Below, one piece after another: positions 1-64,000 of a DNA stretch of 64,000 nucleotides. Under the pieces are notes generated by a model. That model was not told where the DNA came from. It made no database searches and saw only the letters and a program-made list of their open reading frames with translations. Positions within the stretch are counted from its first letter, which is position 1, and each line of letters opens with the position of its first letter. Origin of the DNA: Rhodothermales bacterium (GTDB lineage: Bacteria; Bacteroidota; Rhodothermia; Rhodothermales; UBA10348); contig JANJTM010000027.1 in NCBI GenBank assembly GCA_024711125.1, positions 1 through 64,000 on the forward strand, written 5' to 3'. A program made the position numbers and the translations under genes.

Positions 1-5
1 AGACC

Positions 6-1196
6 ATGGCCAAGGAGACATTCCAGCGAAACAAGCCCCACGTGAACGTGGGCACGATCGGTCACGTGGACCACGGCAAGACGACGCTGACGGCGGCGAT
101 CACGCAGGTGCTGGCGAAGCGCGTGGCGGGGAACGCGATCCGTTCGTTCGATTCGATCGACAACGCACCCGAGGAGCGCGAGCGCGGCATCACGATCGCG
201 ACGGCGCACGTGGAGTACGAGACGGAGTCGCGTCACTACGCGCACGTCGACTGCCCGGGACACGCGGACTACGTGAAGAACATGGTGACGGGCGCGGCGC
301 AGATGGACGGTGCGATCCTGGTGGTGGCGGCGACCGACGGTCCGATGCCGCAGACGCGGGAGCACATCCTGCTGGCGCGCCAGGTGGGTGTTCCGTACAT
401 CGTGGTGTTCATGAACAAGGTGGACCTGGTCGACGACTCGGAGCTGCTCGAGCTGGTGGAGATGGAGGTACGGGAGCTGCTGTCGACGTACGAGTTTCCG
501 GGCGACGACATCCCGGTGATCCAGGGTTCGGCCCTCGGCGCGATGAACGGCGAGGCGCAGTGGGAAGACAAGGTGATGGAGCTGATGGCGGCGGTGGATG
601 CGTACATCCCGACGCCGGAGCGTGACCGGGAGAAGCCGTTCTTGATGCCGATCGAGGACGTGTTCTCGATCACGGGTCGTGGCACGGTGGTGACGGGCCG
701 AATCGAGCGTGGGGTGGTGAAGGTGGGTGAGACGGTCGACATCATCGGGATGCAGGAGGAGAAGCAGACGACGACCGTGACGGGAGTGGAGATGTTCCGG
801 AAGCTGCTCGACCAGGGGGAGGCCGGCGACAACGTGGGTCTTCTGCTGCGCGGCACGAAGAAGGAAGACGTCGAGCGCGGCATGGTGGTGATCAAGCCGG
901 GCTCGGTGACGCCGCACAAGGAGTTCGAGTGCGAGGTGTACGTGCTCTCGAAGGAGGAGGGTGGCCGTCACACGCCGTTCTTCAAGGGGTACCGTCCGCA
1001 GTTCTACTTCCGCACGACCGACGTGACGGGGGACATCGAGCTGCCGGCGGGCGTGGAGATGATCATGCCGGGCGACAACACGCAGTTCAAGGTGAAGCTG
1101 ATCGTTCCGATCGCGATGGAGCAGGGTCTCCGCTTCGCGATCCGCGAGGGCGGCCGCACCGTGGGCGCGGGCGTCGTGTCCAAGATCCTCGACTGA
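6..1196 (+). CDS. tuf: Elongation factor Tu
   Basis: GTPase that delivers aminoacyl-tRNA to the ribosomal A site. The 396 aa length is normal for the family. G-domain motifs are all visible: GHVDHGKT near residue 19, DCPGH and NKVD, followed by domain 2 ([13 protein letters not shown]) and domain 3. It sits just before rpsJ, the classic str/S10 junction. The start ATG lies at the window edge, so its upstream region and partners (fusA, rpsG, rpsL expected) are not visible. Synonymous codon choice differs from the ribosomal protein genes that follow: G-ending GTG, ACG and GCG dominate here, while GTC and ACC are commoner downstream. Confidence 0.99.
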
Positions 1197-1198
1197 GA

Positions 1199-1213
1199 CG
1201 GCCCGCCGGGTCG
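1199..1213 (+). promoter_or_regulatory. Small hairpin in the tuf-rpsJ gap
   Basis: CGGCCC pairs with GGGTCG (one G-U) around a GCC loop just after the tuf stop. There is no T-run, so it does not look like an efficient terminator. It is the first of a series of intercistronic hairpins through this cluster. Confidence 0.35.
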
Positions 1214-1258
1214 CATCGAAAGAGAAAAACAATCGGGCTGCACAAGCACTGAGTACCG

Positions 1259-1570
1259 ATGGCAACCAGCCAGAAGATTCGCATCAAGCTCAAGTCGTTC
1301 GATCACTCGCTGATCGACAAGAGCGCCGAGAAGATCATCAAGACGGTCCGGTCGACCGGCGCCGTGGTGAGCGGACCGATTCCGCTGCCCACCCGCAAGT
1401 CGGTCTACACGGTGCTGCGCAGTCCCCACGTGGACAAGAAGAGCCGCGAGCAGTTCGAAACGCGCAGCCACAAGCGGCTGATCGACATCCTGTCGACGAG
1501 TTCGAAGACGGTGGACGCGCTCATGAAGCTCGAGTTGCCGAGCGGCGTGGACGTCGAAATCAAGGTCTGA
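1259..1570 (+). CDS. rpsJ: 30S ribosomal protein S10
   Basis: Small-subunit head protein (NusE in transcription antitermination), 103 aa, the usual length. The loop residues around [25 protein letters not shown] are family-typical. It opens the S10 cluster, 62 nt after tuf. The bases before the ATG (gagtaccg) hold no purine-rich ribosome binding site. Unusually, the next gene is not rplC but a lipoprotein gene 22 nt downstream. Confidence 0.99.
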
Positions 1571-1592
1571 TCACGCTAAACCCCCAATCACC

Positions 1593-2054
1593 ATGCGCAA
1601 GCTGACCAGCATCCTGTTCCTCGCCCTGATCGCCTTCGTCGGCACGGGCTGCGATTCGAATGACGACCCGTCCGACGCGGATCTCTTCGTCGGCACCTGG
1701 GCCCTCACCGGCGTGTCGGACGCGTCGGGCGATCGCCTGGCCGACTTCGGAGCCGGTTTTTCTTCGATCACCCTCACGAACACGGCCGACGGCAACTTCA
1801 CGATCAACGTGACGCCGCGCCAGGGTCAGCCGATGGCGATCACCGGGACTTACGTCGTGGTGGAGAACGGCGAGACGATCACGCTGCGCGCGTCGGTGGG
1901 CGGCCAGACCATTCCGCTGAACTTCACCTACGACTTCACGAGCGACACCGTGGTCGCCCTGACGTCCGACACGACCACGGCGGTGCTGCTGAACAACCTG
2001 TTCGGCACGACGCTGCAGGGCCAGGTGACGATGACCGTCACCAAGGCCGGCTGA
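1593..2054 (+). CDS. Lipocalin-like lipoprotein inserted in the S10 cluster
   Basis: A 153 aa exported lipoprotein by sequence. It has basic residues at 2-3, a hydrophobic stretch at 7-16, then Cys20 in an atypical lipobox (GTGC, with Gly rather than Leu/Val at -3). Acidic residues follow the Cys (D21, D24, D25, D28, D30), like Bacteroidota lipoprotein surface-export signals. The mature part begins with a G-T-W motif (residues 34-36) and predicted beta-strands, resembling lipocalin-like domains of this phylum. No ligand can be assigned. It lies 22 nt after rpsJ and 61 nt before rplC on the same strand, so it is probably co-transcribed with ribosomal genes. Codon use is as GC-rich as its neighbours, so transfer is not obvious. 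Confidence 0.85.
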   Translation: MRKLTSILFLALIAFVGTGCDSNDDPSDADLFVGTWALTGVSDASGDRLADFGAGFSSITLTNTADGNFTINVTPRQGQPMAITGTYVVVENGETITLRASVGGQTIPLNFTYDFTSDTVVALTSDTTTAVLLNNLFGTTLQGQVTMTVTKAG

Positions 2055-2082
2055 ACCACTCCAACGGAACGCTTACCAATCC

Positions 2083-2099
2083 GGCCGCGGAAATCGGCC
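2083..2099 (+). promoter_or_regulatory. Hairpin before rplC
   Basis: GGCCG pairs with CGGCC around a 7-nt loop, ending 16 nt before the rplC ATG. Possible processing or translational-control element. The short stem could also be chance in GC-rich DNA. Confidence 0.3.
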
Positions 2100-2115
2100 A
2101 CATAGCGGGATTGCA

Positions 2116-2742
2116 ATGAGCAAGGGAATCATCGGCAGGAAGGTCGGCATGACGAGCGTCTTCGACGCCGCCGGCAACCAGATCGCCTGCACCGTCATCG
2201 AGGCGGGAGCGAACGTCGTGACCCAGGTCAAGACGGTCGAGAACGACGGCTACGAGGCCGTTCAGCTCGCCTACGGTGAGAAGAAGGAGAAGCGCACCTC
2301 GAAGGCGCTCCGCGGCCACTTCGAGCGCGCTTCGACTACGCCGAAGGCACAGCTCGTCGAGTTCCGGGACTTTCCGCTCGACGTGGAGCTGGGCTCGGAG
2401 GTGAACGTCGCCGACGTGTTCGCGGTGGGCGATCGCATCGACGTGATCGGCACCTCGAAGGGCAAGGGATTCCAGGGCGTCGTCAAGCGCCACGGTTTCG
2501 GAGGCGTCGGAATGCAGACTCACGGTCAGCACAACCGGCAGCGCGCCCCGGGCTCCATCGGAGCGTCGTCGTGGCCGTCGCGTGTCGTCAAGGGCATGCG
2601 CATGGCCGGCCAGACCGGAAACGTGCAGGTGACCGCCAAGAATCTGCGTGTCGTGAACGTGCTCGCCGATCAGAACCTCATTCTCGTCCAGGGCGCGGTG
2701 CCGGGTGCGAAGAACGGGTTCGTTGCGCTGCGCAAGAAGTAG
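2116..2742 (+). CDS. rplC: 50S ribosomal protein L3
   Basis: Early-assembly 23S rRNA-binding protein whose long loop reaches towards the peptidyl-transferase centre. It is 208 aa, normal length. The start MSKGIIGRKVGMTSVF and the loop APGSIGASSWPSRVVKGMRMAG are diagnostic. It is separated from rplD by 12 nt. The lipoprotein gene directly upstream breaks the usual rpsJ-rplC adjacency. Confidence 0.99.
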   Translation: MSKGIIGRKVGMTSVFDAAGNQIACTVIEAGANVVTQVKTVENDGYEAVQLAYGEKKEKRTSKALRGHFERASTTPKAQLVEFRDFPLDVELGSEVNVADVFAVGDRIDVIGTSKGKGFQGVVKRHGFGGVGMQTHGQHNRQRAPGSIGASSWPSRVVKGMRMAGQTGNVQVTAKNLRVVNVLADQNLILVQGAVPGAKNGFVALRKK

Positions 2743-2754
2743 GGTCCAACCACA

Positions 2755-3399
2755 ATGGAACTCAAGGTATACAGAAAGGACGGCTCGGAAGCCGGCCGCA
2801 CGGTGACCCTCGACGCCTCGGTGTTCGGGATCGAGCCCAACGACCATGCCATCTGGCTGGACGTGCGGCGCATCCAGGCGCATGCTCGGCAGGGCACGCA
2901 CAAGTCCAAGGAGCGCAGCGAAACTGCGGGCTCCACTCGCAAGCTGTACCGGCAGAAAGGCACGGGCGGTGCCCGCGCGGGTGACGCCAAGTCGCCGACG
3001 CGCCGTTCGGGCGGTACCATCTTCGGCCCGAAGCCGCACGAATACCGCCTCAAGGTCAATCGGAAGACCCAGCTCCTCGCGCGTCGCTCGGCTCTGGCCC
3101 ACAAGGCGCAGGCCGAGGCCATCCGCGTCGTCGAGGATTTCACGATCGACACCGCGTCGACCAAGTCGCTGCGCGCGATGCTCGAGGGACTCAAGGTCGC
3201 CGGTCGGTCCGTACTCGTGCTCACCGGGGCCCATGATGCGGCCACGTACCGCTCCGGGCGCAACATCGAGAAGGTGACCGTACGGTCGGCCGCGAACGCC
3301 TCGACCCTGGATCTGATCGGAGCCCAGGTCGTCGTTCTGCAGCAGGCGGCGGTGGATGTACTGGTGCAGCGCCTCGGCCAGTCGGCCGACGCCGAATGA
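2755..3399 (+). CDS. rplD: 50S ribosomal protein L4
   Basis: 23S rRNA-binding protein lining the exit tunnel. In gamma-proteobacteria it is also the S10-operon repressor; that role is not shown here. 214 aa. The tunnel loop carries RKLYRQKGTGGARAGD. The C-terminal half has the expected alternating helix/sheet (LVLTGA, LIGAQVVVLQQAAVDVL). It follows rplC after 12 nt and ends 23 nt before rplW. Confidence 0.98.
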   Translation: MELKVYRKDGSEAGRTVTLDASVFGIEPNDHAIWLDVRRIQAHARQGTHKSKERSETAGSTRKLYRQKGTGGARAGDAKSPTRRSGGTIFGPKPHEYRLKVNRKTQLLARRSALAHKAQAEAIRVVEDFTIDTASTKSLRAMLEGLKVAGRSVLVLTGAHDAATYRSGRNIEKVTVRSAANASTLDLIGAQVVVLQQAAVDVLVQRLGQSADAE

Positions 3400-3422
3400 A
3401 CCGGCCGTAGACCGAGAAGCAG

Positions 3423-3722
3423 ATGAATACCGATATCCTCATCAAGCCGCTCGTGACCGAGAAGATGACCGGGCTCATGGAGCAGGGTCACTATGCCTTC
3501 GAGGTGGCCAAGGGAGCGAACAAGGTCGAAATCCGCAAGGCCGTGGAGGCCCGGTACCCGGGCGTCAAGGTCAAGGAAGTGCGCACCATGGTCGTGCGCG
3601 GCAAGCGGCGCAGCCAGCTCACCCGTCGCGGCAAGGTGTCCGGTCGTACGGCCGGGTACAAGAAGGCCGTGGTGACGCTCGTCGCCGACAGCCAGCGCAT
3701 CGACTTTTTCGAGCAGATCTGA
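3423..3722 (+). CDS. rplW: 50S ribosomal protein L23
   Basis: Exit-tunnel rim protein that docks trigger factor and SRP. 99 aa, with the family start ILIKPLVTEKMT and the loop rich in basic residues (RGKRRSQLTRRGKVSGR). A longer reading in another frame overlaps this gene and is a shadow. Confidence 0.98.
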   Translation: MNTDILIKPLVTEKMTGLMEQGHYAFEVAKGANKVEIRKAVEARYPGVKVKEVRTMVVRGKRRSQLTRRGKVSGRTAGYKKAVVTLVADSQRIDFFEQI

Positions 3723-3743
3723 GGTAGGAGCCAAGCTCGTACC
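3723..3743 (+). promoter_or_regulatory. Hairpin between rplW and rplB
   Basis: GGTA-G-GAGC pairs with GCTC-G-TACC around a CAA loop (eight pairs and one G-G mismatch). It begins directly after the rplW stop and ends 20 nt before the rplB ATG. No T-tract follows. Confidence 0.35.
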
Positions 3744-3763
3744 CCCAGCAGTAGATAACCGTC

Positions 3764-4591
3764 ATGGCGCTCAAACAGCTCAAGCCCAATACCCCCGGAC
3801 AGCGGCAGCGCTCGGTTTCGGCATTCGACACGATCACGAAGTCGACGCCGGAGCGGAGCCTGGTCGAACCGCTGAAGCGGAAAGGCGGCCGTAACAACAA
3901 CGGTCGTGTGACCGTCCGCCATCAGGGTGGAGGCCACAAGCGGCGGTACCGCATCATCGATTTCAAGCGGGACAAGGACGGCATTCCGGCCACGGTCGCG
4001 GCTATCGAGTACGATCCGAACCGCTCGGCCCGAATCGCCCTGCTCGTGTACGCCGACGGGGAGAAGCGCTACATCATCGCCCCGAACGAGATCAAGGTCG
4101 GCATGAAGCTGCTCAGCGGCGTCGGGGCGGTTCCGGATCCCGGCAACTGCCTTCCGCTGACCCACGTGCCGCTGGGTTCGATGGTGCATGCCATCGAGAT
4201 GCGCCCCGGCAAGGGAGCGCAGATGGCCCGCTCGGCCGGAACCTACGCCCAGGTCACGGCCCGGGAGGGCGGTTTCGCCATCCTTCGCCTGCCGTCCGGC
4301 GAAACGCGCCGCGTTCCCGAGGGCTGCAAGGCCACCGTCGGCACGACGTCCAATCCCGAGCACATGAACATCGAGCTCGGCAAGGCGGGTCGCAGCCGGT
4401 GGCTCGGGATTCGTCCCAAGGTTCGCGGTGTCGCCATGAACCCGGTCGACCACCCCATGGGCGGCGGCGAAGGCAAGGCGTCGGGCGGACACCCCCGCTC
4501 GCCGTCGGGTGTGCCCGCCAAGGGCTTCAAGACCCGCAAGAAGAAGAAGGCCTCCAACAAGTTCATCGTGCGCCGCCGCGGTCAGCGGTAG
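3764..4591 (+). CDS. rplB: 50S ribosomal protein L2
   Basis: Core 23S rRNA protein close to the peptidyl-transferase centre and required for subunit joining. 275 aa. The diagnostic C-terminal motif [12 protein letters not shown] keeps the conserved His that corresponds to E. coli His229; the second His of the E. coli motif is Met here, as in many Bacteroidota. The tail is strongly basic ([12 protein letters not shown]). Confidence 0.99.
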
Positions 4592-4605
4592 TCGTCGTAT
4601 CCCCG

Positions 4606-4616
4606 CCAGTCACTGG
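4606..4616 (+). promoter_or_regulatory. Short hairpin before rpsS
   Basis: CCAG pairs with CTGG around TCA, 7 nt before the rpsS ATG. Weak alone; listed because similar stems recur in most gaps of this cluster. Confidence 0.2.
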
Positions 4617-4623
4617 ATCAGCC

Positions 4624-4905
4624 ATGGCTCGATCGCTCAAGAAAGGCCCGTTCGTTCACTTCAAGCTGCAGCGCAAGGTGGACGACATGAACCGCTCCGG
4701 GAAGAAGAAGGTCGTCAAGACCTGGAGCCGGGCGTCCATGATCACTCCCGAATTCGTCGGTCACACGTTCGCCGTGCACAACGGCAAGCAGTTCATCCCG
4801 GTCTACGTGACCGAGATGATGGTGGGGCACCGGCTCGGCGAGTTTTCTCCGACCCGGAATTTCCGCGGCCACGCCGGAACGAAGAAGGAAAAGCGCGGCA
4901 AGTAA
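4624..4905 (+). CDS. rpsS: 30S ribosomal protein S19
   Basis: Head protein of the 30S subunit near the A-site tRNA. It is 93 aa from the ATG that gives [15 protein letters not shown], the conserved family start. The open frame extends further upstream inside rplB, but that extension is not S19-like. The C-terminal [14 protein letters not shown] motif is intact. Confidence 0.98.
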
Positions 4906-4910
4906 ACCGA

Positions 4911-4927
4911 CCGGAGCCCGACTCCGG
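4911..4927 (+). promoter_or_regulatory. Hairpin between rpsS and rplV
   Basis: Perfect 6-bp stem CCGGAG/CTCCGG with a 5-nt loop, starting 6 nt after the rpsS stop and 32 nt before the rplV ATG. Confidence 0.35.
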
Positions 4928-4959
4928 CAGGCGGACCTTACGCCCGAATCAATCAGACA

Positions 4960-5331
4960 ATGGAAGCGAGAGCAGTCAGGAAGCACATCCGCAGCTCGGC
5001 CAAGAAGATGCGGCCCGTGGCCAACGTCGTTCGCGGCAAGCGAGTGCCGGATGCGCTGAGCACCCTCAACTTTCTGCCGCAGAAGGTCAACAAGATCGTG
5101 AAGCTCACGATCCTGTCGGCGGTCCACAACCTGATGGACCGGAACAAGGAGGAGCGGTTCAACGAGGGCGAGCTCATCGTGCGGGAAATCCGCGTGGACG
5201 AGGGGCCCGTTTTCAAGCGGTTCCGTCCGGCCTCGCGCGGTCGCGCCAATCCGATCCTCAAGCGCACGGCGCACCTCACGGTCGTCGTGGGCACGGCCGA
5301 CGAAGTGTCGACCACGGAATCCGAATCCTGA
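4960..5331 (+). CDS. rplV: 50S ribosomal protein L22
   Basis: 23S rRNA-binding protein whose beta-hairpin reaches into the exit tunnel ([18 protein letters not shown], near residue 85). 123 aa. A ten-residue Ser/Thr/Glu tail after the last strand is a small extension. The ATG is preceded by aatcagaca, with no ribosome binding site. Confidence 0.98.
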
Positions 5332-5360
5332 CCGCTCGCGCGGTCGCCATCATCGCAGGC

Positions 5361-5376
5361 AGACGCCGGAACGTCT
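5361..5376 (+). promoter_or_regulatory. Short hairpin before rpsC
   Basis: AGACG pairs with CGTCT around a 6-nt loop, ending 7 nt before the rpsC ATG. Confidence 0.25.
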
Positions 5377-5383
5377 ACGTCTC

Positions 5384-6193
5384 ATGGGTCAGAAAACCAA
5401 TCCGATCGGGTTTCGCCTCGGGGTCATCCGCGGCTGGAACTCCAACTGGTACGCCGAAAAGGACTTCGCCGAAAAGCTCGTCGAGGACGACGAGATCCGG
5501 CAGTACCTGAACGCCCGCCTCAAGCGGGCGGGCCTCTCGAAGGTCGTCATCGAGCGTACGCCGAAGCGGGTCATCCTGACGCTGCACACCAGCCGTCCGG
5601 GTGTCGTCATCGGTCGCGGCGGCCAGGAGGTCGAGAAGCTGCGCGAGGAGATCCGCAAGCTGACCAACAAGGACATCCAGATCAACATCAACGAGATCAA
5701 GCGTCCCGAACTGGATGCCGCCCTCGTCGCCCAGAACATCGCGCAGCAGCTCGAAGGCCGCGTGTCGTTCCGGCGCGCGATGAAGCAGTCGCTTTCGGCC
5801 GCGATGCGCATGGGTGCGGAAGGCATCCGCGTCAAGGTCTCCGGTCGTCTCGGGGGTGCCGAAATGAGCCGCACCGAGCAGTATCTCGAGGGTCGGGTGC
5901 CGCTGCACACGCTGCGTGCCGACATCGACTACGCCGAGGGTACCGCGTTCACGATCTACGGCACGACCGGCGTCAAGGTCTGGATCTACCGGGGTGAAAT
6001 CCTCGGCCGTCCGGACCTGAGCCCGAACGTGCAGGCGCAGCGCCAGCAGATGCAGCAGATGGAGCCCGAGCGTCGCCGCGGCGAGCGCGACAAGAAGCGC
6101 CGCAAGCGCACATCGACGGGCGCCCGGACCGACGCGCGCGGCGGCGAGGGTCGCCCCGAAGGCCGTTCCGAGGGCAAGCGCTCCAACAATTAA
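5384..6193 (+). CDS. rpsC: 30S ribosomal protein S3
   Basis: mRNA-entry-channel protein of the 30S head. KH domain with the GRGGQEV loop near residue 72, then the S3 C-terminal domain ([13 protein letters not shown]). At 269 aa it exceeds the roughly 230 aa of E. coli. The extra C-terminal stretch (about 218 onward) is low-complexity and highly charged, with Gln then Arg/Lys/Glu/Gly, and is probably disordered RNA-binding tail. Confidence 0.98.
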
Positions 6194-6208
6194 TCGACCG
6201 TCCAAGAC

Positions 6209-6220
6209 GGCCCGCGGGCC
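6209..6220 (+). promoter_or_regulatory. 12-bp palindrome before rplP
   Basis: GGCCCGCGGGCC is a perfect palindrome in the rpsC-rplP gap, 18 nt before the rplP ATG. It could fold as a short stem. Composition alone makes such a site fairly likely. Confidence 0.2.
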
Positions 6221-6238
6221 GCATAGCCAGGTACGACC

Positions 6239-6664
6239 ATGTTAATGCCGAAGCGCGTCAAGAGACGCCGCGTAATGAAGGGGAGGATCAAGGGGCTCGC
6301 GCAGCGGGGTACCCGGATCAACTTCGGCGATTTCGGAATCAAGGCGCTCGAGCCGGGTCGCATCACGAGCCGGCAGATTGAAGCCGCTCGTATCGCGATG
6401 ACGCGGCAGATGAAGCGTACCGGAAAGGTCTGGATCCGCATCTTCCCCGATAAGCCGATCACGAAGAAGCCGGCCGAAACCCGAATGGGCAAGGGCAAGG
6501 GCGCGCCGGAGTACTTCGTCGCCGTCGTCCGCCCCGGTCGCATCCTCTTCGAGGTAGGAGGAGGGGTGACCCAGGAGCTCGCAGCCGAGGCCATGGCGTT
6601 GGCGCAGCAGAAGCTTCCGATCAAGACGAAGGTGGTTACCCGCCACGACTTCACGCAGGAGTGA
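6239..6664 (+). CDS. rplP: 50S ribosomal protein L16
   Basis: A-site-side 23S rRNA protein, 141 aa. The start [11 protein letters not shown] is the family N-terminus, which favours the first of two nearby ATGs. The central [21 protein letters not shown] is diagnostic. It ends 4 nt before rpmC, the tightest spacing in the cluster, so the two are probably translationally coupled. Confidence 0.98.
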
Positions 6665-6668
6665 CCCC

Positions 6669-6860
6669 ATGAAGGCCAAGGAAATCCGCGAGCTCACCGA
6701 CGAGGAGCTCACCCAGCGCATCAAGGACGAGCGGGAGCAGCTCGGCCACCTGACGTTCCAGCACGCGGTCGCCGAGATCGCCAACCCGATCGTGCTTCGA
6801 CAGAAGCGTCGGCTCATCGCTCGGCTGACCACCATCCAGAACCAACGCAAGCAGGCCTGA
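6669..6860 (+). CDS. rpmC: 50S ribosomal protein L29
   Basis: Small two-helix protein at the exit-tunnel rim next to L23. 63 aa, with the LTDEELTQRIKDEREQL helix and the conserved basic second helix (IVLRQKRRLIARL). It follows rplP after 4 nt and is followed by a clear hairpin before rpsQ. Confidence 0.97.
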   Translation: MKAKEIRELTDEELTQRIKDEREQLGHLTFQHAVAEIANPIVLRQKRRLIARLTTIQNQRKQA

Positions 6861-6880
6861 GGGTCGGTGTAAATCGGTAG

Positions 6881-6903
6881 TTGGTGAGGTAACGGCTCAC
6901 CAA
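6881..6903 (+). promoter_or_regulatory. Perfect 8-bp hairpin before rpsQ
   Basis: TTGGTGAG pairs perfectly with CTCACCAA around a 7-nt loop (GTAACGG), ending 13 nt before the rpsQ ATG. This stem is not simply G/C runs, so chance is less likely than for its GC-rich neighbours. No T-tract follows, so a translational or processing role is likelier than termination. Confidence 0.5.
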
Positions 6904-6916
6904 GCCGCAGCAAACC

Positions 6917-7180
6917 ATGGAACAGCAAGAAAGAAACGCCCGCAAGGAACGCGTCGGCATCGTGGTCTCGAACAAGATGGAGAAGAGCATTCTCGTCTCT
7001 CTCGAGCGCCAGGTGAAGCACCCGATCTACGGCAAGTTCATCAAGAAGACGACCAAGCTCATGGCGCACGACGAGGAGAACTCGGCGGGCGTCGGGGACA
7101 CCGTTCGCATCATGGAGACGCGTCCCCTGTCGAAGAACAAGCGCTGGCGTCTCGTGGAGATCGTCGAGCGGGCCAAGTAG
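6917..7180 (+). CDS. rpsQ: 30S ribosomal protein S17
   Basis: OB-fold 16S rRNA-binding protein, 87 aa. The [17 protein letters not shown] and [18 protein letters not shown] segments are diagnostic. The gene is preceded by an 8-bp hairpin and followed by a 55-nt gap holding another. Confidence 0.98.
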
Positions 7181-7185
7181 TTCGA

Positions 7186-7204
7186 CCGGCCGGCATCAGG
7201 CCGG
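7186..7204 (+). promoter_or_regulatory. Hairpin between rpsQ and rplN
   Basis: CCGGCC pairs with GGCCGG around a 7-nt loop just after the rpsQ stop and 31 nt before the rplN ATG. Confidence 0.3.
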
Positions 7205-7235
7205 GCCGTTCCCATCCGGACCCAGGTAAACTGTC

Positions 7236-7604
7236 ATGATTCAGCAGGAGACCAGACTCAAGGTGGCCGACAACAGCGGCGCGAAGGAGGTGCTCTGCAT
7301 CCGCGTGCTGGGAGGCAGCGGGCGCAGGTACGCCCGGGTCGGTGACACCATCGTGGTGTCGGTCAAGACCGCCATTCCGGGCGGCAACGTGAAGAAGGGG
7401 GAGGTGTCGAAGGCGGTCGTGGTTCGTACCGCGAAGGAATTCCGTCGCAAGGACGGATCCTACATCCGCTTCGACGAGAACGCGGCCGTCCTGCTCAACA
7501 ACCAGGGCGAACCCCGCGGGACCCGAATCTTCGGACCCGTCGCACGTGAACTGCGCGAGCGCCAGTTCATGCGCATCGTATCGCTCGCGCCTGAGGTTCT
7601 CTGA
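7236..7604 (+). CDS. rplN: 50S ribosomal protein L14
   Basis: Intersubunit-bridge protein, 122 aa, the standard length. [18 protein letters not shown] is the family start, and the C-terminal [18 protein letters not shown] is complete. The gap upstream holds a short stem; the ATG is preceded by taaactgtc, without a ribosome binding site. Confidence 0.99.
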
Positions 7605-7636
7605 ACCGCAGCGCAGCGAACCAAACGCACAGCACG

Positions 7637-7993
7637 ATGCCACGCAGCAGCAATCAGCAGAAGAAGCTCCATGTCCGCAAGGGCGACATGGTCCGCGTGA
7701 TCGCGGGTAACGACAACGGCAAGGAAGGCAAGGTCCTGCGCGTATTCCTGGAGAAGGAGCGCGTCATCGTGGAGGGCGTCAACCTCCGCGTGCGGCACAC
7801 CCGACCGAACCAGACCTACCCGCAGGGCGGCCGAATCCAGCAGGAGCGCGCCATCCACGCGTCCAACGTCATGCCGCTCGACGCGAACGGCAACCCTACC
7901 CGCATCGGTCGCAAGCGCATCGAGGATCCGGAGACCGGGCGGTCCCGGTGGGTCCGCGTCGCCAAGACGACGGGCGAGGAGCTCGACCGATAG
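7637..7993 (+). CDS. rplX: 50S ribosomal protein L24
   Basis: Assembly-initiator protein of the 50S subunit with a KOW motif ([23 protein letters not shown], from residue 15). 118 aa, slightly longer than E. coli L24 through its C-terminal tail. A 52-nt gap separates it from rplE. Confidence 0.98.
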
Positions 7994-8014
7994 TCCCGCG
8001 AATCCAGGATCGCA

Positions 8015-8026
8015 CGGCGCAAGCCG
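8015..8026 (+). promoter_or_regulatory. GNRA-capped mini-hairpin before rplE
   Basis: CGGC-GCAA-GCCG: a 4-bp stem closed by a GNRA-type tetraloop, 19 nt before the rplE ATG. GNRA loops are common in functional RNA, but the stem is short. Confidence 0.25.
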
Positions 8027-8045
8027 ACAGACCTACGCTACGAAG

Positions 8046-8612
8046 ATGGACGGATACGTTCCGCGGCTCAAGACCAAGTACCAGCAGGATGTCGTTCCGC
8101 AGCTCATGAAGGAGTTCGGATACGACAACGTGATGCAGGTCCCCAGGCTGCTCAAGATCAGTGTGAACAAGGGCGTCGGCGAAGCGACGACCAACAAGAA
8201 GGTCCTCGACGATGCCGTCGAGGAACTGCGCCGCATCACGGGGCAGCAGCCCTTCGTTCGCAAGGCGCGCAAGAGCGTCTCGAACTTCAAGCTGCGGCAG
8301 GGCATGCCGGTCGGCGCCGCCGTGACGCTCCGCGGCGATCACATGTTCGAGTTCCTGGATCGACTCGTCACGCTAGCGCTTCCGCGCGTCCGCGACTTCA
8401 AGGGCGTGCCCGACAAGTCGTTCGACGGTCGGGGCAACTACTCGCTCGGAGTCAAGGAGCAGATCATTTTCCCCGAGATCGACGTCGACAAGACCGAGCG
8501 GATTTCCGGGCTGGACGTGACTTTCGTCACTTCGGCCGGCACCGACGAAGAGGCGATGGCCCTGCTCAAGGCGCTCGGAATGCCCTTCGTCCGCCGCGGC
8601 GAAGAGGCCTGA
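8046..8612 (+). CDS. rplE: 50S ribosomal protein L5
   Basis: 5S rRNA-binding protein contacting the P-site tRNA elbow. 188 aa; the [15 protein letters not shown] and [16 protein letters not shown] motifs are typical. It ends 22 nt before rpsN. Confidence 0.98.
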
Positions 8613-8634
8613 ACTTCATAACGCACAACGAATC

Positions 8635-8904
8635 ATGGCGAAGAAGAGCTGGATGGCCCGCGAGCGCAAGCGCCGCAAGACGGTGGCCAAGTACGCTGAA
8701 AAGCGGCGCAAGCTGAAGGAATCGGGACAGTGGCAGGCGCTGCAGAAGCTGCCCCGCGACGCGAGCCCCGTCCGCATCAAGAACCGCTGCATGCTCACCG
8801 GGCGCGCCCGGGGTTACATGCGCGCGTTCGGCGTGTGCCGCATCGCGTTTCGCGAAATGGCCCTCGACGGCACGATTCCCGGCGTTCGCAAGTCCAGCTG
8901 GTAG
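8635..8904 (+). CDS. rpsN: 30S ribosomal protein S14, zinc-free form
   Basis: Head protein of the 30S subunit. 89 aa, the longer form, lacking the paired CxxC of the 61 aa zinc-binding form; the only cysteines (near residues 53 and 69) are isolated. The C-terminal GVRKSSW is diagnostic. S4 and L36 in this window are also zinc-free. It is followed by the structured leader of rpsH. Confidence 0.98.
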
Positions 8905-8918
8905 TTTTTCCCCTTGAG

Positions 8919-8952
8919 CGGGCAAGCGTCGCTTCGAGCGACGAACTGCCCG
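8919..8952 (+). promoter_or_regulatory. Two-tier hairpin with internal loop ahead of rpsH (candidate S8 site)
   Basis: An outer 6-bp stem (8919-8924 with 8947-8952, CGGGCA/TGCCCG) and an inner 7-bp stem (8927-8933 with 8937-8943, CGTCGCT/AGCGACG) are separated by a small asymmetric internal loop (AG opposite AAC). It ends 16 nt before the S8 gene. S8 is known to bind a helix with an asymmetric internal loop, both in 16S rRNA and in the E. coli spc mRNA leader. That this copy binds S8 is inference from geometry and position. Confidence 0.5.
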
Positions 8953-8968
8953 ACAATCCTCCGAATCC

Positions 8969-9370
8969 ATGAGCGCAATTACCGACCCGGTCGCCGACTA
9001 CCTCACCCGCATTCGGAATGCGGCCAAGTCGAATCATCGGCACGTTGATATCCCTGCTTCCAAGCTGAAGCGGGCCATCACCCAGATCCTCGTCGACAAG
9101 GGCTACGTCGCCCGCTTCGTCAACATCGAGGACGGGAAGCAGGGCTTGATCCGCATCTACCTGAAGACGCTTCCGGGCGGGCGCCCTGTCATCCAGCACC
9201 TGGAGCGCATCTCCAAGCCGGGGCTTCGGCGCTATGTCGGGGCGGGCGAGCTGCCCCGGGTCCGCAACGGACTCGGTATTGCCATTCTCTCCACGTCGCG
9301 CGGTGTCATGACCGACAAGGAAGCCGTCGCGGCCAACATCGGTGGGGAAGTCCTCGCCTACGTCTATTGA
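8969..9370 (+). CDS. rpsH: 30S ribosomal protein S8
   Basis: 16S helix 21-binding protein and, in E. coli, the repressor of the spc operon. 133 aa. The start ITDPVADYLTRIRNA and the end ILSTSRGVMTDKEA are diagnostic. The gap just upstream contains the most elaborate hairpin of the spc part of the cluster, which suggests autoregulation. Confidence 0.99.
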   Translation: MSAITDPVADYLTRIRNAAKSNHRHVDIPASKLKRAITQILVDKGYVARFVNIEDGKQGLIRIYLKTLPGGRPVIQHLERISKPGLRRYVGAGELPRVRNGLGIAILSTSRGVMTDKEAVAANIGGEVLAYVY

Positions 9371-9421
9371 TCCGGAGCGCGTCCATACGCACTGCCTGAT
9401 CCAACACGAACCAGCAGAACG

Positions 9422-9976
9422 ATGTCTCGAGTAGGCAAACTCCCGATCCCCGTCGGCGACAAGGTCAAGGTCAACGTAGGATCGAACAACCTCGTGACGG
9501 TGCAGGGCCCCAAGGGCCAGCTCTCCCTGCGCGTGGACCCCGACATCAACCTCGAGGTCGAGGGAGGTGTCCTCACGGTCACTCGTCCCACCGACCAGAA
9601 GCGGCACCGTGCGATGCACGGCCTCTACCGGGCGCTCCTGTACAACATGGTCACGGGCGTCTCGGAAGGCTACAAGCGTGAGCTCGAGGTCATCGGCGTC
9701 GGATTCCGCGCCGCTGAAGCCAACGGCGTGCTCGAGCTCGCCCTCGGGTACTCGCATCCGATCTTCTTCGTGCCGCCCAAGGGCGTCACGGTTTCGGTCG
9801 ACACGAAGCGCGGGAAGAACACGTTCATCATCGTCGAGGGGATCGACAAGCATCTTGTCGGACAGACCGCCGCCAAGATCCGCTCCCTGCGTCCGCCGGA
9901 GCCCTACAAGGGCAAGGGCGTGCGGTACACCGACGAGTCCGTCCGCCGCAAGGCCGGAAAGACGGCTGCCCGTTGA
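9422..9976 (+). CDS. rplF: 50S ribosomal protein L6
   Basis: Two-domain 23S rRNA protein near the factor-binding site. 184 aa; MSRVGKLPIPV and the C-terminal PPEPYKGKGVRY motif are complete. A 59-nt gap with overlapping stem possibilities separates it from rplR. Confidence 0.98.
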   Translation: MSRVGKLPIPVGDKVKVNVGSNNLVTVQGPKGQLSLRVDPDINLEVEGGVLTVTRPTDQKRHRAMHGLYRALLYNMVTGVSEGYKRELEVIGVGFRAAEANGVLELALGYSHPIFFVPPKGVTVSVDTKRGKNTFIIVEGIDKHLVGQTAAKIRSLRPPEPYKGKGVRYTDESVRRKAGKTAAR

Positions 9977-9981
9977 CGTTA

Positions 9982-10025
9982 ACCCTTTCACGGAACGCGA
10001 GCCGAAGGGTCGGCAATCTTTCGGC
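9982..10025 (+). promoter_or_regulatory. Overlapping alternative stems ahead of rplR
   Basis: ACCCTT (9982-9987) can pair with AAGGGT (10005-10010), while GCCGAA (10001-10006) can pair with TTCGGC (10020-10025). The two stems share bases 10005-10006, so they compete at that edge. The second ends 10 nt before the rplR ATG. A switch is possible but the overlap is only two bases. Confidence 0.25.
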
Positions 10026-10035
10026 CTGATTCACC

Positions 10036-10389
10036 ATGAGCAACAAGAAGAAAGCAGAACGCAGGCTGCGCACCAAGCGCATCATCCGGAGCAAGATCTC
10101 CGGGTCTGCCGAGCGGCCGCGCCTGTCGGTTTTCCGTTCGAACCTCCACATCTATGCGCAGCTGATCGACGATGCGTCCGGCCACACGCTGGCGTCGGCG
10201 AGCAGCCTCGCGGCCAAGCTGGCCGGCGGCAAGCCGATCGAGCAGAGCCGCAGCGTCGGCAAGATCCTTGCCGAGGCCGCGAAGGAGAAGGGAATCGAGT
10301 CGGTCGTATTCGACCGGAACGGGTACCGGTACCACGGTCGGGTGAAGGCCCTCGCCGAGGGCGCACGCGAAGCGGGTCTCCAGTTCTAG
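10036..10389 (+). CDS. rplR: 50S ribosomal protein L18
   Basis: 5S rRNA-binding protein of the central protuberance. 117 aa; [20 protein letters not shown] and the C-terminal [17 protein letters not shown] are typical. It sits between rplF and rpsE as in most spc operons. Confidence 0.98.
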
Positions 10390-10422
10390 CAGCCGCCCAT
10401 CGGCACTTCAAAGCACGGTAAC

Positions 10423-10947
10423 ATGGCCAAAGCAAGAAATCGTCAGCAGCGCCCCGAAATGGAGCAGAAGGAGTGGATCGAGCGCCTGGTCTCGGTCAAG
10501 CGGGTCGCCAAGGTGGTCAAGGGCGGTCGTCGCTTCTCCTTCAACGCGGTCGTCGTGGTCGGCGACGGGACCGGTTCCGTCGGGTCCGGTCTCGGGAAGG
10601 CCAACGAAGTGGCCGACGCGATCGCGAAGGGCACCGAGGACGCCAAGAAGAACCTGATCCACGTGCCGATGAAGGCCGGCACGGTTCCGCACGAGGTCGT
10701 GGGTCGTCAGGACGCGGGTCGCGTGCTGCTCAAGCCCGCATCGGCCGGTACCGGTGTCATCGCCGGCGGCGGAGTGCGCGCGGTCCTCGAATGCGCCGGA
10801 TACACCGATATCCTCTCGAAGTCGCTCGGCTCCAGCAATCCGCACAACCAGGTCGCGGCCACCATGGATGCCCTCGCGCGTCTCGAGGACCCGGGTGACG
10901 TCGCCAAGCGCCGCGGTCTGCCGCTGCGCCGCGTATTCCAGGGCTGA
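10423..10947 (+). CDS. rpsE: 30S ribosomal protein S5
   Basis: mRNA-channel protein with an N-terminal dsRBD-like domain ([20 protein letters not shown] near residue 30) and a C-terminal S5 domain (IIGGGG-type [13 protein letters not shown]). 174 aa. It is followed after 25 nt by the short rpmD gene. Confidence 0.98.
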
Positions 10948-10972
10948 TTCGATCCGTAATTCCAGCAGTCCC

Positions 10973-11155
10973 ATGGCAAAGATCAAGATTACCCAGGTCA
11001 AGAGCGCGATCAAGCGATCGTCCGGCCAGCGGGCCACGCTCGAGGCGCTCGGCCTGCGTCGGCTCAACCAGTCGGTCGTCCACGACGAAACGCCCCAGGT
11101 CAAGGGCATGCTCGAGGTGGTCAAGCACCTCGTCAAGGTGGAAGCCGGCGCCTGA
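10973..11155 (+). CDS. rpmD: 50S ribosomal protein L30
   Basis: 60 aa small-subfamily L30 from the ATG giving MAKIKITQVKSAIKRS. The open frame runs further upstream through rpsE in another frame; the start is fixed by the family N-terminus. LGLRRLNQSVVHDETPQVKG is diagnostic. Confidence 0.97.
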   Translation: MAKIKITQVKSAIKRSSGQRATLEALGLRRLNQSVVHDETPQVKGMLEVVKHLVKVEAGA

Positions 11156-11184
11156 GTCGGTACCTCCGTTCACGCGAGTCCCGG

Positions 11185-11196
11185 CCGACGGGTCGG
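11185..11196 (+). promoter_or_regulatory. Short hairpin before rplO
   Basis: CCGA pairs with TCGG around CGGG, 20 nt before the rplO ATG. Weak on its own. Confidence 0.2.
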
Positions 11197-11216
11197 GGCG
11201 CAAGCCACAACACACG

Positions 11217-11675
11217 ATGGATCTCTCCAATCTGAAGCCCGCCGAGGGCTCCACGAAAAAGTCCAAGCGCGTCGGCCGCGGACAGGGCTCCGGTCGCGGC
11301 AACACGTCGGGACGCGGTAACAAGGGCCAGAAGGCCGAGTCCGGCGCGTCCATCCCGGCGTGGTTCGAAGGCGGCCAGATGCCGCTCCAGCGCCGCCTGC
11401 CGAAGTTCGGTTTCAAGAATCCGTTCCGCGTCGAGTACCGACCGGTCAACGTCGGTCGGTTGCAGCAGCTGGTCGAGGAAGGCCGACTGGCGGTGGGCAA
11501 GGAGGTCAACCCGCAGATCCTTCACGATCTCGGGCTGGTCGGAAAGCACGACCTCGTCAAGATCCTGGGCTCGGGAGATCTGTCGACCTCCCTCAAGGTC
11601 AGCGCACACGCGTTCAGCGCCAGCGCCCGCACGAAGATCGAGCAGGCGGGCGGAACGGCCGCCGACATCGCGTAA
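11217..11675 (+). CDS. rplO: 50S ribosomal protein L15
   Basis: Late-assembly 23S rRNA protein. 152 aa with the glycine- and arginine-rich N-terminal extension (VGRGQGSGRGNTSGRG) that threads into the 50S subunit. It ends 23 nt before secY, the conserved rplO-secY order. Confidence 0.98.
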   Translation: MDLSNLKPAEGSTKKSKRVGRGQGSGRGNTSGRGNKGQKAESGASIPAWFEGGQMPLQRRLPKFGFKNPFRVEYRPVNVGRLQQLVEEGRLAVGKEVNPQILHDLGLVGKHDLVKILGSGDLSTSLKVSAHAFSASARTKIEQAGGTAADIA

Positions 11676-11698
11676 TTCACGTCATTCCCCAAGCCGTC

Positions 11699-13012
11699 AT
11701 GGCCGGTTTTACCGATAGCTTCCGCAACATCTGGAAGATCGAGGAGCTTCGTAAGCGCATCGTGTACACCGTGGGGTTGCTCGTGGTGTACCGTCTCGGC
11801 GCCTACGTGACGCTTCCGGGCGTCGATGCCAGCGTCCTGGCCGACATCAACGCGACGACCGATCCGAACAGCCTTTTCGGCTTCCTGGATCTCTTCGTGG
11901 GCGGTGCGTTCAGCGCCGCCGGCATTTTCGCGTTGGGCATCATGCCGTACATCACGGCCTCCATCATCATCCAGCTCATGGGTGCGGTGGTGCCGTACTT
12001 CCAGAAACTGCAGCGGGAGGGGGACGAGGGACGCCGCAAGATCACCCAGTTGACGCGATACGGGACGATTGGCATCACCGCGCTTCAGGCGGTCGGCTTC
12101 ACGATCCAGCTGCAGTACGGGGCCACCTCCCAGGCCATCGTGATCGGTCCGACCTTCTTCATGATCTCGACCGTCATCGTGCTCACGGCGGGCACGATGT
12201 TCGTGATGTGGCTCGGTGAACGAATCACGGAAAGCGGGATCGGCAACGGCATTTCGCTGATCATCATGATCGGCATCATCGCCTACTTCCCGTCCTCCCT
12301 GTACAACGAGTTCCAGCTGGGTGCGAACATCTTCGTATTCCTGCTCGAGATCGCGGTTTTCGCCCTCGTCACGGCGGGAGTGGTGCTCGTCACCCAGGGA
12401 ATGCGGCGCATCCCGGTCCAGTACGCGAAGCGCGTCGTTGGACGCAAGGTTTACGGGGGTACCACGCAGTACCTGCCGCTGCGCGTGAATGCCGCCGGCG
12501 TCATGCCGATCATCTTCGCGCAGTCGATCATGTTCATCCCGGCTACGATCGCGTCGTTCTTTCCGGACAGCGCGTTCATGCAGCAGTTCGGCCTGTTCTT
12601 CACCGACATCGGCTCCTTCGGGTACAGCGCGATCTTCTTCTTCATCTGTGTCTTCTTCACCTACTTCTATACCGCCATCGCGGTGAATCCGAAGGAGATG
12701 GCCGACACGATGAAGCGCCAGGGCGGCTTCATTCCGGGTATCCGCCCGGGCAAGCAGACGTCGGACTTCATCGACAACATCCTTACCCGCATCACGCTGC
12801 CCGGCTCGATTTTCCTGGGCTTCGTGGCGATCCTGCCGGCGTTTGCCCTCAAGGCGGGTATCACGCAGGGATTCGCGCAGTTCTTCGGTGGAACCAGCCT
12901 GCTGATCCTCGTCGGCGTCACGCTGGACACGCTGAAGCAGATCGAGAGTCACCTCCTCATGCGCCACTACGACGGGTTCATGAAGAGCGGCAAGATCCGC
13001 GGCCGCAGCTGA
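11699..13012 (+). CDS. secY: Preprotein translocase subunit SecY
   Basis: Central channel of the Sec translocon in the inner membrane. 437 aa from the ATG giving MAGFTDSFRNIWKIEELRKR; the frame is open further upstream through rplO, but that part is not SecY-like. About ten hydrophobic segments are visible, beginning with IVYTVGLLVVYRLGAYV and including a plug region near PGVDASVL. The cytosolic loop QYAKRVVGRKVYGG is conserved. map follows after 7 nt. Confidence 0.98.
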   Translation: MAGFTDSFRNIWKIEELRKRIVYTVGLLVVYRLGAYVTLPGVDASVLADINATTDPNSLFGFLDLFVGGAFSAAGIFALGIMPYITASIIIQLMGAVVPYFQKLQREGDEGRRKITQLTRYGTIGITALQAVGFTIQLQYGATSQAIVIGPTFFMISTVIVLTAGTMFVMWLGERITESGIGNGISLIIMIGIIAYFPSSLYNEFQLGANIFVFLLEIAVFALVTAGVVLVTQGMRRIPVQYAKRVVGRKVYGGTTQYLPLRVNAAGVMPIIFAQSIMFIPATIASFFPDSAFMQQFGLFFTDIGSFGYSAIFFFICVFFTYFYTAIAVNPKEMADTMKRQGGFIPGIRPGKQTSDFIDNILTRITLPGSIFLGFVAILPAFALKAGITQGFAQFFGGTSLLILVGVTLDTLKQIESHLLMRHYDGFMKSGKIRGRS

Positions 13013-13019
13013 TCAGGCG

Positions 13020-13829
13020 ATGATTCGCTGGAAGAACGATACGGAGATCGACGCCCTGCGCGCTGCGGCCGACCTGGTGTCCCGCACGCTCGGTGAGGTC
13101 GCGCGTCACGTGCGCCCCGGTGCGACGACGCGCGAACTCGACCGCGTCGCCGAGTCGTTCATCCGGCAGCACGGGGGGCGACCGGCATTCAAGGGGTACG
13201 GGTCGGCACGGAATCCGTTTCCGGCCACGCTCTGCACCTCGGTGAACGACGTGGTCGTTCACGGCATTCCCGGTGACGAGCCGCTGGGCGACGGAGACCT
13301 CGTCTCGGTCGACTGCGGTGTCATCGTGGACGGATTCTTCGGCGACAGCGCGTTTACCTTCGCCGTGGGCGAGATCGACGACGACCGGGCCAGGCTCTGT
13401 CGGGTTACCTACGAGTCACTCCTCCGGGGCATCGAGGCCTGCCGGAGCGGCAATCGTCTCGGCGACATCGGCAGCGCCGTCCAGGAGCACTGCGAACAGG
13501 CCGGCTTCGGTGTCGTGCGGGACCTGGTCGGGCACGGCATCGGCCGCGAGCTGCACGAGGAACCGTCCGTTCCGAATTTCGGACGCAGGGGCCACGGCCG
13601 TCGAATTCGCGAGGGGCTGGCGATCTGCATAGAGCCGATGGTGAACCTGGGAGAACCCGACGTCACCACGGATCGGGACGGATGGACCGTGCGCACCGCC
13701 GGCGGCAGCGTTTCGGCGCACTACGAGCACATGGTCGTACTCGGAACGAACGGGCCGGAGGTGCTGACGACGTTCGGCCACGTCGAGGCCGTACTGGATG
13801 CGCTTCCGTACACGGTTCCTGCCACGTGA
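13020..13829 (+). CDS. map: Type I methionine aminopeptidase
   Basis: Removes the initiator Met from nascent proteins, a step after deformylation by Def (20742-21326). 269 aa. The metal ligands are all present: D98, D109, H172, E205 and E236, plus the substrate-side H81. Placement between secY and rpmJ is common in Bacteroidota. adk is missing from the usual secY-adk-map order, and infA, which often follows map, is also missing. Confidence 0.98.
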   Translation: MIRWKNDTEIDALRAAADLVSRTLGEVARHVRPGATTRELDRVAESFIRQHGGRPAFKGYGSARNPFPATLCTSVNDVVVHGIPGDEPLGDGDLVSVDCGVIVDGFFGDSAFTFAVGEIDDDRARLCRVTYESLLRGIEACRSGNRLGDIGSAVQEHCEQAGFGVVRDLVGHGIGRELHEEPSVPNFGRRGHGRRIREGLAICIEPMVNLGEPDVTTDRDGWTVRTAGGSVSAHYEHMVVLGTNGPEVLTTFGHVEAVLDALPYTVPAT

Positions 13830-13885
13830 ACAAGTTCCTCGCTCAGGCGTAACACCTTTTCTGCACCAAATCCGGGCATTGCGAC

Positions 13886-14002
13886 ATGAAGGTCCGAGCC
13901 AGCGTCAAGAAGCGGAGCGCCGACGACAAGATCGTCCGCCGCAAGGGGCGCGTATACATCATCAACAAGAAGAACCCGAAGCACAAGCAGCGGCAGGGTT
14001 GA
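13886..14002 (+). CDS. rpmJ: 50S ribosomal protein L36, zinc-free form
   Basis: 38 aa protein starting [15 protein letters not shown] and ending NPKHKQRQG, the unmistakable L36 frame. The three cysteines of the zinc ribbon are replaced (RSADD and IINKKNP stand where ICRNC and VICSNP usually stand), so it cannot bind zinc in the usual way. This form is known from Bacteroidota. The gene is short and easily missed. It lies 56 nt after map with no infA between. Confidence 0.97.
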
Positions 14003-14010
14003 TCGGGCAG

Positions 14011-14045
14011 GCGCCGGTTGCGGCGCACCGAACTCACTCCGTTCG
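14011..14045 (+). promoter_or_regulatory. Tandem hairpins ahead of rpsM
   Basis: Two perfect stems in a row: GCGCCG/CGGCGC with a GTTG loop (14011-14026) and CGAAC/GTTCG with a 7-nt loop (14029-14045). They end 9 nt before the rpsM ATG. In E. coli the alpha operon leader before rpsM folds into an S4-binding pseudoknot; whether this is an equivalent is inference. Confidence 0.4.
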
Positions 14046-14054
14046 AGAAGCGAC

Positions 14055-14435
14055 ATGCCACGAATTGCAGGCGTAGACGTACCCACCCACAAGCGCGGCG
14101 AGATCGCGCTGACGTCCATCTTCGGCATCGGCCGCAGCCGGGCCCAGGAGATCCTGGGCAAGGTGGGGCTCGATCCGGACGCGCATCCGGAGACCTGGAC
14201 CGAGGACCAGACCCGTTCGATCCGGCGGATCATCGAAGAGGAATACCTCGTCGAGGGTCAGCTGCGGACCGAGGTGCAGCTGAACATCAAGCGCCTCATG
14301 GACATCGGGTGCTACCGGGGATTGCGCCACCGGCGCGGCCTGCCCGTCCGTGGCCAGCGCACCCAGACCAACGCGCGTACCCGCAAGGGTCGGCGCAAGA
14401 CGGTCGCCGGCAAGAAGAAGGCTCCTCGCAAGTAA
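14055..14435 (+). CDS. rpsM: 30S ribosomal protein S13
   Basis: Head protein contacting the P-site tRNA and bridging to the 50S. 126 aa: [26 protein letters not shown] at the start, and a C-terminal tail rich in Arg/Lys ([18 protein letters not shown]). First gene of the alpha-operon portion. Confidence 0.99.
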
Positions 14436-14444
14436 TCCAACTCC

Positions 14445-14463
14445 GGGCCGGCGCATCCGGCCC
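14445..14463 (+). promoter_or_regulatory. Perfect 7-bp hairpin between rpsM and rpsK
   Basis: GGGCCGG pairs with CCGGCCC around CGCAT, 9 nt after the rpsM stop and 20 nt before the rpsK ATG. Confidence 0.4.
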
Positions 14464-14483
14464 TACGTCGCGCATCGATCATC

Positions 14484-14885
14484 ATGGGGAAGAGACAGCG
14501 TACCGGCGGGGCCCGTACCCGCAAGAAGAACGTGGTCGTCGAGTCGAACGGCCAGGCCCACGTCAAGGCCACGTTCAACAACGTCCAGGTCACGGTAACC
14601 GACCAGTACGGCAACACGATTTCGTGGGCCAGCTCCGGCAAGATGGGCTTCAAGGGCAGCCGCAAGAATACGCCCTATGCCGCCCAGGTTGCCGCCACAT
14701 CGGCGGGCAAGGAGGCCTTCGATCTCGGCCTTCGCCGTGTGGAGGTCTTCGTCAAGGGGCCGGGTTCAGGTCGCGAGTCGGCCATCCGGGCCCTCTCGGC
14801 CGTCGGCCTCGAGATCGCGACCATCCGCGACGTTACCCCGATTCCCCATAACGGCTGCCGGCCTCCGAAGCGTCGTCGCGTCTGA
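14484..14885 (+). CDS. rpsK: 30S ribosomal protein S11
   Basis: Platform protein next to the E-site. 133 aa; the C-terminal [19 protein letters not shown] is the family signature. A long 109-nt gap with two strong stems separates it from rpsD. Confidence 0.99.
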
Positions 14886-14935
14886 CGTCGACGCCGGTCT
14901 GCCCCTCCCGGGACAGTCCGAGGTTTAAGCCCGGC

Positions 14936-14980
14936 TACAGGCACGCACGGTGCGTGCCTGTACGTTTGTTGTCACAAACG
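14936..14980 (+). promoter_or_regulatory. Strong tandem hairpins in the rpsK-rpsD gap (candidate S4 leader element)
   Basis: A perfect 13-bp inverted repeat around a single base (14936-14948 with 14950-14962, TACAGGCACGCAC and its complement) directly abuts a perfect 7-bp stem (14963-14969 with 14974-14980, CGTTTGT/ACAAACG, TGTC loop). The second ends 14 nt before the rpsD ATG. There is no T-run after either stem and the operon continues, so a translational control, processing or mRNA-stability role is likelier than termination. Confidence 0.6.
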
Positions 14981-14994
14981 CAATACAACCGACC

Positions 14995-15597
14995 ATGGCC
15001 CGATACCGCGGCCCCAAGCAGAAGATCGCGAGGCGGTTCAAGGAACCGATCTTCGGCCCGAGCAAGGCGCTCGAGCGCAAGCCTCATCCCCCGGGACAGC
15101 ACGGCCGCTCGCGGCGTGCCAAGGAGAGTGAATACTCCGTCCAGCTCAAGGAAAAGCAGAAGGCCAAGTACACGTACGGCCTGCTCGAGCGTCAATTCCG
15201 CAACCTTTTCGAGAAGGCTGCGCGGAAGAAGGGCGTCACGGGCGAGAACCTGCTGAAGTTCCTCGAGGCCCGGCTCGACAACACGGTGTTCCGCCTCGGG
15301 TTCGCCCGCACGCGGCGCCAGGCGCGTCAGCTCGTCACGCACGGGCACATCACGGTCAACGGACAGGTCGTCGACATCCCGTCGGCGCAGCTGCGTTCGG
15401 GCGACATCATCGCGATGCGTCCGGCGAGCCGCAACCTGTTCGTTGCGCAGGATTCGGTGAAGCGCACCCGGCGTGCCTTCCCGTGGCTCGAGGTCGACCG
15501 TACCCTCATGCAGGGCAAGTTCCTGGACTACCCGAACCGCGAGGATATTCCCGAGAATATCCGCGAGCAGCTCATCGTCGAGTTGTACTCGAAGTAG
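14995..15597 (+). CDS. rpsD: 30S ribosomal protein S4, zinc-free form
   Basis: Primary 16S rRNA-binding assembly protein; in E. coli it also represses the alpha operon. 200 aa from the ATG giving [15 protein letters not shown]; an upstream in-frame GTG at 14950 lies in the hairpin and is rejected. No cysteines occur, so the N-terminal zinc site of many S4 proteins is absent. The S4 RNA-binding domain runs about 93-155 ([19 protein letters not shown]). Confidence 0.98.
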
Positions 15598-15635
15598 TCC
15601 TGCCGGAGTCCGAGATCCGGGTCCGGGCGAACGTC

Positions 15636-15650
15636 GCCGCCCTGGGCGGC
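15636..15650 (+). promoter_or_regulatory. Hairpin between rpsD and rpoA
   Basis: GCCGCCC and GGGCGGC form a perfect inverted repeat around one T, 44 nt before the rpoA ATG. Folded realistically it is a 6-bp stem with a 3-nt loop. Confidence 0.35.
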
Positions 15651-15694
15651 CCGACGCCACCCGCATCCTCCACGAACGAATCTTACGAGCTGAC

Positions 15695-16672
15695 ATGAGC
15701 ACATACGCCATCCAGATGCCTGACGGCGTCGAGGTCGAGGAGGCCTCCGGGAACTATGGCCGGTTCGTCATCCAGCCCCTGGAGCGGGGCTACGGCGTGA
15801 CGATCGCGAACGCCCTGCGTCGCGTCCTGCTGTCGTCGCTGCCCGGTGTTGCCGTCACGGCCCTGAAAATCGACGGCGTCCAGCACGAGTTCTCGACCAT
15901 TACCGGCGTCACCGAAGACGTGGCGGACATCATCCTGAATCTGAAGGGTGTCCGTTTCCGCGCCGGCGAGGCTGCCGACGGGGTCATTCACCTGGTCGTC
16001 AAGGGTCCGGGCACGTGGTCCGCGGCCGATATCGCGAACGCCACGAGCGAGTACGAGGTCCTCAACCCGGACCACCACATCGCCACGTTGTCGAAGGACA
16101 CGTCGCTCGATATCGAGCTTCGCATGGACCGCGGTCGCGGATACGTTCCGGCCGACGAAAACAAGCGCCCGGACGATCCCATCGGGGTGATCGCCATCGA
16201 CGCGATTTTTACGCCGATCAGGAACGTCCGGTACACGATCAAGGAGACGCGCGTCGGTCAGAAGATCGACTACGAGCGGCTCACCCTCGAGGTGACCACC
16301 GACGGTTCCGTCGCGCCGGACGAGGCCCTGGCCGCTGCGGCCGGCATCCTTCGCGACCACGTGAACCTGTTCATACGCATGGATTCCGAACCGCTGCCGA
16401 CGGCAGAGGAGAAGGAGGTCGATGCGGAGGTGGCCCGCGTCCGCGAGCTGCTGTCACAGTCGGTGGACGAGCTCGACCTCTCGGTGCGCGCCCACAACTG
16501 CCTCAAGGCGGCGAACATCAAGACCATCGGCGACCTGGTTCGCCGCGAGGAGTCGGAGATGCTGAAGTTCCGCAACTTCGGGCGCAAGTCGCTCCAGGAG
16601 TTGCTGCAGGTGCTAGAGGAGCGCAGCCTGCATTTCGGAATGGACGTCGACAAGTACCTCGAGGAAGCCTAA
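15695..16672 (+). CDS. rpoA: RNA polymerase alpha subunit
   Basis: Assembly scaffold and regulator contact of RNA polymerase. 325 aa from the ATG giving MSTYAIQMPDGVEVEE. The N-terminal dimerisation domain (about 1-230) carries GYGVTIANALRRVLLSSLPG; the C-terminal DNA/activator-binding domain starts near 250 (LSVRAHNCLKAANI, GRKSLQELLQVL). Upstream in-frame sequence overlaps rpsD in another frame and is not part of the gene. Confidence 0.99.
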   Translation: MSTYAIQMPDGVEVEEASGNYGRFVIQPLERGYGVTIANALRRVLLSSLPGVAVTALKIDGVQHEFSTITGVTEDVADIILNLKGVRFRAGEAADGVIHLVVKGPGTWSAADIANATSEYEVLNPDHHIATLSKDTSLDIELRMDRGRGYVPADENKRPDDPIGVIAIDAIFTPIRNVRYTIKETRVGQKIDYERLTLEVTTDGSVAPDEALAAAAGILRDHVNLFIRMDSEPLPTAEEKEVDAEVARVRELLSQSVDELDLSVRAHNCLKAANIKTIGDLVRREESEMLKFRNFGRKSLQELLQVLEERSLHFGMDVDKYLEEA

Positions 16673-16699
16673 ACCACGGGGACTGCGAACAGGACTGCC

Positions 16700-17401
16700 A
16701 TGAGACACCAGAACAAGGGATTCAAGCTCGGCCGGACGCACGCGCATCGCGAAGCGACCCTGGCCTCCCTCTCCACGGCCCTGATACGGCACAAGCACAT
16801 CACGACGACCCTCGCCAAGGCGAAGGCCCTTCGCATGTACGTCGAGCCGATCATCAACCGTGCGAAGGACGACACCACGCACAACCGCCGCATGGTGTTC
16901 GCCGATCTGCAGGACAAGCAGGCCGTAACGGAGCTCTTCACGGGCATCGGGCCCAAGATCGGTGACCGTCCGGGCGGCTATACGCGGATCGTCAAGTTGG
17001 GCCAGCGGGCCGGCGACAGCGCCGAAATGGCGCTGATCGAACTGGTCGACTACAACGACGTGCGTCCGGGCGGGGAGGCGGGTTCGCGCCGTCGCCGCAC
17101 GCGCCGCTCGTCCGGCAAGAAGGTCGCCGGTGCCGTCGCTTCGGCGAAGGCGGCGGTCACCGAAGTCGCGGCCAAGGTCGAAGAGGCCGCCGAGGCGGTC
17201 GCCGACAAGGTTGAAGCCGTCGCCGAGGCGGTCGAGGACAAGGTCGAAGCCGTCATCGACGCGGTCGAGGACAAGGTCGAGGCCGTGGCCGAGGCCGTCG
17301 AGGACAAGGTGGAGGACATCGTCGATGCCGTCAAGGGCTCCGACGAGGCTCCGGGCGAGACCGACGCTTCGCCGGAGGGCGAGGGCGACAAGAAGGACTG
17401 A
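16700..17401 (+). CDS. rplQ: 50S ribosomal protein L17 with a long hendecad-repeat tail
   Basis: Exit-tunnel-side 50S protein. Residues 1-120 are a normal L17 (MRHQNKGFKLGRTHAHREA). At 233 aa it is almost twice the core length. After a basic linker (129-141), residues about 141-213 form an Ala/Val/Glu/Lys/Asp helix with a clear 11-residue period (EAVADKVEAVA, EAVEDKVEAVI, DAVEDKVEAVA, EAVEDKVEDIV), ending in an acidic tail. The period also shows in the DNA as 33-bp repeats (about 17192-17332). Acidic L17 tails exist in Bacteroidota; the regular hendecads suggest a long amphipathic helix or coiled coil. It is the last gene before the cluster terminator. Confidence 0.97.
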   Translation: MRHQNKGFKLGRTHAHREATLASLSTALIRHKHITTTLAKAKALRMYVEPIINRAKDDTTHNRRMVFADLQDKQAVTELFTGIGPKIGDRPGGYTRIVKLGQRAGDSAEMALIELVDYNDVRPGGEAGSRRRRTRRSSGKKVAGAVASAKAAVTEVAAKVEEAAEAVADKVEAVAEAVEDKVEAVIDAVEDKVEAVAEAVEDKVEDIVDAVKGSDEAPGETDASPEGEGDKKD

Positions 17402-17422
17402 TTCCGGTTCGGAATCGTGGAG

Positions 17423-17465
17423 ACGGGGCGCCGCCGGGTATCGGGGGCGCCCCGTTCCTGTTTCC
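17423..17465 (+). terminator. Terminator of the ribosomal protein cluster
   Basis: A perfect 10-bp stem (ACGGGGCGCC 17423-17432 with GGCGCCCCGT 17446-17455) and a 13-nt loop is followed by TCCTGTTTCC. A 7-bp stem (GATTCCG/CGGAATC, 17400-17416) precedes it and overlaps the rplQ stop. The T-tract is imperfect, but position and stem strength fit an intrinsic terminator. Confidence 0.7.
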
Positions 17466-17503
17466 GCCCGGCGGGTCGGTGGAGCCGAAGCGGTGCCGGT
17501 GCG

Positions 17504-17509
17504 TATAGT
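17504..17509 (+). promoter_or_regulatory. Possible -10 element of the rel promoter
   Basis: TATAGT stands out in GC-rich DNA 23 nt before the rel ATG and downstream of the cluster terminator. No good -35 is visible at the usual distance, so this is tentative. Confidence 0.3.
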
Positions 17510-17532
17510 CCGTTACCCCTCCGAACCCCCAC

Positions 17533-19770
17533 ATGATTTCGGCCTCCATCCTCCAGGGCACCGAGTTGGCCATCGAGCCGCGGTACCAGGCCCAGCTGGA
17601 CCAGCTGCTGGCCGACTGCCGCGCACAGCTCGTTGCGGTGGACGAGGAGCTCATCCGGAAGGCGTTCCGCGTGGCCTACTGGGCGCACCGGAACGACCGA
17701 CGGGCCTCCGGAGAGCCGTACATCGCGCATCCGTTGGCCGTCGCGTCCCTCTGCGTGCGCCACATCGGACTGGACGACGTCACGGTGGCGGCCGCCCTGC
17801 TGCACGACGTGGTGGAGGACACGGAGGTGTCGCTGGACCTGATCCGCGACACGTTCGGCGACACGCTGGCGGGCATCATCGACGGACTCACGAAGATTTC
17901 CGGTGCCTTCGAAAGCCGGGCGCTCGGCCAGGCCGAGAACGTGCGCAAGCTGGTCCTGTCGATGGCCTCGGACATCCGGGTCATCCTGGTGAAGTTCGCC
18001 GATCGCCTGCACAACATGCAGACGATCGAGTCGCTTCCGAAGGCCAAGCAGGTCAAGATCGCGACCGAAACCCTGGAGCTTTTCGCGCCGCTGGCCCACC
18101 GGTTCGGGTTCTTCGCGCTGCGAAGCGAACTCGAGGACCACGCCCTTCGCGTGCTGAACCCCGAGGTCTTCGACCAGATCGTTCGAGGCTTGCGCGAGGC
18201 GAAGAAGGACCGTGACGCGTTCGTGGATCGCTTCATCGGCCCGATCCGGGATCGGCTCCGATCCGACGGCTTCGACTTCGATATTTACGGTCGGTCCAAG
18301 AACCTCTTTTCGATATACCGCAAGATGAAGCGGCAGAACAAGCCGCTCGAGGAAATCTACGACGTCTTCGCGATCCGCATCGTGCTGAATGCCGACGGGA
18401 AGAAGGGCAAGGAAGATTGCTGGCGCGTGTACTCGGTCGTCACCGACCTCTACAAGCCGCTCCCGGAGCGCTTCCGCGATTTCGTCTCGGTGCCGAAATC
18501 GAACGGTTACCAGAGCCTGCACACGACGGTGCTGGGACCGGAAGGGCGCCGCGTGGAAATCCAGATCCGGACGCGCGAAATGCACGAGATCGCCGAGAAG
18601 GGCGTCGCCGCGCACTGGAAGTACAAGGAGGGCATCGGACGATCCGACGAGGAGATGGACCAGTTCCTGAACTGGGTGAGGGAACTGCTCGAGGCCCCGA
18701 AGGCCGATCATGCGACCGAGTTCGTCAAGGACTTCCGCCTGAATCTCTACGACGAGGAAATCTACCTCTTCACCCCGAGGGGTGACCTGCTCACGCTCCC
18801 GCGGGACTCCACCCCGGTGGATTTCGCGTTCCACGTGCACTCGGAGGTCGGTTTCCATTGCATCGGCGCCAAGGTGAACGGCCGCATGGTGCCGCTCTCG
18901 CACCGGCTGAACAGCGGCGACCAGGTGGAGATCATCACCTCCAAGAAGCAGACCCCGAATCCCGACTGGATCAAGTTCGTCGTCACGCAGAAGGCCCGCA
19001 GCCGAATCCGCCAGTGGATCAACGAAAAACGGCGCAAGGCGGCCGAATTGGGGCGGGACATCTGGGAAAAACGTTCGCGCAAGGCAGACCTGGACCTGAC
19101 GGAAGCCGAGATGCAGCGCATCGCCACCCGTCTGCGCTTCGCGAACACCCAGCAGCTGTTCTACGAGATCGGCGTCGGCATGTACGACGTCAACGACCTC
19201 GTCAACTTCGCGCGAGGTACCCGCACGAGCGAGACTCCGGAGGTGGAGTCGGTCCAGGATCAGTACGAGTCCTTCCTGGACACGGCGCAGTCGTCCGGCT
19301 CGCCCGCCCTGATGATCGACGGCGAGCTGCACACGGACATCGCGACCCACTACGCCCCGTGCTGCAATCCCATTCCGGGTGACGAGGTCTTCGGTTACGT
19401 GTCCCGCAGCGGAGCGATCAAGATCCACCGGGTGAACTGTCGGAATGCACCCAGCCTGCTGATAAACCAGCCGGACCGCATCGTTCCGGTCGAGTGGAGC
19501 CGCCAGAAGGACGTCCAGTTCGTGGCGGCGCTCCGCGTGGTCGGAGAGGATCGGGTCGGCATCCTGTCCGACATCACCACCGTGATCTCCAAGAACCTGA
19601 AGACGAACATCCGCTCGATCACGATCGCGTCAGAGGACGGCATCTTCGAGGGCACGATCGTGCTGCACGTCAGCGACCTGGCGCACCTGCGCCGCCTGAT
19701 CGACCGGATCAAGCGCATTGAGGGCATTCACGGCGTCTACCGGTTCGAGCAGGAGGTGGAGACGGGCTGA
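17533..19770 (+). CDS. rel: Bifunctional (p)ppGpp synthetase/hydrolase (Rel/SpoT family)
   Basis: Stringent-response enzyme that makes and degrades ppGpp. 745 aa, full length. The HD hydrolase domain has the expected metal residues (H66 in AHPL, H91-D92 in LHDVVED, D157 in ADRLH). The synthetase domain has GRSKNLFSIYRKM and the substrate motif YQSLHTTVLGPEG. TGS (EIYLFTPRGDLLTLP) and C-terminal ACT (ALRVVGEDRVGILSDI) domains follow. Both active sites look intact, so it is probably the main bifunctional enzyme. It lies directly after the ribosomal terminator and begins its own transcription unit. Confidence 0.96.
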   Translation: MISASILQGTELAIEPRYQAQLDQLLADCRAQLVAVDEELIRKAFRVAYWAHRNDRRASGEPYIAHPLAVASLCVRHIGLDDVTVAAALLHDVVEDTEVSLDLIRDTFGDTLAGIIDGLTKISGAFESRALGQAENVRKLVLSMASDIRVILVKFADRLHNMQTIESLPKAKQVKIATETLELFAPLAHRFGFFALRSELEDHALRVLNPEVFDQIVRGLREAKKDRDAFVDRFIGPIRDRLRSDGFDFDIYGRSKNLFSIYRKMKRQNKPLEEIYDVFAIRIVLNADGKKGKEDCWRVYSVVTDLYKPLPERFRDFVSVPKSNGYQSLHTTVLGPEGRRVEIQIRTREMHEIAEKGVAAHWKYKEGIGRSDEEMDQFLNWVRELLEAPKADHATEFVKDFRLNLYDEEIYLFTPRGDLLTLPRDSTPVDFAFHVHSEVGFHCIGAKVNGRMVPLSHRLNSGDQVEIITSKKQTPNPDWIKFVVTQKARSRIRQWINEKRRKAAELGRDIWEKRSRKADLDLTEAEMQRIATRLRFANTQQLFYEIGVGMYDVNDLVNFARGTRTSETPEVESVQDQYESFLDTAQSSGSPALMIDGELHTDIATHYAPCCNPIPGDEVFGYVSRSGAIKIHRVNCRNAPSLLINQPDRIVPVEWSRQKDVQFVAALRVVGEDRVGILSDITTVISKNLKTNIRSITIASEDGIFEGTIVLHVSDLAHLRRLIDRIKRIEGIHGVYRFEQEVETG

Positions 19771-19814
19771 GCTCCCGGCGGTGCGGACAGGGCCGGAACG
19801 GAACCCCGGCACCG

Positions 19815-19859
19815 TTGACAATCGGTCGATGCGGTCGTTTCTTGCCATCCCGTTATTAT
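19815..19859 (+). promoter_or_regulatory. AT-rich promoter-like region before the HU gene
   Basis: TTGACA at 19815-19820 and an AT-rich TTATTATC at 19853-19860 stand out in the 113-nt gap. They are 33 nt apart, too far to be one classical sigma-70 pair, so the true elements are uncertain. The low GC of this patch supports a promoter here. Confidence 0.4.
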
Positions 19860-19883
19860 CGCGAAGTTTACCTCCGGTAGCGA

Positions 19884-20255
19884 ATGGCCTCGAGAACGAA
19901 CACGCTCACCAAGAAGGACGTCGCCCGGCGCGTCGCCGAGACCATGGGCGAGCCCATCTACCGGTGCGAACCCTGGGTGGTGGCCGTCGTCGATGCGTTG
20001 GGCGACCTGATGATGCAGGCCGATCCCGAGGTCCGCATCGAACTCAGGGACTTCGGGGTCTTCGAGGTCAAGCGCACGCGTGCCAAACCCAAGGCGCGCA
20101 ATCCGAAAACGAACGAGACCGTCTTCATTCCGAGTCGCCGAAAGACGCATTTCAAGCCCAGCAAGCGGCTGAAGGAAGTGCTGCAGCAGCCGCTGCACGA
20201 CTTGCGGTACGAGATTCCGCAGGGGAGCGCAGATTTCGAGCCGGCTTCGTCCTGA
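19884..20255 (+). CDS. HU/IHF-family DNA-binding protein
   Basis: Nucleoid protein that bends DNA as a dimer. 123 aa. Residues about 8-98 give the family fold: an N-terminal helical part (TKKDVARRVAETMG), the turn GVFEVKRTRAK, and the arm RNPKTNETVFIPSRRKTHFKPSKRLKE. The FxxGxF core motif reads LRDFGVFEV. A C-terminal tail of about 20 residues beyond the usual end is unassigned. It could be HU-like or IHF-like; there is no partner gene nearby. Confidence 0.92.
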   Translation: MASRTNTLTKKDVARRVAETMGEPIYRCEPWVVAVVDALGDLMMQADPEVRIELRDFGVFEVKRTRAKPKARNPKTNETVFIPSRRKTHFKPSKRLKEVLQQPLHDLRYEIPQGSADFEPASS

Positions 20256-20278
20256 ACCCGACGGCGTAACGGTGCGGC

Positions 20279-20701
20279 ATGGCGTCCGGTAGAATCGTCG
20301 GAATCGACTTCGGCACGCGGCGCGTGGGAATCGCCGTGTCGGACCCGCTCCGCATGTTCTCACAGCCGCTGGGCACGTACGATCCGTCCGGCGCGGTCGA
20401 GATGCTTCGAGGCCTGCGCGACCGCGACGGGATCGACACGGTCGTGATCGGCTGGCCCCTGGACGAAGAGGGACGCGAAGGGCCGGCGACCCGGCGGGTC
20501 GACGAATTCGTGCGGCGACTGCGCAACGCGCTGGGGCGGATCACGGTGGTCCGCGTCGACGAGCGATACACGAGCGAAGCCGTGAAGGATACCCTCGCCG
20601 GCGGGTTCGGAGCCCGGACCCGGGGCCGCGTGGATACGGCCGTGGCGGGTCTCCTGCTGCAGGAATACCTCGATGCGCTTCCGGGCGAGGGGAACGTTTG
20701 A
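20279..20701 (+). CDS. ruvX: RuvX/YqgF-family nuclease (Holliday junction resolvase-like, pre-16S rRNA processing)
   Basis: RNase H-fold protein. 140 aa, typical. Acidic active-site motifs are present: GIDFGTRRVGIAVSDP (D9), an aspartate/glutamate in RVDERYTSEA, and the late D of GRVDTAVAGLLLQ. Family members act in 16S rRNA 5' maturation and were first named as putative resolvases. It lies 23 nt after the HU gene; the def start follows 40 nt later. Confidence 0.95.
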   Translation: MASGRIVGIDFGTRRVGIAVSDPLRMFSQPLGTYDPSGAVEMLRGLRDRDGIDTVVIGWPLDEEGREGPATRRVDEFVRRLRNALGRITVVRVDERYTSEAVKDTLAGGFGARTRGRVDTAVAGLLLQEYLDALPGEGNV

Positions 20702-20741
20702 CGGCCGCACCGGGTTTTCAGGAGCCGTGATTCCCGCAACC

Positions 20742-21326
20742 ATGGTTCTTCCGATTCACACCTACGGCGACCCGGTACTGCGCACCGAGGCCGATGCCGT
20801 CGAGGCCGACAGCCCGGAGCTGCAGGCCTTCATCGATGACATGATCGAGACGATGCGGGGCGCGCAGGGCATCGGGCTGGCGGCGCCCCAGGTAGGTCGA
20901 TCCATCCGTCTCTTCGTCGTGGATCTCGAGCCGCTGGCCGATCGCGAAGAGGAAGAATCCGCCGAATGGCCCGAGCAGCCGATGGTCTTCATCAACCCGG
21001 AGATCGAGGCCGAAACGGAGGAAGAGTGCGCCTACGAGGAAGGGTGCCTTTCGATTCCCGACCTGCGCGAGGAGGTCATGCGTCCGGAAGGGGTGCGCGT
21101 CCGATTCCTTGACCGGGCATTCCGCGAGCAGACGGTCGACGCCTACGGCATCCTGGCCCGGGTGGTACAGCACGAAATCGATCACCTGGACGGCGTGCTC
21201 TTCGTCGATCTGCTCACCTCGTTCCGCAGGAAGCTGCTTCAGCGTCGCCTGCGGGAAATGTCCCGGGGTGCCGTGGAGGCGGAGTACCCGCTGGCGCCGC
21301 TGGAAGGTGCCGGCGCGCGGGACTGA
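20742..21326 (+). CDS. def: Peptide deformylase
   Basis: Removes the formyl group from nascent N-termini; partner of Map. 194 aa from the ATG giving MVLPIHTYGDPVLR; an in-frame upstream start overlapping ruvX gives a non-homologous extension and was rejected. The three motifs GIGLAAPQVG, EGCLSIP (C102) and QHEIDH (H144, E145, H148) bind the metal. An acidic insertion (REEEESAEWPEQP, about 68-80) is typical of Bacteroidota enzymes. Its stop codon abuts that of the convergent znuB-like gene. Confidence 0.97.
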   Translation: MVLPIHTYGDPVLRTEADAVEADSPELQAFIDDMIETMRGAQGIGLAAPQVGRSIRLFVVDLEPLADREEEESAEWPEQPMVFINPEIEAETEEECAYEEGCLSIPDLREEVMRPEGVRVRFLDRAFREQTVDAYGILARVVQHEIDHLDGVLFVDLLTSFRRKLLQRRLREMSRGAVEAEYPLAPLEGAGARD

Positions 21327-22130
21327 TCAGCGGCGACGCCCGTCCACGAGCGCGGCCGCAAGGAAGACGACGGCCTGGACGAGTACGATCGTCGCGCCGC
21401 TCGGAACGTCGGCAAGGTAGGACACGAGCAGTCCGGCGACCGCGGTAAGCATTCCGATCGCCACCGCCACGCGCGTCATCGTCACGAACGTGGGCACCAG
21501 CAGGCGGGCGGTCGCCGCCGGGATCACGAGAAACGCGGCCATGAGCACGATTCCGACGACCTTGACGGAGATGACGATCGTCACGGCGAGGAGCGCGAAA
21601 AGCAGGGTGTCGTCGCGGTCGACCGGTAGCCGATCGGCTCGCGCCGATTCGGCGTCGAAGGACGCATAGGCCCATCGGCCCCAAAGTCGCGGCGTGGTCG
21701 CGAGCGTGACGGCGCCCATCGCGGTCGCGATGACGAGGTCGGCAGGCGAGACCGCCAGGATCGAACCGAACAGGTACGCGAACGCATCCGTCGACATCTG
21801 TCGCCGCAGCGACAGGAATACGAGCCCGAGCGCGACCGCAACCGCGAAAAACACCCCGACGGCCGTGTCGCCGGCAAGCCGGGTGTGCCGCCGTACCCAG
21901 TTGATGGCCATCGCCACGCCGAGCGTGAACGGAACGGCCACCACGAGGGGCTCAAGCGACAGGAGCAGGCCGAGCGCGATGCCGCCGAAGGCCGCGTGCG
22001 ACAGGCCGGCGCCCAGGAAGCTCATTCGGCGCTGCACGACGAACACGCCGAAGTAGCTGGCCATGGCACCGACCAGCAGGCCCCCTGCCAGCGCCCGCTG
22101 CATGAACGGAAAGGTGAGCAGCTCAATCAT
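21327..22130 (-). CDS. Metal (zinc/manganese) ABC transporter permease, ZnuB-like
   Basis: Membrane subunit of a cluster-9 (ABC-3) metal importer. 267 aa from the ATG giving MIELLTFPFMQRALAGG, with about eight hydrophobic segments and the conserved early MSFLGAGLSHAAFGGIALG. It overlaps the ATPase gene by 8 nt. The frame is open further upstream inside the ATPase gene, but that part is a shadow. Confidence 0.93.
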   Translation of the reverse strand: MIELLTFPFMQRALAGGLLVGAMASYFGVFVVQRRMSFLGAGLSHAAFGGIALGLLLSLEPLVVAVPFTLGVAMAINWVRRHTRLAGDTAVGVFFAVAVALGLVFLSLRRQMSTDAFAYLFGSILAVSPADLVIATAMGAVTLATTPRLWGRWAYASFDAESARADRLPVDRDDTLLFALLAVTIVISVKVVGIVLMAAFLVIPAATARLLVPTFVTMTRVAVAIGMLTAVAGLLVSYLADVPSGATIVLVQAVVFLAAALVDGRRR

Positions 22131-22881
22131 GCCCGTGGCGGTGGGGGGCGAAGCGCCCGTGCGCGTGTCCCGTGTGTCCGAACGCCGATCGAACGGCCTC
22201 CTCCGTGAACGCGTGTGACGCGTCTCCGAAGGATACCATGCTGTTCCTGAGCAGCAGGACATGCGTGGCATGGTACATGGCGGCCTCCCAGTCGTGCGTG
22301 ACGAGGACCACCGCCGATCCGTTCTCACCGCGGCAGCCGTCCAGCAGCGCGTGCAGGTCGGCACTGCCGGCCGCGTCCACGCCGGTCTCGGGCTCGTCGA
22401 GCAGGATGAGGCGGGGCCGTCGGGCGATCGACCGGGCCAGATAGATACGCTGCAGTTCGCCGCCGGACAGGACGCCGATCGATCGGTCGGCGAGGTGCGC
22501 GGCGCCGACCCGTGCGAGCGCTTCCATCGCCTCTTCGCGTTCGGGAGGTCGGAGCACCCCGGGCCAGCGGCCCAGGTAGGCCGACGCGACCAATTCGATG
22601 GCCCGGGCCGGAAAAGCGCGGTCGAGCGACTTGATCTGCGGAACGTATCCGACGGCACCGGCCGGGGCCTGGCCGATGGGCAGCCCGTCGAGGATCATCG
22701 TGCCCCTTCGCGGCATGACGAGCCCCAGAAGCGTACGAAGAAGCGTGGATTTTCCGCTCCCGTTCGGCCCGAGAATGGCCAGGAGCGACGAAGGCGGGAT
22801 CGCGAACGAAACGGATCGCAGGATGTCCCGATCGCCGAGTCGCACGTCAAGGCCGTCCACGCGCAGGAGTTCAGCGGCCAT
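22123..22881 (-). CDS. Metal ABC transporter ATPase, ZnuC-like, with His-rich tail
   Basis: Nucleotide-binding subunit, 252 aa. Walker A GPNGSGKST (38-46), signature LSGGELQR, Walker B LILLDEPETGVD and the H-loop VLVTHDW are all intact. The last 17 residues hold six histidines (HTGHAHGRFAPHRHGHD), which suggests zinc sensing or buffering at the cytosolic face. It overlaps the upstream fusion gene by 11 nt and the permease by 8 nt, so the three genes are coupled. Confidence 0.93.
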   Translation of the reverse strand: MAAELLRVDGLDVRLGDRDILRSVSFAIPPSSLLAILGPNGSGKSTLLRTLLGLVMPRRGTMILDGLPIGQAPAGAVGYVPQIKSLDRAFPARAIELVASAYLGRWPGVLRPPEREEAMEALARVGAAHLADRSIGVLSGGELQRIYLARSIARRPRLILLDEPETGVDAAGSADLHALLDGCRGENGSAVVLVTHDWEAAMYHATHVLLLRNSMVSFGDASHAFTEEAVRSAFGHTGHAHGRFAPHRHGHD

Positions 22882-24682
22882 GGGATACCTCCTCGAGCGT
22901 CATGGCGATGCGCTCCAGCAGCGCGCGATACGTGGGCGCGGTCTGCGGGCTGCCGATCGGATCGGCCGTCACATACGGAATCCCCGCCGCCTCGGCGACG
23001 GCGCGTGCGGCGTTCTCCGGCAGCGTGGGCTGCCCGACGACCGCGCGGGCACCTCGCGCGATGCGGATCACGTCCTGGAGATGCGCAGGTGAAGGCTCCA
23101 CGCCCTCCACGACTTCCACGAGGGCGACCGTGTCGAATCCATAGCCGTCGAGGAAGTACGCGAGGAAACTCGAGGCGGCCACCACCCGGGTGCCCGCGAC
23201 GGCCGAGAGGCGCTCGCGGAGCGAATGGTCCAGGACGGCGAGTTCGCCGGCGAGCGAATCGGCCCGCGACCGGTATCCGTCGCATCCTTCCCGGTCCAGC
23301 GAGCACAGGTGCTCGGCCAACGGGGCGAGGGTGGAGGCCACCGCGCTCGGAGACAGCCAGAAGTGGGGATCGGGCGCTCCGGAGACGAACCGACGGAGCG
23401 AGTCCGGGACCGATGCGAAGACCTCGAACGGGGCACGGAAGCCGAGGTCGGCGAACCAGCCGTCGACTCCACGTGCGGCGTACAGCCCGGACAACGCGTT
23501 CCCTACGGCGCGGAGGTCGCTCGGACGCGGCTCATGCGTGTGCGGCGAGACGCCCGGTTCCATCAGGGTCACCACGTCGGCCCGAGGACCCACCACGTCC
23601 CGGGCGAGCAGGGTTACCGCGTGGAACGTCGACACCAGGGTGGGCGGACCGTCCGGGACGGGACGTTCGGCCGGGGCGCAGCCCGGAAGTACGAAGGCCA
23701 ACACGACGAGGGCCGCGAGACGGGCCGCGGTCTGTGCGAAAGGCCTCGAGGTCCATCCGAGTTCGCCCCTCGCCCTGGAAGCGTCGTAGCATGTCGAGCG
23801 GGAAGAGACGCGCGCGCCTTCCCGGGTCAGGCGCGGAGTCCGGCGCAGCGCGCGGGCCGCGATCTCGGAGAAAAGACCGAGCAGGGCGAGCAGTCGGGGG
23901 CGAGCCGGGCGGGAGGGTACGCGGGCACCGTGCGCGCGGGCGAGGGTTCCGAGTATGTCACGCCATGCAAGGTGCTCTCCGGCGAGGACGTAGCGCCTGC
24001 CTGCGACTCCCCGCTCCATCGCGAGCATCATTCCGGCGGCGACGTCCTCGGCGTCCACCACGTTCGTAGCTCCGGTCGGATAGGCCGGCATCCGGTTTCG
24101 ACGCACGCGCTCCACGATTCCCCACGTGTTCTCCCCGGGCAGGCCCAGGCCGAAAACCAGGGAGGGATTGACGATGACGGCGTCCAGGCCCTCGGCTACG
24201 GCCCGTTGGACCTCGAGTTCGGCCAGGTACTTGGAGCGTGCATAGACCGTGTTGAACGGGGAGTCCGTCCAGGGCGTCTCCTCGTCGAGGCAACCCTCTT
24301 CGCGGGCCGGGCGGGAGAGGGCGGCCACCGACGAGACATGCACGAGACGATCCACGCCGGCCCGAAGCGCCGCATCGACCACGTTCCGGGTTCCGATCAC
24401 GTTGACGGCATGCATGCGCTCGGCCGCGGACCCTCCGGGGAATCCCACCCACGCCGCGAGGTGGTACACGCGGTGCGCGCCGTCGAGGGCAACCGCGAGC
24501 GACTCCGGGTCGCGCACGTCGCCCCGGACGATCTCCACCCGATCCATCAGGTCGCCCAGCAGCCGGGTGTCGGAGCCGGGACGCAGGAGCAGCCGGACCG
24601 CGTCCCCCGCGTCGACGAGACGTCGAACGAGGACCGAGCCCACGAGGCCGGTAGGTCCGGTCACCAGCGTCGGTCGGGCCAT
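22871..24682 (-). CDS. In-frame fusion: NAD(P)-dependent epimerase/reductase + ZnuA-like metal-binding protein
   Basis: One 603 aa frame. Residues 1-320 form a complete short-chain epimerase/dihydroflavonol-reductase-like domain: TGPTGLVG at 8-15, Y147-xxx-K151, VNPSLVFG. Residues 321-335 (RLAALVVLAFVLPGC) look exactly like a lipoprotein signal peptide with lipobox LPGC (Cys335). Residues about 345-603 are a cluster-9 metal-binding protein: STFHAVTLLA (H354), GVSPHTHEP (H381), DPHFWLSP (H440), VTADPIG (D574). The His usually found in the HxxxxYF segment is Ser (near 504). No ATG, GTG or TTG occurs in frame between about residues 295 and 326, so a separate ZnuA start is not available. It abuts the biotin carrier gene and overlaps znuC by 11 nt. 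Confidence 0.85.
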   Translation of the reverse strand: MARPTLVTGPTGLVGSVLVRRLVDAGDAVRLLLRPGSDTRLLGDLMDRVEIVRGDVRDPESLAVALDGAHRVYHLAAWVGFPGGSAAERMHAVNVIGTRNVVDAALRAGVDRLVHVSSVAALSRPAREEGCLDEETPWTDSPFNTVYARSKYLAELEVQRAVAEGLDAVIVNPSLVFGLGLPGENTWGIVERVRRNRMPAYPTGATNVVDAEDVAAGMMLAMERGVAGRRYVLAGEHLAWRDILGTLARAHGARVPSRPARPRLLALLGLFSEIAARALRRTPRLTREGARVSSRSTCYDASRARGELGWTSRPFAQTAARLAALVVLAFVLPGCAPAERPVPDGPPTLVSTFHAVTLLARDVVGPRADVVTLMEPGVSPHTHEPRPSDLRAVGNALSGLYAARGVDGWFADLGFRAPFEVFASVPDSLRRFVSGAPDPHFWLSPSAVASTLAPLAEHLCSLDREGCDGYRSRADSLAGELAVLDHSLRERLSAVAGTRVVAASSFLAYFLDGYGFDTVALVEVVEGVEPSPAHLQDVIRIARGARAVVGQPTLPENAARAVAEAAGIPYVTADPIGSPQTAPTYRALLERIAMTLEEVSHGR

Positions 24683-25192
24683 CTATCGCGACTCGAATTC
24701 GATAAGCGGGGCGTTCTTGAGTACCGCGTCGGCCGGCCGGACGTGTACCCGCTCGACGACCCCCTCGTGCGTCGCGCGGATCTCGTTCTCCATCTTCATC
24801 GCTTCGAGCACCACGAGCGGATCCCCGGCCCGGACCGTGTCTCCCGGAGCCACGTGCACCTTCACGATGAGGCCCGGCATCGGCGAACGCACGGAGTGGT
24901 GGTGCCGGGAGCGCGCATCGCCTCCCTGCGCATCGCGAAGCAGGCGCTCGCGCCGCCCGAGCACCTCGGCCACGTGGATGCGCTGCGACGAGCGGAGCCG
25001 GAAGGTACCGGGCTCGCCGGGCTCCACGGCGACCACCAGGCTCTTGCCGTCCACGAGCAGCGAATAATGACCGGGGCCGGTTTCGGCGAGGGAGACGTTG
25101 ATCGGTCGCCCTTGGACCGAGAGCGTCTCACCGTCGCGTTCCACCTCGATCGGGCGACCGGCGATCGTGACCAGGAACGTCTCTCGGGGCAT
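24683..25192 (-). CDS. Biotin/lipoyl carrier protein (acyl-CoA carboxylase BCCP-like)
   Basis: 169 aa. The C-terminal biotinyl domain (about 100-168) has MPG at 105-107 and the biotinylation site EAMKMEN with Lys133. The N-terminal half (about 1-75) resembles the BT-type segment found before the biotinyl domain in acyl-CoA and pyruvate carboxylases. A cluster HHH lies in the linker (97-99). No biotin carboxylase or carboxyltransferase is nearby. Its stop directly abuts the start of the epimerase-ZnuA fusion, so it heads an operon with a metal importer, an odd context. Confidence 0.88.
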   Translation of the reverse strand: MPRETFLVTIAGRPIEVERDGETLSVQGRPINVSLAETGPGHYSLLVDGKSLVVAVEPGEPGTFRLRSSQRIHVAEVLGRRERLLRDAQGGDARSRHHHSVRSPMPGLIVKVHVAPGDTVRAGDPLVVLEAMKMENEIRATHEGVVERVHVRPADAVLKNAPLIEFESR

Positions 25193-25220
25193 CGCGATGC
25201 TCTTGATACGGCAATATACG

Positions 25221-25236
25221 GTCCGGCGCACCGGAC
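25221..25236. repeat. Inverted repeat in a divergent promoter region
   Basis: GTCCGG-CGCA-CCGGAC lies between the biotin carrier gene (-) and the DUF1460 gene (+). A second, looser pair (GTGCAA 25255-25260, TTGCAC 25281-25286) follows. Either could be an operator, for example for a metal regulator, but no family match can be shown. Confidence 0.3.
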
Positions 25237-25303
25237 GATGTGTGGCGCAACCCCGTGCAACCCCGCCCGCAGGCCGGTAGTTGCACCGTGTTCCGAACCC
25301 ACG

Positions 25304-26194
25304 ATGTCCATGTCTGCCCCGTTCCGACCGCTCCCGATCCCCGTTCTGCTGTCCTTCCTGGCCTTGGTCATGACCGTTGGCTCCGTCGGAGCGCAGGAGA
25401 GGGATCCGGGTACACGCGAGGCCTTCGACGCGGTCATGGGAGTCGCGAGGGAGGAGCGCTGGCAGGAGGAGTCGCTCGGCAGCATCGTGCAGCGGGTCGG
25501 TCTCCGGTTCCTGGGCAGGCCCTACGCGGCCGGCCTTCTGGACGAGCCGGAGGAGGAAACCCTGGTCGCAGGCCTCGACCGGTTCGACTGCGTGCTGTAC
25601 GTCGAATCGGTGCTGGCCATCGCGCGCGGCATCGCGGCGGGGGATCCGACGTGGGACGGATACCTCGACCGCATCCGGGAGCAGAGATACCGGGGCGGAA
25701 CGCTCGATGGCTACTGCAGCCGGCTGCACTATTTCTCGGAGTGGATTGCCGACAACGAACGCCGTGGCCTGGTGCGCAACGTCACTCCCGAGCTCGGCGG
25801 AACCGTGCTGGAGAAGCGGCTCGATTTCATGGGTCGCAACCGGTCCAGCTACCGGCAGATCGCGCGGAACGATTCTCTTTTCGCAGGAATCCTGGCCATG
25901 GAGCGGTCTCTTGCCGGGTTGCGGATCGTGTACGTGCCCGAATCGTCCATCCGCGACGTCTACCCGAGCCTGCGAGCGGGAGATATCGTGGCCCTGGCGA
26001 CGGGAATCAGGGGCCTCGACGTCGTGCATACGGGCCTGGTCTACGACGGAGGCGATGGCCGGAAGGGGCTTCTCCACGCCTCGGTCGATCGTGGGGTCGT
26101 GGTTTCTCCCGATCTTCAATCCTATGTCGAGAACAACCGATCGCAAATCGGCATTGTGGTGGCGCGTCCGATCGATCCGCGTCGACGCGAATGA
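25304..26194 (+). CDS. Exported DUF1460 protein (N-acetylmuramoyl-L-alanine amidase-like)
   Basis: 296 aa. A signal peptide (hydrophobic 11-27) with likely cleavage after VGA (28-30) sends it to the periplasm. The NlpC/P60-like DUF1460 catalytic pattern is present: FDCVLYVE with Cys96, then VVHTGLVY (H242) and LLHAS. Characterised relatives cleave peptidoglycan peptides or act as amidases. Two ATGs (25304, 25310) are in frame and either keeps the signal peptide. The open frame extends far upstream against the opposite-strand genes and is rejected. Confidence 0.88.
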   Translation: MSMSAPFRPLPIPVLLSFLALVMTVGSVGAQERDPGTREAFDAVMGVAREERWQEESLGSIVQRVGLRFLGRPYAAGLLDEPEEETLVAGLDRFDCVLYVESVLAIARGIAAGDPTWDGYLDRIREQRYRGGTLDGYCSRLHYFSEWIADNERRGLVRNVTPELGGTVLEKRLDFMGRNRSSYRQIARNDSLFAGILAMERSLAGLRIVYVPESSIRDVYPSLRAGDIVALATGIRGLDVVHTGLVYDGGDGRKGLLHASVDRGVVVSPDLQSYVENNRSQIGIVVARPIDPRRRE

Positions 26195-26281
26195 GCCCCT
26201 GGCCGAACCGCTTCCGAGCTGCGGGGGTCGGGCCCGCCGACTTTTCCACCCGGCAGACGCCGCTCCCAAACGTCGTTCCGC

Positions 26282-27265
26282 ATGCAATCCCTTCGCACGA
26301 TCGGAGTCTTCACGTCGGGCGGTGATGCCCCGGGGATGAACGCCTGCGTACGTGCGGTCGTACGCGCTGCGCATGCGCACGATCTCGAGGTCCTCGGCAT
26401 CCGAAGGGGCTACGAGGGCATGATCGAAGGCGACATCGTCGAATTGGACGGCAAGTCCGTCTCGAATATCGTGCAGAAGGGCGGGACGATCCTCAAGAGC
26501 GCACGCTCGAAGGCATTCCGGACCCCGGAGGGTCGGGCGACGGCCGCCCAACAGCTGCGCCGCGCGGGAATCGACGGTCTCATTGCGATCGGAGGGGACG
26601 GGACGCTGCGCGGTGCCGCCCTCTTCTACGAGGAACACGGCGTGCCGCTGGTGGGCTGTCCGGGCACGATCGACAACGATCTGTTCGGGACGGACGAAAC
26701 GATCGGATATGACACGGCCCTGAATACGGCCATCGAGAACATCGACCGCATCCGGGATACGGCCGATGCCCATGACCGGCTCTTCCTCGTCGAGGTCATG
26801 GGGCGTGACGCCGGGTTCATCGCCCTGAACTGCGGAATCGGCGGTGGCGCCGAGCTCGTGCTCATCCCGGAGCTGCTCACCGATCTGGACGACGTGAAGC
26901 GAAAGATCCTCTCGCAGATGTCGTCGCAGACCCGGTCGTCGATCGTCGTCGTCGCCGAGGGAGACGAACTCGGCGGCGCGAACCGGATCGCGGAGGCACT
27001 GCGCAAGGACCCGGCGTTCGATCCGATCGACCTCCGGGTCTGCATCCTCGGCCACACGCAGCGAGGAGGATCGCCGACGGTTCGGGATCGCGTACTGGCA
27101 AGTCGCCTCGGGGCGGCGGCCGTGGACGCCCTCGTCGAGGGTCACGCCAACGTGATGGTGGGAATCGTCAACGGCTCGATCGTGCTGACGCCGTCGCGAA
27201 CGGTGTGGAGCCGGCGGAAGTCGATCGACTACGATCTGCTCAAGCTCACGGAGATCCTACGGTAG
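26282..27265 (+). CDS. pfkA: ATP-dependent 6-phosphofructokinase
   Basis: Commits fructose-6-phosphate to glycolysis. 327 aa. The N-terminal TSGGDAPGMNA and the nucleotide loop GGDGTLRGA mark the ATP rather than the pyrophosphate type, as does PGTIDND (Gly, not Lys, before TIDND). The substrate motif EVMGRDAGF is intact. It lies 6 nt before the methylase gene, so they are probably co-transcribed. Confidence 0.97.
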   Translation: MQSLRTIGVFTSGGDAPGMNACVRAVVRAAHAHDLEVLGIRRGYEGMIEGDIVELDGKSVSNIVQKGGTILKSARSKAFRTPEGRATAAQQLRRAGIDGLIAIGGDGTLRGAALFYEEHGVPLVGCPGTIDNDLFGTDETIGYDTALNTAIENIDRIRDTADAHDRLFLVEVMGRDAGFIALNCGIGGGAELVLIPELLTDLDDVKRKILSQMSSQTRSSIVVVAEGDELGGANRIAEALRKDPAFDPIDLRVCILGHTQRGGSPTVRDRVLASRLGAAAVDALVEGHANVMVGIVNGSIVLTPSRTVWSRRKSIDYDLLKLTEILR

Positions 27266-27271
27266 CCCCTG

Positions 27272-28009
27272 ATGGCCGACACTTCGAAGGGACATTTTCC
27301 GCCCCCGGGTTCGTCGGAGGGCAAGGCCGAGCAGATCGCGGCGATGTTCGACGCCATCGCTCCGCGGTACGATCTGCTCAACCGCGTGCTCAGCATGGGG
27401 ATCGATCGGGCGTGGCGCCGCCGTGCGGTCGCGCTGGTCTCGGAGGTGAGCCCGTCCAGGATACTGGACGTGGCGACGGGTACGGGTGACCTGGCGATCC
27501 AGGCCCTCGATGCCGGACCTGAGCAGGTGGTGGGGGTGGACATCGCCGAGCGCATGCTGGACGTGGGCCGCGAAAAACTTCGCCGCATGGGATTGAGCGA
27601 CCGCGTGAAGCTCCAGTACGGGGACGCGGAGAAGCTGCCTTTCGGAGACGGAAGCTTCGACGCCGCGCTCGTCGCGTTCGGCGTGCGAAATTTCGAGCGC
27701 CTGCAGCCGGGGCTCGAGGAGATACGGCGCGTGTTGAAGCCGGGAGGGCGACTGGTCGTGCTCGAGTTCAGCCGTCCGCGCGCGTTTCCCGTCCGCCAGC
27801 TCTACGGGTTCTACAGCCGGCACGTTCTTCCGAGGGTCGGATCGGCGTTGTCGGGCGACGACGGGGCTTACCGGTACCTGCCCGCGTCGATCGCGGTGTT
27901 TCCGGAAGGCGACGCATTCCTCACGGTCTTGCGCGCGGCGGGATACCGGGATTGTCGCGACGAACGGCTCACGTTCGGCATCGCGTCGCTCTACGTGGGC
28001 ACGGCCTGA
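27272..28009 (+). CDS. menG: Demethylmenaquinone methyltransferase (UbiE/MenG)
   Basis: SAM-dependent C-methylase for the last step of menaquinone synthesis. 245 aa. FDAIAPRYDLLNRVLSMG at the start, SAM loop DVATGTGDLAIQ, and FGVRNF with VLKPGGRLVVLEFS are family signatures. Members also act on ubiquinone precursors; Bacteroidota use menaquinone, so MenG is the likelier role. Confidence 0.96.
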   Translation: MADTSKGHFPPPGSSEGKAEQIAAMFDAIAPRYDLLNRVLSMGIDRAWRRRAVALVSEVSPSRILDVATGTGDLAIQALDAGPEQVVGVDIAERMLDVGREKLRRMGLSDRVKLQYGDAEKLPFGDGSFDAALVAFGVRNFERLQPGLEEIRRVLKPGGRLVVLEFSRPRAFPVRQLYGFYSRHVLPRVGSALSGDDGAYRYLPASIAVFPEGDAFLTVLRAAGYRDCRDERLTFGIASLYVGTA

Positions 28010-28015
28010 ATGCGG

Positions 28016-28055
28016 GGGAGGGCCCGGTTCAGGCTCGGCCGCCCTCCCGGTATTT
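28016..28055 (+). terminator. Possible terminator after menG
   Basis: GGGAGGGC (28016-28023) pairs with GCCCTCCC (28041-28048) around a long 17-nt loop, then GGTATTTG. It starts 7 nt after the menG stop and overlaps the 3' end of the convergent kinase gene. The loop is long and the T-tract weak. Confidence 0.35.
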
Positions 28056-28460
28056 GACCATGTAGCACTCGTTCTTGCGACCGTACGTGCGGAAGCGCAC
28101 TTCGTCCATCAGCCTCCGCATGATGTGCACTCCAAAGCCGCCCGACTTGCGGGTGCGGGCGAACTGCACGAGGTCGGGCTCCCGGTAGCTGGACGGGTCG
28201 AAGGCCTGGCCCTCGTCGCGGATGCGAACGGCGAGGCGATCGCTTTCCACGATGACCGCGATGTCGATCGGACGCTCGGACTCTCCCCGGTAGGCGTGCT
28301 CGATCACGTTGGTGCAGCACTCGTCCACGGCCATTTTCAACTGCTCGACCGCGTCCGGTTCGAACGCCGCATCCGACGCGTGCCGCGCGACGAAGTCGCG
28401 CACCTCCTCGAGGTAGCGCGTCGAGCTCGGAACGGTGAGCGTGTGTATGCGGCGGGACAC
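28029..28460 (-). CDS. RsbW-like anti-sigma serine kinase (HATPase)
   Basis: GHKL-fold ATP-binding regulator, 143 aa from a GTG that gives MSRRIHTLTVPSSTRYLEE. N-box (VDECCTNVIEHAY), G1 box (RDEGQAFDP) and G2 box (GGFGVHIMRRL) are intact. Such kinases bind a sigma factor or other target and phosphorylate their STAS antagonist. It lies 28 nt after the STAS gene in the same operon. No sigma-factor gene is in the window. Confidence 0.88.
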   Translation of the reverse strand: MSRRIHTLTVPSSTRYLEEVRDFVARHASDAAFEPDAVEQLKMAVDECCTNVIEHAYRGESERPIDIAVIVESDRLAVRIRDEGQAFDPSSYREPDLVQFARTRKSGGFGVHIMRRLMDEVRFRTYGRKNECYMVKYREGGRA

Positions 28461-28488
28461 GGGAGTCGCGGGCCTCGGTACCTGGGAA

Positions 28489-28845
28489 TCAGCGAGCCAC
28501 GGTATCGAACTTCCGGATGGCCTCGTGCTCCGAAGCCTCGATGTCGAACAGCATCGGGAATCCCAGCAGGTCGAACACGTTGTAGACCTTGGGCTGCAGC
28601 GCGGCGATCTTGATGTCACCGCCCCGATCCCGGAATTCCTCGATGAAGGCCATGAAGACTCCCAGGCCGGCGCTGGAGATGTAGGCGAGGTTCGAGCCGT
28701 TCACCAGGACCCGGAATTCCTGCTCCCGCTGGCACTTCTGGATGGCCGCCTCAAGTTCGGCGGCCGTGTGCGCGTCGAGTTCGCCGCGAAGGTCCAGGAT
28801 CTGGACGTTTCCGGTGGTCCGGAATCCGACGGAGAAATTGCTCAT
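28489..28845 (-). CDS. STAS-domain anti-sigma factor antagonist
   Basis: SpoIIAA/RsbV-like switch protein, 118 aa from the ATG giving MSNFSVGFRTTG. The phosphorylation loop YISSAGLGVF is present; Ser58 aligns with the SpoIIAA phosphoserine. Its ATG overlaps the phosphatase stop by 4 nt (ATGA), so the phosphatase and its substrate are translationally coupled. Confidence 0.9.
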   Translation of the reverse strand: MSNFSVGFRTTGNVQILDLRGELDAHTAAELEAAIQKCQREQEFRVLVNGSNLAYISSAGLGVFMAFIEEFRDRGGDIKIAALQPKVYNVFDLLGFPMLFDIEASEHEAIRKFDTVAR

Positions 28846-31109
28846 CGTGGGGGGGCTGTTGGGGTCGCGGTCAGTGCGTGGGGTTCCGATTGGGCCCCGG
28901 AAAATACCTCTCCGCTCCGGTCTTTGCGACCCGTCCGTCCCGTCGTCGGACGGGAACCGGTGATACCGTGCCATTTCAGCACGACAAGCGTCATGTCGTC
29001 GTCGTAATCCTTGTCGCCGAGGAAGCCCGACAACTCCTTGAGCACGGCGTCGTGGATGTCGTGCGCGTCCTCGTGCCGGTTCCGCTCGAGGACGGCAAGC
29101 AGGCGATCGTACCCGAATTCCTCCTGGGATGCGTTCCGGCTTTCGACGACGCCGTCGGTGTACAGGGCGAACACATCTCCGGGCTGCAGCCGGATGCGGC
29201 TTTCGGTGAGACTTCGCCGGAACAGGTCACTGCGATCCAGGCCCAGCCCCATGCCCCCCGACCGGAGGAACGTCGCGCCGCCGGCGAGGTGGACCGATGC
29301 GGCCGGGCAGTGCCCGGCCCGGCCGAGCACGAGGGTTTCTTCGCGCGTGTCGAGCACGCCATAGATGCAGGTGATGAATACGTTCCGCTCCAGCGAATCG
29401 GCCAGGGCGAGGTTGGCATGCGTGAGGAACTCGGTCGGGCTCGGAGCCAGCCGACTCGCCGACTGGAAGATGCCCTGCATCTCGGCCATGTAGAACGCGG
29501 CCGAAGTACCCTTGCCGGACACGTCCGCCACGATGAGGCCGAGTCGATGCTCGTCGAGGCGTACGAAATCGTAGTAGTCGCCGCCCACTTCGTGTGCCGA
29601 GGCCCAGGCCGCGGCCAGGCCGACCCCGGGCACATCGGGCAGGTTCTGCGGAAGCAGCCGCCTCTGGACTTCGCGTGCGATCGACAACTCTCGCGCAAGG
29701 CGTTCCCGTTCGACCTGCTGCTTGAAGAGCCGCGAGTTCTCGATCGCGAGCGCGCCCTGCGCGGCGAGAAGGGCGATGGTCTCCACCTCGTCCCGTTCGA
29801 ATCCGAGCGCCACGTTCTTCGAGGCGAACAGCACGCCGAGCACGCGGTCGCGGGCGATGAGCGGAGCGGCGACCAGGCTTCCGATGCCGTCTCCCGGCAG
29901 GGCCTTGATCCGGTGGTCTGCGACGGCCTGCTCCAGCACGACCGGTTTCCGGTCGGCCGCAACCTGGTCGTACAACGCGTCGTGGTCCACGACGTGCTCC
30001 ATGCGGATCACATCCACGCCGTGGCCGTGCACGGGCCGCGGGTGGAGGGAGGTCGCCTCCTCGTCATGGAGGGTAAGCCACGCGGCGTGGGCGCATCCGG
30101 CGTCCACCGGCGACCGCGAAATCGCCTCGTGCAGGCGTGCCGCGTCGAAGACGTCCCCGACCTGGTGGGCCAGCGAGTGCATCGCCGCCCGCTCGCCGGC
30201 CCGCTGCTGGAAATCACCCGTGGTGGGAAGATGGAACAGCAGCGACAGGATCGTGGTGCTGCAGTACAGGATTCCGAACAGGATCGATTGTTCGAAAAAG
30301 CTGCTGAGCGGATAGGAGAAGTGCTCGAGGTACGCGTGCGAGCCGGGGGCGAAGGCCCCGGCAGCTACGGCGTCCGCGCCGACGCCCAACCCGGCGACCA
30401 GCACGAGCAGCAGGAGCAGGCTGAGGCCGGCGGCCGTCATCTTCTGGCGGAACGACAGCGAGACGATCCACGACAGTCGGAAGGAATTCACGACCATCAG
30501 CACCAGGGCGGCGATCAGGAGGACCGTCTGCCACCGGTCCGTATCGCTCCCGGCGGACGTGAAGGCCGTCGCGATGGCAGAGACCGCCATCATCGTGAGC
30601 ATGAGATTCCAGTTGCGCTGGCTCGTTCGCGTCCGCTTGACCAACACCAGCAACCGGAGGCGCGCCAGCAGCACGACGGCGAAAATGCCCTTGACGAGGC
30701 CGAGGGCGTTCATCTTGAACACGGCCGCGAGAACGATCGGCGTACCGCTGTCCAGGTCGAATCCGAGGAGCAGTTCGGGATCCACGCCTTCCGGGGCCGC
30801 GGGCGGGCGGGCGACCAGAAGCGTGAGCACCGACGCCACGGTCGCGCCCAGGGCGAACAGTGTCAGCGCCCAGAATGTCCGGGCCGGTCCGTGGCGGTTA
30901 CGCTCGGCGTGCTCCACGGCGACGATCCACAGCGCGCCATAGCCCACGAGCATGACGAGGTGGAACAGCACGCGCAGGAGGGTGTCCGGCATTCCGCCCG
31001 AAGTCCACGCGAGCACGTGGAACCCGAACGCCACGATCACCGATGTCGCAAAGGCCAGCCCGAGCAGTACGGACCGGGCGCTGGACCGGAGTGAAGCGAG
31101 CGAAATCAC
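28842..31109 (-). CDS. Membrane-anchored GAF-PP2C (SpoIIE/RsbU-type) serine phosphatase
   Basis: 755 aa. The N-terminal third (about 10-300) has seven or eight hydrophobic segments. A GAF-like sensor follows (about 320-480: GDGIGSLVAAPLIARDRVLGVLF, EVETIALLAAQGALAIENSRL), then a coiled link (ERLARELSIAREVQRRLLPQ) and a PP2C domain with its metal acids (VGGDYYDF, VADVSGKGTSAA, YTDGVVE, DDDMTLVVL). It probably dephosphorylates the STAS protein encoded next. The signal sensed is unknown. An extended Ser/Thr/Arg tail after the last strand is not conserved-looking. Confidence 0.9.
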   Translation of the reverse strand: MISLASLRSSARSVLLGLAFATSVIVAFGFHVLAWTSGGMPDTLLRVLFHLVMLVGYGALWIVAVEHAERNRHGPARTFWALTLFALGATVASVLTLLVARPPAAPEGVDPELLLGFDLDSGTPIVLAAVFKMNALGLVKGIFAVVLLARLRLLVLVKRTRTSQRNWNLMLTMMAVSAIATAFTSAGSDTDRWQTVLLIAALVLMVVNSFRLSWIVSLSFRQKMTAAGLSLLLLLVLVAGLGVGADAVAAGAFAPGSHAYLEHFSYPLSSFFEQSILFGILYCSTTILSLLFHLPTTGDFQQRAGERAAMHSLAHQVGDVFDAARLHEAISRSPVDAGCAHAAWLTLHDEEATSLHPRPVHGHGVDVIRMEHVVDHDALYDQVAADRKPVVLEQAVADHRIKALPGDGIGSLVAAPLIARDRVLGVLFASKNVALGFERDEVETIALLAAQGALAIENSRLFKQQVERERLARELSIAREVQRRLLPQNLPDVPGVGLAAAWASAHEVGGDYYDFVRLDEHRLGLIVADVSGKGTSAAFYMAEMQGIFQSASRLAPSPTEFLTHANLALADSLERNVFITCIYGVLDTREETLVLGRAGHCPAASVHLAGGATFLRSGGMGLGLDRSDLFRRSLTESRIRLQPGDVFALYTDGVVESRNASQEEFGYDRLLAVLERNRHEDAHDIHDAVLKELSGFLGDKDYDDDMTLVVLKWHGITGSRPTTGRTGRKDRSGEVFSGAQSEPHALTATPTAPPR

Positions 31110-31254
31110 GGTGCGGGTGGGGAGTCGGTCGCGGATTCTACTTCGGTCCCGGTCGACAGGTTACACGCGGCGCTCGTCGTCCGTCCGAAGCGGCAGTAAC
31201 TTACCACCTGAGGACGCGTACCAACGACGGATCCCCGCAGAAAAGCAGAAGGGT

Positions 31255-33027
31255 ATGAAGCGATCCCCGATCGTCCGGATACAGATCTTCCTGTTGCTGG
31301 TGGTTGCCGGCCTCCTGGTCTGGCGGTCCACGTGGGACGGACCGGCGCCGGCGGGAGCGCTCGTGCTCTCGGAGCTGTCCACCGGTCGGCTCTATTCGCG
31401 CACCTTCGAACTCGCGGCCGACGGACGGGTGCGGATCGAAGCGGTCTCGTCGTTCGAGGCCGAGTCGGGCAGCGTCATGGCCGCGATGCCGTGGATCCTG
31501 CGACGGGAAGACCGAACGACGGCCTGGCGACCCGACCCGCGCAGCGGGACGCGCGAGGGTTTCCTCCTGCGCACGGTGGACACGCTGGCGTTGCAGGCCG
31601 GGGCATACGACCTGTATTTCACGACCCTCGGCCATAGCGACGGCTCGCGGAACGGCGCCGGATTCCTGCGCCTGGTGCCGCACTGGACGAACGACGCGTC
31701 GCGCTGGATGGCGTCGGTATCCCCGGTGGATTCCGTGGATCTCAGGGTATCGTCGGAGGAGGCGCGGCCGTCGACCGCGGCTTCGGACGTGCTCTGGGAT
31801 TCCGCGTGGAACGGGCGGGGACCGAACGAAGCGCTCATCGTCGTGCGCGACGGCGCGTCGGTCCGGCTGCAGGCCACCGCATCGTCGTGTCCGTCCGGCT
31901 GTGATCGGGTGACCGTCGAGCGCGCGCAGGGAAGCGGCGTCGTGTGGGAATTCACGCGCGAGAATACCGTCCCGGCCGGTGGGGCCGAAATCAACCGGAC
32001 GTTCGACGGCGTCGTTCCGCTGGAGCCCGGCGTATACCGCGTCGTGTACGACCCGTGGTGGCACGGGGGACCGGATGCGTGGGAGGTGAATCCGCCGACG
32101 GATCCCGAGTCGTGGGGCGTACGTGTGCTTCGTTCCGAGGGGCTCACGTTGTTCGACCCCTGGTCCGGGGGTGAGCCGTTGGTAGCGATGCTGGGTGTCG
32201 GCGACGACCAGCTGCTGCGGACGGTGATCCAGGTGGATCGCCCGGCCCTCGTATACGTCGATGCCATGGGAGAGCTCATGTCCGGCGGGTCCCGGTACGA
32301 CTACGCGTGGATCCAGTCGTCCGAGGACCGCGTGCGGGTCTGGGAACAGGATTACGAGCGTTCGTCCCTGGCCGGTGGGGACGATTCGAACCGGAGAAGC
32401 GCCGAGTTCCTCGAGCTGCAGCCCGGTCGGTACAGCGTCTACTACCAGTCGGACGGCTCCCACGCGTACGGGTCGTTCAACCGTGCCGAGCCCGATCATC
32501 CGGAACGTTGGGGGGTCGCGCTCTTTCTCGTGGAGGGTTCGACCGGCGAACCGGCCGTGCGCGTGGTGGAAAGTCCGCGGGCCGCCACGGACGAACTCGC
32601 GGTGGACGCGATCTCGGCCACTTCGGCCGACGGGCTCGTCGTCCCGTTGCCGCCGATCGCGGGCGAGGTGCTGTTCGCCGCGACCGCCGTCCGGAACCAG
32701 GTGCACCAACAGGGCACGTTCGAGTTGAGCCGCGCCACGCGCCTCCGCATCGTCGCACTGGGCGAGATGACCCGATCGGGTCGCTACGACTACGGCTGGA
32801 TCGAATCGGTGGGCGGCGACGTCGTCTGGGAGCAGTCGATGAGCAATACGCGGGCCGGCGGCGGAGATGACCGCAACCGCCTGTTCGACGATGTGGTCGT
32901 GCTGCCGGAAGGCCGGTACGTCGCTCACTACCAGACCGACTTTTCGCACGCTTTCGGCGACTTCGGCGCCGGCGCGCCGACGGAACCGGGCGCGTGGGGG
33001 ATGCGGGTGGTTCGGATGCCGGAGTGA
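31255..33027 (+). CDS. Anchored extracytoplasmic protein with four copies of an unrecognised repeat
   Basis: 590 aa. Basic residues then one hydrophobic helix (9-23) act as signal anchor; the rest should be outside the inner membrane. Four repeats of about 105-120 aa are visible (about 36-142, 186-293, 307-427, 471-588). Shared features are a beta-rich opening (FELSRATRLRIVALGEM-like), a W-E pair (VVWE, RVWE), GGxxxNR, L-x-PGxYxVxY, then SDxSHAxGxF and a W-G-V/M-x-V end. The last two copies also share SGxxYDYxWIxS. It may be a ligand- or surface-binding beta-sandwich array, but I recognise no family. It ends 2 nt before prmA. Confidence 0.8.
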   Translation: MKRSPIVRIQIFLLLVVAGLLVWRSTWDGPAPAGALVLSELSTGRLYSRTFELAADGRVRIEAVSSFEAESGSVMAAMPWILRREDRTTAWRPDPRSGTREGFLLRTVDTLALQAGAYDLYFTTLGHSDGSRNGAGFLRLVPHWTNDASRWMASVSPVDSVDLRVSSEEARPSTAASDVLWDSAWNGRGPNEALIVVRDGASVRLQATASSCPSGCDRVTVERAQGSGVVWEFTRENTVPAGGAEINRTFDGVVPLEPGVYRVVYDPWWHGGPDAWEVNPPTDPESWGVRVLRSEGLTLFDPWSGGEPLVAMLGVGDDQLLRTVIQVDRPALVYVDAMGELMSGGSRYDYAWIQSSEDRVRVWEQDYERSSLAGGDDSNRRSAEFLELQPGRYSVYYQSDGSHAYGSFNRAEPDHPERWGVALFLVEGSTGEPAVRVVESPRAATDELAVDAISATSADGLVVPLPPIAGEVLFAATAVRNQVHQQGTFELSRATRLRIVALGEMTRSGRYDYGWIESVGGDVVWEQSMSNTRAGGGDDRNRLFDDVVVLPEGRYVAHYQTDFSHAFGDFGAGAPTEPGAWGMRVVRMPE

Positions 33028-33029
33028 CC

Positions 33030-33863
33030 ATGGTGAACGAACCGACAACGGCGCTGACCCTCGAAGCGCCACCGGAGGTGCGGGACGTCCTCGTAGCCGA
33101 GCTTGCGGAAGCGGGGTTCGACGGGTTCACGGAGGAGGGCGACCGTCTCGCGGCGTTCGTGCCGAAGGGCGCGTGGACGGAACGGCTCCGGTCGGGTGTG
33201 CTGGATCGCGTGCGGGCGCACGGGGCTTCGATCGTCTCGGAGCGTACGATCGAGCCGGAGAACTGGAACGCGCTGTGGGAGGCGTCGGTGACGCCCGTCG
33301 AAGCGGGTCCGTTCGTCGTGCATCCGCCGTGGACAACGCCGGGGCAGGGCCGCATCGCCATCGGGATCGAACCGAAGATGAGCTTTGGCACGGGCCACCA
33401 CGAAACGACGCGGTTGATGCTCGGCGCGATTGCCCGTCACGTGCGGAAAGGCATGAGCGTCCTGGATGCGGGAACCGGCACGGGCGTCCTGGCCATCGCC
33501 GCGCTGCGCATCGGCGCGTCCTTCGCCGAAGCGTTCGACGTGGAACCCTGGGCGGTAGAGAACGCGGTGGAGAACGCCGGGCGGAACGGCGTGGCCGATC
33601 GGATGACCGTGCGCCAGGGTGGCCTTGACGCTGCGCCGGCCGGCCCGTTCGACGCGGTGCTGGCCAATATCAATCGCAACGTGCTGTTGGACATGCTGCC
33701 CGGCCTCCGGGCCCGTCTCGCCGCCGACGGCGTCATCGCGCTGGCCGGTGTGCTGCTGCAGGACCGGGAGGTCATGCTGGGCGCGCTGGAATCGGTGGGT
33801 CTCGCACTCCTGGAAGAGGAGACCGAGGGGGACTGGCTGGCGCTGGTCGCCCGGAGGATCTGA
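33030..33863 (+). CDS. prmA: Ribosomal protein L11 methyltransferase
   Basis: SAM-dependent methylase of L11 lysines and N-terminus. 277 aa from the ATG giving MVNEPTTALTLEAP. The substrate-recognition domain (about 1-60) precedes the methylase domain with FGTGHHETTRLML, DAGTGTGVLAIAAL and the catalytic-loop LANINRNVLLDML. An upstream in-frame start would overlap the repeat-protein gene and is less likely. Confidence 0.95.
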   Translation: MVNEPTTALTLEAPPEVRDVLVAELAEAGFDGFTEEGDRLAAFVPKGAWTERLRSGVLDRVRAHGASIVSERTIEPENWNALWEASVTPVEAGPFVVHPPWTTPGQGRIAIGIEPKMSFGTGHHETTRLMLGAIARHVRKGMSVLDAGTGTGVLAIAALRIGASFAEAFDVEPWAVENAVENAGRNGVADRMTVRQGGLDAAPAGPFDAVLANINRNVLLDMLPGLRARLAADGVIALAGVLLQDREVMLGALESVGLALLEEETEGDWLALVARRI

Positions 33864-33864
33864 C

Positions 33865-34764
33865 GTGCGACGGGTCGCGGCGGTCGACGTGGGGACCAAT
33901 ACGGCCCTGCTCGTGATCGCGGAATTCGTGCAGGGCGCCCTGGTGCCGATCGTGGAGGCCGATCGGTTCGTGCGGCTCGGAGCGGGCGTCGATCGCCATG
34001 GCGTCGTATCGGCAGAGGCCATTGCGCGCCTGGAGACGGTCCTTGCCGAGTTTCGCGCGGTGGCCGACCAACACGGCGCCACCGAGGGCCTGGTAGGCGC
34101 GACGAGCGCCTCGCGCGATGCCGCAAACCGCGAAGAGCTCATCGACCGCGCGCAGTCGGCCTGCGGTTGGCCCTACCGCGTGCTGACGGGCACCGAGGAG
34201 GCCGGGCTCACGTTTGCCGCGGCAGCCTCCGAGCTCCAGGACGGTTCGCGACGCCGGGTCACCGTGCTGGACGTCGGCGGCGGTTCGGCCGAGCTGGTGA
34301 CGGGATACGCGGGTCCTCCGTCGCGCGTCACGGCCGAACGCAGCGTCGATGTAGGTTCCGTCCGGGTCACCGAGCGGTTCTTCGGGCGGATCCCGGCCGG
34401 CGAGGATGCCATCCGGGCGGCGGAGGGTTTCGTGGACGAAGCGCTGCGTCCGGCGGTGCGGGCGGTGGGCAGGACCCGGCTGCTGCTCGGCGTGGGTGGG
34501 ACGGCCACGACGCTGGCCGGGCTCGCCCGGTCGGCGGACCTCACGTTCGACAAGGTCGTCGCCTGGCGTGAACGATTGCTCGGCATGGATGCGGCTTCGG
34601 TCCTCGCACTGGACTCCCGGCTGCTGTCCGGACGAGAGGACGTCATCGCCGCAGGGGTGCTCATCGTGGCCGCCGCCATGCAGGCCGTCGGTGCCCGTCG
34701 ATTCCGGGTGACGCGTCGCGGGCTTCGGCACGGACTGGCGCTGTGGGCTTTCGGCGCCCTGTGA
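33865..34764 (+). CDS. Ppx/GppA-family exopolyphosphatase/pppGpp phosphatase
   Basis: Actin-fold phosphatase, 299 aa from a GTG one base after the prmA stop, giving MRRVAAVDVGTNTALL. The phosphate loops DVGTNT (8-13), LVGATSASRDA and DVGGGSAELV are intact. Only the N-terminal Ppx/GppA module is present (no HD-like C-terminal domain), the common short form. Polyphosphate and pppGpp are the known family substrates; which one is used here is not visible. Confidence 0.92.
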   Translation: MRRVAAVDVGTNTALLVIAEFVQGALVPIVEADRFVRLGAGVDRHGVVSAEAIARLETVLAEFRAVADQHGATEGLVGATSASRDAANREELIDRAQSACGWPYRVLTGTEEAGLTFAAAASELQDGSRRRVTVLDVGGGSAELVTGYAGPPSRVTAERSVDVGSVRVTERFFGRIPAGEDAIRAAEGFVDEALRPAVRAVGRTRLLLGVGGTATTLAGLARSADLTFDKVVAWRERLLGMDAASVLALDSRLLSGREDVIAAGVLIVAAAMQAVGARRFRVTRRGLRHGLALWAFGAL

Positions 34765-34816
34765 GGAACAAACGTGGGGGCCCCGGCTACACGGCCGCGA
34801 CCTGACCGCGCCTGCC

Positions 34817-35914
34817 ATGCCTGATCGCATCGACTCCATTCTCGAAGCCCTCGCCCGTGTCGTGGACCCCGAACGCCGCAAGGACATCGTTCGCCTGGGA
34901 TTGGTGCGGGATCTTCGCGACGACGGCACACGCGTCTCGCTCACGGTGGTGCTGGACGATCCGACGACGGCGTTCGCGCGAACCGTCGCTGCCCAATGCG
35001 AGGACGCGGTGCGGCAGACGCTCGGCCCCGGGGTCGAAGTCTCGGTGGCGACCGACAACCGGTTCGTTCCGCTGGCGACCGACCAGGGGGACGATCCCGG
35101 TGCGCTGGCCGGGGTGCGGCACGTCATCGCCGTCGCATCCGGCAAGGGTGGCGTCGGCAAGTCGACGGTGGCGGTCAACCTCGCGGTGGCCCTTGCGCGC
35201 CAGGGCTACGACGTCGGACTCGTGGACACCGACATCTACGGTCCGTCCATTCCGGTCATGATGGGGATAGAGGGTGCGCGTCCCCGGGTCAACGAACAAC
35301 GCCGTCTGCTCCCGGTGGATGCGCACGGGGTCCGGGTACTGTCCATGGGTTTTCTCGTCGATCCCGATCGCGCGGTCATCTGGCGCGGTCCCATGGTGTC
35401 GAGCGCGGTCAAGCAATTTCTTTCGGATACCGAATGGGGGGAATTGGACGTGCTCGTCATGGATCTGCCCCCGGGAACGGGCGACATCCAGCTCACCATC
35501 GTACAGACCGCGCCGCTCGCCGGGGCGGTCATCGTGTCGACGCCGCAGAAGGTCGCGCTCGCCGACGCGCGAAAGGGGGTCGCGATGTTCCAGCAGGTGG
35601 ACGTCCCGGTACTGGGCATCGTCGAAAACATGGCGTACTTCGAACCGCCCGAGCTTCCGGGCCGACGGTACCATCTTTTCGGAGAGGGCGGAGCGCGAAG
35701 ACTCGCCCAGGAACTCGACGTACCGCTGCTCGGAGAAATTCCGATCGAAGAGCCGCTGCGCGAAGCGTGCGACGGCGGCATTCCGGTCGCCGCGACCGGC
35801 CTCGGAGTGGCTGCGCGCGTGTTCGACGGGATCGCCCGGAACGTGATGCACCAGGTGGCTCGCCGCGATGCGCTCCTTCCGGCGGCGCGGCAGGTGGAAA
35901 TCCTCTACCGCTGA
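34817..35914 (+). CDS. apbC: Mrp/ApbC-family iron-sulfur carrier ATPase
   Basis: P-loop protein that transfers Fe-S clusters. 365 aa: an N-terminal MIP18/FeoC-like domain (about 5-80), then the MRP domain with the deviant Walker A GKGGVGKST (109-117). The cluster-binding CxxC usually found near the C-terminus is missing: NMAYFEPPELPGRRYHLFG stands in its place. Bacteroidota homologues commonly lack it too. The next gene encodes a NifU-type scaffold, which supports a Fe-S role. Confidence 0.94.
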   Translation: MPDRIDSILEALARVVDPERRKDIVRLGLVRDLRDDGTRVSLTVVLDDPTTAFARTVAAQCEDAVRQTLGPGVEVSVATDNRFVPLATDQGDDPGALAGVRHVIAVASGKGGVGKSTVAVNLAVALARQGYDVGLVDTDIYGPSIPVMMGIEGARPRVNEQRRLLPVDAHGVRVLSMGFLVDPDRAVIWRGPMVSSAVKQFLSDTEWGELDVLVMDLPPGTGDIQLTIVQTAPLAGAVIVSTPQKVALADARKGVAMFQQVDVPVLGIVENMAYFEPPELPGRRYHLFGEGGARRLAQELDVPLLGEIPIEEPLREACDGGIPVAATGLGVAARVFDGIARNVMHQVARRDALLPAARQVEILYR

Positions 35915-35962
35915 GAACGTTTGGGGCGCAGCGCGGTATCAGCTGAAATCTGGATCTGGTCC

Positions 35963-36226
35963 ATGTCCGAAGCGAAGACCCCGGTTCCCGCCGACCTCCA
36001 CGACCGCGTGGAGGCCACGCTCGATCAACTCCGGCCGTATCTCATGGCAGACGGGGGTTCCGTTCGCCTGCGTGACATCACGGCAGACATGGTCGTCGAA
36101 CTGGAGTTGCTCGGAGCGTGCGGCACGTGCCCGATGTCGACGATGACGCTTCGGGCGGGCATCGAGCAGGCCCTTCGTCGTTCCGTTCCCGAGATCAGCC
36201 GCGTCGAGGCGGTGAGCGCTCCCTGA
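35963..36226 (+). CDS. NifU-like (C-terminal domain) Fe-S scaffold protein
   Basis: 87 aa from the ATG giving MSEAKTPVPADLHDRVE. The NifU C-terminal fold with RPYLMADGGSVRLRDI and the cluster-binding GACGTCPMS (CxxC) is complete. It is encoded 48 nt after apbC, an arrangement that suggests delivery from scaffold to carrier. The in-frame upstream start adds non-homologous residues and is rejected. Confidence 0.93.
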   Translation: MSEAKTPVPADLHDRVEATLDQLRPYLMADGGSVRLRDITADMVVELELLGACGTCPMSTMTLRAGIEQALRRSVPEISRVEAVSAP

Positions 36227-36256
36227 GCCGTCCATCGCGGCGCCGGGCCGCACCGC

Positions 36257-36943
36257 TCAGTCCAGGGTCCAGCCGAATTCGAGCAGCGGGCGGGCGGCCA
36301 ACGCGAACCGGGCGAACCGCTCACCGAAGTCCGCTCCTGACACCTCGCTTTCGCTGACCTCGGCACTCACGGTGAACGAGCGCAGCAGCAGGAACGGTGC
36401 CAGTTCAGGATCGGACGGTTGCTCGAACGAGCGCGGAAGGCGTTTCAGGGGTTCCTCGCGGTCCAGCTTCAGGCCCTGTTCCGTGAGCTCGTGGACCATG
36501 CCGAGGAACCGGTCCGGGTCTGCCTGCATGGCCAGCCGCCAGGCACGAAGGGCGTCGGCTTCCGGCCGCCAGAAACCCGCCGCCACGAAACAGGCACCCG
36601 GCTCCACGTGCACGTACAGGGCACCGGGGGTTTTCGGATTGCCGTCCGGGCTGAGCACGGCGCCCTGGTGGGTCTTGTACGGGCTCTTGTCGGCCGAGAA
36701 TCGCGTATCGCGGTGGATGCGGAAGAGCGCCCGGCGAGGATCGCCCACGACGCGCAGACCGGCCGCCGAAACCCGTAGGCCCACCTCGGCGACCAGGCAT
36801 TGGAGCGGCCATTGAATTTCGTCGACGTAGACCTGCCTGCGTTCCGTGAACCAATCGCGACGGTTGTTCGCGGCAAGACCGCGCAGAAAGGAGAAAGCCT
36901 CGGGACGCAGGCCCGGAAACGGCGGGAGCATCGGATCGATCAT
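36257..36943 (-). CDS. DUF2461 family protein
   Basis: 228 aa protein of unknown function, broadly distributed in bacteria. Diagnostic segments are FLRGLAANNRRDWF (about 19-32), RIHRDTRFSADKSPYKTH and YVHVEPGACFVAAGFWRPEA. No signal peptide, so cytosolic. It starts inside the end of the upstream M20 peptidase gene (4-nt ATGA overlap), which indicates translational coupling. Confidence 0.9.
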   Translation of the reverse strand: MIDPMLPPFPGLRPEAFSFLRGLAANNRRDWFTERRQVYVDEIQWPLQCLVAEVGLRVSAAGLRVVGDPRRALFRIHRDTRFSADKSPYKTHQGAVLSPDGNPKTPGALYVHVEPGACFVAAGFWRPEADALRAWRLAMQADPDRFLGMVHELTEQGLKLDREEPLKRLPRSFEQPSDPELAPFLLLRSFTVSAEVSESEVSGADFGERFARFALAARPLLEFGWTLD

Positions 36944-38139
36944 GGCGTGGGGGTGGATTCGGGGCGGAGGGCCGGTTCGAGAAGCAGGTGGGCCAGCCAG
37001 GCGATGCGCCGCACGGTCAGATCGACGGCGACGTGCTCGTGCGCGGCGTGCGCACCCGCCCCCACGGCCCCGAGTCCGTCGACGGTGGGGGCGACTTCGG
37101 CCGTGAAATTGCCGTCGGACGCGCCTCCCGCGTAGCCGTGACCGGGGTCCGCTCCATGGAGCGATGCAAGCTCGAGAGCGCGGTCCAGCAGGTAGCGGTG
37201 CGGAAAAATTGTCCCCTCGAACGGCGGCCGCTCGATCGCGCCCTCGACCGACACCGAAATCCCGTCACGGGGTGAGGACAGGTCGCGCAGCCGGGCGTCG
37301 AGGCGCTCGGCATCGGGGCGGGTCGCCGTGCGCACGTCGACCGTGAAGCGGCATTCCGCCGGGATCACGTTGCGGCGCGTTCCGCCGTGCACCGTTCCGA
37401 CGTTCACGAGGATTCCTCGTCCGGGATCGTGAAGCGCCGATACGTCGCGCACCAGGTCGGCCATGGCGAGGATCGCGCTGCGGCCCTCGTGGGGAGCGAG
37501 GCCGGCATGGGCGGCGCGTCCATTGACGGTGACGTGGTACAGCGCGGTGCCGGGGCGGCCGGACTTCAGCCTGCCGTCCGGCCCCTGTCCCGGCTCCAGC
37601 ACCAGTACCCGGTCGGCACGCCGCGCGACGCGCCGTATGGTGTCGCGTGAGGCCGCCGAGTCCATTTCCTCGTCGCTGTTCACGAGGAGTACCGGGGTGA
37701 CGGCCGGGCGCGCGCCGACCGCTCCGAGGACCTCGAGAGCGACCGCGGCCATGGCGAGCCCACCCTTCATGTCGAACGTCCCCGGACCCCGCAGGGAGTC
37801 CCCGTCGAGGATCACGGGCATGTCGACGAGGGTTCCTGTCGGCCAGACGGTGTCGGCGTGTCCGAGCAGCACCTGGAACGGGGTACCCCGTGTCCGGTCA
37901 GCCGGAGCCGCCAACAGGATGCCACCCGTTTGTCCGGCGGGATAACGACGGCACGACATTCCCGTCCGCTCGAGCGCGCGGGAGAGCCGATCGAAAACGG
38001 GCTGTTGCAGTTCGGCGTGGTCGCCGGGCGATTCGAGGAGCGCCAGGTCCGAGGTCAATTCGACGAACGCGGCCCGGCGGTCCAGCGCCGCCTTGTGCAA
38101 CCGTTCGGCGAGGCGAGAATCCGGGTGACCGGGCGGCAT
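36940..38139 (-). CDS. M20-family metallopeptidase, glutamate carboxypeptidase-like
   Basis: 399 aa. Dinuclear-zinc hydrolase: LLGHADTV (H93), GTFDMKGG (bridging D), NSDEEMDS (catalytic and ligand acids), and the late AAHEH. The lid domain lies about 205-310. Closest in pattern to carboxypeptidase G2-type enzymes, which cleave C-terminal glutamate from peptides or folates; the true substrate is unknown. It lies 3 nt after the amidohydrolase gene. No signal peptide. Confidence 0.9.
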   Translation of the reverse strand: MPPGHPDSRLAERLHKAALDRRAAFVELTSDLALLESPGDHAELQQPVFDRLSRALERTGMSCRRYPAGQTGGILLAAPADRTRGTPFQVLLGHADTVWPTGTLVDMPVILDGDSLRGPGTFDMKGGLAMAAVALEVLGAVGARPAVTPVLLVNSDEEMDSAASRDTIRRVARRADRVLVLEPGQGPDGRLKSGRPGTALYHVTVNGRAAHAGLAPHEGRSAILAMADLVRDVSALHDPGRGILVNVGTVHGGTRRNVIPAECRFTVDVRTATRPDAERLDARLRDLSSPRDGISVSVEGAIERPPFEGTIFPHRYLLDRALELASLHGADPGHGYAGGASDGNFTAEVAPTVDGLGAVGAGAHAAHEHVAVDLTVRRIAWLAHLLLEPALRPESTPTP

Positions 38140-38142
38140 GGC

Positions 38143-39342
38143 TCAGGCGGCGTGACCGCGCGAGAAGGCGAGAAAGGCCATGAACGCGGGTCCGACGCGC
38201 AGCGCCTCCTCATCGAGCGTGAATCGGGGCGTATGCAGGCCGTGCACGATACCCTCGGCTTCGTTCCCTACGCCCAGCATGTAGAAACATCCGGGCACCC
38301 GCTCGAGGTACCGGGCGAAGTCCTCGGCGACGTACCAACGGTCGAGGTCGATCACGCGGTCGGGTCCGACGAACCGGACGGCCGCGTCGCGGACGAATGC
38401 CGCCTCGCGTACGTCGTTCACGAGGGCCGGGTAGCCGACGCCGATCTCCACGTCGGCCTCGGCGCCGTGCGCCTCGGCGGTGTGCCGTGCGACACGCCGG
38501 ATGAGGTCGTGGGCGCGGTAGCGCCATTCGTCGTCCATGGCGCGAAACGTGCCGTGCAGCAGGACCTCTTCGGGGAGCACGTTCGGGGCGTCTCCGGCGA
38601 CGAAACGCCCGAAGGACAGGACCGACGGCGCGTCGGGGGGCCGGTTGCGGCTGATGACCGCCTGGAGGGCTATCACCGTCTGCGAGCCCACGTACACGGC
38701 GTCTGCCGCGAGGCGATGTGGCTCGGCGGCGTGACCGCCTTCCCCCCGGATCCGGATGCGCACGGTGTCGCTGGACGCCATGAACGCGCCGCTGCGCACG
38801 CCGATCGTGCCCACGGGCAGATCCGGACGCACGTGCTGTCCGAATGCCAGCTGCGGGGCCGGTTGCCCGTCCACCGGGTCGAGCACGCCTTCTTCGATCA
38901 TGCGCAGCGCGCCGCCGGGCACGAGTTCCTCGGCCGGCTGGAAAACGAGGCGTACGCTGCCCCGGATCTCCGCGCGGATCGATTGGAGGATGGAAGCCAC
39001 GCCGAGAAGGGACGCGGTGTGGGCATCATGGCCGCACGCGTGCATCGAGCCCGGTATCTCGCTCGCGAAGTCGAACGCGTTGCGCTCGACGATCGGCAGG
39101 GCGTCCATGTCGGCCCGCAGCATCACCACCGGGCCGGGATGGGCGCCGTCGATTCGCGCGACGACGCCCGTCCCGGCGATGCCGGTGCGGTGCGGGATTC
39201 CGGACTCGTCGAGGAAGGCGGCTACGGTACGCGCCGTCTCGAATTCCTGGTACGCGAGTTCGGGCCGCCGGTGGAAGGCCCTTCGAAGCTCCACCAATCG
39301 GGGGAAGAGCGCCTCGGAGGCCTCCCGGATCCGGCGTTCCAT
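38143..39342 (-). CDS. M20D amidohydrolase (hippurate/N-acyl-amino-acid hydrolase-like)
   Basis: 399 aa. Metal-binding MHACGHDAH (about 100-108), the acid pair QPAEE, GQHVRPDLPVGTI and the late GLHTPRF are diagnostic of the M20D group, which removes acyl groups from amino acids or peptides. It lies 10 nt after the M28 peptidase gene. No signal peptide is visible, so it probably works on imported products. Confidence 0.93.
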   Translation of the reverse strand: MERRIREASEALFPRLVELRRAFHRRPELAYQEFETARTVAAFLDESGIPHRTGIAGTGVVARIDGAHPGPVVMLRADMDALPIVERNAFDFASEIPGSMHACGHDAHTASLLGVASILQSIRAEIRGSVRLVFQPAEELVPGGALRMIEEGVLDPVDGQPAPQLAFGQHVRPDLPVGTIGVRSGAFMASSDTVRIRIRGEGGHAAEPHRLAADAVYVGSQTVIALQAVISRNRPPDAPSVLSFGRFVAGDAPNVLPEEVLLHGTFRAMDDEWRYRAHDLIRRVARHTAEAHGAEADVEIGVGYPALVNDVREAAFVRDAAVRFVGPDRVIDLDRWYVAEDFARYLERVPGCFYMLGVGNEAEGIVHGLHTPRFTLDEEALRVGPAFMAFLAFSRGHAA

Positions 39343-39352
39343 CGGGATCGGC

Positions 39353-41128
39353 TCAGTTGAAGCCCGTGCCCGAGACGACGGGCGGGGTGTCCTGGTTGGC
39401 GACCTGCCAGGCCGTCGCGAAGATCACCTGCGCGATCCGGGCCATGCGCTCGTATTCGATCTTCTCGGGTTCGTCGTCGACGCCGTGGTAGTCGTCGTGC
39501 GTGCCCGTGAAGAAGAAGATGAACGGGATCGAGTGCTTTCCGAAGTTCCAGTGATCGGAGCGCTGGTAGAAACGGTTGGGATCGTCCTTCGAATTGAACC
39601 GCTCGTGCAGGTCCAGGTCGGTCCCGAGCATCGAGTTCATGCGCAGGTTGATGTCGTGCAGTTCCTGCGAGATCAGGTTCGACCCGATGATGTAGACGTA
39701 GTCCGTGTCCTCCTCCGGGTGGGTCGGGTCGATACGCCCGATCATGTCGATGTTGAGATTCGTGACCGTCTTCTCGAGGGGGAAGATCGGCTGGCGGTCG
39801 GTATAGTAGGACGATCCGAGCAGGCCCTTCTCCTCGCCGGTCACGTTGAGGAAGACCACCGAGCGGCGGGGACCGTGGCCGGCGTCCCGGGCGCGCGCGA
39901 AGGCCTCGGCGATCTCCAGCACGGCGACCGTGCCCGAGCCGTCGTCATCGGCTCCGTTGAAGATCTGGTCGCCTTCGAGCCCTGGATTGACGCCCACGTG
40001 GTCGTAGTGGGACGAAATGACCACGACCTGGTCCCTGAGCGCCGGGTCTGAGCCTTCGATGAAGGCGACCACGTTTTCGGACGAAACTTCGATCGCCTCC
40101 GTCTCCATGGAGGTGGCCGCCTGCGCGCCTTCGACCAGGAAGACCTCGGGCGTCCTGGTCGACGCGATGGAAGCCGCGAGGGAGGCCACGGTGTGTCCGG
40201 ATCCGGAAAGCAGCGCGTTGGCGGTTTCGGTGGAGATGAACAGCACCGGCGGGAATCCGCGACGGCCACGTCCGGCACCGCCGGCGCCCGGGGGATCGAG
40301 CGACAGGCCGGCGGGGCGCGTGAACTGGGACTTGGAAGCCTTGACCAATTCGGCCATCGGGCGGGGCGACTGGTGGTCCACGACGTAGAGCACCCCGGCG
40401 GGCATTCCGACGCTCATGATGCCGCCGAACTTCGCGTTGGGCCCGCGCGACCAGCGGCTTGCCGCGCCGTCGGCCGTGAGGACCGACTTCCCGTCGGCCG
40501 TCATGGGTTCGCCGCCGAGCATGAGGAGCCATTTGTCGGCGATCTCGATGCCCGAGGCCTTCAATGCAGCCATCTCGTCGAACCCGGCTTCGGGATCGGC
40601 GATACCGAAGCCCGCGAAGACCACGGCGCCCTGGTTGTCGTTCCCGGCTCCGAAGCCGACATAGAAGCCGTCATCCTCGGACGCCGCGGAAAACACGGAC
40701 GTTACCGACTTGCCGTCGGCTCCCCGGACGGTCAGGTTGGCCGAAACGAGCTTGCTGGAATACAGCGGGACCGGCTGGAAATAGGCCTCCGGGCTCCGGG
40801 GGTCCGAAGGATTGGCCGTGCCTGCCGGCGCCACGCCCATCTTGCGGAACTGCGAGGCGAGATACGTCGCCGCGAGCTTCTGCCCCCGTTGGCCGGTGTC
40901 ACGGCCTTCGAAGAAGTCGCTTGCGAAAATGTAGAGGTGCGAGGCAAGGTCCTCGGGAGTGATGGTCGCCTGGTACTGTTTCACGAGGTCGGGCGCCTGG
41001 TCGGCCGTCGGCGTCGCGGCGGGAGAGGCGACGGCGGCGCGGTCGGTCGTCTGGGCGACGGCCCCGGGAGTCGGGAGGAAGAGGAGCACGGCGGCGGATA
41101 TCGCCGCGAGGGAACGCAGGTAGGTCAT
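39353..41128 (-). CDS. Secreted M28-family zinc aminopeptidase with PA-like insert
   Basis: 591 aa from the ATG giving MTYLRSLAAIS, with a signal peptide (hydrophobic 8-25, cleavage after AVA). M28 ligands are visible: SSHYDHVG (H), GADDDGSGT (D), TGEEKGLLGS (E/E), NIDMIGRID (D) and the late GTHDDYHG (H). The segment about 180-350 resembles a protease-associated domain with a Gly/Arg-rich loop. Likely first step of extracytoplasmic peptide digestion, followed by the two M20 enzymes encoded downstream. Confidence 0.92.
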   Translation of the reverse strand: MTYLRSLAAISAAVLLFLPTPGAVAQTTDRAAVASPAATPTADQAPDLVKQYQATITPEDLASHLYIFASDFFEGRDTGQRGQKLAATYLASQFRKMGVAPAGTANPSDPRSPEAYFQPVPLYSSKLVSANLTVRGADGKSVTSVFSAASEDDGFYVGFGAGNDNQGAVVFAGFGIADPEAGFDEMAALKASGIEIADKWLLMLGGEPMTADGKSVLTADGAASRWSRGPNAKFGGIMSVGMPAGVLYVVDHQSPRPMAELVKASKSQFTRPAGLSLDPPGAGGAGRGRRGFPPVLFISTETANALLSGSGHTVASLAASIASTRTPEVFLVEGAQAATSMETEAIEVSSENVVAFIEGSDPALRDQVVVISSHYDHVGVNPGLEGDQIFNGADDDGSGTVAVLEIAEAFARARDAGHGPRRSVVFLNVTGEEKGLLGSSYYTDRQPIFPLEKTVTNLNIDMIGRIDPTHPEEDTDYVYIIGSNLISQELHDINLRMNSMLGTDLDLHERFNSKDDPNRFYQRSDHWNFGKHSIPFIFFFTGTHDDYHGVDDEPEKIEYERMARIAQVIFATAWQVANQDTPPVVSGTGFN

Positions 41129-41214
41129 GGCGTGCGGTTCGGGATGCGCGTGACTGCGGAATGGCCGAAAGTACGGGCCCGTCGGGATCAGGATGCGTCG
41201 AAACGATGGCATTT

Positions 41215-42147
41215 TCAGGCCAGCCGGGCGCGCTTGGCCAGGTAGGCGAGCAGCGCCGTCGAATACGGTTCGGCCGTATCCAGCTCCAGTACGTCGATAT
41301 TCCGCTCCCGGCACCGATCACGGAACCGCCGGGAGAAGTGCTCGACGGCCTCGGCGTACGAGGCGCGGACCTGCGAGGGTTCGAGTGAGAGTTCTTCACC
41401 GGTCTCGAGATCCCGGAAGACCATCGGGACGTCGGGAAAGCGGAAGCGGCGTTCGGTCGCGCCGTCGAGTACGTGGAACACGAGTACCTCGTGGCCCCGG
41501 TAGCGAAGGTGCCGCAGGGCCTTGATGAGATCCTCGTGCTCGCCCACGTTCTCGAAGAGATCCGTGATGAGCACCACCAGCGATCGACGCGCGATGCGCT
41601 CGGCGACCTCGTGCAGGACCGATGCCGCCCCCGTGCGTTTTCCGGTGTCGGCACTCGTGGTGAAGCGGTCCAGGGTCGCCAGCAGTTCACGCAGGTAGCC
41701 CTGTGTGCTTCGCGGCGGACGCAGCGTGTGCACCCGGTCGTCGAATGCCACGAGGCCCGTGGCGTCCCGCTGACGGATCATGAGGAAATGCAGCGCGCTC
41801 GCCAGGTAGGCGCCGTACTCGAGCTTCGAGACCTTGCCCTCGCCGCGGTAGCGCATCGAGGACGACGTATCCAGTACGACGTAATGCCGGAGATTGGTCT
41901 CCTCTTCGTACTGCTTGACGTAGTGCCGGTCGGTCTTCGCGTAGACCTTCCAGTCCACGTGCCGCAGCTCGTCGCCCGGGTTGTAGGGCCGATGCTCGGC
42001 GAATTCGACCGAGAACCCGTGGTAAGGGCTCTTGTGCAGCCCCGTAATGAAGCCCTCCACGATGAGGCGCGCCCTCAGCTCCATCGTCGCGAGCTGGGAG
42101 ACCACGGCGGGATCGAGGTATCGGAAAACGGCTTCCTGCGTGGCCAT
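41215..42147 (-). CDS. DUF58/vWA-like protein
   Basis: 310 aa cytosolic protein. The DUF58 signature HRPYNPGDELRHVDWKVYAKTDRHYVKQYEEE is complete, followed by a vWA-type metal-site motif DTSSSM. Such proteins are usually encoded with MoxR ATPases and BatA-like proteins; none is adjacent here, so the partner genes must be elsewhere. An 86-nt gap separates it from the downstream peptidase operon. Function unproven. Confidence 0.92.
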   Translation of the reverse strand: MATQEAVFRYLDPAVVSQLATMELRARLIVEGFITGLHKSPYHGFSVEFAEHRPYNPGDELRHVDWKVYAKTDRHYVKQYEEETNLRHYVVLDTSSSMRYRGEGKVSKLEYGAYLASALHFLMIRQRDATGLVAFDDRVHTLRPPRSTQGYLRELLATLDRFTTSADTGKRTGAASVLHEVAERIARRSLVVLITDLFENVGEHEDLIKALRHLRYRGHEVLVFHVLDGATERRFRFPDVPMVFRDLETGEELSLEPSQVRASYAEAVEHFSRRFRDRCRERNIDVLELDTAEPYSTALLAYLAKRARLA

Positions 42148-42248
42148 GCGGCATCCGGTGGATCGGACCCCTTGTACCCGTCGCCCGGTCGGGGTTCCGC
42201 CGATTCTTCTCCTGCGCGGTCGCGGCGTTTGGACGTACCTTGCGACCC

Positions 42249-42806
42249 ATGGAGCCGGAAGACATCGTCAAAGCGCAATTGATGGATGCGCGCGATCTGG
42301 ACCGCACCCTGGACCGGATGGCGCGGCAGATCGTGGAGGTTTCCGAACCCGGGGAGCCGGTCGGGCTCGTCGGAATGCAGACACGGGGCGTGCACATCGC
42401 GCGCCGGCTGCACGACAAGATCCGGGCGGCCGACGGCATCGACATCCCGGTGGGCGTCCTGGACGTGACGATGTACCGGGACGATTTCCGCAATCGGCTC
42501 AAGCAGCCCACCGTGCGTACGACGCACGTGCCGTACGACGTTTCCGGGAGGCGCCTCTTCCTCGTCGACGACGTGCTCTACACCGGGCGCACGGCGCGTG
42601 CGGCCCTGGACGCCCTCATGGACATGGGGCGGCCCTCCGGCGTGTATCTCCTGGTCATCGTCGACCGAGGGCTGCGGGAGCTTCCGATCCGGGCCGACAT
42701 CGTCGGACGGGAGGTGCCCACGCTGCCCGGCGAGGAAGTCCGGGTACGGGTTTCGGAAATCGACGACCGCGACGGCGTCTGGCTCGTCGAGCACCCCAGA
42801 GCGTGA
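42249..42806 (+). CDS. pyrR: PyrR bifunctional regulator/uracil phosphoribosyltransferase
   Basis: 185 aa. PRPP-binding loop [19 protein letters not shown] and the [12 protein letters not shown] segment are diagnostic. In Gram-positive bacteria PyrR binds pyr mRNA in response to UMP; in this phylum regulation may differ and the enzyme activity may dominate. The ATG at 42249 is chosen over an in-frame TTG three codons upstream. pyrB starts 7 nt after its stop. Confidence 0.95.
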
Positions 42807-42813
42807 GCGTACC

Positions 42814-43800
42814 GTGAGCAGCGAATCCACCCAGGGCACGACGACACTCCAGGATGCGCCCGTGATCCTCGGCCATCGCCATCTCCTGGGACTGAGGGGC
42901 TGGTCGCGGCCCGAGATCGCCCACGTGTTGGCCACCGCCCGGGAATTTCGCGACGTGCTCTCGCGGCCGATCCGGCGGGTGCCCACGCTGCGTGGAGTGA
43001 CGGTGGTGAACCTGTTCTTCGAAGCCTCCACGCGCACGCGAATCTCGTTCGAGCTGGCCGAGAAGCGACTCTCGGCCGACACGGTCAATTTCACGGCGAG
43101 CGGCTCTTCGGTATCCAAGGGCGAGACGCTCAAGGACACCGCGCGAAACATCGAGGCGATGAAGATCGACGTGGTGGTCATCCGCCACGCGTCGCCCGGG
43201 GCTCCGCACTTCCTGACGCGGTGCGTGGACGCGGTCGTCATCAATGCGGGCGACGGCGCGCACGAGCACCCGACGCAGGGCCTGCTCGACCTCCTGACGA
43301 TCACGGACCACTTCCCGGAGGTGCGCGGCCGCAGGATCTCGATCATCGGGGACATCACGCACTCGCGCGTGGCCCGGTCCAACCTCTACGGACTCACCGC
43401 AATGGGGGCCGAGGTGACGCTGTGCGGCCCCCCGACCCTCATTCCGCCCGGAATCGAGGGGCTCGTCGAAAGCGGCAGCGTGCGGGTGACCCACCGGCTC
43501 GACGAGGCGCTGGACGGGTGCGACGTGGCGATGGCCCTGCGCATCCAGCTCGAGCGGCTCGGACGGCAGCTCTTCCCGAGCCTCCGGGAGTACCACGAGC
43601 GCTTCGGGATCCGCATGGAGCACCTCGAGCGCTACAAGGACCTGCTCGTGATGCACCCGGGGCCGGTCAACCGCGGGGTCGAACTGGCCGGGGACGTGGT
43701 CGACCACGAGCGGGCCGTGATCCTCGACCAGGTCACCAACGGCGTCGCGGTGCGCATGGCGGTACTGTTCCTGCTGTCGGGCGGAACGGCCGAAGCCTGA
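42814..43800 (+). CDS. pyrB: Aspartate carbamoyltransferase catalytic subunit
   Basis: Second step of pyrimidine synthesis. 328 aa from a GTG start. Carbamoyl-phosphate loop [27 protein letters not shown], and [10 protein letters not shown] are intact. The pyrR-pyrB pair without pyrI indicates an unregulated trimeric enzyme of the Bacillus type. A longer open frame upstream overlaps pyrR and is rejected. Confidence 0.97.
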
Positions 43801-43859
43801 CACCGGCGTAACGCGCCCGCGGGCCGCCCCACCAACGGGTGCGACATGCCCGCTGACCG

Positions 43860-44564
43860 ATGCAACCGGAACGAGTGGCCGCGCTGCGCGCGGTCTCCAT
43901 CACGAAATCCTTCGTCGAAGGCGCCGTGCGGCGCGACGTGCTGCGGGGTGCCGACCTGCTGCTGGAGCGCGGCCGGTTCGGCGCGTTGCTCGGACGCAGC
44001 GGCGCGGGAAAGAGCACGCTGCTCAACGTACTGAGCGGGATCGACGTACCCGATGCCGGTCGCGTCGAGATCGACGGGATCGAACTCTCGGCGCTCGGGG
44101 AGGAAGATCGCACCGCGTTCCGTCGGCGCCACCTGGGGTTCGTATTCCAGGCGTTCAACCTGATTCCGACGCTTTCGGTGGTGGAAAACGTCGCGCTTCC
44201 GCTCACGCTGAACGGATCGGCCACGGAGCACGCGATCCGTCGGGCCGGGGAGTTGCTCGACCGGGTCGGATTGGCCGACCGGCGTTCGGCCTACCCGGAC
44301 CGGTTGTCGGGTGGAGAGCAGCAGCGGGTGGCGATCGTGCGGGCGCTGGCCCACGAACCGACGCTCCTGCTGGCCGACGAGCCCACCGGAAACCTCGACT
44401 GGGAGACGGGGCGCTCGGTCATGGACCTGCTGCACGGGCTCGTGCGCGAGTTCGGGGTGACCATGCTCGTCGTCACCCACGATCACGATCTGCTCGCCGC
44501 TTCGGACGCCGTATGGCGGCTGCGCGGCGGCATCCTGGAGCCGGTGCCGGAGGGTAGAGCGTGA
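43860..44564 (+). CDS. AttE/LolD-type ABC transporter ATPase
   Basis: 234 aa. Walker [11 protein letters not shown]-loop [18 protein letters not shown], signature LSGGEQQRV, Walker [13 protein letters not shown] and H-loop VVTHDHD are intact. The pattern is that of MacB/LolD-class ATPases that pair with FtsX-like permeases to move lipoproteins or envelope substrates. Its stop overlaps the GTG start of the permease (GTGA). Confidence 0.94.
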
Positions 44565-47500
44565 GCCTCGTTTTTCGTGCCGGCCTGCGTCACCACCTAG
44601 CCAGCCCGGGATTGCTCGCGCTCAGCGTGATCGGCGTGGCGGCCGGCGTCGCGCTGGTGGTCGGCGTGGATGCCGCGAACTCCAGCGCGCGGCGGGCCTT
44701 CACGAGGGCGGCCGATGCGCTGTCGGGGCGGGCCACGCACGTGGTGGAGGGGGCGTCGGGATCGGTGCCCGACTCCCTGGTCGCGCGACTGGCCACGGGG
44801 GCCGTCGGAGGCCGCGTGGCGCCGGTCGTGGAGGGCACGGGCCGGATGGGAGACGTACGGATCCGCCTCGTGGGAGTGGATCCGCTGGTCGACGCGGCGG
44901 TGCGCGATCTCGGCTCCCAACCCGGATTTCCGGGGCCGGCTCGCCTCCTGGTCGAGCCGGGCGCCGCCGTGCTCTCGACCGGGACCGCGTCGCGGCTCGG
45001 GATCGCGGAAGGCGACACGCTCGGACTACAGGTCAACGGCATCGAACGCTCCCTGCACGTGGCGGGCATCGTGGATCCCGGGGATCCGGTCGCCCGCGAG
45101 GCATGGGAGGCACTCGCGGTCGTGGATATCTCGACCGGCCAGGAAGTGCTGGGCATTCCGGGCCTCGTTCACCGCGTCGATCTGGTGGTTGACGACGCGG
45201 ACGACCTGGCAGCCGTAAGGGAGCTGCTCGGGCCCGGATTCACGGTCGAGCCGGCGTCGGCGCGCGGGGAGGCGTTGATCCGCATGACCGAGGCGTTCGA
45301 TGTGAACCTGCGGGCCCTGAGCCATCTCTCGCTCCTCGTCGGCCTTTTCCTCGCGTACAACGTGATCTCCTTCTCCGTTTCGCGCCGAAGGGCCGTGCTG
45401 GGCCGTCTTCGGGCAATCGGCGTCGATGCACGCACGCTGCGCCGGCAGGTCTTCCTGGAGGCGGGCGTGGTCGGATCGGCGGGCACGCTGGTGGGTCTCG
45501 CCCTCGGCGCCGCGCTCGGATCGGGGTTGGTGACCCTCGTCACGAGGGCGATCAACGATCTCTATTTCGTGCTGGAGGTGCGGCGCTTCGAGTTGGGTCT
45601 GGCGACGTGGCTCAAGGCGGGTGTGCTGGGCATCGGATCGACGCTGCTCGCCGCCTGGGGACCGGCCTGGCGGGCGGCCGCGGTTCCGCCGTCCATCGAG
45701 ATGCGAAGGTCGCAGGATACGGCGGCCCTGCGTGCCCGCATGCGCGGGCTGGTCCTCGCCGCGACGGGTGCGGGCATCGTCTCGGTGCTGCTGCTCCGGT
45801 TCGATACCGGGCTGATCGGAGCCTATGCCGGGTTGCTGGCCCTCGTGGTGGCTTTTGCGCTCGTCGCGCCGGCGGTCACCGACGGCCTTGCGGCCGCGGC
45901 GGGACGGATCGCCCGTCGCCCGGGCGTGTTCCGCCTCGCTGTCGGAGCGCTGAGGGCCCATCTCGGCCGCGCTTCCGTGGCCGTGGCCGCACTGGCCCTG
46001 GCGGTTGCGGCCTCCATCGGCGTGTCGGTGATGGTGACGAGTTTCCGGGGGGCCGTCGAGGCGTGGCTGGGCCACGCGCTGCCGGCCGACGTCTACGTGC
46101 GTCCGCCCTCGGCCGTTGCCCGGTTCGGGGGCGGAACCCTTCATCCGGACGCCCTCGAGCGGGTGCGAAGTCATCCGGCGGTCAGCGCTTCGTACGGCGT
46201 GCGCAGCACGAGCGTGTCCACGGATGCAGGTCCCGTCCAACTCGTGGCCATCGAGCACGCACCGGCCACCCACGATACGTACCGTTTCCTGCGGGAGGAC
46301 GGGTGGGACCCGTGGGTCTCGGCCGACTCGGGAGAGCGGATCCTGGTTTCGGAGCCCTTCGCGTTCCGCACCGGGCTCGACGTGGGGGATACCCTACGGG
46401 TCGATACCCGCGCGGGCCCGCGTCCGTTGCGCATCGCGGCGGTCTTTGCCGACTACGGATCGGACCTGGGCGCGCTGCTCATGGGCCGACCGGCGTACGA
46501 TGTCCTGTTCGACGATCCCGCCTTCTCGGGCCTCGCGCTCACGCTGGTGCCCGGCGCCGACCGCGAGACCGTGATGGACGAACTGCGCGAATCCACGAAG
46601 TCCGTGCAGGCGCTCGAAATCACGTCGAGCGCCGGGCTCCGGGCGGCGTCCATGGAGGTGTTCGACCGCACGTTCGCCGTGACGACGGTGCTGCGCCTGC
46701 TCGCGCTCGTCGTGGCCTTCGTCGGCATCGTCACGACGCTCGCGTCGCAGCAGATCGATCGGGCGTGGGAGTTCGGCGTGCTGCGGGCGCTGGGCCTCGG
46801 ACCGCGGGCGGTACGCCGCGTGGTGGCCACCGAAGCCACGCTGATGGGGGCTATCGCGGGCCTCGCTGCGGTGCCGCTCGGACTGGCTCTCGCCGCCGGA
46901 CTGGTCTTCGTGGTCAACCGCCGCTCGTTCGGATGGACGCTACCGTTCGATCCGGATCCGTGGCTCCTCGTCCAGGCGATCGGGGTGGCGACGGCCGCCG
47001 GGGCGGCCGCCGGATGGCTGCCGGCATTGCGGCTGGGGCGCACGCCCGCGCGCCAGTTGCTCGCCGGTACGCTGGGAGTCGGTCTGATCGCCGCGACCGC
47101 CGGGTGCGGAGCCAACGCGCCGTCCGGAACGACGTCGGTGGCCGAAGCGCTGGCGGTCGACACGACGGGATACGAGCGGGTGCTGGGTCCGGAACCCTTC
47201 GAGTTCCCGCGGGATCACGGGGCGCACGACGGGTACCTGCTCGAGTGGTGGTATTTCACCGGCAACCTCGACGGTCCGGGCGGACGGCGATTCGGGTACC
47301 AGTTCACGGTCTTCCGAAATGCGCTCGCCGCGCCGGCCGAGACCCCGTCGCGAGTATCGGCATGGGGAACGACCCAGCTCTACAGCGCCCACCTCGCGCT
47401 CACCGACGGCGCCGGCGGGCCATTCCTGCACGAGGAGCGGTTCGCACGCGGCGCCGCGGGCATGGCCGGCGCCGAAGGCGATCCGCTGCGCGTGTGGGTC

Positions 47501-48181
47501 GGTCCGTGGCAGGCCTCCGGTCGTCCGGATTCGATCCGCGTCGAGGCCGAGGGCTCGCGCTTCGGGCTGAGCCTGCTCCTTCGGCCCGAGAAGCCCATCG
47601 TGCTGCAGGGAGACGCCGGATTCAGTCGGAAGGGGGACGGGCCGGGCCAGGCGTCGCGATACTACGCGGTCACCCGCCTGACGACGGAGGGTACGGTGCG
47701 CTCCGGCGAAGAAACCGTGCCCGTGACCGGAACCAGCTGGTTCGACCGGGAGTGGAGCACGAGCCTGCTCGGAGAGGACCAGGTGGGCTGGGACTGGTTC
47801 TCGCTGCACCTCGACACGGGAGATGACCTGATGCTGTTCCGCCTTCGTCGCGCCGACGGATCCACGTCGTTTGCCGACGCTTCCCTCGTCGGACCGACCG
47901 GCGAGCGGCGTGCGATCGACGTCGCGGGCCTGGCCTTCGTGCCCGGTCGCGAATGGGTGTCTCCGGCGACCGGCGCGCGGTACCCGGTCCAGTGGACGGT
48001 GACGTCGAAGTCTCCGCCGTTCACCATCGGGACGAATGCCGTGCTGGACGGACAGGAGCTGGCCACGCGGGTCCGGTACTGGGAGGGGGCCGTGGACGCG
48101 AGCGGCACGTGGGAGGGACGACCCGTCGGCGGACGTGGGTACGTGGAAATGACCGGCTATGACGGAGGGCCGGGATCGTGA
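44561..48181 (+). CDS. In-frame fusion: FtsX-like ABC permease + AttH/CrtC-type lipocalin domain
   Basis: 1206 aa. Residues about 1-830 are a complete two-unit FtsX-like permease: an N-terminal helix near 17-36, a large extracytoplasmic domain, helix groups near 270-370, 395-500 and 715-825, and the final cytosolic turn ALRLGRTPAR. Residues 834-849 (LAGTLGVGLIAATAGC) read as a lipoprotein signal with Cys849. Residues about 870-1206 are an AttH/CrtC-N lipocalin domain (LEWWYFTGNL, SWFDREWSTS). In AttEFGH-type loci these are separate genes in the same order. A TTG at 47027 (residue 823) would give MRLGRTPAR plus the signal, so an internal start for a free lipoprotein is possible. Confidence 0.85.
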   Translation: MSLVFRAGLRHHLASPGLLALSVIGVAAGVALVVGVDAANSSARRAFTRAADALSGRATHVVEGASGSVPDSLVARLATGAVGGRVAPVVEGTGRMGDVRIRLVGVDPLVDAAVRDLGSQPGFPGPARLLVEPGAAVLSTGTASRLGIAEGDTLGLQVNGIERSLHVAGIVDPGDPVAREAWEALAVVDISTGQEVLGIPGLVHRVDLVVDDADDLAAVRELLGPGFTVEPASARGEALIRMTEAFDVNLRALSHLSLLVGLFLAYNVISFSVSRRRAVLGRLRAIGVDARTLRRQVFLEAGVVGSAGTLVGLALGAALGSGLVTLVTRAINDLYFVLEVRRFELGLATWLKAGVLGIGSTLLAAWGPAWRAAAVPPSIEMRRSQDTAALRARMRGLVLAATGAGIVSVLLLRFDTGLIGAYAGLLALVVAFALVAPAVTDGLAAAAGRIARRPGVFRLAVGALRAHLGRASVAVAALALAVAASIGVSVMVTSFRGAVEAWLGHALPADVYVRPPSAVARFGGGTLHPDALERVRSHPAVSASYGVRSTSVSTDAGPVQLVAIEHAPATHDTYRFLREDGWDPWVSADSGERILVSEPFAFRTGLDVGDTLRVDTRAGPRPLRIAAVFADYGSDLGALLMGRPAYDVLFDDPAFSGLALTLVPGADRETVMDELRESTKSVQALEITSSAGLRAASMEVFDRTFAVTTVLRLLALVVAFVGIVTTLASQQIDRAWEFGVLRALGLGPRAVRRVVATEATLMGAIAGLAAVPLGLALAAGLVFVVNRRSFGWTLPFDPDPWLLVQAIGVATAAGAAAGWLPALRLGRTPARQLLAGTLGVGLIAATAGCGANAPSGTTSVAEALAVDTTGYERVLGPEPFEFPRDHGAHDGYLLEWWYFTGNLDGPGGRRFGYQFTVFRNALAAPAETPSRVSAWGTTQLYSAHLALTDGAGGPFLHEERFARGAAGMAGAEGDPLRVWVGPWQASGRPDSIRVEAEGSRFGLSLLLRPEKPIVLQGDAGFSRKGDGPGQASRYYAVTRLTTEGTVRSGEETVPVTGTSWFDREWSTSLLGEDQVGWDWFSLHLDTGDDLMLFRLRRADGSTSFADASLVGPTGERRAIDVAGLAFVPGREWVSPATGARYPVQWTVTSKSPPFTIGTNAVLDGQELATRVRYWEGAVDASGTWEGRPVGGRGYVEMTGYDGGPGS

Positions 48182-48627
48182 GCCCGATGCCCCACCTTCC
48201 GACGCTGGTCCTGGAGGCTCCGACCGATCTCGTCGTTCGCGGGGACCGGGTGCTCGACCTCGTGCGTCGGCGCTGGGTACGCCTGACGCCCGAGGAGTGG
48301 GTCAGGCAGCATGTTCTCGGGTTTCTCCGGGACCGTCTCGGGGTGCCGCCGGCACTGGTTTCGGTCGAGCGGACCGTTCCGGGTGGGCGAAAACGGTACG
48401 ACGTGATGGTCGTCGACCGGTCGGGTCAGGCGTGGATGGTCGTCGAGGTAAAGGCGGCGCACGTGGCGCTGGACCAGTCGGTGGCCGACCAGGTCGGTCG
48501 ATATGACGCGGGATTGGGCGCGCGGTACGTGCTCGTCACGAACGGGCGGGATCTTCGCGGGTGGGAGCGGTCACGAAACGGTAATTTTCAGAAGTTGAGC
48601 GAATTGCCGTACTTCCCGAAGACCTGA
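48178..48627 (+). CDS. Orphan HsdR-N-type PD-(D/E)xK nuclease domain protein
   Basis: 149 aa. Resembles the N-terminal nuclease domain of type I restriction R subunits, with D75, E90 and K92 forming the PD-(D/E)xK core (KRYDVMVVD, VVEVKA) and the motif Q-V-x-R-Y before YVLVTNG. No helicase motor, specificity or methylase gene is adjacent, and such stand-alone domains are common in Bacteroidota. The GTG start overlaps the preceding stop (GTGA); an ATG three codons in is an alternative. The function is not known. Confidence 0.82.
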   Translation: MSPMPHLPTLVLEAPTDLVVRGDRVLDLVRRRWVRLTPEEWVRQHVLGFLRDRLGVPPALVSVERTVPGGRKRYDVMVVDRSGQAWMVVEVKAAHVALDQSVADQVGRYDAGLGARYVLVTNGRDLRGWERSRNGNFQKLSELPYFPKT

Positions 48628-48639
48628 ACCCATCGAGCC

Positions 48640-49617
48640 GTGTACCAAAGGGAACTGGAGGTCGCCGCGCGCGCCGTGACGGATGCGGCACGCCTGTGCG
48701 AGGGAGTACGCCGCGGCGCCGATTCCGGTACGCTGCACAAGGGCGACCTGAGCCCGGTCACGGTCGCCGACTTCGGCAGCCAGGCGCTCGTGTGCCGCGC
48801 GCTCGCCGATTTCTTTCCGCACGATCCGGTAATCGGGGAGGAGAGCGCGGCGGCCCTGCTGTCGGCTCCCGGGGCGGGCACCCGCCAGAAGGTATTCGCG
48901 CACGTTCGTGCCGCCGTCGGCGAGGCCGGCGAGGACGAGATGCTGGCATGGATCGACCGGGGATCGCATGCGACGTATGCGCCGCGGTTCTGGACGCTTG
49001 ACCCCATCGACGGGACGAAGGGTTTCCTGCGAGGCGATCAGTACGCCGTGGCGTTGGCCCTCGTCGTGGAGGGGATGCCCGTCGCGGCCTGCCTCGCGTG
49101 CCCGAACCTGCCCGGTCCCGGAGGCTCGCGCGGTGTGCTTCTCCTGGCCGAACGCGGTCGCGGCGTGACCTGTCAGCCGCTGTTCGGATCGGAAGAGGGC
49201 CAACCGGTTCGTGTTTCGGGGGTCGGGCGGGGGGACGAGGCCCGGTTCTGCGAGTCGTTCGACGCGGGGCACAGCTCGCACGACGATTCCGCGCGGGTCG
49301 CCGCGATGCTCGGCATCTCCCTTCCGCCCGTTCGCATGGACAGCCAGGCGAAGTACGCCGTCGTGGCACGCGGGGAGGCCGAGTTGTACCTGCGGCTACC
49401 GACCCGCAAGGGGTACCGGGAGAAGATCTGGGATCACGCCGCCGGGAGCCTGGTCGTCGAAGCCGCGGGAGGACGCGTCACGGATGTGGTCGGAAACCCG
49501 CTGGACTTTTCCCGGGGAGCGACGCTGGAGCGGAATCGTGGCGTGGTCGTCACCAACGGACTCCTGCACGAGACGGTGCTCGAGGCCCTGCGGACCGTCG
49601 GCGTGGCCGCGGACTAA
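48640..49617 (+). CDS. 3'(2'),5'-bisphosphate nucleotidase (HAL2/CysQ family)
   Basis: Hydrolyses PAP from sulfate assimilation or related nucleotides. 325 aa from a GTG. The metal sites GEES (67-70) and LDPIDGTKGFLRG (120-132, D121 and D124) and the late WDHAAGSLVVEAAGG are diagnostic; TKGFLRGDQYAVAL is specifically HAL2-like rather than inositol monophosphatase-like. Its stop overlaps the convergent aminotransferase stop by 4 nt. Confidence 0.93.
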   Translation: MYQRELEVAARAVTDAARLCEGVRRGADSGTLHKGDLSPVTVADFGSQALVCRALADFFPHDPVIGEESAAALLSAPGAGTRQKVFAHVRAAVGEAGEDEMLAWIDRGSHATYAPRFWTLDPIDGTKGFLRGDQYAVALALVVEGMPVAACLACPNLPGPGGSRGVLLLAERGRGVTCQPLFGSEEGQPVRVSGVGRGDEARFCESFDAGHSSHDDSARVAAMLGISLPPVRMDSQAKYAVVARGEAELYLRLPTRKGYREKIWDHAAGSLVVEAAGGRVTDVVGNPLDFSRGATLERNRGVVVTNGLLHETVLEALRTVGVAAD

Positions 49618-50789
49618 CGCGCGAAAGCCGACCGGAGCCGGTCGCAGGCCTCTTCCAGGACCGGAAACTCCTTCGCGAAGCAGAAGCGCAGCAGGTGCGA
49701 CCCGTCGGCCGGGTTCTCGAAGAACGAGCGTCCCGCGACGGCCCCGATGCCGGCATCCCGTACCAGGGACATCGCCGCCTGCCGGTCGTCGTCATATCCC
49801 GCGTGGCGGGTTCGCAGCGGAGCGTAGTCGGCGAGTACGTAATACGCGCCCTGGGGCCACGGCACCCCGAATCCGGCATCCTGGAGGGCCGTGCACAGCA
49901 TCGTGCGTTTGCGGGCGTAGTCGGCCTGCATCCGCTCAAAGTACCCGTCGTCCATCGCGAACGCCTCGGCCACCCCGTGCTGCAGCGGGACCGGCGCGCA
50001 GATGTAGATCAGGTCGTTGACGAGGCCCATCGGGGCCACGAGACGCTCGGGTCCCACCGCGTATCCGAGCCTCCAGCCCGTCATGTTGTAGGTCTTGGAG
50101 AAGCCTGAAATCGTGATGGTCCGGTCCCAGGCCCCGGGCAGCGCGGCCAGCGAAACGTGCTCGCGGCCGTCGTAGAGCATGTACTCGTAGATCTCGTCGG
50201 TAAGCGCGTACAGATCGTGACGTTCGAGGATGTCGACCAGGGAGACGAGTTCTTCCCTCGTCCAGACCTTTCCGTTGGGGTTGCCCGGCGTATTGACGAG
50301 GATGGCCTTGGTATGCGGGCCTACGGCGGCCTCGATCGCATCGAGGTCGATGGCCCAGTCGGGGAGCGTGGTCGTGACGGTGCGCACCCCGATGCCGAGG
50401 AGGTCGAGCAGGTTGCGGTGGTAGCCGTAGTAGGGCTCCACGAGGATGACCTCGTCGCCGGGGTCGAAGAGCGAGAGCATGGCGGCTACGAACGCGCCGG
50501 TGGAGCCGACCGAAACGACCACTTCCTCCGGCGACGTGGCCGGGATCCGATTGTAGCGCTGCGCCTTCTCCAGGATGGCCTCGCGAAGGGGCTCGATACC
50601 CGCGTAGTGCGAGTAGATCGAGCAATCCTCATCGATCGCGGCGTGCGCCCCGGCCTTGATGGGCGCGGGCGTGGGCATGTCGCAGATTCCCTGGCCGAGG
50701 TTGATTCCGCCCGTCGAGCGGATCAGGTGGCTGATGGCCCGGATGTCGCTCTGGGCAAGCGCCGACGTGCGGCGCGCAAGGGATTTCAT
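49614..50789 (-). CDS. Class I/II PLP-dependent aminotransferase
   Basis: 391 aa fold-type I aminotransferase. PLP lysine K232 in SGFSKTYNMTGWRLGY, NTPGNPNGKV, and the C-terminal carboxylate-binding Arg in LLRFCFAKE. It is likely to act on aspartate, aromatic or kynurenine-type substrates; sequence alone does not decide. It is the last gene of the minus-strand unit after the TamB-like gene (12-nt gap). Confidence 0.92.
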   Translation of the reverse strand: MKSLARRTSALAQSDIRAISHLIRSTGGINLGQGICDMPTPAPIKAGAHAAIDEDCSIYSHYAGIEPLREAILEKAQRYNRIPATSPEEVVVSVGSTGAFVAAMLSLFDPGDEVILVEPYYGYHRNLLDLLGIGVRTVTTTLPDWAIDLDAIEAAVGPHTKAILVNTPGNPNGKVWTREELVSLVDILERHDLYALTDEIYEYMLYDGREHVSLAALPGAWDRTITISGFSKTYNMTGWRLGYAVGPERLVAPMGLVNDLIYICAPVPLQHGVAEAFAMDDGYFERMQADYARKRTMLCTALQDAGFGVPWPQGAYYVLADYAPLRTRHAGYDDDRQAAMSLVRDAGIGAVAGRSFFENPADGSHLLRFCFAKEFPVLEEACDRLRSAFAR

Positions 50790-50801
50790 GGCGTGGGGGC
50801 G

Positions 50802-53800
50802 TCAGGAGTCCAGTCCGAGAAGTCGACGGAAGAAACGGCGCCAGGACGTGAATTCCGTCTGGTAGGTCAGTCCCGCTCCGGTGGTATTGGTCAGTTCGGA
50901 AGCCTGGAGGATGTCCCCCTCGCGCCGGAAGAACACTTCGACCGAAACGGTCGGGTTGAGGCGGATTTCCACGACCACCTCGCCCTGCAGGCTCTCGCTT
51001 GCGGTGCTCGTCACGTCGGTGCGGGATCCCTGGTAGACGCCCTCTCCGCGGATGATCAGGCGTTCGTCCAGGAGTCGAAGCGCGACGCCGTACGTGATGT
51101 CCAGGTCCTGGGCCCGCTCGCCGAGCAGCCCGAAGTTGACGTCGAGATTGGGAAGGGCGGCGTTGAGGAACCGGTTGAGCTGGGCCGAGACGAGCTGGGA
51201 TACGCTGTTGAACGCGAGCTGCTCACCCGACCGGGTATCGATGCGCTCGGTCGTGAGCTGGAAGGAATTCGTGAGCAGCACGCTCGTGGCGTATTCCGTC
51301 GACTTTTCCGGGTTGTTCAGCCGGGCCTCCAGCGCCTGGTAGTCTCCCAGCACGTTCTGGCTCGAACGGTCCACGGCGAGGCGCAGGTCGACCGCGGGGG
51401 CAAGCACGCGTCCGGTGATCTGGAGTTGCACGACGAGCGGAATCAGCGCGCTCGTGCCTCCGCCCGACGCGTCGAGTCCGGCGGTGGAGGCCCGAGTCCG
51501 GTACACCGCGGGGATGTCGAGCACGGCGTCGATCGGGTCGGATTCCCACGTGATGGTCCCGCCTTCCTCGATGAGGAAGCGGCGCACGAAGACCTCGCCC
51601 GCCGTGAACAGGTAGTCGCCGCCTTCTACCTCCAACCTTCCGAAGATCTCGAATTCGCCTTGGGAGCGCTGGATCTGCACCCGTCCCGTGCTCTCGGCGT
51701 TGATCACGTCTCCCAGCAGCGGGTCGATGACGAGGTGCACGATCGATCCCCTCGGCGCGAACAGGTTGATGTCCATGTCGAGCCCGTCGAGGAACCGGCG
51801 CTCGACGGTGGCCCGGCGGGCGAGCAGGTTGGGGCGTCGGGCCAACTGCCGGAGATCCGGGATGCGGCCGGTGGAATCGGCGAAGACGATGAAACTGTCG
51901 TCGGTCTCGGCCGCCGTCTCGATGATCGGAATGAAGAGTTCGCTGTCGTCGGTGGTCCGGCCGTCGGGAATGCGGAGCGTGGCCGCGGCCAGCGGTCCCT
52001 GGAGGGTGGCCGTACCCGTGCCCCGGACCGTTCCGTAGAAGGGTAGTTCGTCGGTGTACGGCGTATCGATGACCAGCAGGCGATCGAGGCCGGCCGACAC
52101 GTCGAAGGAAAAGAACCGGTACTCGTTGAAGAGCAGCCGGCCCGACGCGACGGCCGATCCTCCGCCGGGGTCCTGGACACGTACCCTCTCGAGCCGGATG
52201 GCGTCCCGGTCGACGGTGACCTCGCCCTCGAGTCCGTACGAAACGCCCGTCACGGGCACGCCGAAGCGTCCGTCGCGGGCCGACAGCCGGACGTCGAATA
52301 CGGGTCGTCGATACGTGCCCGAGACGCGTCCCGCACCGGAAAGATGTCCTGCGACCCGGTCGATGGAATCCGTAAAAATGTACTTCAGGAAGAAGAGATC
52401 CACGCGGGGGGCGTCCAGCGAGAGGTTCCATGCTCCTGGATCTCCCGTTGCCGGGCCCGGCAGGCGTACGGTGCCGACCAGGTGTACCTCGTTGCGCCGG
52501 TACTCGCGGGCCCCGTCCTGCCGGACGGCGGCCGAATCGGCCGGCAGCAGGTGCACTGCCAGGGCGATTTCGGGTGAGCCGGGAACGAGCCGGCTGCTGG
52601 CACGCACGTCGCCGAGGACACGGCCGTCGAGGATGAACCCGTCGGCGTCCACGTCTCCGACGACGACCGTGCGGCCCCCCGAACCCGAAACGGCGACGCG
52701 GCCGTCGAGACGTCCGCCGAACGATTGCCGAAGCGACGCGAAACGGGTGACTTCGGCCAGCCGTACGCCCTCGGCCACGATCACGAGGCTGTCCCCGGGT
52801 GATCGCGACCATGTGCCGTCCACGCGGACCCGTTGCACCTCGCCGCCGGACGGGCTGCTGACCGTGAGTCCGCGCACCGAAATCGCGTCGCGCCAGGCAG
52901 ACACGCCGGCCGGAGACTCGAGGCTCCAGTCGTAATTGCGCGCGCGCAGGGAGAGCGAGTCCACGGTGACGCGGTTGCGGTCGGGCAGCGACGTCAGGCC
53001 GGCGGCAAGAACGAGAGGTCCGAACTCGCCCGACGAACTCGTGCGCACGCGCAAGGCGCCCTCGCTTCCCCGGAAATCTACCGTCGCGACGGCGCGCGGA
53101 AGCGTCACGGTGGCCGTTGTGGCGGAATCGGCATCGGCCCTCAGCGCGAACTCCAGCCGCCGGGATTCGGGCACGTCGAGGCGCACGATGCCGTCGGCGT
53201 ACAGGTCGACGCCAGACAGACGGCTTCCGCCGAATCGAAGGGAATCGGCCCGCAGGGAGAGAGCCTGGCGCACCGAGTCCGGCGACACGACCACCGTGAG
53301 GTCGGCGCGTGGATTTCCCCCCCACGCCGGCAGGCCAGGGAGGCCCTGGAGGAGCCCGGCATCGCGGATCTCCACGTGGGCCGAAAGGCGCACGGGCTCT
53401 CCGTCGCGCGCGACGACGAGGGACGCCACGTCGCCGCGGCGAAGCGATGCGGCCAGTTCCCGTGAATTGTCCGGTGCCACCGGGCCCCCACGGTCCGATC
53501 CGGGAGCGTACGGTTTGTTGAAGACGCTTCGCACCGACTCGCCGAGCGCTCCGACCCAGAACGGCACGACCGCCCTCGCGACCTCGAGTCGCGTATCGCC
53601 GGAGATTTCCACCCGCGCCGCCTGTGCCTCCACCACGAGCCGGGGACCGGTACCGCCGGGTTTCGCCAGCGAGGCACGAACCAGTTGGGGGCTCAACGAA
53701 AACGAGGTGCCTCGCATATCGACGTGCGTCGAATCCAGTGCGAGCGTCAGCGACCCGGAGAGATCCGCGTCGGATGCCCCGTCGAACGTCACGTCGAGCC

Positions 53801-55415
53801 GGCCCGAGGCGCGCGTCACCAGCGAGTCGCTGATCACCGTACCGAAATCGAACGTGTTCCAGGCCGCCCGCAGGAAGCCTCCGGCGGGATCGGCCCGCCG
53901 CCAGGCGACGTCTCCGCGGAATCTGCCCTCCGGTTGGATGACGGTGACGCTCGCCGTGGCGTCCTCGTCCACGGCGAACGCGTTGAGTTCGGCCCGCTCC
54001 ACGCGCCGGGATCCGATCCGGCTGGGTCTCACCCGGAGCGTCGCGGTGCCGTTCAGGTCCAGCAGACCGGAACCCTGCGCGTCCACGAACACGGTTCCGG
54101 TCAGGGACGTGGACGGAAACCCGTACCCGCCGAGGACGGCCAGGTCCAACCGGTCGGTTCGTGCATCCACCTGGAGGCGGGTCCGGTAGTCCGGCGCCCA
54201 TTCGACGTCGTAGACCGCGCCGATACCTCCCGCGTCGCCCTCCACGGTGAGGTCTCCGGCGGCGCGGACCAGGGAGAGCCGATCTTCGAACGTGGCCACG
54301 GCCCCACGAGCCGAACCGGACAGCCGGAGTTCCCTGAATGCCATTCCGTCGAGGAGGGGAAGCGTCGGGAGGTTCGTCCGCAGATCGGACGCGGCCAGGG
54401 AGGATCGCTCGAGCGTGACGGCGAAACGGACCGAGTCGGCATGTAGCTGGACGGAACCGCTGCCGGAGAGGCTCGAGGTTCCGGACGCGAGCTCCATGCG
54501 CGCGACTTCCACCGCCCGCCCGACGCCTTGCAGGGCGATCTCTGCAGAGTAGACGCCTGCGACCGGAAGCGGCGGAATCCACGCTCCCAGGTCCGACGCC
54601 GAGAACTCCTCGGCGGCGATGCGGGCCTGGTAGACCGGCGCTCCGATCGAGTCGGCCCGCTCCAGGCGTCCTGCCGCAGACAGTCGGCTCGAGCCCAGTT
54701 CGGCCCTGCCGTGCGTCAGTTCGATCACTCCGGGCCGCGATACCAGCTGGGCCTCGAATGCCCGGAGGTCGATTCCGAGGCCCGGGTCCCGGAGGGAGGC
54801 CGCCAGGATATCGAACTGCAGCGTTTCCTCCGATCGTTCGGCGAGCGCGTCGATCGAGAGGTCGACGACCGACAGCCGGTGCCACGGGGGAAGCCGCTCG
54901 AGAGAATCCGGGCCCGTCGCGCGTGCCGTCATGACGGAGCCCCGGGATACCACCGCGTGCACCGACCGGAACTCCCAGGGCGAGGGGACATCGGCCGAAT
55001 CCGTGCGTGCAGGCCGGCGGAAGATCCGCTCGAGATTGGTGGTACCGTCTTCCTCCACCACCAGCTCTGCCCGCGGAGCCCGCAACTCGACGCGGGGCAT
55101 CACGAGCCGTCGTCGCAGGAGGTGTTCCCAGCTCGGCGAGACGATGACCGTGTCGACCCGGACCACGCGACGCCCGATCGCGTCGAACAGGACGACGTCG
55201 GTCGCGGTGAAACGGCGCAGCAGGTTGCCGGAGAGTCGTCCGATCTCGAGCCGGCCGTTCATCCGCGCCGCAAACTCGGATTCGATGCGGCGCGCCAGCG
55301 CGTCACGCCCCACCTGCGTGCGCGCCGCGGTGACTACCAGCCCGGCGGTCACGGCAACGACGAGGAGGGCGATCCGGACGGTACGACCCGTAAGGCGGCT
55401 CAGGAATCGGATCAC
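50802..55415 (-). CDS. TamB-like translocation and assembly module protein
   Basis: 1537 aa from the GTG giving MIRFLSRLTGRTVRIALL; another GTG at 55490 gives 25 more residues and overlaps aroB, so the start is uncertain. One N-terminal helix (about 12-32) anchors a very long beta-rich body, ending in the TamB/DUF490 domain (RGSIVHLVIDPLLGDVINAES, GGDYLFTAGEVFVRRF, ITWESDPIDAVLDIPAVY). Family members form hydrophobic grooves that bridge the envelope and help insert outer-membrane proteins or carry phospholipid. No TamA gene is adjacent. Confidence 0.88.
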   Translation of the reverse strand: MIRFLSRLTGRTVRIALLVVAVTAGLVVTAARTQVGRDALARRIESEFAARMNGRLEIGRLSGNLLRRFTATDVVLFDAIGRRVVRVDTVIVSPSWEHLLRRRLVMPRVELRAPRAELVVEEDGTTNLERIFRRPARTDSADVPSPWEFRSVHAVVSRGSVMTARATGPDSLERLPPWHRLSVVDLSIDALAERSEETLQFDILAASLRDPGLGIDLRAFEAQLVSRPGVIELTHGRAELGSSRLSAAGRLERADSIGAPVYQARIAAEEFSASDLGAWIPPLPVAGVYSAEIALQGVGRAVEVARMELASGTSSLSGSGSVQLHADSVRFAVTLERSSLAASDLRTNLPTLPLLDGMAFRELRLSGSARGAVATFEDRLSLVRAAGDLTVEGDAGGIGAVYDVEWAPDYRTRLQVDARTDRLDLAVLGGYGFPSTSLTGTVFVDAQGSGLLDLNGTATLRVRPSRIGSRRVERAELNAFAVDEDATASVTVIQPEGRFRGDVAWRRADPAGGFLRAAWNTFDFGTVISDSLVTRASGRLDVTFDGASDADLSGSLTLALDSTHVDMRGTSFSLSPQLVRASLAKPGGTGPRLVVEAQAARVEISGDTRLEVARAVVPFWVGALGESVRSVFNKPYAPGSDRGGPVAPDNSRELAASLRRGDVASLVVARDGEPVRLSAHVEIRDAGLLQGLPGLPAWGGNPRADLTVVVSPDSVRQALSLRADSLRFGGSRLSGVDLYADGIVRLDVPESRRLEFALRADADSATTATVTLPRAVATVDFRGSEGALRVRTSSSGEFGPLVLAAGLTSLPDRNRVTVDSLSLRARNYDWSLESPAGVSAWRDAISVRGLTVSSPSGGEVQRVRVDGTWSRSPGDSLVIVAEGVRLAEVTRFASLRQSFGGRLDGRVAVSGSGGRTVVVGDVDADGFILDGRVLGDVRASSRLVPGSPEIALAVHLLPADSAAVRQDGAREYRRNEVHLVGTVRLPGPATGDPGAWNLSLDAPRVDLFFLKYIFTDSIDRVAGHLSGAGRVSGTYRRPVFDVRLSARDGRFGVPVTGVSYGLEGEVTVDRDAIRLERVRVQDPGGGSAVASGRLLFNEYRFFSFDVSAGLDRLLVIDTPYTDELPFYGTVRGTGTATLQGPLAAATLRIPDGRTTDDSELFIPIIETAAETDDSFIVFADSTGRIPDLRQLARRPNLLARRATVERRFLDGLDMDINLFAPRGSIVHLVIDPLLGDVINAESTGRVQIQRSQGEFEIFGRLEVEGGDYLFTAGEVFVRRFLIEEGGTITWESDPIDAVLDIPAVYRTRASTAGLDASGGGTSALIPLVVQLQITGRVLAPAVDLRLAVDRSSQNVLGDYQALEARLNNPEKSTEYATSVLLTNSFQLTTERIDTRSGEQLAFNSVSQLVSAQLNRFLNAALPNLDVNFGLLGERAQDLDITYGVALRLLDERLIIRGEGVYQGSRTDVTSTASESLQGEVVVEIRLNPTVSVEVFFRREGDILQASELTNTTGAGLTYQTEFTSWRRFFRRLLGLDS

Positions 55416-55465
55416 GGCGGCTTGGTGCGTTCCCGGTGAACGTGCCAGTGACCGCGAGGTGCCCT

Positions 55466-56560
55466 TCAGCGGGTCAGCGCGTGCATCCACGCCGCGTCCA
55501 CGTCGGCGGGAGCCACCTCGTCGGTCACGTACGCCTCCCCGATGCGCCGCAGGAGTACGAACCGGAGACGGCCGGCCGACGCCTTCTTGTCGGAACGCAT
55601 GGCTTCGACGAGTTCGGCCAGGGCCAGGTCGACCGGAATGGCCGGCGTCGCGATGGTGCGCACCAGGCGTTCGGCCCGTACGGCGTCGAGCGCGGGGGAA
55701 AACCGTCGCGAAAGGTAGAGCGCAGCCCGCATTCCGATGGCCACCGCCTCGCCGTGGGTCAGCACGCCGTAGCCGGTCGCCTTCTCCAGGGCGTGGCCGA
55801 ACGTGTGACCGAAATTCAGGATGGCGCGAAGGCCGTTTTCCTTCTCGTCTTTCGACACCACGGCCGCCTTCACCTGCACCGCCGCGCGCACTACGTCATG
55901 CACGACGGATGCCTCGCGCTGAGCGAACCGCGGCATGTCGTGTTCGAGGCGCTCGAAGAGGGTCGGGTCGGCAATGAGGGCATGTTTCACGACCTCGGCC
56001 GTTCCGCTCGCCCACTCGCGCTCGGGCAGGGTGGCGAGGGCGCCCGGGTCGGACCACACCAGTTTCGGTTGGTGAAACGCGCCGACCAGGTTCTTGCCCG
56101 CGTCGTGGTTGATGCCCGTCTTGCCGCCGATCGCGCTGTCGACCTGCGCGATCAGGGTGGTCGGAACCTGGACGAGCGGAACGCCACGAAGGAGCGTGGC
56201 CGCGGCGAAGCCTGCGAGATCTCCCACCACACCGCCCCCGAGCGCGATGACCGGCGTGGACCGGTCTATCCCCCAACCGAGGGCGGCGTCGTAGACGGCC
56301 GACAGGTGCGCGAGCGACTTGGTCTGCTCGCCGGGGGGCATGGCCAGCAGGCGTGGTTCCCATCCGTCGGCCTTCAGCGAGGCGTCGAGGCGTAGCCCGT
56401 GCATCGGCGCGACGTTCCGGTCGGTTACGACGAGGCAGCGGCCCGGTCGAAGCCCGACGTCGCGCATGCCGCCCGGCAAATGCTCGAGGGGGCCGAAACG
56501 AACGTCGTATTCGCTGGAGCCCCGGATGCGTACCCGGATCGTCGATCGGTCGCGGAGCAT
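55466..56560 (-). CDS. aroB: 3-dehydroquinate synthase
   Basis: Second step of the shikimate pathway. 364 aa. NAD-binding GGGVVGDLAGFAAA, PTTLIAQVDSAIGGKTGIN and zinc ligands in AEVVKHA and NFGHTFGHALE are intact. It lies 19 nt after the small barrel-like gene and just before the TamB-like gene. Other aro genes are not nearby. Confidence 0.97.
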   Translation of the reverse strand: MLRDRSTIRVRIRGSSEYDVRFGPLEHLPGGMRDVGLRPGRCLVVTDRNVAPMHGLRLDASLKADGWEPRLLAMPPGEQTKSLAHLSAVYDAALGWGIDRSTPVIALGGGVVGDLAGFAAATLLRGVPLVQVPTTLIAQVDSAIGGKTGINHDAGKNLVGAFHQPKLVWSDPGALATLPEREWASGTAEVVKHALIADPTLFERLEHDMPRFAQREASVVHDVVRAAVQVKAAVVSKDEKENGLRAILNFGHTFGHALEKATGYGVLTHGEAVAIGMRAALYLSRRFSPALDAVRAERLVRTIATPAIPVDLALAELVEAMRSDKKASAGRLRFVLLRRIGEAYVTDEVAPADVDAAWMHALTR

Positions 56561-56579
56561 GTCCGAGGTGTGCAGCGAC

Positions 56580-57056
56580 CTAGCGGCCGATATGGAAGAA
56601 CACGCCGGCCCGCGTCGTGAACTCGGTGTCGGCTCCGATCGTCTGCACCAGCTCCACGAACGGGGCCCAGGCCCTGGAGTCCGAATCGAGGACCATGCCG
56701 CCCTTGAGGTTCAAGCCGACGTCGGTATCGGCATCGGCCACCTCGGGCTTGCGATACCGGACGGTGAGACCGCCGCCGCCGTAGAGCTGGAGCGAACCGA
56801 TGTTCGCCGGGACCAGCAGGTCGGCATCGATGAACGTGATGGATTCGCCGGAGCGGAAGGGTACGAGCTCGGCGACGACGCCCACGATGAACTCCCGGTC
56901 GCCCGTGTCGATTCCGAAATGCCCGTTCAGGCCGAGGGATACCTCCTCCCAGTCGGAATGCCAGCCGAAGGACGGACCGATTCGCGTGACCTGGGCGGCC
57001 GCGGAGGGGACGAGGACGAGGGCGAGAAGCGCGGGGAGAAGCGTACGCGTGCGCAT
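56580..57056 (-). CDS. Small exported beta-barrel-like protein
   Basis: 158 aa. Signal peptide (hydrophobic 6-17) with cleavage after AAA (19-21), then alternating hydrophobic/polar beta-strands and Gly-rich turns (LYGGGGLTVRY) and an end FTTRAGVFFHIGR typical of outer-membrane barrel tails. I recognise no named family. It heads the unit with aroB and the TamB-like gene; since TamB assists outer-membrane protein insertion, the link may be meaningful or incidental. Confidence 0.75.
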   Translation of the reverse strand: MRTRTLLPALLALVLVPSAAAQVTRIGPSFGWHSDWEEVSLGLNGHFGIDTGDREFIVGVVAELVPFRSGESITFIDADLLVPANIGSLQLYGGGGLTVRYRKPEVADADTDVGLNLKGGMVLDSDSRAWAPFVELVQTIGADTEFTTRAGVFFHIGR

Positions 57057-57089
57057 GGATTGCTCCGGCTGGTTCCGTTCCGGGAAATG

Positions 57090-57117
57090 CCGTGCGGCTG
57101 CGGGCGCAGCGGCACGG
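57090..57117. promoter_or_regulatory. 12-bp hairpin between divergent genes
   Basis: CCGTGCGGCTGC pairs with GCAGCGGCACGG (one G-G mismatch) around GGGC. It lies 33 nt upstream of the barrel-like gene (-) and 90 nt upstream of the NRDE gene (+). On the minus strand it would fall in the 5' leader of the barrel gene if transcription starts near TATCTTGG (around 57126). Role not known. Confidence 0.35.
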
Positions 57118-57207
57118 TGTCGCCAAGATAACGACCGGAGACCGGGACCGTGCGATTCGGAACGAACGCGGCGGCTGATCGATTAACGTGGCCCTGCCAC
57201 GCTCGTC

Positions 57208-58008
57208 ATGTGTTTGATTGCCGTCGCCCACCGCGTCCACCCTGACACGCCGCTCGTCGTCGCGGCCAACCGCGACGAATTCGTCGCCCGGCCCACGGCC
57301 CCGGCGGGATTCTGGGCCGAGGAACCGTCCGTGCTGGGCGGCAGGGACCTGGCGGCGGGCGGCACCTGGCTCGGTGTGACCCGGACGGGGCGATTCGCGA
57401 CCGTCACCAACGTCCGCGAGCCCCGGTTCCACCGGGACGGCGTGGAGTCCCGGGGCACGCTGGTTTCGGAGTTCGTGGCCGACACGCGATCGGCGACGGA
57501 CTTCGCGGCTGCGATCGAGACCCGGTCGTCGCGGATGAACGGGTTCAACCTCCTGCTCCACGACGGTCGCGACCTCGTCTACGTCACGAACCGCGGGGAT
57601 CTGCCGGGCGAGCCGACGTTCCGCTTCGAAACCCTGGACAAGGGCGTGTACGGACTGAGCAATGCCGCGCTCGACACGCCGTGGCCCAAGGTCCGGCGTC
57701 TGCGCGACGCCGTCCGGGAGATCGTGGACGGGGCGGTCCCGGAGCCGGAGGTCCTGCTCGGTCTGCTGGCCGACGAGTCGGTCGCGCCCGACCCCGAGCT
57801 TCCCGACACGGGCGTCGGGCTCGAACGGGAGCGCGCCCTCTCACCGGCCAGGATCCGCATGGAGGGATATGGCACCCGGGCTTCGACGGTCGTACTGTAT
57901 CACCGCGATGGACACGTCACGTTCGTCGAGCGTACGTGGCCGCGTCGGAACGGCGTGCCGGAAACCCGCCGATATCGTTTCAAACTGAACCCGGGCGAAA
58001 CCCCATGA
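57208..58008 (+). CDS. NRDE/TANGO2-family protein
   Basis: 266 aa. The family motif AANRDEF near residue 19 and the N-terminal MCLI (with Cys2, a possible Ntn-type nucleophile after Met removal) are present, with GGRDLAAGGTWLGVT and GLSN. Eukaryotic TANGO2 is linked to heme and lipid metabolism, but bacterial function is not settled. Its stop overlaps the next start (ATGA). Confidence 0.93.
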   Translation: MCLIAVAHRVHPDTPLVVAANRDEFVARPTAPAGFWAEEPSVLGGRDLAAGGTWLGVTRTGRFATVTNVREPRFHRDGVESRGTLVSEFVADTRSATDFAAAIETRSSRMNGFNLLLHDGRDLVYVTNRGDLPGEPTFRFETLDKGVYGLSNAALDTPWPKVRRLRDAVREIVDGAVPEPEVLLGLLADESVAPDPELPDTGVGLERERALSPARIRMEGYGTRASTVVLYHRDGHVTFVERTWPRRNGVPETRRYRFKLNPGETP

Positions 58009-59048
58009 CGGAATCCCTGGCCCTGTCGCGACCGGCGGCCGGCCGGTCCTCGCTGCGATTCGACGTGCCCGTCGACGGGCATGCACGACAGACCGCGCTC
58101 CTGGCGCACGACGGCATCGGCGAGGATTCGCTGGGCGTCCTGGTGCGGGAGTTCACCCGCGTCGGCATCGGCGTGCTCCACCTTCCCTCCGGGTTCGACG
58201 AGGGGGACGTACACGCGGCACTGGCGGCGGTCTCCGTCGCACACCCCCGTCCGTTTCTCGCGGTCGGGCACGGGACAGCCGGAGCCACGCTCCTGCACAG
58301 CGTTCTCGAAGCATCCTCGATCAGGGCCGTGGCGTTGGCGGGAGTCCCGGCCGACGACGCGTCGGTGGCCCGGCTCCCGGGCCTGCGTCGGCCGCTGCTC
58401 GTGCTTCATTCCCCGACCGACGTCGCCGTCGGCGTGGAGCACGCCGGCCGGCTCCTCGAAGCGGCACGGCATCCGAAGAGTTTCCTCGCGTTGGACGGCG
58501 CCGATCATGCCCTTTCCCGCCCGGCCGATGCCGCGTACGTCGGCGTGGCGACGGCCGCGTGGGCGCTGAGGTACGCCCCGGCTGCCGACGCGGCGCACGA
58601 GGATGCGCATCACGGCCACTGGGCGGCCGCCCGCATCGGCCGGGACCGGTTCCACACGGAGATCCTGGCCGGGGGCCACCCGGTAATCGCCGACGAACCG
58701 GCCTCGCTCGAGGGCACCAATCACGGGCCGACCCCCTACGAGCTGGTGCTCGCGGGCCTGGCCGGGTGCACCGCCATCACGATCCGCATGGTCGCCGACC
58801 GCAAGGGTTGGCCTCTCGAAGGAGTGAGGGTCCGGCTGCGGCACGACAAGGTCGAACCCGGAGAGAACGGTTGCGAGGCGAGGGGTCCGGGCAAGGTGGA
58901 CCTCTTCCGGGCGGAGGTGGGTCTCGAGGGTCCGTTGGAGCCCGAACAGTTCCGTCGCCTCATGGAGGTGGCCGAAAAGTGCCCCGTCCACAAGACGCTC
59001 AAGCTCGGAGCCTGCCTGCAGACCGTTGAACTCGGGCCGGAATCGTGA
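58005..59048 (+). CDS. Pseudo-hydrolase/OsmC fusion protein
   Basis: 347 aa from an ATG overlapping the preceding stop. The C-terminal OsmC domain (about 207-342) has both peroxidatic cysteines, C255 (LAGCTAIT) and C326 (EKCPVHKT), so thiol peroxidase activity is plausible. Fused alpha/beta-hydrolase-OsmC proteins are a known type, but here the hydrolase part (about 15-190) is short. The nucleophile elbow reads G88-H-G-T-A-G93, with Gly90 where Ser is expected. The late Asp/His (near 139 and H168) remain. The hydrolase domain is therefore probably inactive. Confidence 0.92.
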   Translation: MTESLALSRPAAGRSSLRFDVPVDGHARQTALLAHDGIGEDSLGVLVREFTRVGIGVLHLPSGFDEGDVHAALAAVSVAHPRPFLAVGHGTAGATLLHSVLEASSIRAVALAGVPADDASVARLPGLRRPLLVLHSPTDVAVGVEHAGRLLEAARHPKSFLALDGADHALSRPADAAYVGVATAAWALRYAPAADAAHEDAHHGHWAAARIGRDRFHTEILAGGHPVIADEPASLEGTNHGPTPYELVLAGLAGCTAITIRMVADRKGWPLEGVRVRLRHDKVEPGENGCEARGPGKVDLFRAEVGLEGPLEPEQFRRLMEVAEKCPVHKTLKLGACLQTVELGPES

Positions 59049-60055
59049 TCGCGGTCCTCGTGGAAGGGTTCGGCGGACCGGAGCGACTGGTGCTCGGCCG
59101 GGCCCCCGAACCCGGGGCCGGCCCGGGTGAGGTGGTCATCCGGATCGCCGCCACGGCGGTGAACCGGGCCGATCTCCTTCAGCGCGAGGGCCGGTATCCG
59201 CCCCCGGCCGGCGCCTCGGACATCCTCGGTCTCGAGGCGGCGGGCATCGTGGAGACGGTGGGGCAGGGTACCCGGCGCCTCGCGGTCGGCGATCGCGTCT
59301 TCGCGCTCCTTTCGGGTGGTGGCTACGCCGAGCGGGTGACGGTACCGGAGGCGCACTGCATGCGGATCCCTCCGGGCATGTCGTTCGTGGAGGCCGCCGC
59401 GCTGGCGGAAGCGTTCCTGACCGCCTGGCAGTCGCTCACCCGGCTTGCCGCACCCGCCGCCGGCGATGCCGTGCTGATCCACGCCGGGGCGTCGGGTGTC
59501 GGAACGGCGGCCCTGCAGATCGCCCGTGAATTGGGCCTGCGTCCGTTCGCGACCTGTTCTTCCTCCAAGACGGACGCATGCCTCGCGCTGGGCGCGGAAC
59601 GGGCCATCGACTATCGAGCCGGGTCCTTCGCCGACGTGGTGCTCGAAGCGACCGGCGGGCGTGGGGCATCGTGCGTGCTGGATCCGGTCGGAGCCCCGTA
59701 CCTGGCCGACGATCTGCGATGTCTTGCGATGGACGGGACGATCGTGTTGCTCGCCACCATGGGCGGCGCGCGGGTCGACGGTTTCGATCTGCGGGCGATG
59801 ATGCGGAAGCGCGCCACCTTGCGTGCGAGCACGCTGCGCAGCCGCGACGCGGGCTACAAATCGAGCCTCGTGACCGGGTTCGAGGACTTCGCGATGCCCC
59901 GTCTTTCGGATGGGCGATTGCGGCCCGTGATCCACGCGGTGTTCCCGTGGTCGCGCGCCGCCGACGCCCACCGTCTGCTCGAGTCCGGCGCGACCGTGGG
60001 CAAGATCGTTCTCGTCGTCGACGCGGGGCTCGCTCAGGCCCCGGTCCCGGCGTAG
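59045..60055 (+). CDS. Zinc-free NAD(P)H:quinone oxidoreductase (MDR family)
   Basis: 336 aa from a GTG overlapping the previous stop (GTGA). GroES-like N-terminal half with VNRADLLQREGRYPPPAGASDILGLE, Rossmann half with HAGASGVGTAALQIA. The pattern matches the PIG3/quinone reductase branch and no zinc ligands are seen. The triple coupling NRDE, OsmC fusion, quinone oxidoreductase suggests a redox-stress unit. Its end overlaps the convergent epimerase by 22 nt. Confidence 0.93.
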   Translation: MIAVLVEGFGGPERLVLGRAPEPGAGPGEVVIRIAATAVNRADLLQREGRYPPPAGASDILGLEAAGIVETVGQGTRRLAVGDRVFALLSGGGYAERVTVPEAHCMRIPPGMSFVEAAALAEAFLTAWQSLTRLAAPAAGDAVLIHAGASGVGTAALQIARELGLRPFATCSSSKTDACLALGAERAIDYRAGSFADVVLEATGGRGASCVLDPVGAPYLADDLRCLAMDGTIVLLATMGGARVDGFDLRAMMRKRATLRASTLRSRDAGYKSSLVTGFEDFAMPRLSDGRLRPVIHAVFPWSRAADAHRLLESGATVGKIVLVVDAGLAQAPVPA

Positions 60056-61071
60056 GTCGAGGTCGGGACCGCCCCGATTCCCGGTCTCCCCGTAGGAAGG
60101 ACGCGGCCTTCTTCCAGCAGGACGCCGTCGAACGGATCGTCCCGGATGAGCAGCGGCGCGTCCAGGTCCACGTAGTCGGCCAGCGGGGCGAGGTGCGCTG
60201 CCGCGGCTACGGCAAGGCTCGATTCGATCATGCATCCGAGCATGATCTTCAGATCGAGCGCCCGGGCTACGGAGACCATGGAACGGGTCGGCGCCAGCCC
60301 TCCGCACTTGGCGAGCTTGAAATTGACGCCGTCCACGGCACCGGCCAGCATGACCACGTCGTCGGCCGTGAATACGCTCTCGTCGGCGAAGATCGGCGGA
60401 ACGCCGTGGTGGGGCAGCAGACGGCGCAGCAGGTGCCAATCGTCCGCATCCCGGCTCGCGATCGGCTGCTCGAGAAATTCGACCCCCACGTCATGCAGGA
60501 GCGGGGCGAGCCGCATCGTCTGCGGGATCGACCACCCTCCGTTCGCATCCACGGCGATCATGGCCCGCGTGGCCTCGCGGGCCGTGCGAACGACCGCGAG
60601 ATCCCGATCGGGATCTCCGGATCCGACCTTCAGCTTGAGACGGTCTTCCGGTCCGAACCGACCGGCCTGTTCGCGAAGTTCGTCCAGGGAATCCGGGATG
60701 GACAGCGTCACGAACGAGCGGGGCGACATGCGGGGATCGAGGCCGAATAGCTCGTACAGCGGCCTTCCGATCCGTTTGCCCCAGAGATCGTGCACGGCGA
60801 GGTCGACCGCGCACCGGGCCGCGCTCGGGCCTTCGGGGAGGCGCGACAGCACGTGGTGGACAGGGGGCAGGCCATCGAGGGGACCGAGGTCCAGCCGGGC
60901 CACGTATTCCCGCACGTCGTCTGCCGTGGTTCCCAGGTACGGAGGTAATCCGGCCTCGCCGAACGCCCCGTCGAGATGCACCACGGCGTTGGTTCGGACC
61001 GTGCTCGTGCCGTGGGCGATCCGGAACGGCTTCCTCAACGTGATCTCGAGCGGTTGGACCTGGAGGGTCAT
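60034..61071 (-). CDS. Dipeptide epimerase (L-Ala-D/L-Glu epimerase-like, enolase superfamily)
   Basis: 345 aa. Enolase-superfamily residues are complete: KLKVG (K146, K148), D175 in AVDANGGW, E201 in LEQP, D230-E231 and FKLAKCGG (K252, K255). In family members the two lysines racemise the dipeptide C-terminal residue, often in murein-peptide recycling. Substrate specificity cannot be read here. Its ATG overlaps the stop of the upstream gene (ATGA). Confidence 0.92.
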   Translation of the reverse strand: MTLQVQPLEITLRKPFRIAHGTSTVRTNAVVHLDGAFGEAGLPPYLGTTADDVREYVARLDLGPLDGLPPVHHVLSRLPEGPSAARCAVDLAVHDLWGKRIGRPLYELFGLDPRMSPRSFVTLSIPDSLDELREQAGRFGPEDRLKLKVGSGDPDRDLAVVRTAREATRAMIAVDANGGWSIPQTMRLAPLLHDVGVEFLEQPIASRDADDWHLLRRLLPHHGVPPIFADESVFTADDVVMLAGAVDGVNFKLAKCGGLAPTRSMVSVARALDLKIMLGCMIESSLAVAAAAHLAPLADYVDLDAPLLIRDDPFDGVLLEEGRVLPTGRPGIGAVPTSTYAGTGA

Positions 61072-62078
61072 GGCGACGACTGCGACCGTGGATTGGGGGA
61101 TTCGTCCAGGCGGAAAACGCCCGGTACGTCGGCGCGAAGCAGGTCATGGAGCCGCTCCTCGAGGCGGGCGGGGGGCACGGTTCCCCATCCGTCGGGCGAG
61201 GAGACGGGCCATCCGCGATACCGGAGCGGGAGGAGGAAGCCGGCAGGGTCCGGTGCCTCGGCCGCCCGGCATTCCGCGCAGACGACGACCGCCGGCGGGG
61301 CGAGCGCGCATCCCGACCATTCGGCGACGCGGCGGCTCATGTCGCGCAGCGCGGGTGCGAGGGATTCGGCGAAGCCGGCCGCTTCTGCCGACGACCGCGC
61401 CGACACGACGGCCTCGATGCGCGGACTCGGCGAAGCCGACGGATCGGGCACCCCGATCAACAGCCGGTCTGCCGCGTCAAGGACACCGGCCCGAACGGCA
61501 TGGGACAGCAGGGCCGCGTACGACGCCGGGGCCGATGCGGTCGACGCGCCGCGACCGGCCGATACCATTCCGTGGAGCCGGGACGACCCGGACAGCACCG
61601 TCGGAAGGGTGCGCACGACGCGGCGGTCGGCGGGCGAACGCTCCTCCAGCGTGGCCCACGGCACGAGAAGACGATCCAGGCCGGCTTCGGCCGCCGCCGC
61701 GTCGAGTCGACGCGCGACGGCGACGAGGTCACCCTCGGGAACGCCCGCGCACAGGTCGGCGAACGACGAAACCCGGCACCGGACGGGTACCGCGGCGAAG
61801 TGCTTCGCGGCCAGGATGGTGACCGACGATCCGATCCTAGTCACGCGCTCCCACGCGTGCGACTCGACGCCGGATCGGCGGGTATCCGACAGATCGTGAA
61901 GCGGAAGATGGAGCAGCAGCGCCACGGGCTCCCCGCGCGCCCCGGGCGGGGATGCCGGGACCGCAACGACCGCGCGCAGCACCGACTCGGCGATCGAAGC
62001 GACGCGGTCGGCCGTCGCGTCCGGGCCCAGGGCGCGTTCGATGTCCTCGACGAGGGAGCGGAGGCGGTCCGTCTGCAT
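61068..62078 (-). CDS. Divergent DUF711/UPF0210-like protein (tentative)
   Basis: 336 aa cytosolic protein. By eye the segment about 90-190 follows the pattern of DUF711 (UPF0210): a V-x-x-RVS strand, D-x-V-x-VARxLDxAAxEAGxD, then RTLPTVLSGSSRLHGMVSAGR and the Ala-rich helix. The usual DUF711 length is about 450 aa, so this would be short and divergent. The C-terminal part is Cys- and Arg-containing (CAECRAAEAPDP) and unassigned. It is coupled to the dipeptide epimerase by a 4-nt overlap. Treat the family as a suggestion. Confidence 0.6.
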   Translation of the reverse strand: MQTDRLRSLVEDIERALGPDATADRVASIAESVLRAVVAVPASPPGARGEPVALLLHLPLHDLSDTRRSGVESHAWERVTRIGSSVTILAAKHFAAVPVRCRVSSFADLCAGVPEGDLVAVARRLDAAAAEAGLDRLLVPWATLEERSPADRRVVRTLPTVLSGSSRLHGMVSAGRGASTASAPASYAALLSHAVRAGVLDAADRLLIGVPDPSASPSPRIEAVVSARSSAEAAGFAESLAPALRDMSRRVAEWSGCALAPPAVVVCAECRAAEAPDPAGFLLPLRYRGWPVSSPDGWGTVPPARLEERLHDLLRADVPGVFRLDESPNPRSQSSP

Positions 62079-62170
62079 GGTCCTTTACGGCGCGTAGGGA
62101 AGCCCGCGGGCATCATGCCCGTGCGTCCGACCCGCGCCGCCGCAAACCTAGCCAATCCGCCGGCCCCATG

Positions 62171-62208
62171 AAAGCGCAAAGGGGGCTTCGCCCGACGGCG
62201 GAGCCCCC
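62171..62208 (-). terminator. Intrinsic terminator downstream of the DegP-like gene
   Basis: A 12-bp stem (62181-62192 with 62197-62208; one G-U) around CGAC, about 28 nt past the stop of the minus-strand protease gene. On the minus strand it is followed by TTTGCGCTTT (complement of 62171-62180). Position and shape fit a Rho-independent terminator. Confidence 0.7.
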
Positions 62209-62236
62209 CTCGCAGCGGCGCGACGGCGCGCGCGCG

Positions 62237-63775
62237 TCAGCCCGGCCGGGTGAGCGCCGTGAAGAAGGTGCGTACCTGGCCCTGGGAGGCGCGAAGCACC
62301 TTCACCATGAACGGTTTGCCCTCCTCGGAGGCCTCGACCACCTCGCGGAAGTCCTGGACGCTGCGGACCGGTTTGCGACCGGCTTCGACGATGACGTCAC
62401 CCTGGCGCAGTTCGGCGCTCCGGTAGGCGTCGCTGGCCGCGTCGACGGCGGTGACCAGCACGCCGCGGGTGCCGTTCTCGAGGCCCATCGATTCGGCGCG
62501 CTGCGCGTCGAGCGCCTGCAGGGTCAGGCCCATGGACTCGAGGGCGTCCTCGCCGGCACCCTCGGCGGGCTGGTTCTCGGCCGCCTGCGCGAGGAACTCC
62601 GACCGCTTGCCGAGGCGGACCGCGATCTCGCGCGTGCCGCCGTCACGGTGCACGGTAAGCGTCGGCCGGTCGCCGGGGGCCATGTTGCCGATCGTCGTGC
62701 GCAGCTCTTCGGAGCTGCGAAGCTCCCGGCCGTCGATATGCGTGATGATGTCGCCCTCGCGCAGTCCGGCTTCGGCCGCCGGAGCGTCCGGCGTGACGGC
62801 AGTGACCTGCGCCGAACCGCGCGGCACGCCGGCGGCCTGCGACAGTGCGGGGCTGACCGCGTCGAAGTTGACCCCGAGGAATCCCCTCTCGACCGACCCG
62901 TTCTCGACGAGTTGACGGGTGACGCTCTCGACGACGTCGACCGGAATGGCGAACCCGATGCCCTGGCTTCCGCCCGAACGCGAGTAGATCGCCGAGTTGA
63001 TGCCGATCAGCTCGCCCGCGAGATTGACGAGCGGACCGCCCGAGTTTCCCGGGTTGATCGCCGCGTCGGTCTGGATGAACGACGCGAAGAGGTTGAGCCG
63101 CGTCAGGTTGGGGCTCGTTCGGTGCAGTGCGCTGACGATGCCCGACGTCACCGTGTTGCCCAGTTCGGCGGCCAGGGGGGAACCGAAGGCCATGACCCAC
63201 TGCCCGATGCGCACGTCGGCGATTCGCCCGAACGGCACGGCGCGCAGTCCGTCAGCGTCGATGCGGATGACGGCGAGGTCGCTTTCCGGGTCCTTTCCGA
63301 CCACGGTGGCCTTGTGGAACGTACCGTTCGCGAGAACCACCTGGAGTTCCTCGGCGCCGTCGACCACGTGGTTGTTCGTGACGATGTAGCCGTCAGAGCG
63401 GATCACGACCCCGGATCCCAGGGCCTCGGAGCGGAACTCCTGGGGCTGCTGGTCAGGCATGCGGAAGAATTCTCCGAACGGTGTGCCCTCGAAGGGATTG
63501 ACGTTGCGGGTGCCCGGCAGGCGGCGGACCTGTTCCGAGCGGATCTGGACGACGCTCTCGTTGATGCGTTCGGCCGTCGAGACGAAGGCGTCTTCGAACG
63601 TGGCGGCCGAGACGTCGGTGCGCTGCAGGTCCGCCGGGACGGCCCTGGCGGGCGTCGCGGCGCGGTCGCCGGCGCCGAACCAGTTGGCGCCCATCGTCGC
63701 CGAGAGGATGCCGGCCGTGAACGCGACCACCACGAGGATCGCGATGGACGTACGGCCCTTGAGTCCGATGTTCAT
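62237..63775 (-). CDS. DegP/HtrA-family (Do) periplasmic serine protease
   Basis: 512 aa. A signal anchor (about 9-30) sends it to the periplasm. The trypsin-like domain has H136 (TNNHVV), D166 (ESDLAVI) and S245 (GNSGGPL); two PDZ domains follow (about 300-395 and 425-505: GFLGVNF, AEAGLREGDIITHIDG; VLVTAVDAAS, LRQGDVIVEAG). Envelope protein quality control. Its upstream region carries a small palindrome. It is monocistronic by its own terminator. Confidence 0.95.
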   Translation of the reverse strand: MNIGLKGRTSIAILVVVAFTAGILSATMGANWFGAGDRAATPARAVPADLQRTDVSAATFEDAFVSTAERINESVVQIRSEQVRRLPGTRNVNPFEGTPFGEFFRMPDQQPQEFRSEALGSGVVIRSDGYIVTNNHVVDGAEELQVVLANGTFHKATVVGKDPESDLAVIRIDADGLRAVPFGRIADVRIGQWVMAFGSPLAAELGNTVTSGIVSALHRTSPNLTRLNLFASFIQTDAAINPGNSGGPLVNLAGELIGINSAIYSRSGGSQGIGFAIPVDVVESVTRQLVENGSVERGFLGVNFDAVSPALSQAAGVPRGSAQVTAVTPDAPAAEAGLREGDIITHIDGRELRSSEELRTTIGNMAPGDRPTLTVHRDGGTREIAVRLGKRSEFLAQAAENQPAEGAGEDALESMGLTLQALDAQRAESMGLENGTRGVLVTAVDAASDAYRSAELRQGDVIVEAGRKPVRSVQDFREVVEASEEGKPFMVKVLRASQGQVRTFFTALTRPG

Positions 63776-63817
63776 GACGGTTGGGTGGGGGTTGCTATCG
63801 AATGTTCAGGTCCGGCG

Positions 63818-63830
63818 TGACAGGCTGTCA
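63818..63830. promoter_or_regulatory. Small palindrome upstream of the DegP-like gene
   Basis: TGACA-GGC-TGTCA, 43 nt upstream of the protease start. Possible operator or chance. A looser GC-rich stem (GCCCGG/CCGGGC) and a run of six A follow to 63867. The rest of the window to 64000 shows no gene. Confidence 0.25.
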
Positions 63831-64000
63831 GCCCGGGCCGGTACCGGGCGGTGTCGAAAAAATCGTGCCCGCCCGCGGCGCCGCGATACGGACGCCGCCA
63901 TCGTAGGGGTGTAACGGACGACGTGTGCCGTTTCGTATGCTCGGGCCGATTTCGGCACGGGGTTGCCGATCGCCCCGGCGCGTCGTTACGCCCGCGCCGG

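Follow-up and report, generated by a model that had tools for sequence, protein, structure and literature searches.

A lipocalin-like lipoprotein gene between rpsJ and rplC in the S10 operon of the Rhodothermales

Ribosomal-protein operons are a model of frozen gene order, and the closest described departures from it are ancestral insertions in the rpoBC-str-S10 region of Gammaproteobacteria and Bacilli, among which the available text of one report names bfd-bfr, tusDCB and nrdHEF (PMC8046335). Lipocalin-like lipoproteins are likewise already known. Export signals of Bacteroidota lipoproteins consist of acidic residues directly after the cysteine (SDDDD, SDDFE or X-K-(D/E)2-X), shown, as far as the accessible part of the source goes, only in Capnocytophaga, Bacteroides and Flavobacterium (PMC5080379). 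In Salinibacter ruber, variable surface traits have been located in metagenomic islands and ascribed to phage escape (PMC2800850, in its available portion), and such traits also figure in the available portion of an account of genome variation in the species (PMC6060240). We describe here an S10 operon that holds a gene for a putatively exported lipoprotein, under selection and repeatedly lost cleanly. The open-access literature, with most subscription journals outside its scope, yielded no account of a lipoprotein encoded between rpsJ and rplC; as far as that literature shows, an order-wide exported lipoprotein in this operon, with a mature domain apparently replaced in one genus, is new.

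The window, a 64,000-nt stretch of DNA from a Rhodothermales bacterium (GCA_024711125.1, contig JANJTM010000027.1, our C7), starts at base 1 of its contig, just 5' of tuf, in an assembly of 3.8 Mb in 81 contigs that is 99.3% complete. Sequence and ORF calls agree with the original prediction of a same-strand, 153 aa lipoprotein ORF between rpsJ and rplC, 22 nt after rpsJ:

6..1196, + strand: tuf (EF-Tu), upstream of rpsJ (ORF call, named by recognition of the protein)
1259..1570, + strand: rpsJ (ribosomal protein S10), left neighbour (ORF call)
1571..1592, + strand: 22-nt spacer from rpsJ to the lipoprotein gene, without promoter or terminator match
1593..2054, + strand: lipocalin-like lipoprotein gene, 153 aa, ATG start (ORF, relatives, model, selection)
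1593..1649, + strand: signal peptide, residues 1-19, ending in the lipobox VGTG-C (sequence, lipobox in alignments)
1650..1652, + strand: codon of Cys20, putatively lipidated as judged from the lipobox, then Asp at +2 (sequence)
1653..1676, + strand: acidic linker DSNDDPSD, like a Bacteroidota lipoprotein export signal (sequence, published signal)
1692..2051, + strand: predicted lipocalin-like barrel, residues 34-151, eight strands and two helices (AlphaFold2, VIA-align)
2055..2115, + strand: 61-nt spacer from the lipoprotein gene to rplC, without intrinsic terminator on the + strand
2116..2742, + strand: rplC (ribosomal protein L3), right neighbour (ORF call, interval measurement)
2755-3399, + strand: rplD (ORF call)

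The encoded protein opens with the signal peptide MRKLTSILFLALIAFVGTG, in which Cys20 is preceded by LIAFVGTG, and continues after the cysteine with DSNDDPSDADLF; the lipobox and the acidic stretch behind it are present as claimed, four of the eight residues after the cysteine being acidic. Its strand, short gaps, freedom from terminators and conserved place mark the gene as part of the S10 operon, in which it lies 5' of ribosomal genes and secY. At the far end of the cluster, the last gene (16700-17401), which we take to be rplQ, encodes 233 aa with a long, repetitive, Ala/Glu/Val-rich C-terminal tail.

With the window protein as sole query, a search of the 114 genomes of the order found relatives in 44, mostly just 3' of rpsJ, whereas a contig scan for exact short peptides with the same protein alone had given no confirmed relative. 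An rpsJ query matched 101 of these genomes, and in those with a usable match we compared the segment from rpsJ to rplC, which gave 101 intervals from 100 genomes; the 14 genomes that contributed none comprise 13 with no rpsJ match and one (G091) with a weak, 32% match. Compared in this way across related genomes, as the original prediction had proposed, 62 intervals hold one same-strand lipoprotein ORF and 39 are empty. In one genome (G027) the lipoprotein gene and rplC are both present and the contig starts inside the interval, hence no gap length. Occupied intervals occur in ten of the 14 families that have a usable interval (f1, 14/18; f4, 2/2; f5, 1/1; f6, 5/5; f8, 3/3; f9, 3/3; f12, 3/9; f13, 22/27; f14, 3/3; f15, 6/6) and in none of the remainder (f2, 0/1; f3, 0/15; f10, 0/1; f11, 0/7). 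The same layout recurs in genomes of one to three contigs (G019, G112, G113, G066, G067 and G075), so that the gene order is not an assembly accident, and the concern that it might be confined to a single misassembled genome falls away. Empty intervals leave a gap of 5-108 nt, with the exception of G001 (L093), where 260 nt separate rpsJ from rplC with no convincing ORF, possibly a decayed remnant. G053 carries two rpsJ-rplC loci, one occupied and one empty (L060, L107), and is likely a mixed assembly.

Outside the order, 20 of 130 class-mates, chosen to cover families 16, 17, 18 and 20, were measured, and all 20 are empty, with gaps of 10-23 nt; the class-level profile search scored no more than 15 candidates in each genome. 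Among the genomes and loci sampled, a lipoprotein at the rpsJ-rplC site is seen only in this order. The premise that rpsJ and rplC form one of the most conserved gene pairs in bacteria needs a correction, as their adjacency is less rigid across Bacteroidota: of 80 named loci, mostly from that phylum, 75 yielded an rplC within the locus and five did not, and among those 75 there are ten with a gap above 300 nt. Seven of the ten gaps are AT-rich and contain no ORF above 51 aa that starts with ATG, two are from Hymenobacter, and one, L172, is from a member of the order itself. Within the phylum, then, the adjacency can be broken. The two Hymenobacter loci have an unrelated ORF (422 aa in L209, 439 aa in L241) between rpsJ and rplC, membrane-protein-like by eye, and in five loci of Chryseobacterium, Bergeyella, Kaistella and Sphingobacterium (L198, L200, L202, L203 and L248) no rplC was found within ~3 kb after rpsJ.

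The site proteins were gathered into three alignments, of 27 (A1), 20 (A2) and 6 (A3) sequences, and hhalign joins all of them (A1-A2, 98.9% probability, E 1.3e-17; A1-A3, 99.5%, E 3.2e-22; A2-A3, 96.7%, E 3.6e-10); by this profile evidence, the site lipoproteins of different families are one family. In a tree of RpsJ and RplC with 107 tips, from which G111 and G027 were omitted, the last common ancestor of the occupied genomes is placed at the base of the order, and one gain there followed by about eight losses suffices (nine Fitch changes). About a third of the intervals are without the gene, which is therefore dispensable in many lineages. A clean loss is seen between the genus-mates G096, which is occupied, and G097, which has a 15-nt gap; these two, like G082 against G079-G081, are sister genomes in which the occupied and empty states can be compared directly.

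The most conspicuous divergence of the gene is between two genomes that we take to be Salinibacter, G066 and G067, the latter presumably S. ruber DSM 13855. Between them the lipoprotein gene has a dS of 1.03 and a protein identity of 49%, against a median dS of 0.07 and a maximum of 0.17 for 24 flanking ORFs; these come from a mechanical list that includes some overlapping wrong-frame ORFs, and a window comparison free of gene calls agrees. Over 59.4 kb around the operon, 296 windows of 200 bp have a median identity of 97.5%, and the only two below 70% both fall in the lipoprotein gene's mature domain. Identity runs at 37-40 of 40 nt in rpsJ and is 36 of 40 in the block that spans the spacer and the start of the signal peptide; in the mature domain about half of the positions agree, and identity has returned to 38-40 of 40 within ~25 nt 3' of the stop codon. 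Faster protein evolution alone is no explanation, because synonymous sites diverge equally; replacement by a divergent allele would be the simplest cause, and such a replacement is, as judged from these alignments, clear in one pair, this one. No close donor allele was found. Among G062, G063, G066 and G067 the dS of the lipoprotein gene exceeds the highest flanking dS in all six pairs, and among four genomes of f15 (G108, G111, G112 and G113) it does so in three of six, all involving G112; it is at or below the flanking maximum in G064/G065, G109/G110, G108/G111, G056/G057 and G059/G060. G066 also lacks a 40-kb stretch of G067 (~1,361,300-1,401,800), which coincides with metagenomic island 3 of strain DSM 13855 (1,360,489-1,403,241) as given in the available text of PMC2800850.

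It is tempting to extend this pattern, and to regard the S10 operon as a universal site at which a variable surface protein is exchanged, with near-invariant rpsJ and rplC serving as homology arms and the exposed lipocalin domain swapped between cells and species. We think so general a role unlikely. If it were true, one of the genome's most variable surface proteins would reside in its most conserved operon, and its expression would always keep pace with growth. Should the Salinibacter pattern hold in populations, it would be a natural example of surface variation flanked by two genes that are among the most conserved, in an organism whose surface has been proposed to be under phage pressure.

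A lipobox cysteine is present in all 62 site ORFs (59 by pattern, three read by eye), and Asp occupies position +2 in 59 of the 62 proteins (57 by script, with G055 and G060 read by eye). From +2 to +11, acidic residues number 0-7 across the order, with a median of 4, and are few in the Salinibacter group. The proposed likeness to a surface-export signal stands for the window protein, and the near-constant feature across the site proteins is Asp at +2; the acidic run is weak in the Salinibacter group, which counts against a surface role where one is most wanted. In 383 kb of the source genome, a sample too small to carry weight, 14 lipoproteins were predicted, some clearly spurious, and only the window protein has Asp at +2. 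Paralogues elsewhere in the order suggest an outward location. One of them, from G108 of f15 (L303:4263-5174, 303 aa), joins the same domain to a type IX secretion tail that scores 26.8 bits against a cut-off of 27 (E 6.6e-6). A TonB-dependent receptor gene, recognised by Pfam match, directly follows the paralogue gene of G048, and in G050 the adjoining ORF reads as such a receptor, recognised from its sequence (paralogue and receptor loci L292:2798-5620 and L293:2844-5090); the S10 site of both genomes is empty.

In E. coli, Asp at +2 keeps lipoproteins in the inner membrane. Its near-constancy here might accordingly point inward, to a periplasm-facing, NlpE-like sensor or chaperone, held by this residue and monitoring, in fast-growing cells, how lipoproteins or the outer membrane are assembled, and Pfam NlpE is indeed matched by two of the 27 A1 members (best E 7.3e-4). 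However, no such rule has been established for Bacteroidota, the NlpE matches are weaker than those to Lipocalin_4 (PF13648), which 15 of the same 27 match with a best E of 7.2e-6, and replacement of a mature domain between near-identical genomes is not expected of a periplasmic protein; we consider this reading improbable, though it fares better than the other alternatives. An outer-membrane protein that is probably exposed at the surface remains our preferred reading.

The lipocalin-like label of the original prediction is backed by predicted structure. AlphaFold2, given the 27-row alignment, returned a barrel of eight strands and two helices, the latter at 49-55 and 127-137 (pLDDT 90.6), and given the Salinibacter-group alignment it returned the elements in the same order (pLDDT 86.1); both predicted models show the eight-stranded antiparallel barrel of the lipocalin-like (calycin-type) fold. 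In VIA-align comparisons, where matches within 1 Z unit were counted as tied, the first model scored up to Z 12.1 against Bacteroides lipocalin-like proteins (98-103 residues, 2.3-3.7 A) and 11.2 against potempin E (94 residues, 2.7 A), and the best matches of the second were potempin E and BACOVA_00364, both at Z 10.2. Pfam supports the label more weakly, through the relatives rather than the window protein, which matched only DUF7131 (E 0.025) and did not reach the cut-off for Lipocalin_4. TIGR03066 matches 20 of the 27 A1 members and aligns with residues 1-130 of the window protein (E 9.9e-8), which by that model is not a member because it scores 32.1 bits against a cut-off of 93.25. Pfam and NCBIfam together give the window protein no clear family.

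With potempin E among the top structural matches of both models, the protein might be a potempin-type protease inhibitor that neutralises secreted or envelope proteases. We find this quite doubtful, since the Bacteroides lipocalin-like proteins score equally, within 1 Z unit, no protease gene adjoins the site, and a fold held in common shows no function.

An independent promoter and terminator, had they isolated the gene, would have spoken against a link to ribosome synthesis. In 1-6000 no sigma-70 promoter match and no + strand terminator were found; seven terminator-like sites there are all on the minus strand, with 4.9 expected on shuffles. The Bacteroidota-type promoter core TANNTTTG has two matches in the 64 kb, neither near the gene. 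Across the 62 occupied intervals, rplC follows the lipoprotein gene at a distance of -7 to 138 nt (median 53); eight of these distances are 5 nt or less, and four are overlaps. A codon score conditioned on amino acids gives the lipoprotein gene 0.0156, against a ribosomal-protein median of 0.010, a value reached by 3.2% of 156 background ORFs and 4.9% of 1,895 random 153-codon windows; we rely on this corrected, less striking score rather than on a CAI of 0.832 (above 99% of 190 ORFs), which derives from a rough reference set. The ribosomal-protein-like codon choice agrees with high expression, a modest indication and not proof. The suggested tie to ribosome synthesis is therefore favoured indirectly, by the lack of + strand terminator and promoter matches, by the short gaps to rplC and by codon choice, from which we infer co-transcription.

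An exported protein encoded 5' of ribosomal genes and secY also recalls SecM, which controls secA, and the reading frame might be a regulatory leader in which stalling or export of the nascent chain controls rplC and the downstream operon. This is very improbable: none of the 62 proteins contains RAPP or RGPP, any R-x-P-[PGD] occurs in only two, the C-terminus is not alike between families, the gap to rplC is as variable as noted above, conservation covers the whole barrel and not the tail, and a search of 1-6000 on both strands against Rfam, at E up to 0.1, gave no match. A secretion-monitor arrest peptide was rejected as such, the conserved C-terminal arrest motif being absent from the 62 proteins.

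In 18 close pairs the dN/dS of the lipoprotein gene is 0.03-0.46, against 0.00-0.15 for rpsJ and rplC; by this measure the gene is constrained yet evolves faster than its neighbours, and because of it the gene is no neutral passenger. The original prediction had left room for a neutral insertion, one landed by chance in a highly expressed operon, and the clean losses in about eight lineages, among them the 15-nt gap of G097 beside occupied G096, would suit it, but purifying selection in 18 of 18 pairs (each below 0.5), retention in 62 of 101 intervals and a single gain kept since the base of the order make this the least credible reading of all.

We propose that the ancestor of the order acquired the gene in its S10 operon, at the junction of rpsJ and rplC, and that the gene was retained there from then on. 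Read-through of the operon would tie lipoprotein synthesis to ribosome synthesis, and the envelope protein would be supplied at a high level proportional to growth, with no regulation of its own. Once lipidated and exported, the barrel would sit on the envelope, most likely facing outward, and would bind either a small ligand or another protein. In Salinibacter, where signal peptide and flanks are near-identical, the mature domain would have been swapped by recombination through the conserved arms. Taken whole, the statement that this lipocalin lipoprotein resides in the outer membrane, probably at the surface, and is made in amounts that follow ribosome synthesis has in our judgement about an even chance of being right; our confidence in the lipoprotein nature, the fold and the ancestral place is much higher. 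The locus would serve as a natural example of envelope-protein dosage that may track ribosome synthesis.

The nearest structural counterparts are the Bacteroidota lipocalin-like lipoproteins of PF13648 (BACOVA_00364, BACUNI_01346, BACUNI_03039 and BACEGG_00036), which also form an eight-stranded barrel and reach Z 11.4-12.1 to the window protein's model; the window protein differs in having no Lipocalin_4 match of its own, and we know of no member of that set inside a ribosomal operon. Potempin E of Tannerella forsythia (8ehc, 8ehd) has the small lipocalin-like fold in common, at the Z scores of 11.2 and 10.2 given above, a likeness to predicted models, with a sequence identity of 10-12%. TIGR03066 (Gem_osc_para_1) is matched in sequence over residues 1-130, yet below its curated cut-off. 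The metagenomic islands of S. ruber span tens of kb, whereas here a segment of ~380 bp varies inside a core operon, and the main texts of PMC2800850 and PMC6060240, in the parts available, mention neither 'lipoprotein' nor 'ribosomal protein'. Closest in history are the insertions in the rpoBC-str-S10 region, which, in the available text of PMC8046335, likewise reflect a single ancestral entry of non-ribosomal genes, later retained by part of the descendants and lost or rearranged in the rest, and which occupy sites between operons or within the rpoBC operon. The gene described here lies instead inside the S10 operon, between its first two genes. The products of bfd-bfr, tusDCB and nrdHEF are cytoplasmic, in contrast to the putatively exported lipoprotein of the Rhodothermales.

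Follow-up and report, generated by a model that had tools for sequence, protein, structure and literature searches.

Lipoprotein signals are defined as N-terminal features, and gene callers and signal predictors search for them only there. Can such a signal be used when it lies in the middle of a polypeptide, behind a complete cytosolic enzyme? The question is raised by a single minus-strand frame (22871-24682) in the window, the whole stretch of 64,000 nucleotides from a member of the Rhodothermales that was analysed here (genome G000 below). According to the list of open reading frames and its translation, this frame is open for 603 codons from its ATG. Its parts are an SDR oxidoreductase of the extended type (residues 1 to about 324), a lipoprotein-type signal inside the chain (residues 321-335) and a PF01297 domain (residues 350-598). 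The features of the region are:

24683-25180, minus strand: biotin/lipoyl carrier protein (EAMKMEN), from the ORF translation, 5' boundary approximate
23711-24682, minus strand: extended SDR oxidoreductase (NAD-dependent epimerase-like) domain, residues 1 to about 324 (PF01370, PF01073, two sequence motifs)
23678-23740, minus strand: joint FAQTAARLAALVVLAFVLPGC, residues 315-335, where the last SDR helix passes into what was the hydrophobic core of the ZnuA signal (hydropathy, predicted helix, alignment with separate relatives)
23710-23729, minus strand: 8-bp direct repeat CGCGGCCC at the joint, two copies 12 nt apart (repeat scan)
22874-23680, minus strand: ZnuA-type metal-binding (cluster A-I) solute-binding domain, residues 335-603 (PF01297, PDB relatives, family alignment)
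22123-22881, minus strand: ABC transporter ATPase, ZnuC/MntA-like (Pfam ABC_tran, 6.6e-28; the top NCBIfam names are Mn/Zn importers, below cut-off)
21327-22157, minus strand: ABC-3 permease, ZnuB/AztB-like (Pfam ABC-3, 4.9e-70; AztB, 8.4e-56, below cut-off)

An SDR oxidoreductase and a ZnuA-type domain in one open frame

An earlier, sequence-only reading of this DNA had described an epimerase joined in frame to a ZnuA-like protein, and the join is confirmed by the uninterrupted frame and by its matches to both Pfam Epimerase and Pfam ZnuA. The GC content by codon position is equal in the two halves (0.76/0.54/0.82 in the SDR half, 0.76/0.54/0.84 in the ZnuA half), and both are therefore read in the 603-codon frame. 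Judged from its sequence, the fused frame is beyond chance: both halves are full-length homologues of known families, and the corresponding frame of a second species (G011) is likewise free of stops.

The Epimerase match covers residues 6-234 (1.1e-29), a segment also matched by 3Beta_HSD. The TGxxGxxG and YxxxK motifs named in the sequence-only reading are present, as TGPTGLVG (8-15) and YARSK (147-151); with these motifs, a Rossmann fold and a predicted model that matches SDRs, the half belongs to the extended SDR superfamily. Its closest solved structure is gox2253 (3wj7; 37% identity over 329 columns). Against the HpnA model TIGR03466 (NCBIfam), however, it scores 235.1 bits, under the cut-off of 367.65, and it is not assigned to HpnA. 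Extended SDR oxidoreductase is therefore a better name for this half than epimerase. In the alignment the half stops where its separate relatives stop (...RPFxETAxRIAxAL).

The ZnuA match (PF01297) spans residues 350-598 at 3.5e-40, with 138.6 bits against a cut-off of 29, and takes in HMM positions 2-262 of 263. The same domain scores 130.5 bits in G011 and 73-148 bits in ten separate relatives. YfeA and Synechocystis ZnuA are sequence relatives of this half in the PDB. The zinc (AztC, ZnuA) and Mn (MntC) equivalog models of NCBIfam all match below cut-off, and any metal specificity is a candidate only. The half lacks an export signal at an N-terminus of its own. Its domain is a member of PF01297, but the protein as a whole departs from the standard exported SBP. 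Candidate metal ligands His381, His440 and Asp574 align with those of the family, in which three His, or His/Glu, plus Asp are expected, and the third position is Ser504.

Could the Ser at the third ligand position mean that the fusion inactivated znuA, the unexported ZnuA half being carried along while another importer covers the need? A complete canonical importer elsewhere in the genome (contig C37, see below) would fit such decay. Against it, the frames of ZnuA, ZnuC and ZnuB are all intact, the ZnuA half has kept its score, its GC3 and the other three candidate ligands, and the same state is found in G011. The loss of the third His was set aside as a sign of decay, since most separate relatives also lack it. 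Decay is accordingly given a slender probability. In most of the SDR-linked ZnuA clade, separate relatives included, the third-ligand His is replaced by Gln, Leu, Ser or others, a variability that, read from sequence, suggests an altered metal site or substrate.

The operon and a second importer

The TAG of the upstream biotin carrier gene directly precedes the ATG of the SDR, the ATG of the ATPase overlaps the 3' end of the fusion, and the ABC-3 permease gene overlaps that of the ATPase. The ATPase and ABC-3 permease that belong with a ZnuA are thus present in the operon, both with intact frames. The region yielded no promoter-like site and a single terminator-like site, no more than chance would give.

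The order biotin carrier, SDR, ZnuA, ZnuC, ZnuB (21327-25180), with def at one end and pfkA and ubiE at the other, is common to distant members of the family, G011 among them. The biotin carrier also adjoins the SDR in G011, in G007 and in other families of the order, whereas, among genomes with the SDR, ZnuA was seen as its direct neighbour in no other family than that of the window. A metal importer here travels together with an SDR and a carrier of the acyl-CoA carboxylase type, the carrier-SDR pair being the more widespread in the order.

Contig C37 of the same genome (3000-12000, locus L065) carries a second, canonical importer with SBP, ATPase and permease, and the fused system is therefore not the sole importer of its class. 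The SBP of this set itself carries a lipoprotein signal and shows the usual ligand motifs, and the permease frame of the set runs into a DtxR-like C-terminal segment.

The joint holds a lipoprotein-type signal and no usable start

Between the two domains lies RLAALVVLAFVLPGC (residues 321-335), as the sequence-only reading had it. The hydropathy maximum of the whole protein falls at residues 322-332, the lipobox L332-P333-G334-C335 follows LAALVVLAFVL, and positions -3, -1 and +1 fit [LVI]-[ASTVI]-[GAS]-C, position -2 being an atypical Pro. Lipoproteins carry an N-terminal signal with a positive n-region; here the signal is internal, at residue 321, and a single Arg (Arg321) stands ahead of a hydrophobic core of only 11-14 residues. 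An AlphaFold2 model built from a 43-row alignment contains two confident domains (mean pLDDT 93.5, pTM 0.61), with one predicted helix (315-331) linking the last SDR helix to the signal core and a low-confidence linker (332-340) around the lipobox that includes the candidate cleavage site.

The absence of a usable in-frame start for znuA, claimed earlier, is borne out. The last ATG, GTG or TTG in frame ahead of the signal is at codon 222, there is none in codons 223-326, and GTG327 and TTG328 alone precede Cys335; being only 7-8 codons ahead of that Cys, these two are too near to start a signal peptide. Internal initiation at one of them, or at a non-standard codon, would yield a separate ZnuA, and the core of G011 even holds an in-frame ATG (MLLLVFIVGC). 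The leader would have 7-8 residues and no positive charge in G000, however, and 9 residues, equally uncharged, in G011, and no motif resembling a ribosome-binding site lies at the right distance before codon 327. Internal initiation is therefore considered very improbable.

The two topologies put forward in the sequence-only reading, a transmembrane anchor or cleavage by signal peptidase II, are still the best candidates on the sequence evidence. If the signal stays uncut, the joint would act as a membrane anchor and the product would be one protein of 603 residues, with the SDR inside and the ZnuA domain outside. The open frame, the lack of a usable znuA start and the recurrence of the fusion in G011 agree with such an anchor, as does the single predicted helix across the joint; the Pro at -2 may weaken processing of the lipobox, and N-in/C-out proteins with cytosolic N-domains exist, for example RodZ (PMC9360617). 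A stable transmembrane helix, however, would normally be longer than the 11-14 hydrophobic residues here, a length typical of signal cores, and both independent fusions, like nearly all separate relatives, have kept the lipobox Cys. From the sequence, then, the short core points to cleavage rather than to a permanent anchor and the Pro at -2 mildly away from efficient cleavage, and an uncut anchor appears unlikely.

The fusion is derived and arose twice

The bacterial family comprises 27 genomes, with 22 loci readable across the joint, and biotin carrier, SDR, ZnuA, ZnuC and ZnuB form a conserved cluster in it. SDR and znuA are separate genes in 20 of the 22 loci (G007, whose frame is disturbed by an N-run, being counted as separate by inspection), and in at least 11 they overlap by exactly 4 nt. 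In these relatives the SDR ends soon after RPFxETAxRIAxAL and the ZnuA starts with its own signal. Only G000 and G011, which belong to distant genera, have a stop-free fusion, with nearly the same joining point. The fused frame of G011 is 682 codons long from stop to stop, with ZnuC and ZnuB intact downstream; its joint, PFSETAARIASAALMLLLVFIVGC, has the same design, and an out-of-frame TGATG remains there, from its sequence likely left over from the former overlap. In both fusions the SDR is nearly complete to its usual last residue and the charged n-region of ZnuA is gone, while the hydrophobic core and the Cys are kept. The two fall in different, well-supported clades on the SDR tree and on the ZnuA tree alike, and the fusion therefore arose independently, twice.

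According to the sequence-only reading, relatives with a stop and a proper znuA start would speak against a fusion. Such relatives do exist and represent the ancestral state, but the assemblies of G000 and G011 do contain the fusion. The locus is thus a derived fusion, arisen twice, of operon neighbours that are separate in most of the family, rather than a conserved layout of a metal importer, and the organism has a second importer on C37.

Several other long frames were rejected as fusions. The seemingly fused frame of 665 codons in G007 is caused by an N-run inside the SDR, which ends separately. Open frames of 585-602 codons in G056, G035, G085 and G094 are upstream extensions in GC-rich DNA, with a normal SDR end. 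In G025 both genes are in one frame but a TAA stands between them; there (L002, around 2440-2540) the single TAA and a short gap are all that part SDR and ZnuA, and read-through of the stop alone would join them. No further fusion scored with this protein at the thresholds used among the 114 genomes searched in the order, the 245 in the class or the 395 sampled across the phylum; the thresholds for class and phylum were strict enough that weaker fusions there could escape. No second genome of the same genus was found, the nearest relatives being about 43-57% identical, and no 16S rRNA gene was found in the G000 assembly.

Might the organism have two separate genes, the draft contig having lost or gained bases at the joint? 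Both assemblies are drafts (81 contigs for G000, about 270 for G011), a short direct repeat lies at the G000 joint, the apparent fusion in G007 does stem from an N-run, and in G011 a small indel could explain why the TGATG that persists at the joint no longer forms an overlap. In G000, however, the usual layout cannot be regained by changing one base: the first stop in the other two frames comes at codon 356 or 383, and the one ATG close by, at about codon 309, is out of frame. Since the n-region of znuA is wholly missing there and no one-base repair is available, a deletion of several codons is needed, which makes an artefact less likely than for G011. Moreover, the same type of joint occurs in two unrelated assemblies, and the fused region is present in one copy in the G000 genome. 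An assembly or sequencing indel is therefore rated as rather improbable. The repeat CGCGGCCC is possibly the scar of a deletion, and it is short enough to have arisen by chance.

A mid-chain signal for export: proposed mechanism

Taken together, we favour a genuine derived fusion in which the joint serves as an internal type II signal; with all inferred steps required to be right at once, we put the probability of this reading at about 0.43. As comparison with relatives shows, a small deletion or indel removed the stop of the SDR and the start of znuA, two signals that overlap in most of those relatives, and translation of the SDR therefore continues into the signal core of ZnuA. The helix at the joint, with Arg321 as a minimal n-region, may then act as an internal N-in/C-out type II signal: the SDR would fold in the cytosol, the C-terminal ZnuA domain would pass through SecYEG, Lgt would lipidate Cys335 and LspA would cut between Gly334 and Cys335. 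The expected products are a ZnuA lipoprotein that serves ZnuB and ZnuC as before and an SDR with a greasy C-terminal tail at the membrane. That a true polyprotein is made, in which a lipoprotein signal placed after a cytosolic enzyme of 330 residues is used by Sec, Lgt and signal peptidase II and which evolved twice from overlapping genes, is a tentative proposal, rated at somewhat less than even odds.

SecA targets RodZ via its internal TM segment, so that an export segment placed behind a cytosolic N-domain is a workable arrangement (PMC9360617). According to a survey of frame transitions, genes that lie side by side may have fused homologues, and translational coupling is frequent in ABC transporter genes (PMC3711429). 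The fusing of translationally coupled neighbours is thus a known kind of event; the unusual part is an internal lipobox in mid-fusion, kept twice. In the literature searched, which excludes most subscription journals, we found no published internal lipobox after a cytosolic domain of 330 residues and no direct precedent for SDR-ZnuA fusions.

Two independent fusions that kept the lipobox and lost the start suggest that the export machinery may accept a lipoprotein signal in mid-chain. If so, some exported proteins hide inside annotated cytosolic fusions, and one chain would here release a membrane-tailed enzyme and a lipidated metal-binding protein. The locus shows, moreover, how an overlapping gene pair can become one gene through a tiny change, the last SDR helix taking over as the n-region of the signal.

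Comparison with known systems

The fused SDR shares the fold and the TGxxGxxG and YxxxK motifs with HpnA (TIGR03466) and gox2253 (3wj7) but, unlike them, bears a C-terminal export segment and a second domain, and it stays under the HpnA cut-off. Similarly, the ZnuA half shares with the cluster A-I SBPs of PF01297 (ZnuA, YfeA, TroA, AztC) a full-length HMM match, ligands 1, 2 and 4 and an adjoining ABC ATPase and ABC-3 permease; it differs in its internal signal, the Ser at ligand 3 and equivalog scores below the NCBIfam cut-offs. The separate pairs of the family (G009, G014, G018, G003, G005, G016, G022 and others) have the gene order, the C-terminal SDR motif, the ZnuA clade and the lipobox signal in common with the fusion, but consist of two frames with a stop and a start, usually in an ATGA overlap, and carry the signal at the N-terminus of ZnuA.

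With respect to topology, RodZ, ToxR and CadC resemble the fusion: all three are N-in/C-out proteins in which the N-domain is cytosolic, the C-domain periplasmic and the export segment internal. Their segments, however, are anchors of normal length that stay uncut and lack a lipobox. In the cytochrome b/c1 polyprotein FbcH of Bradyrhizobium japonicum, two proteins are made in one chain and an internal signal is cut by signal peptidase; in contrast to what is proposed here, the enzyme is signal peptidase I and not II, and the first half of FbcH is a multi-span membrane protein and not a soluble enzyme.
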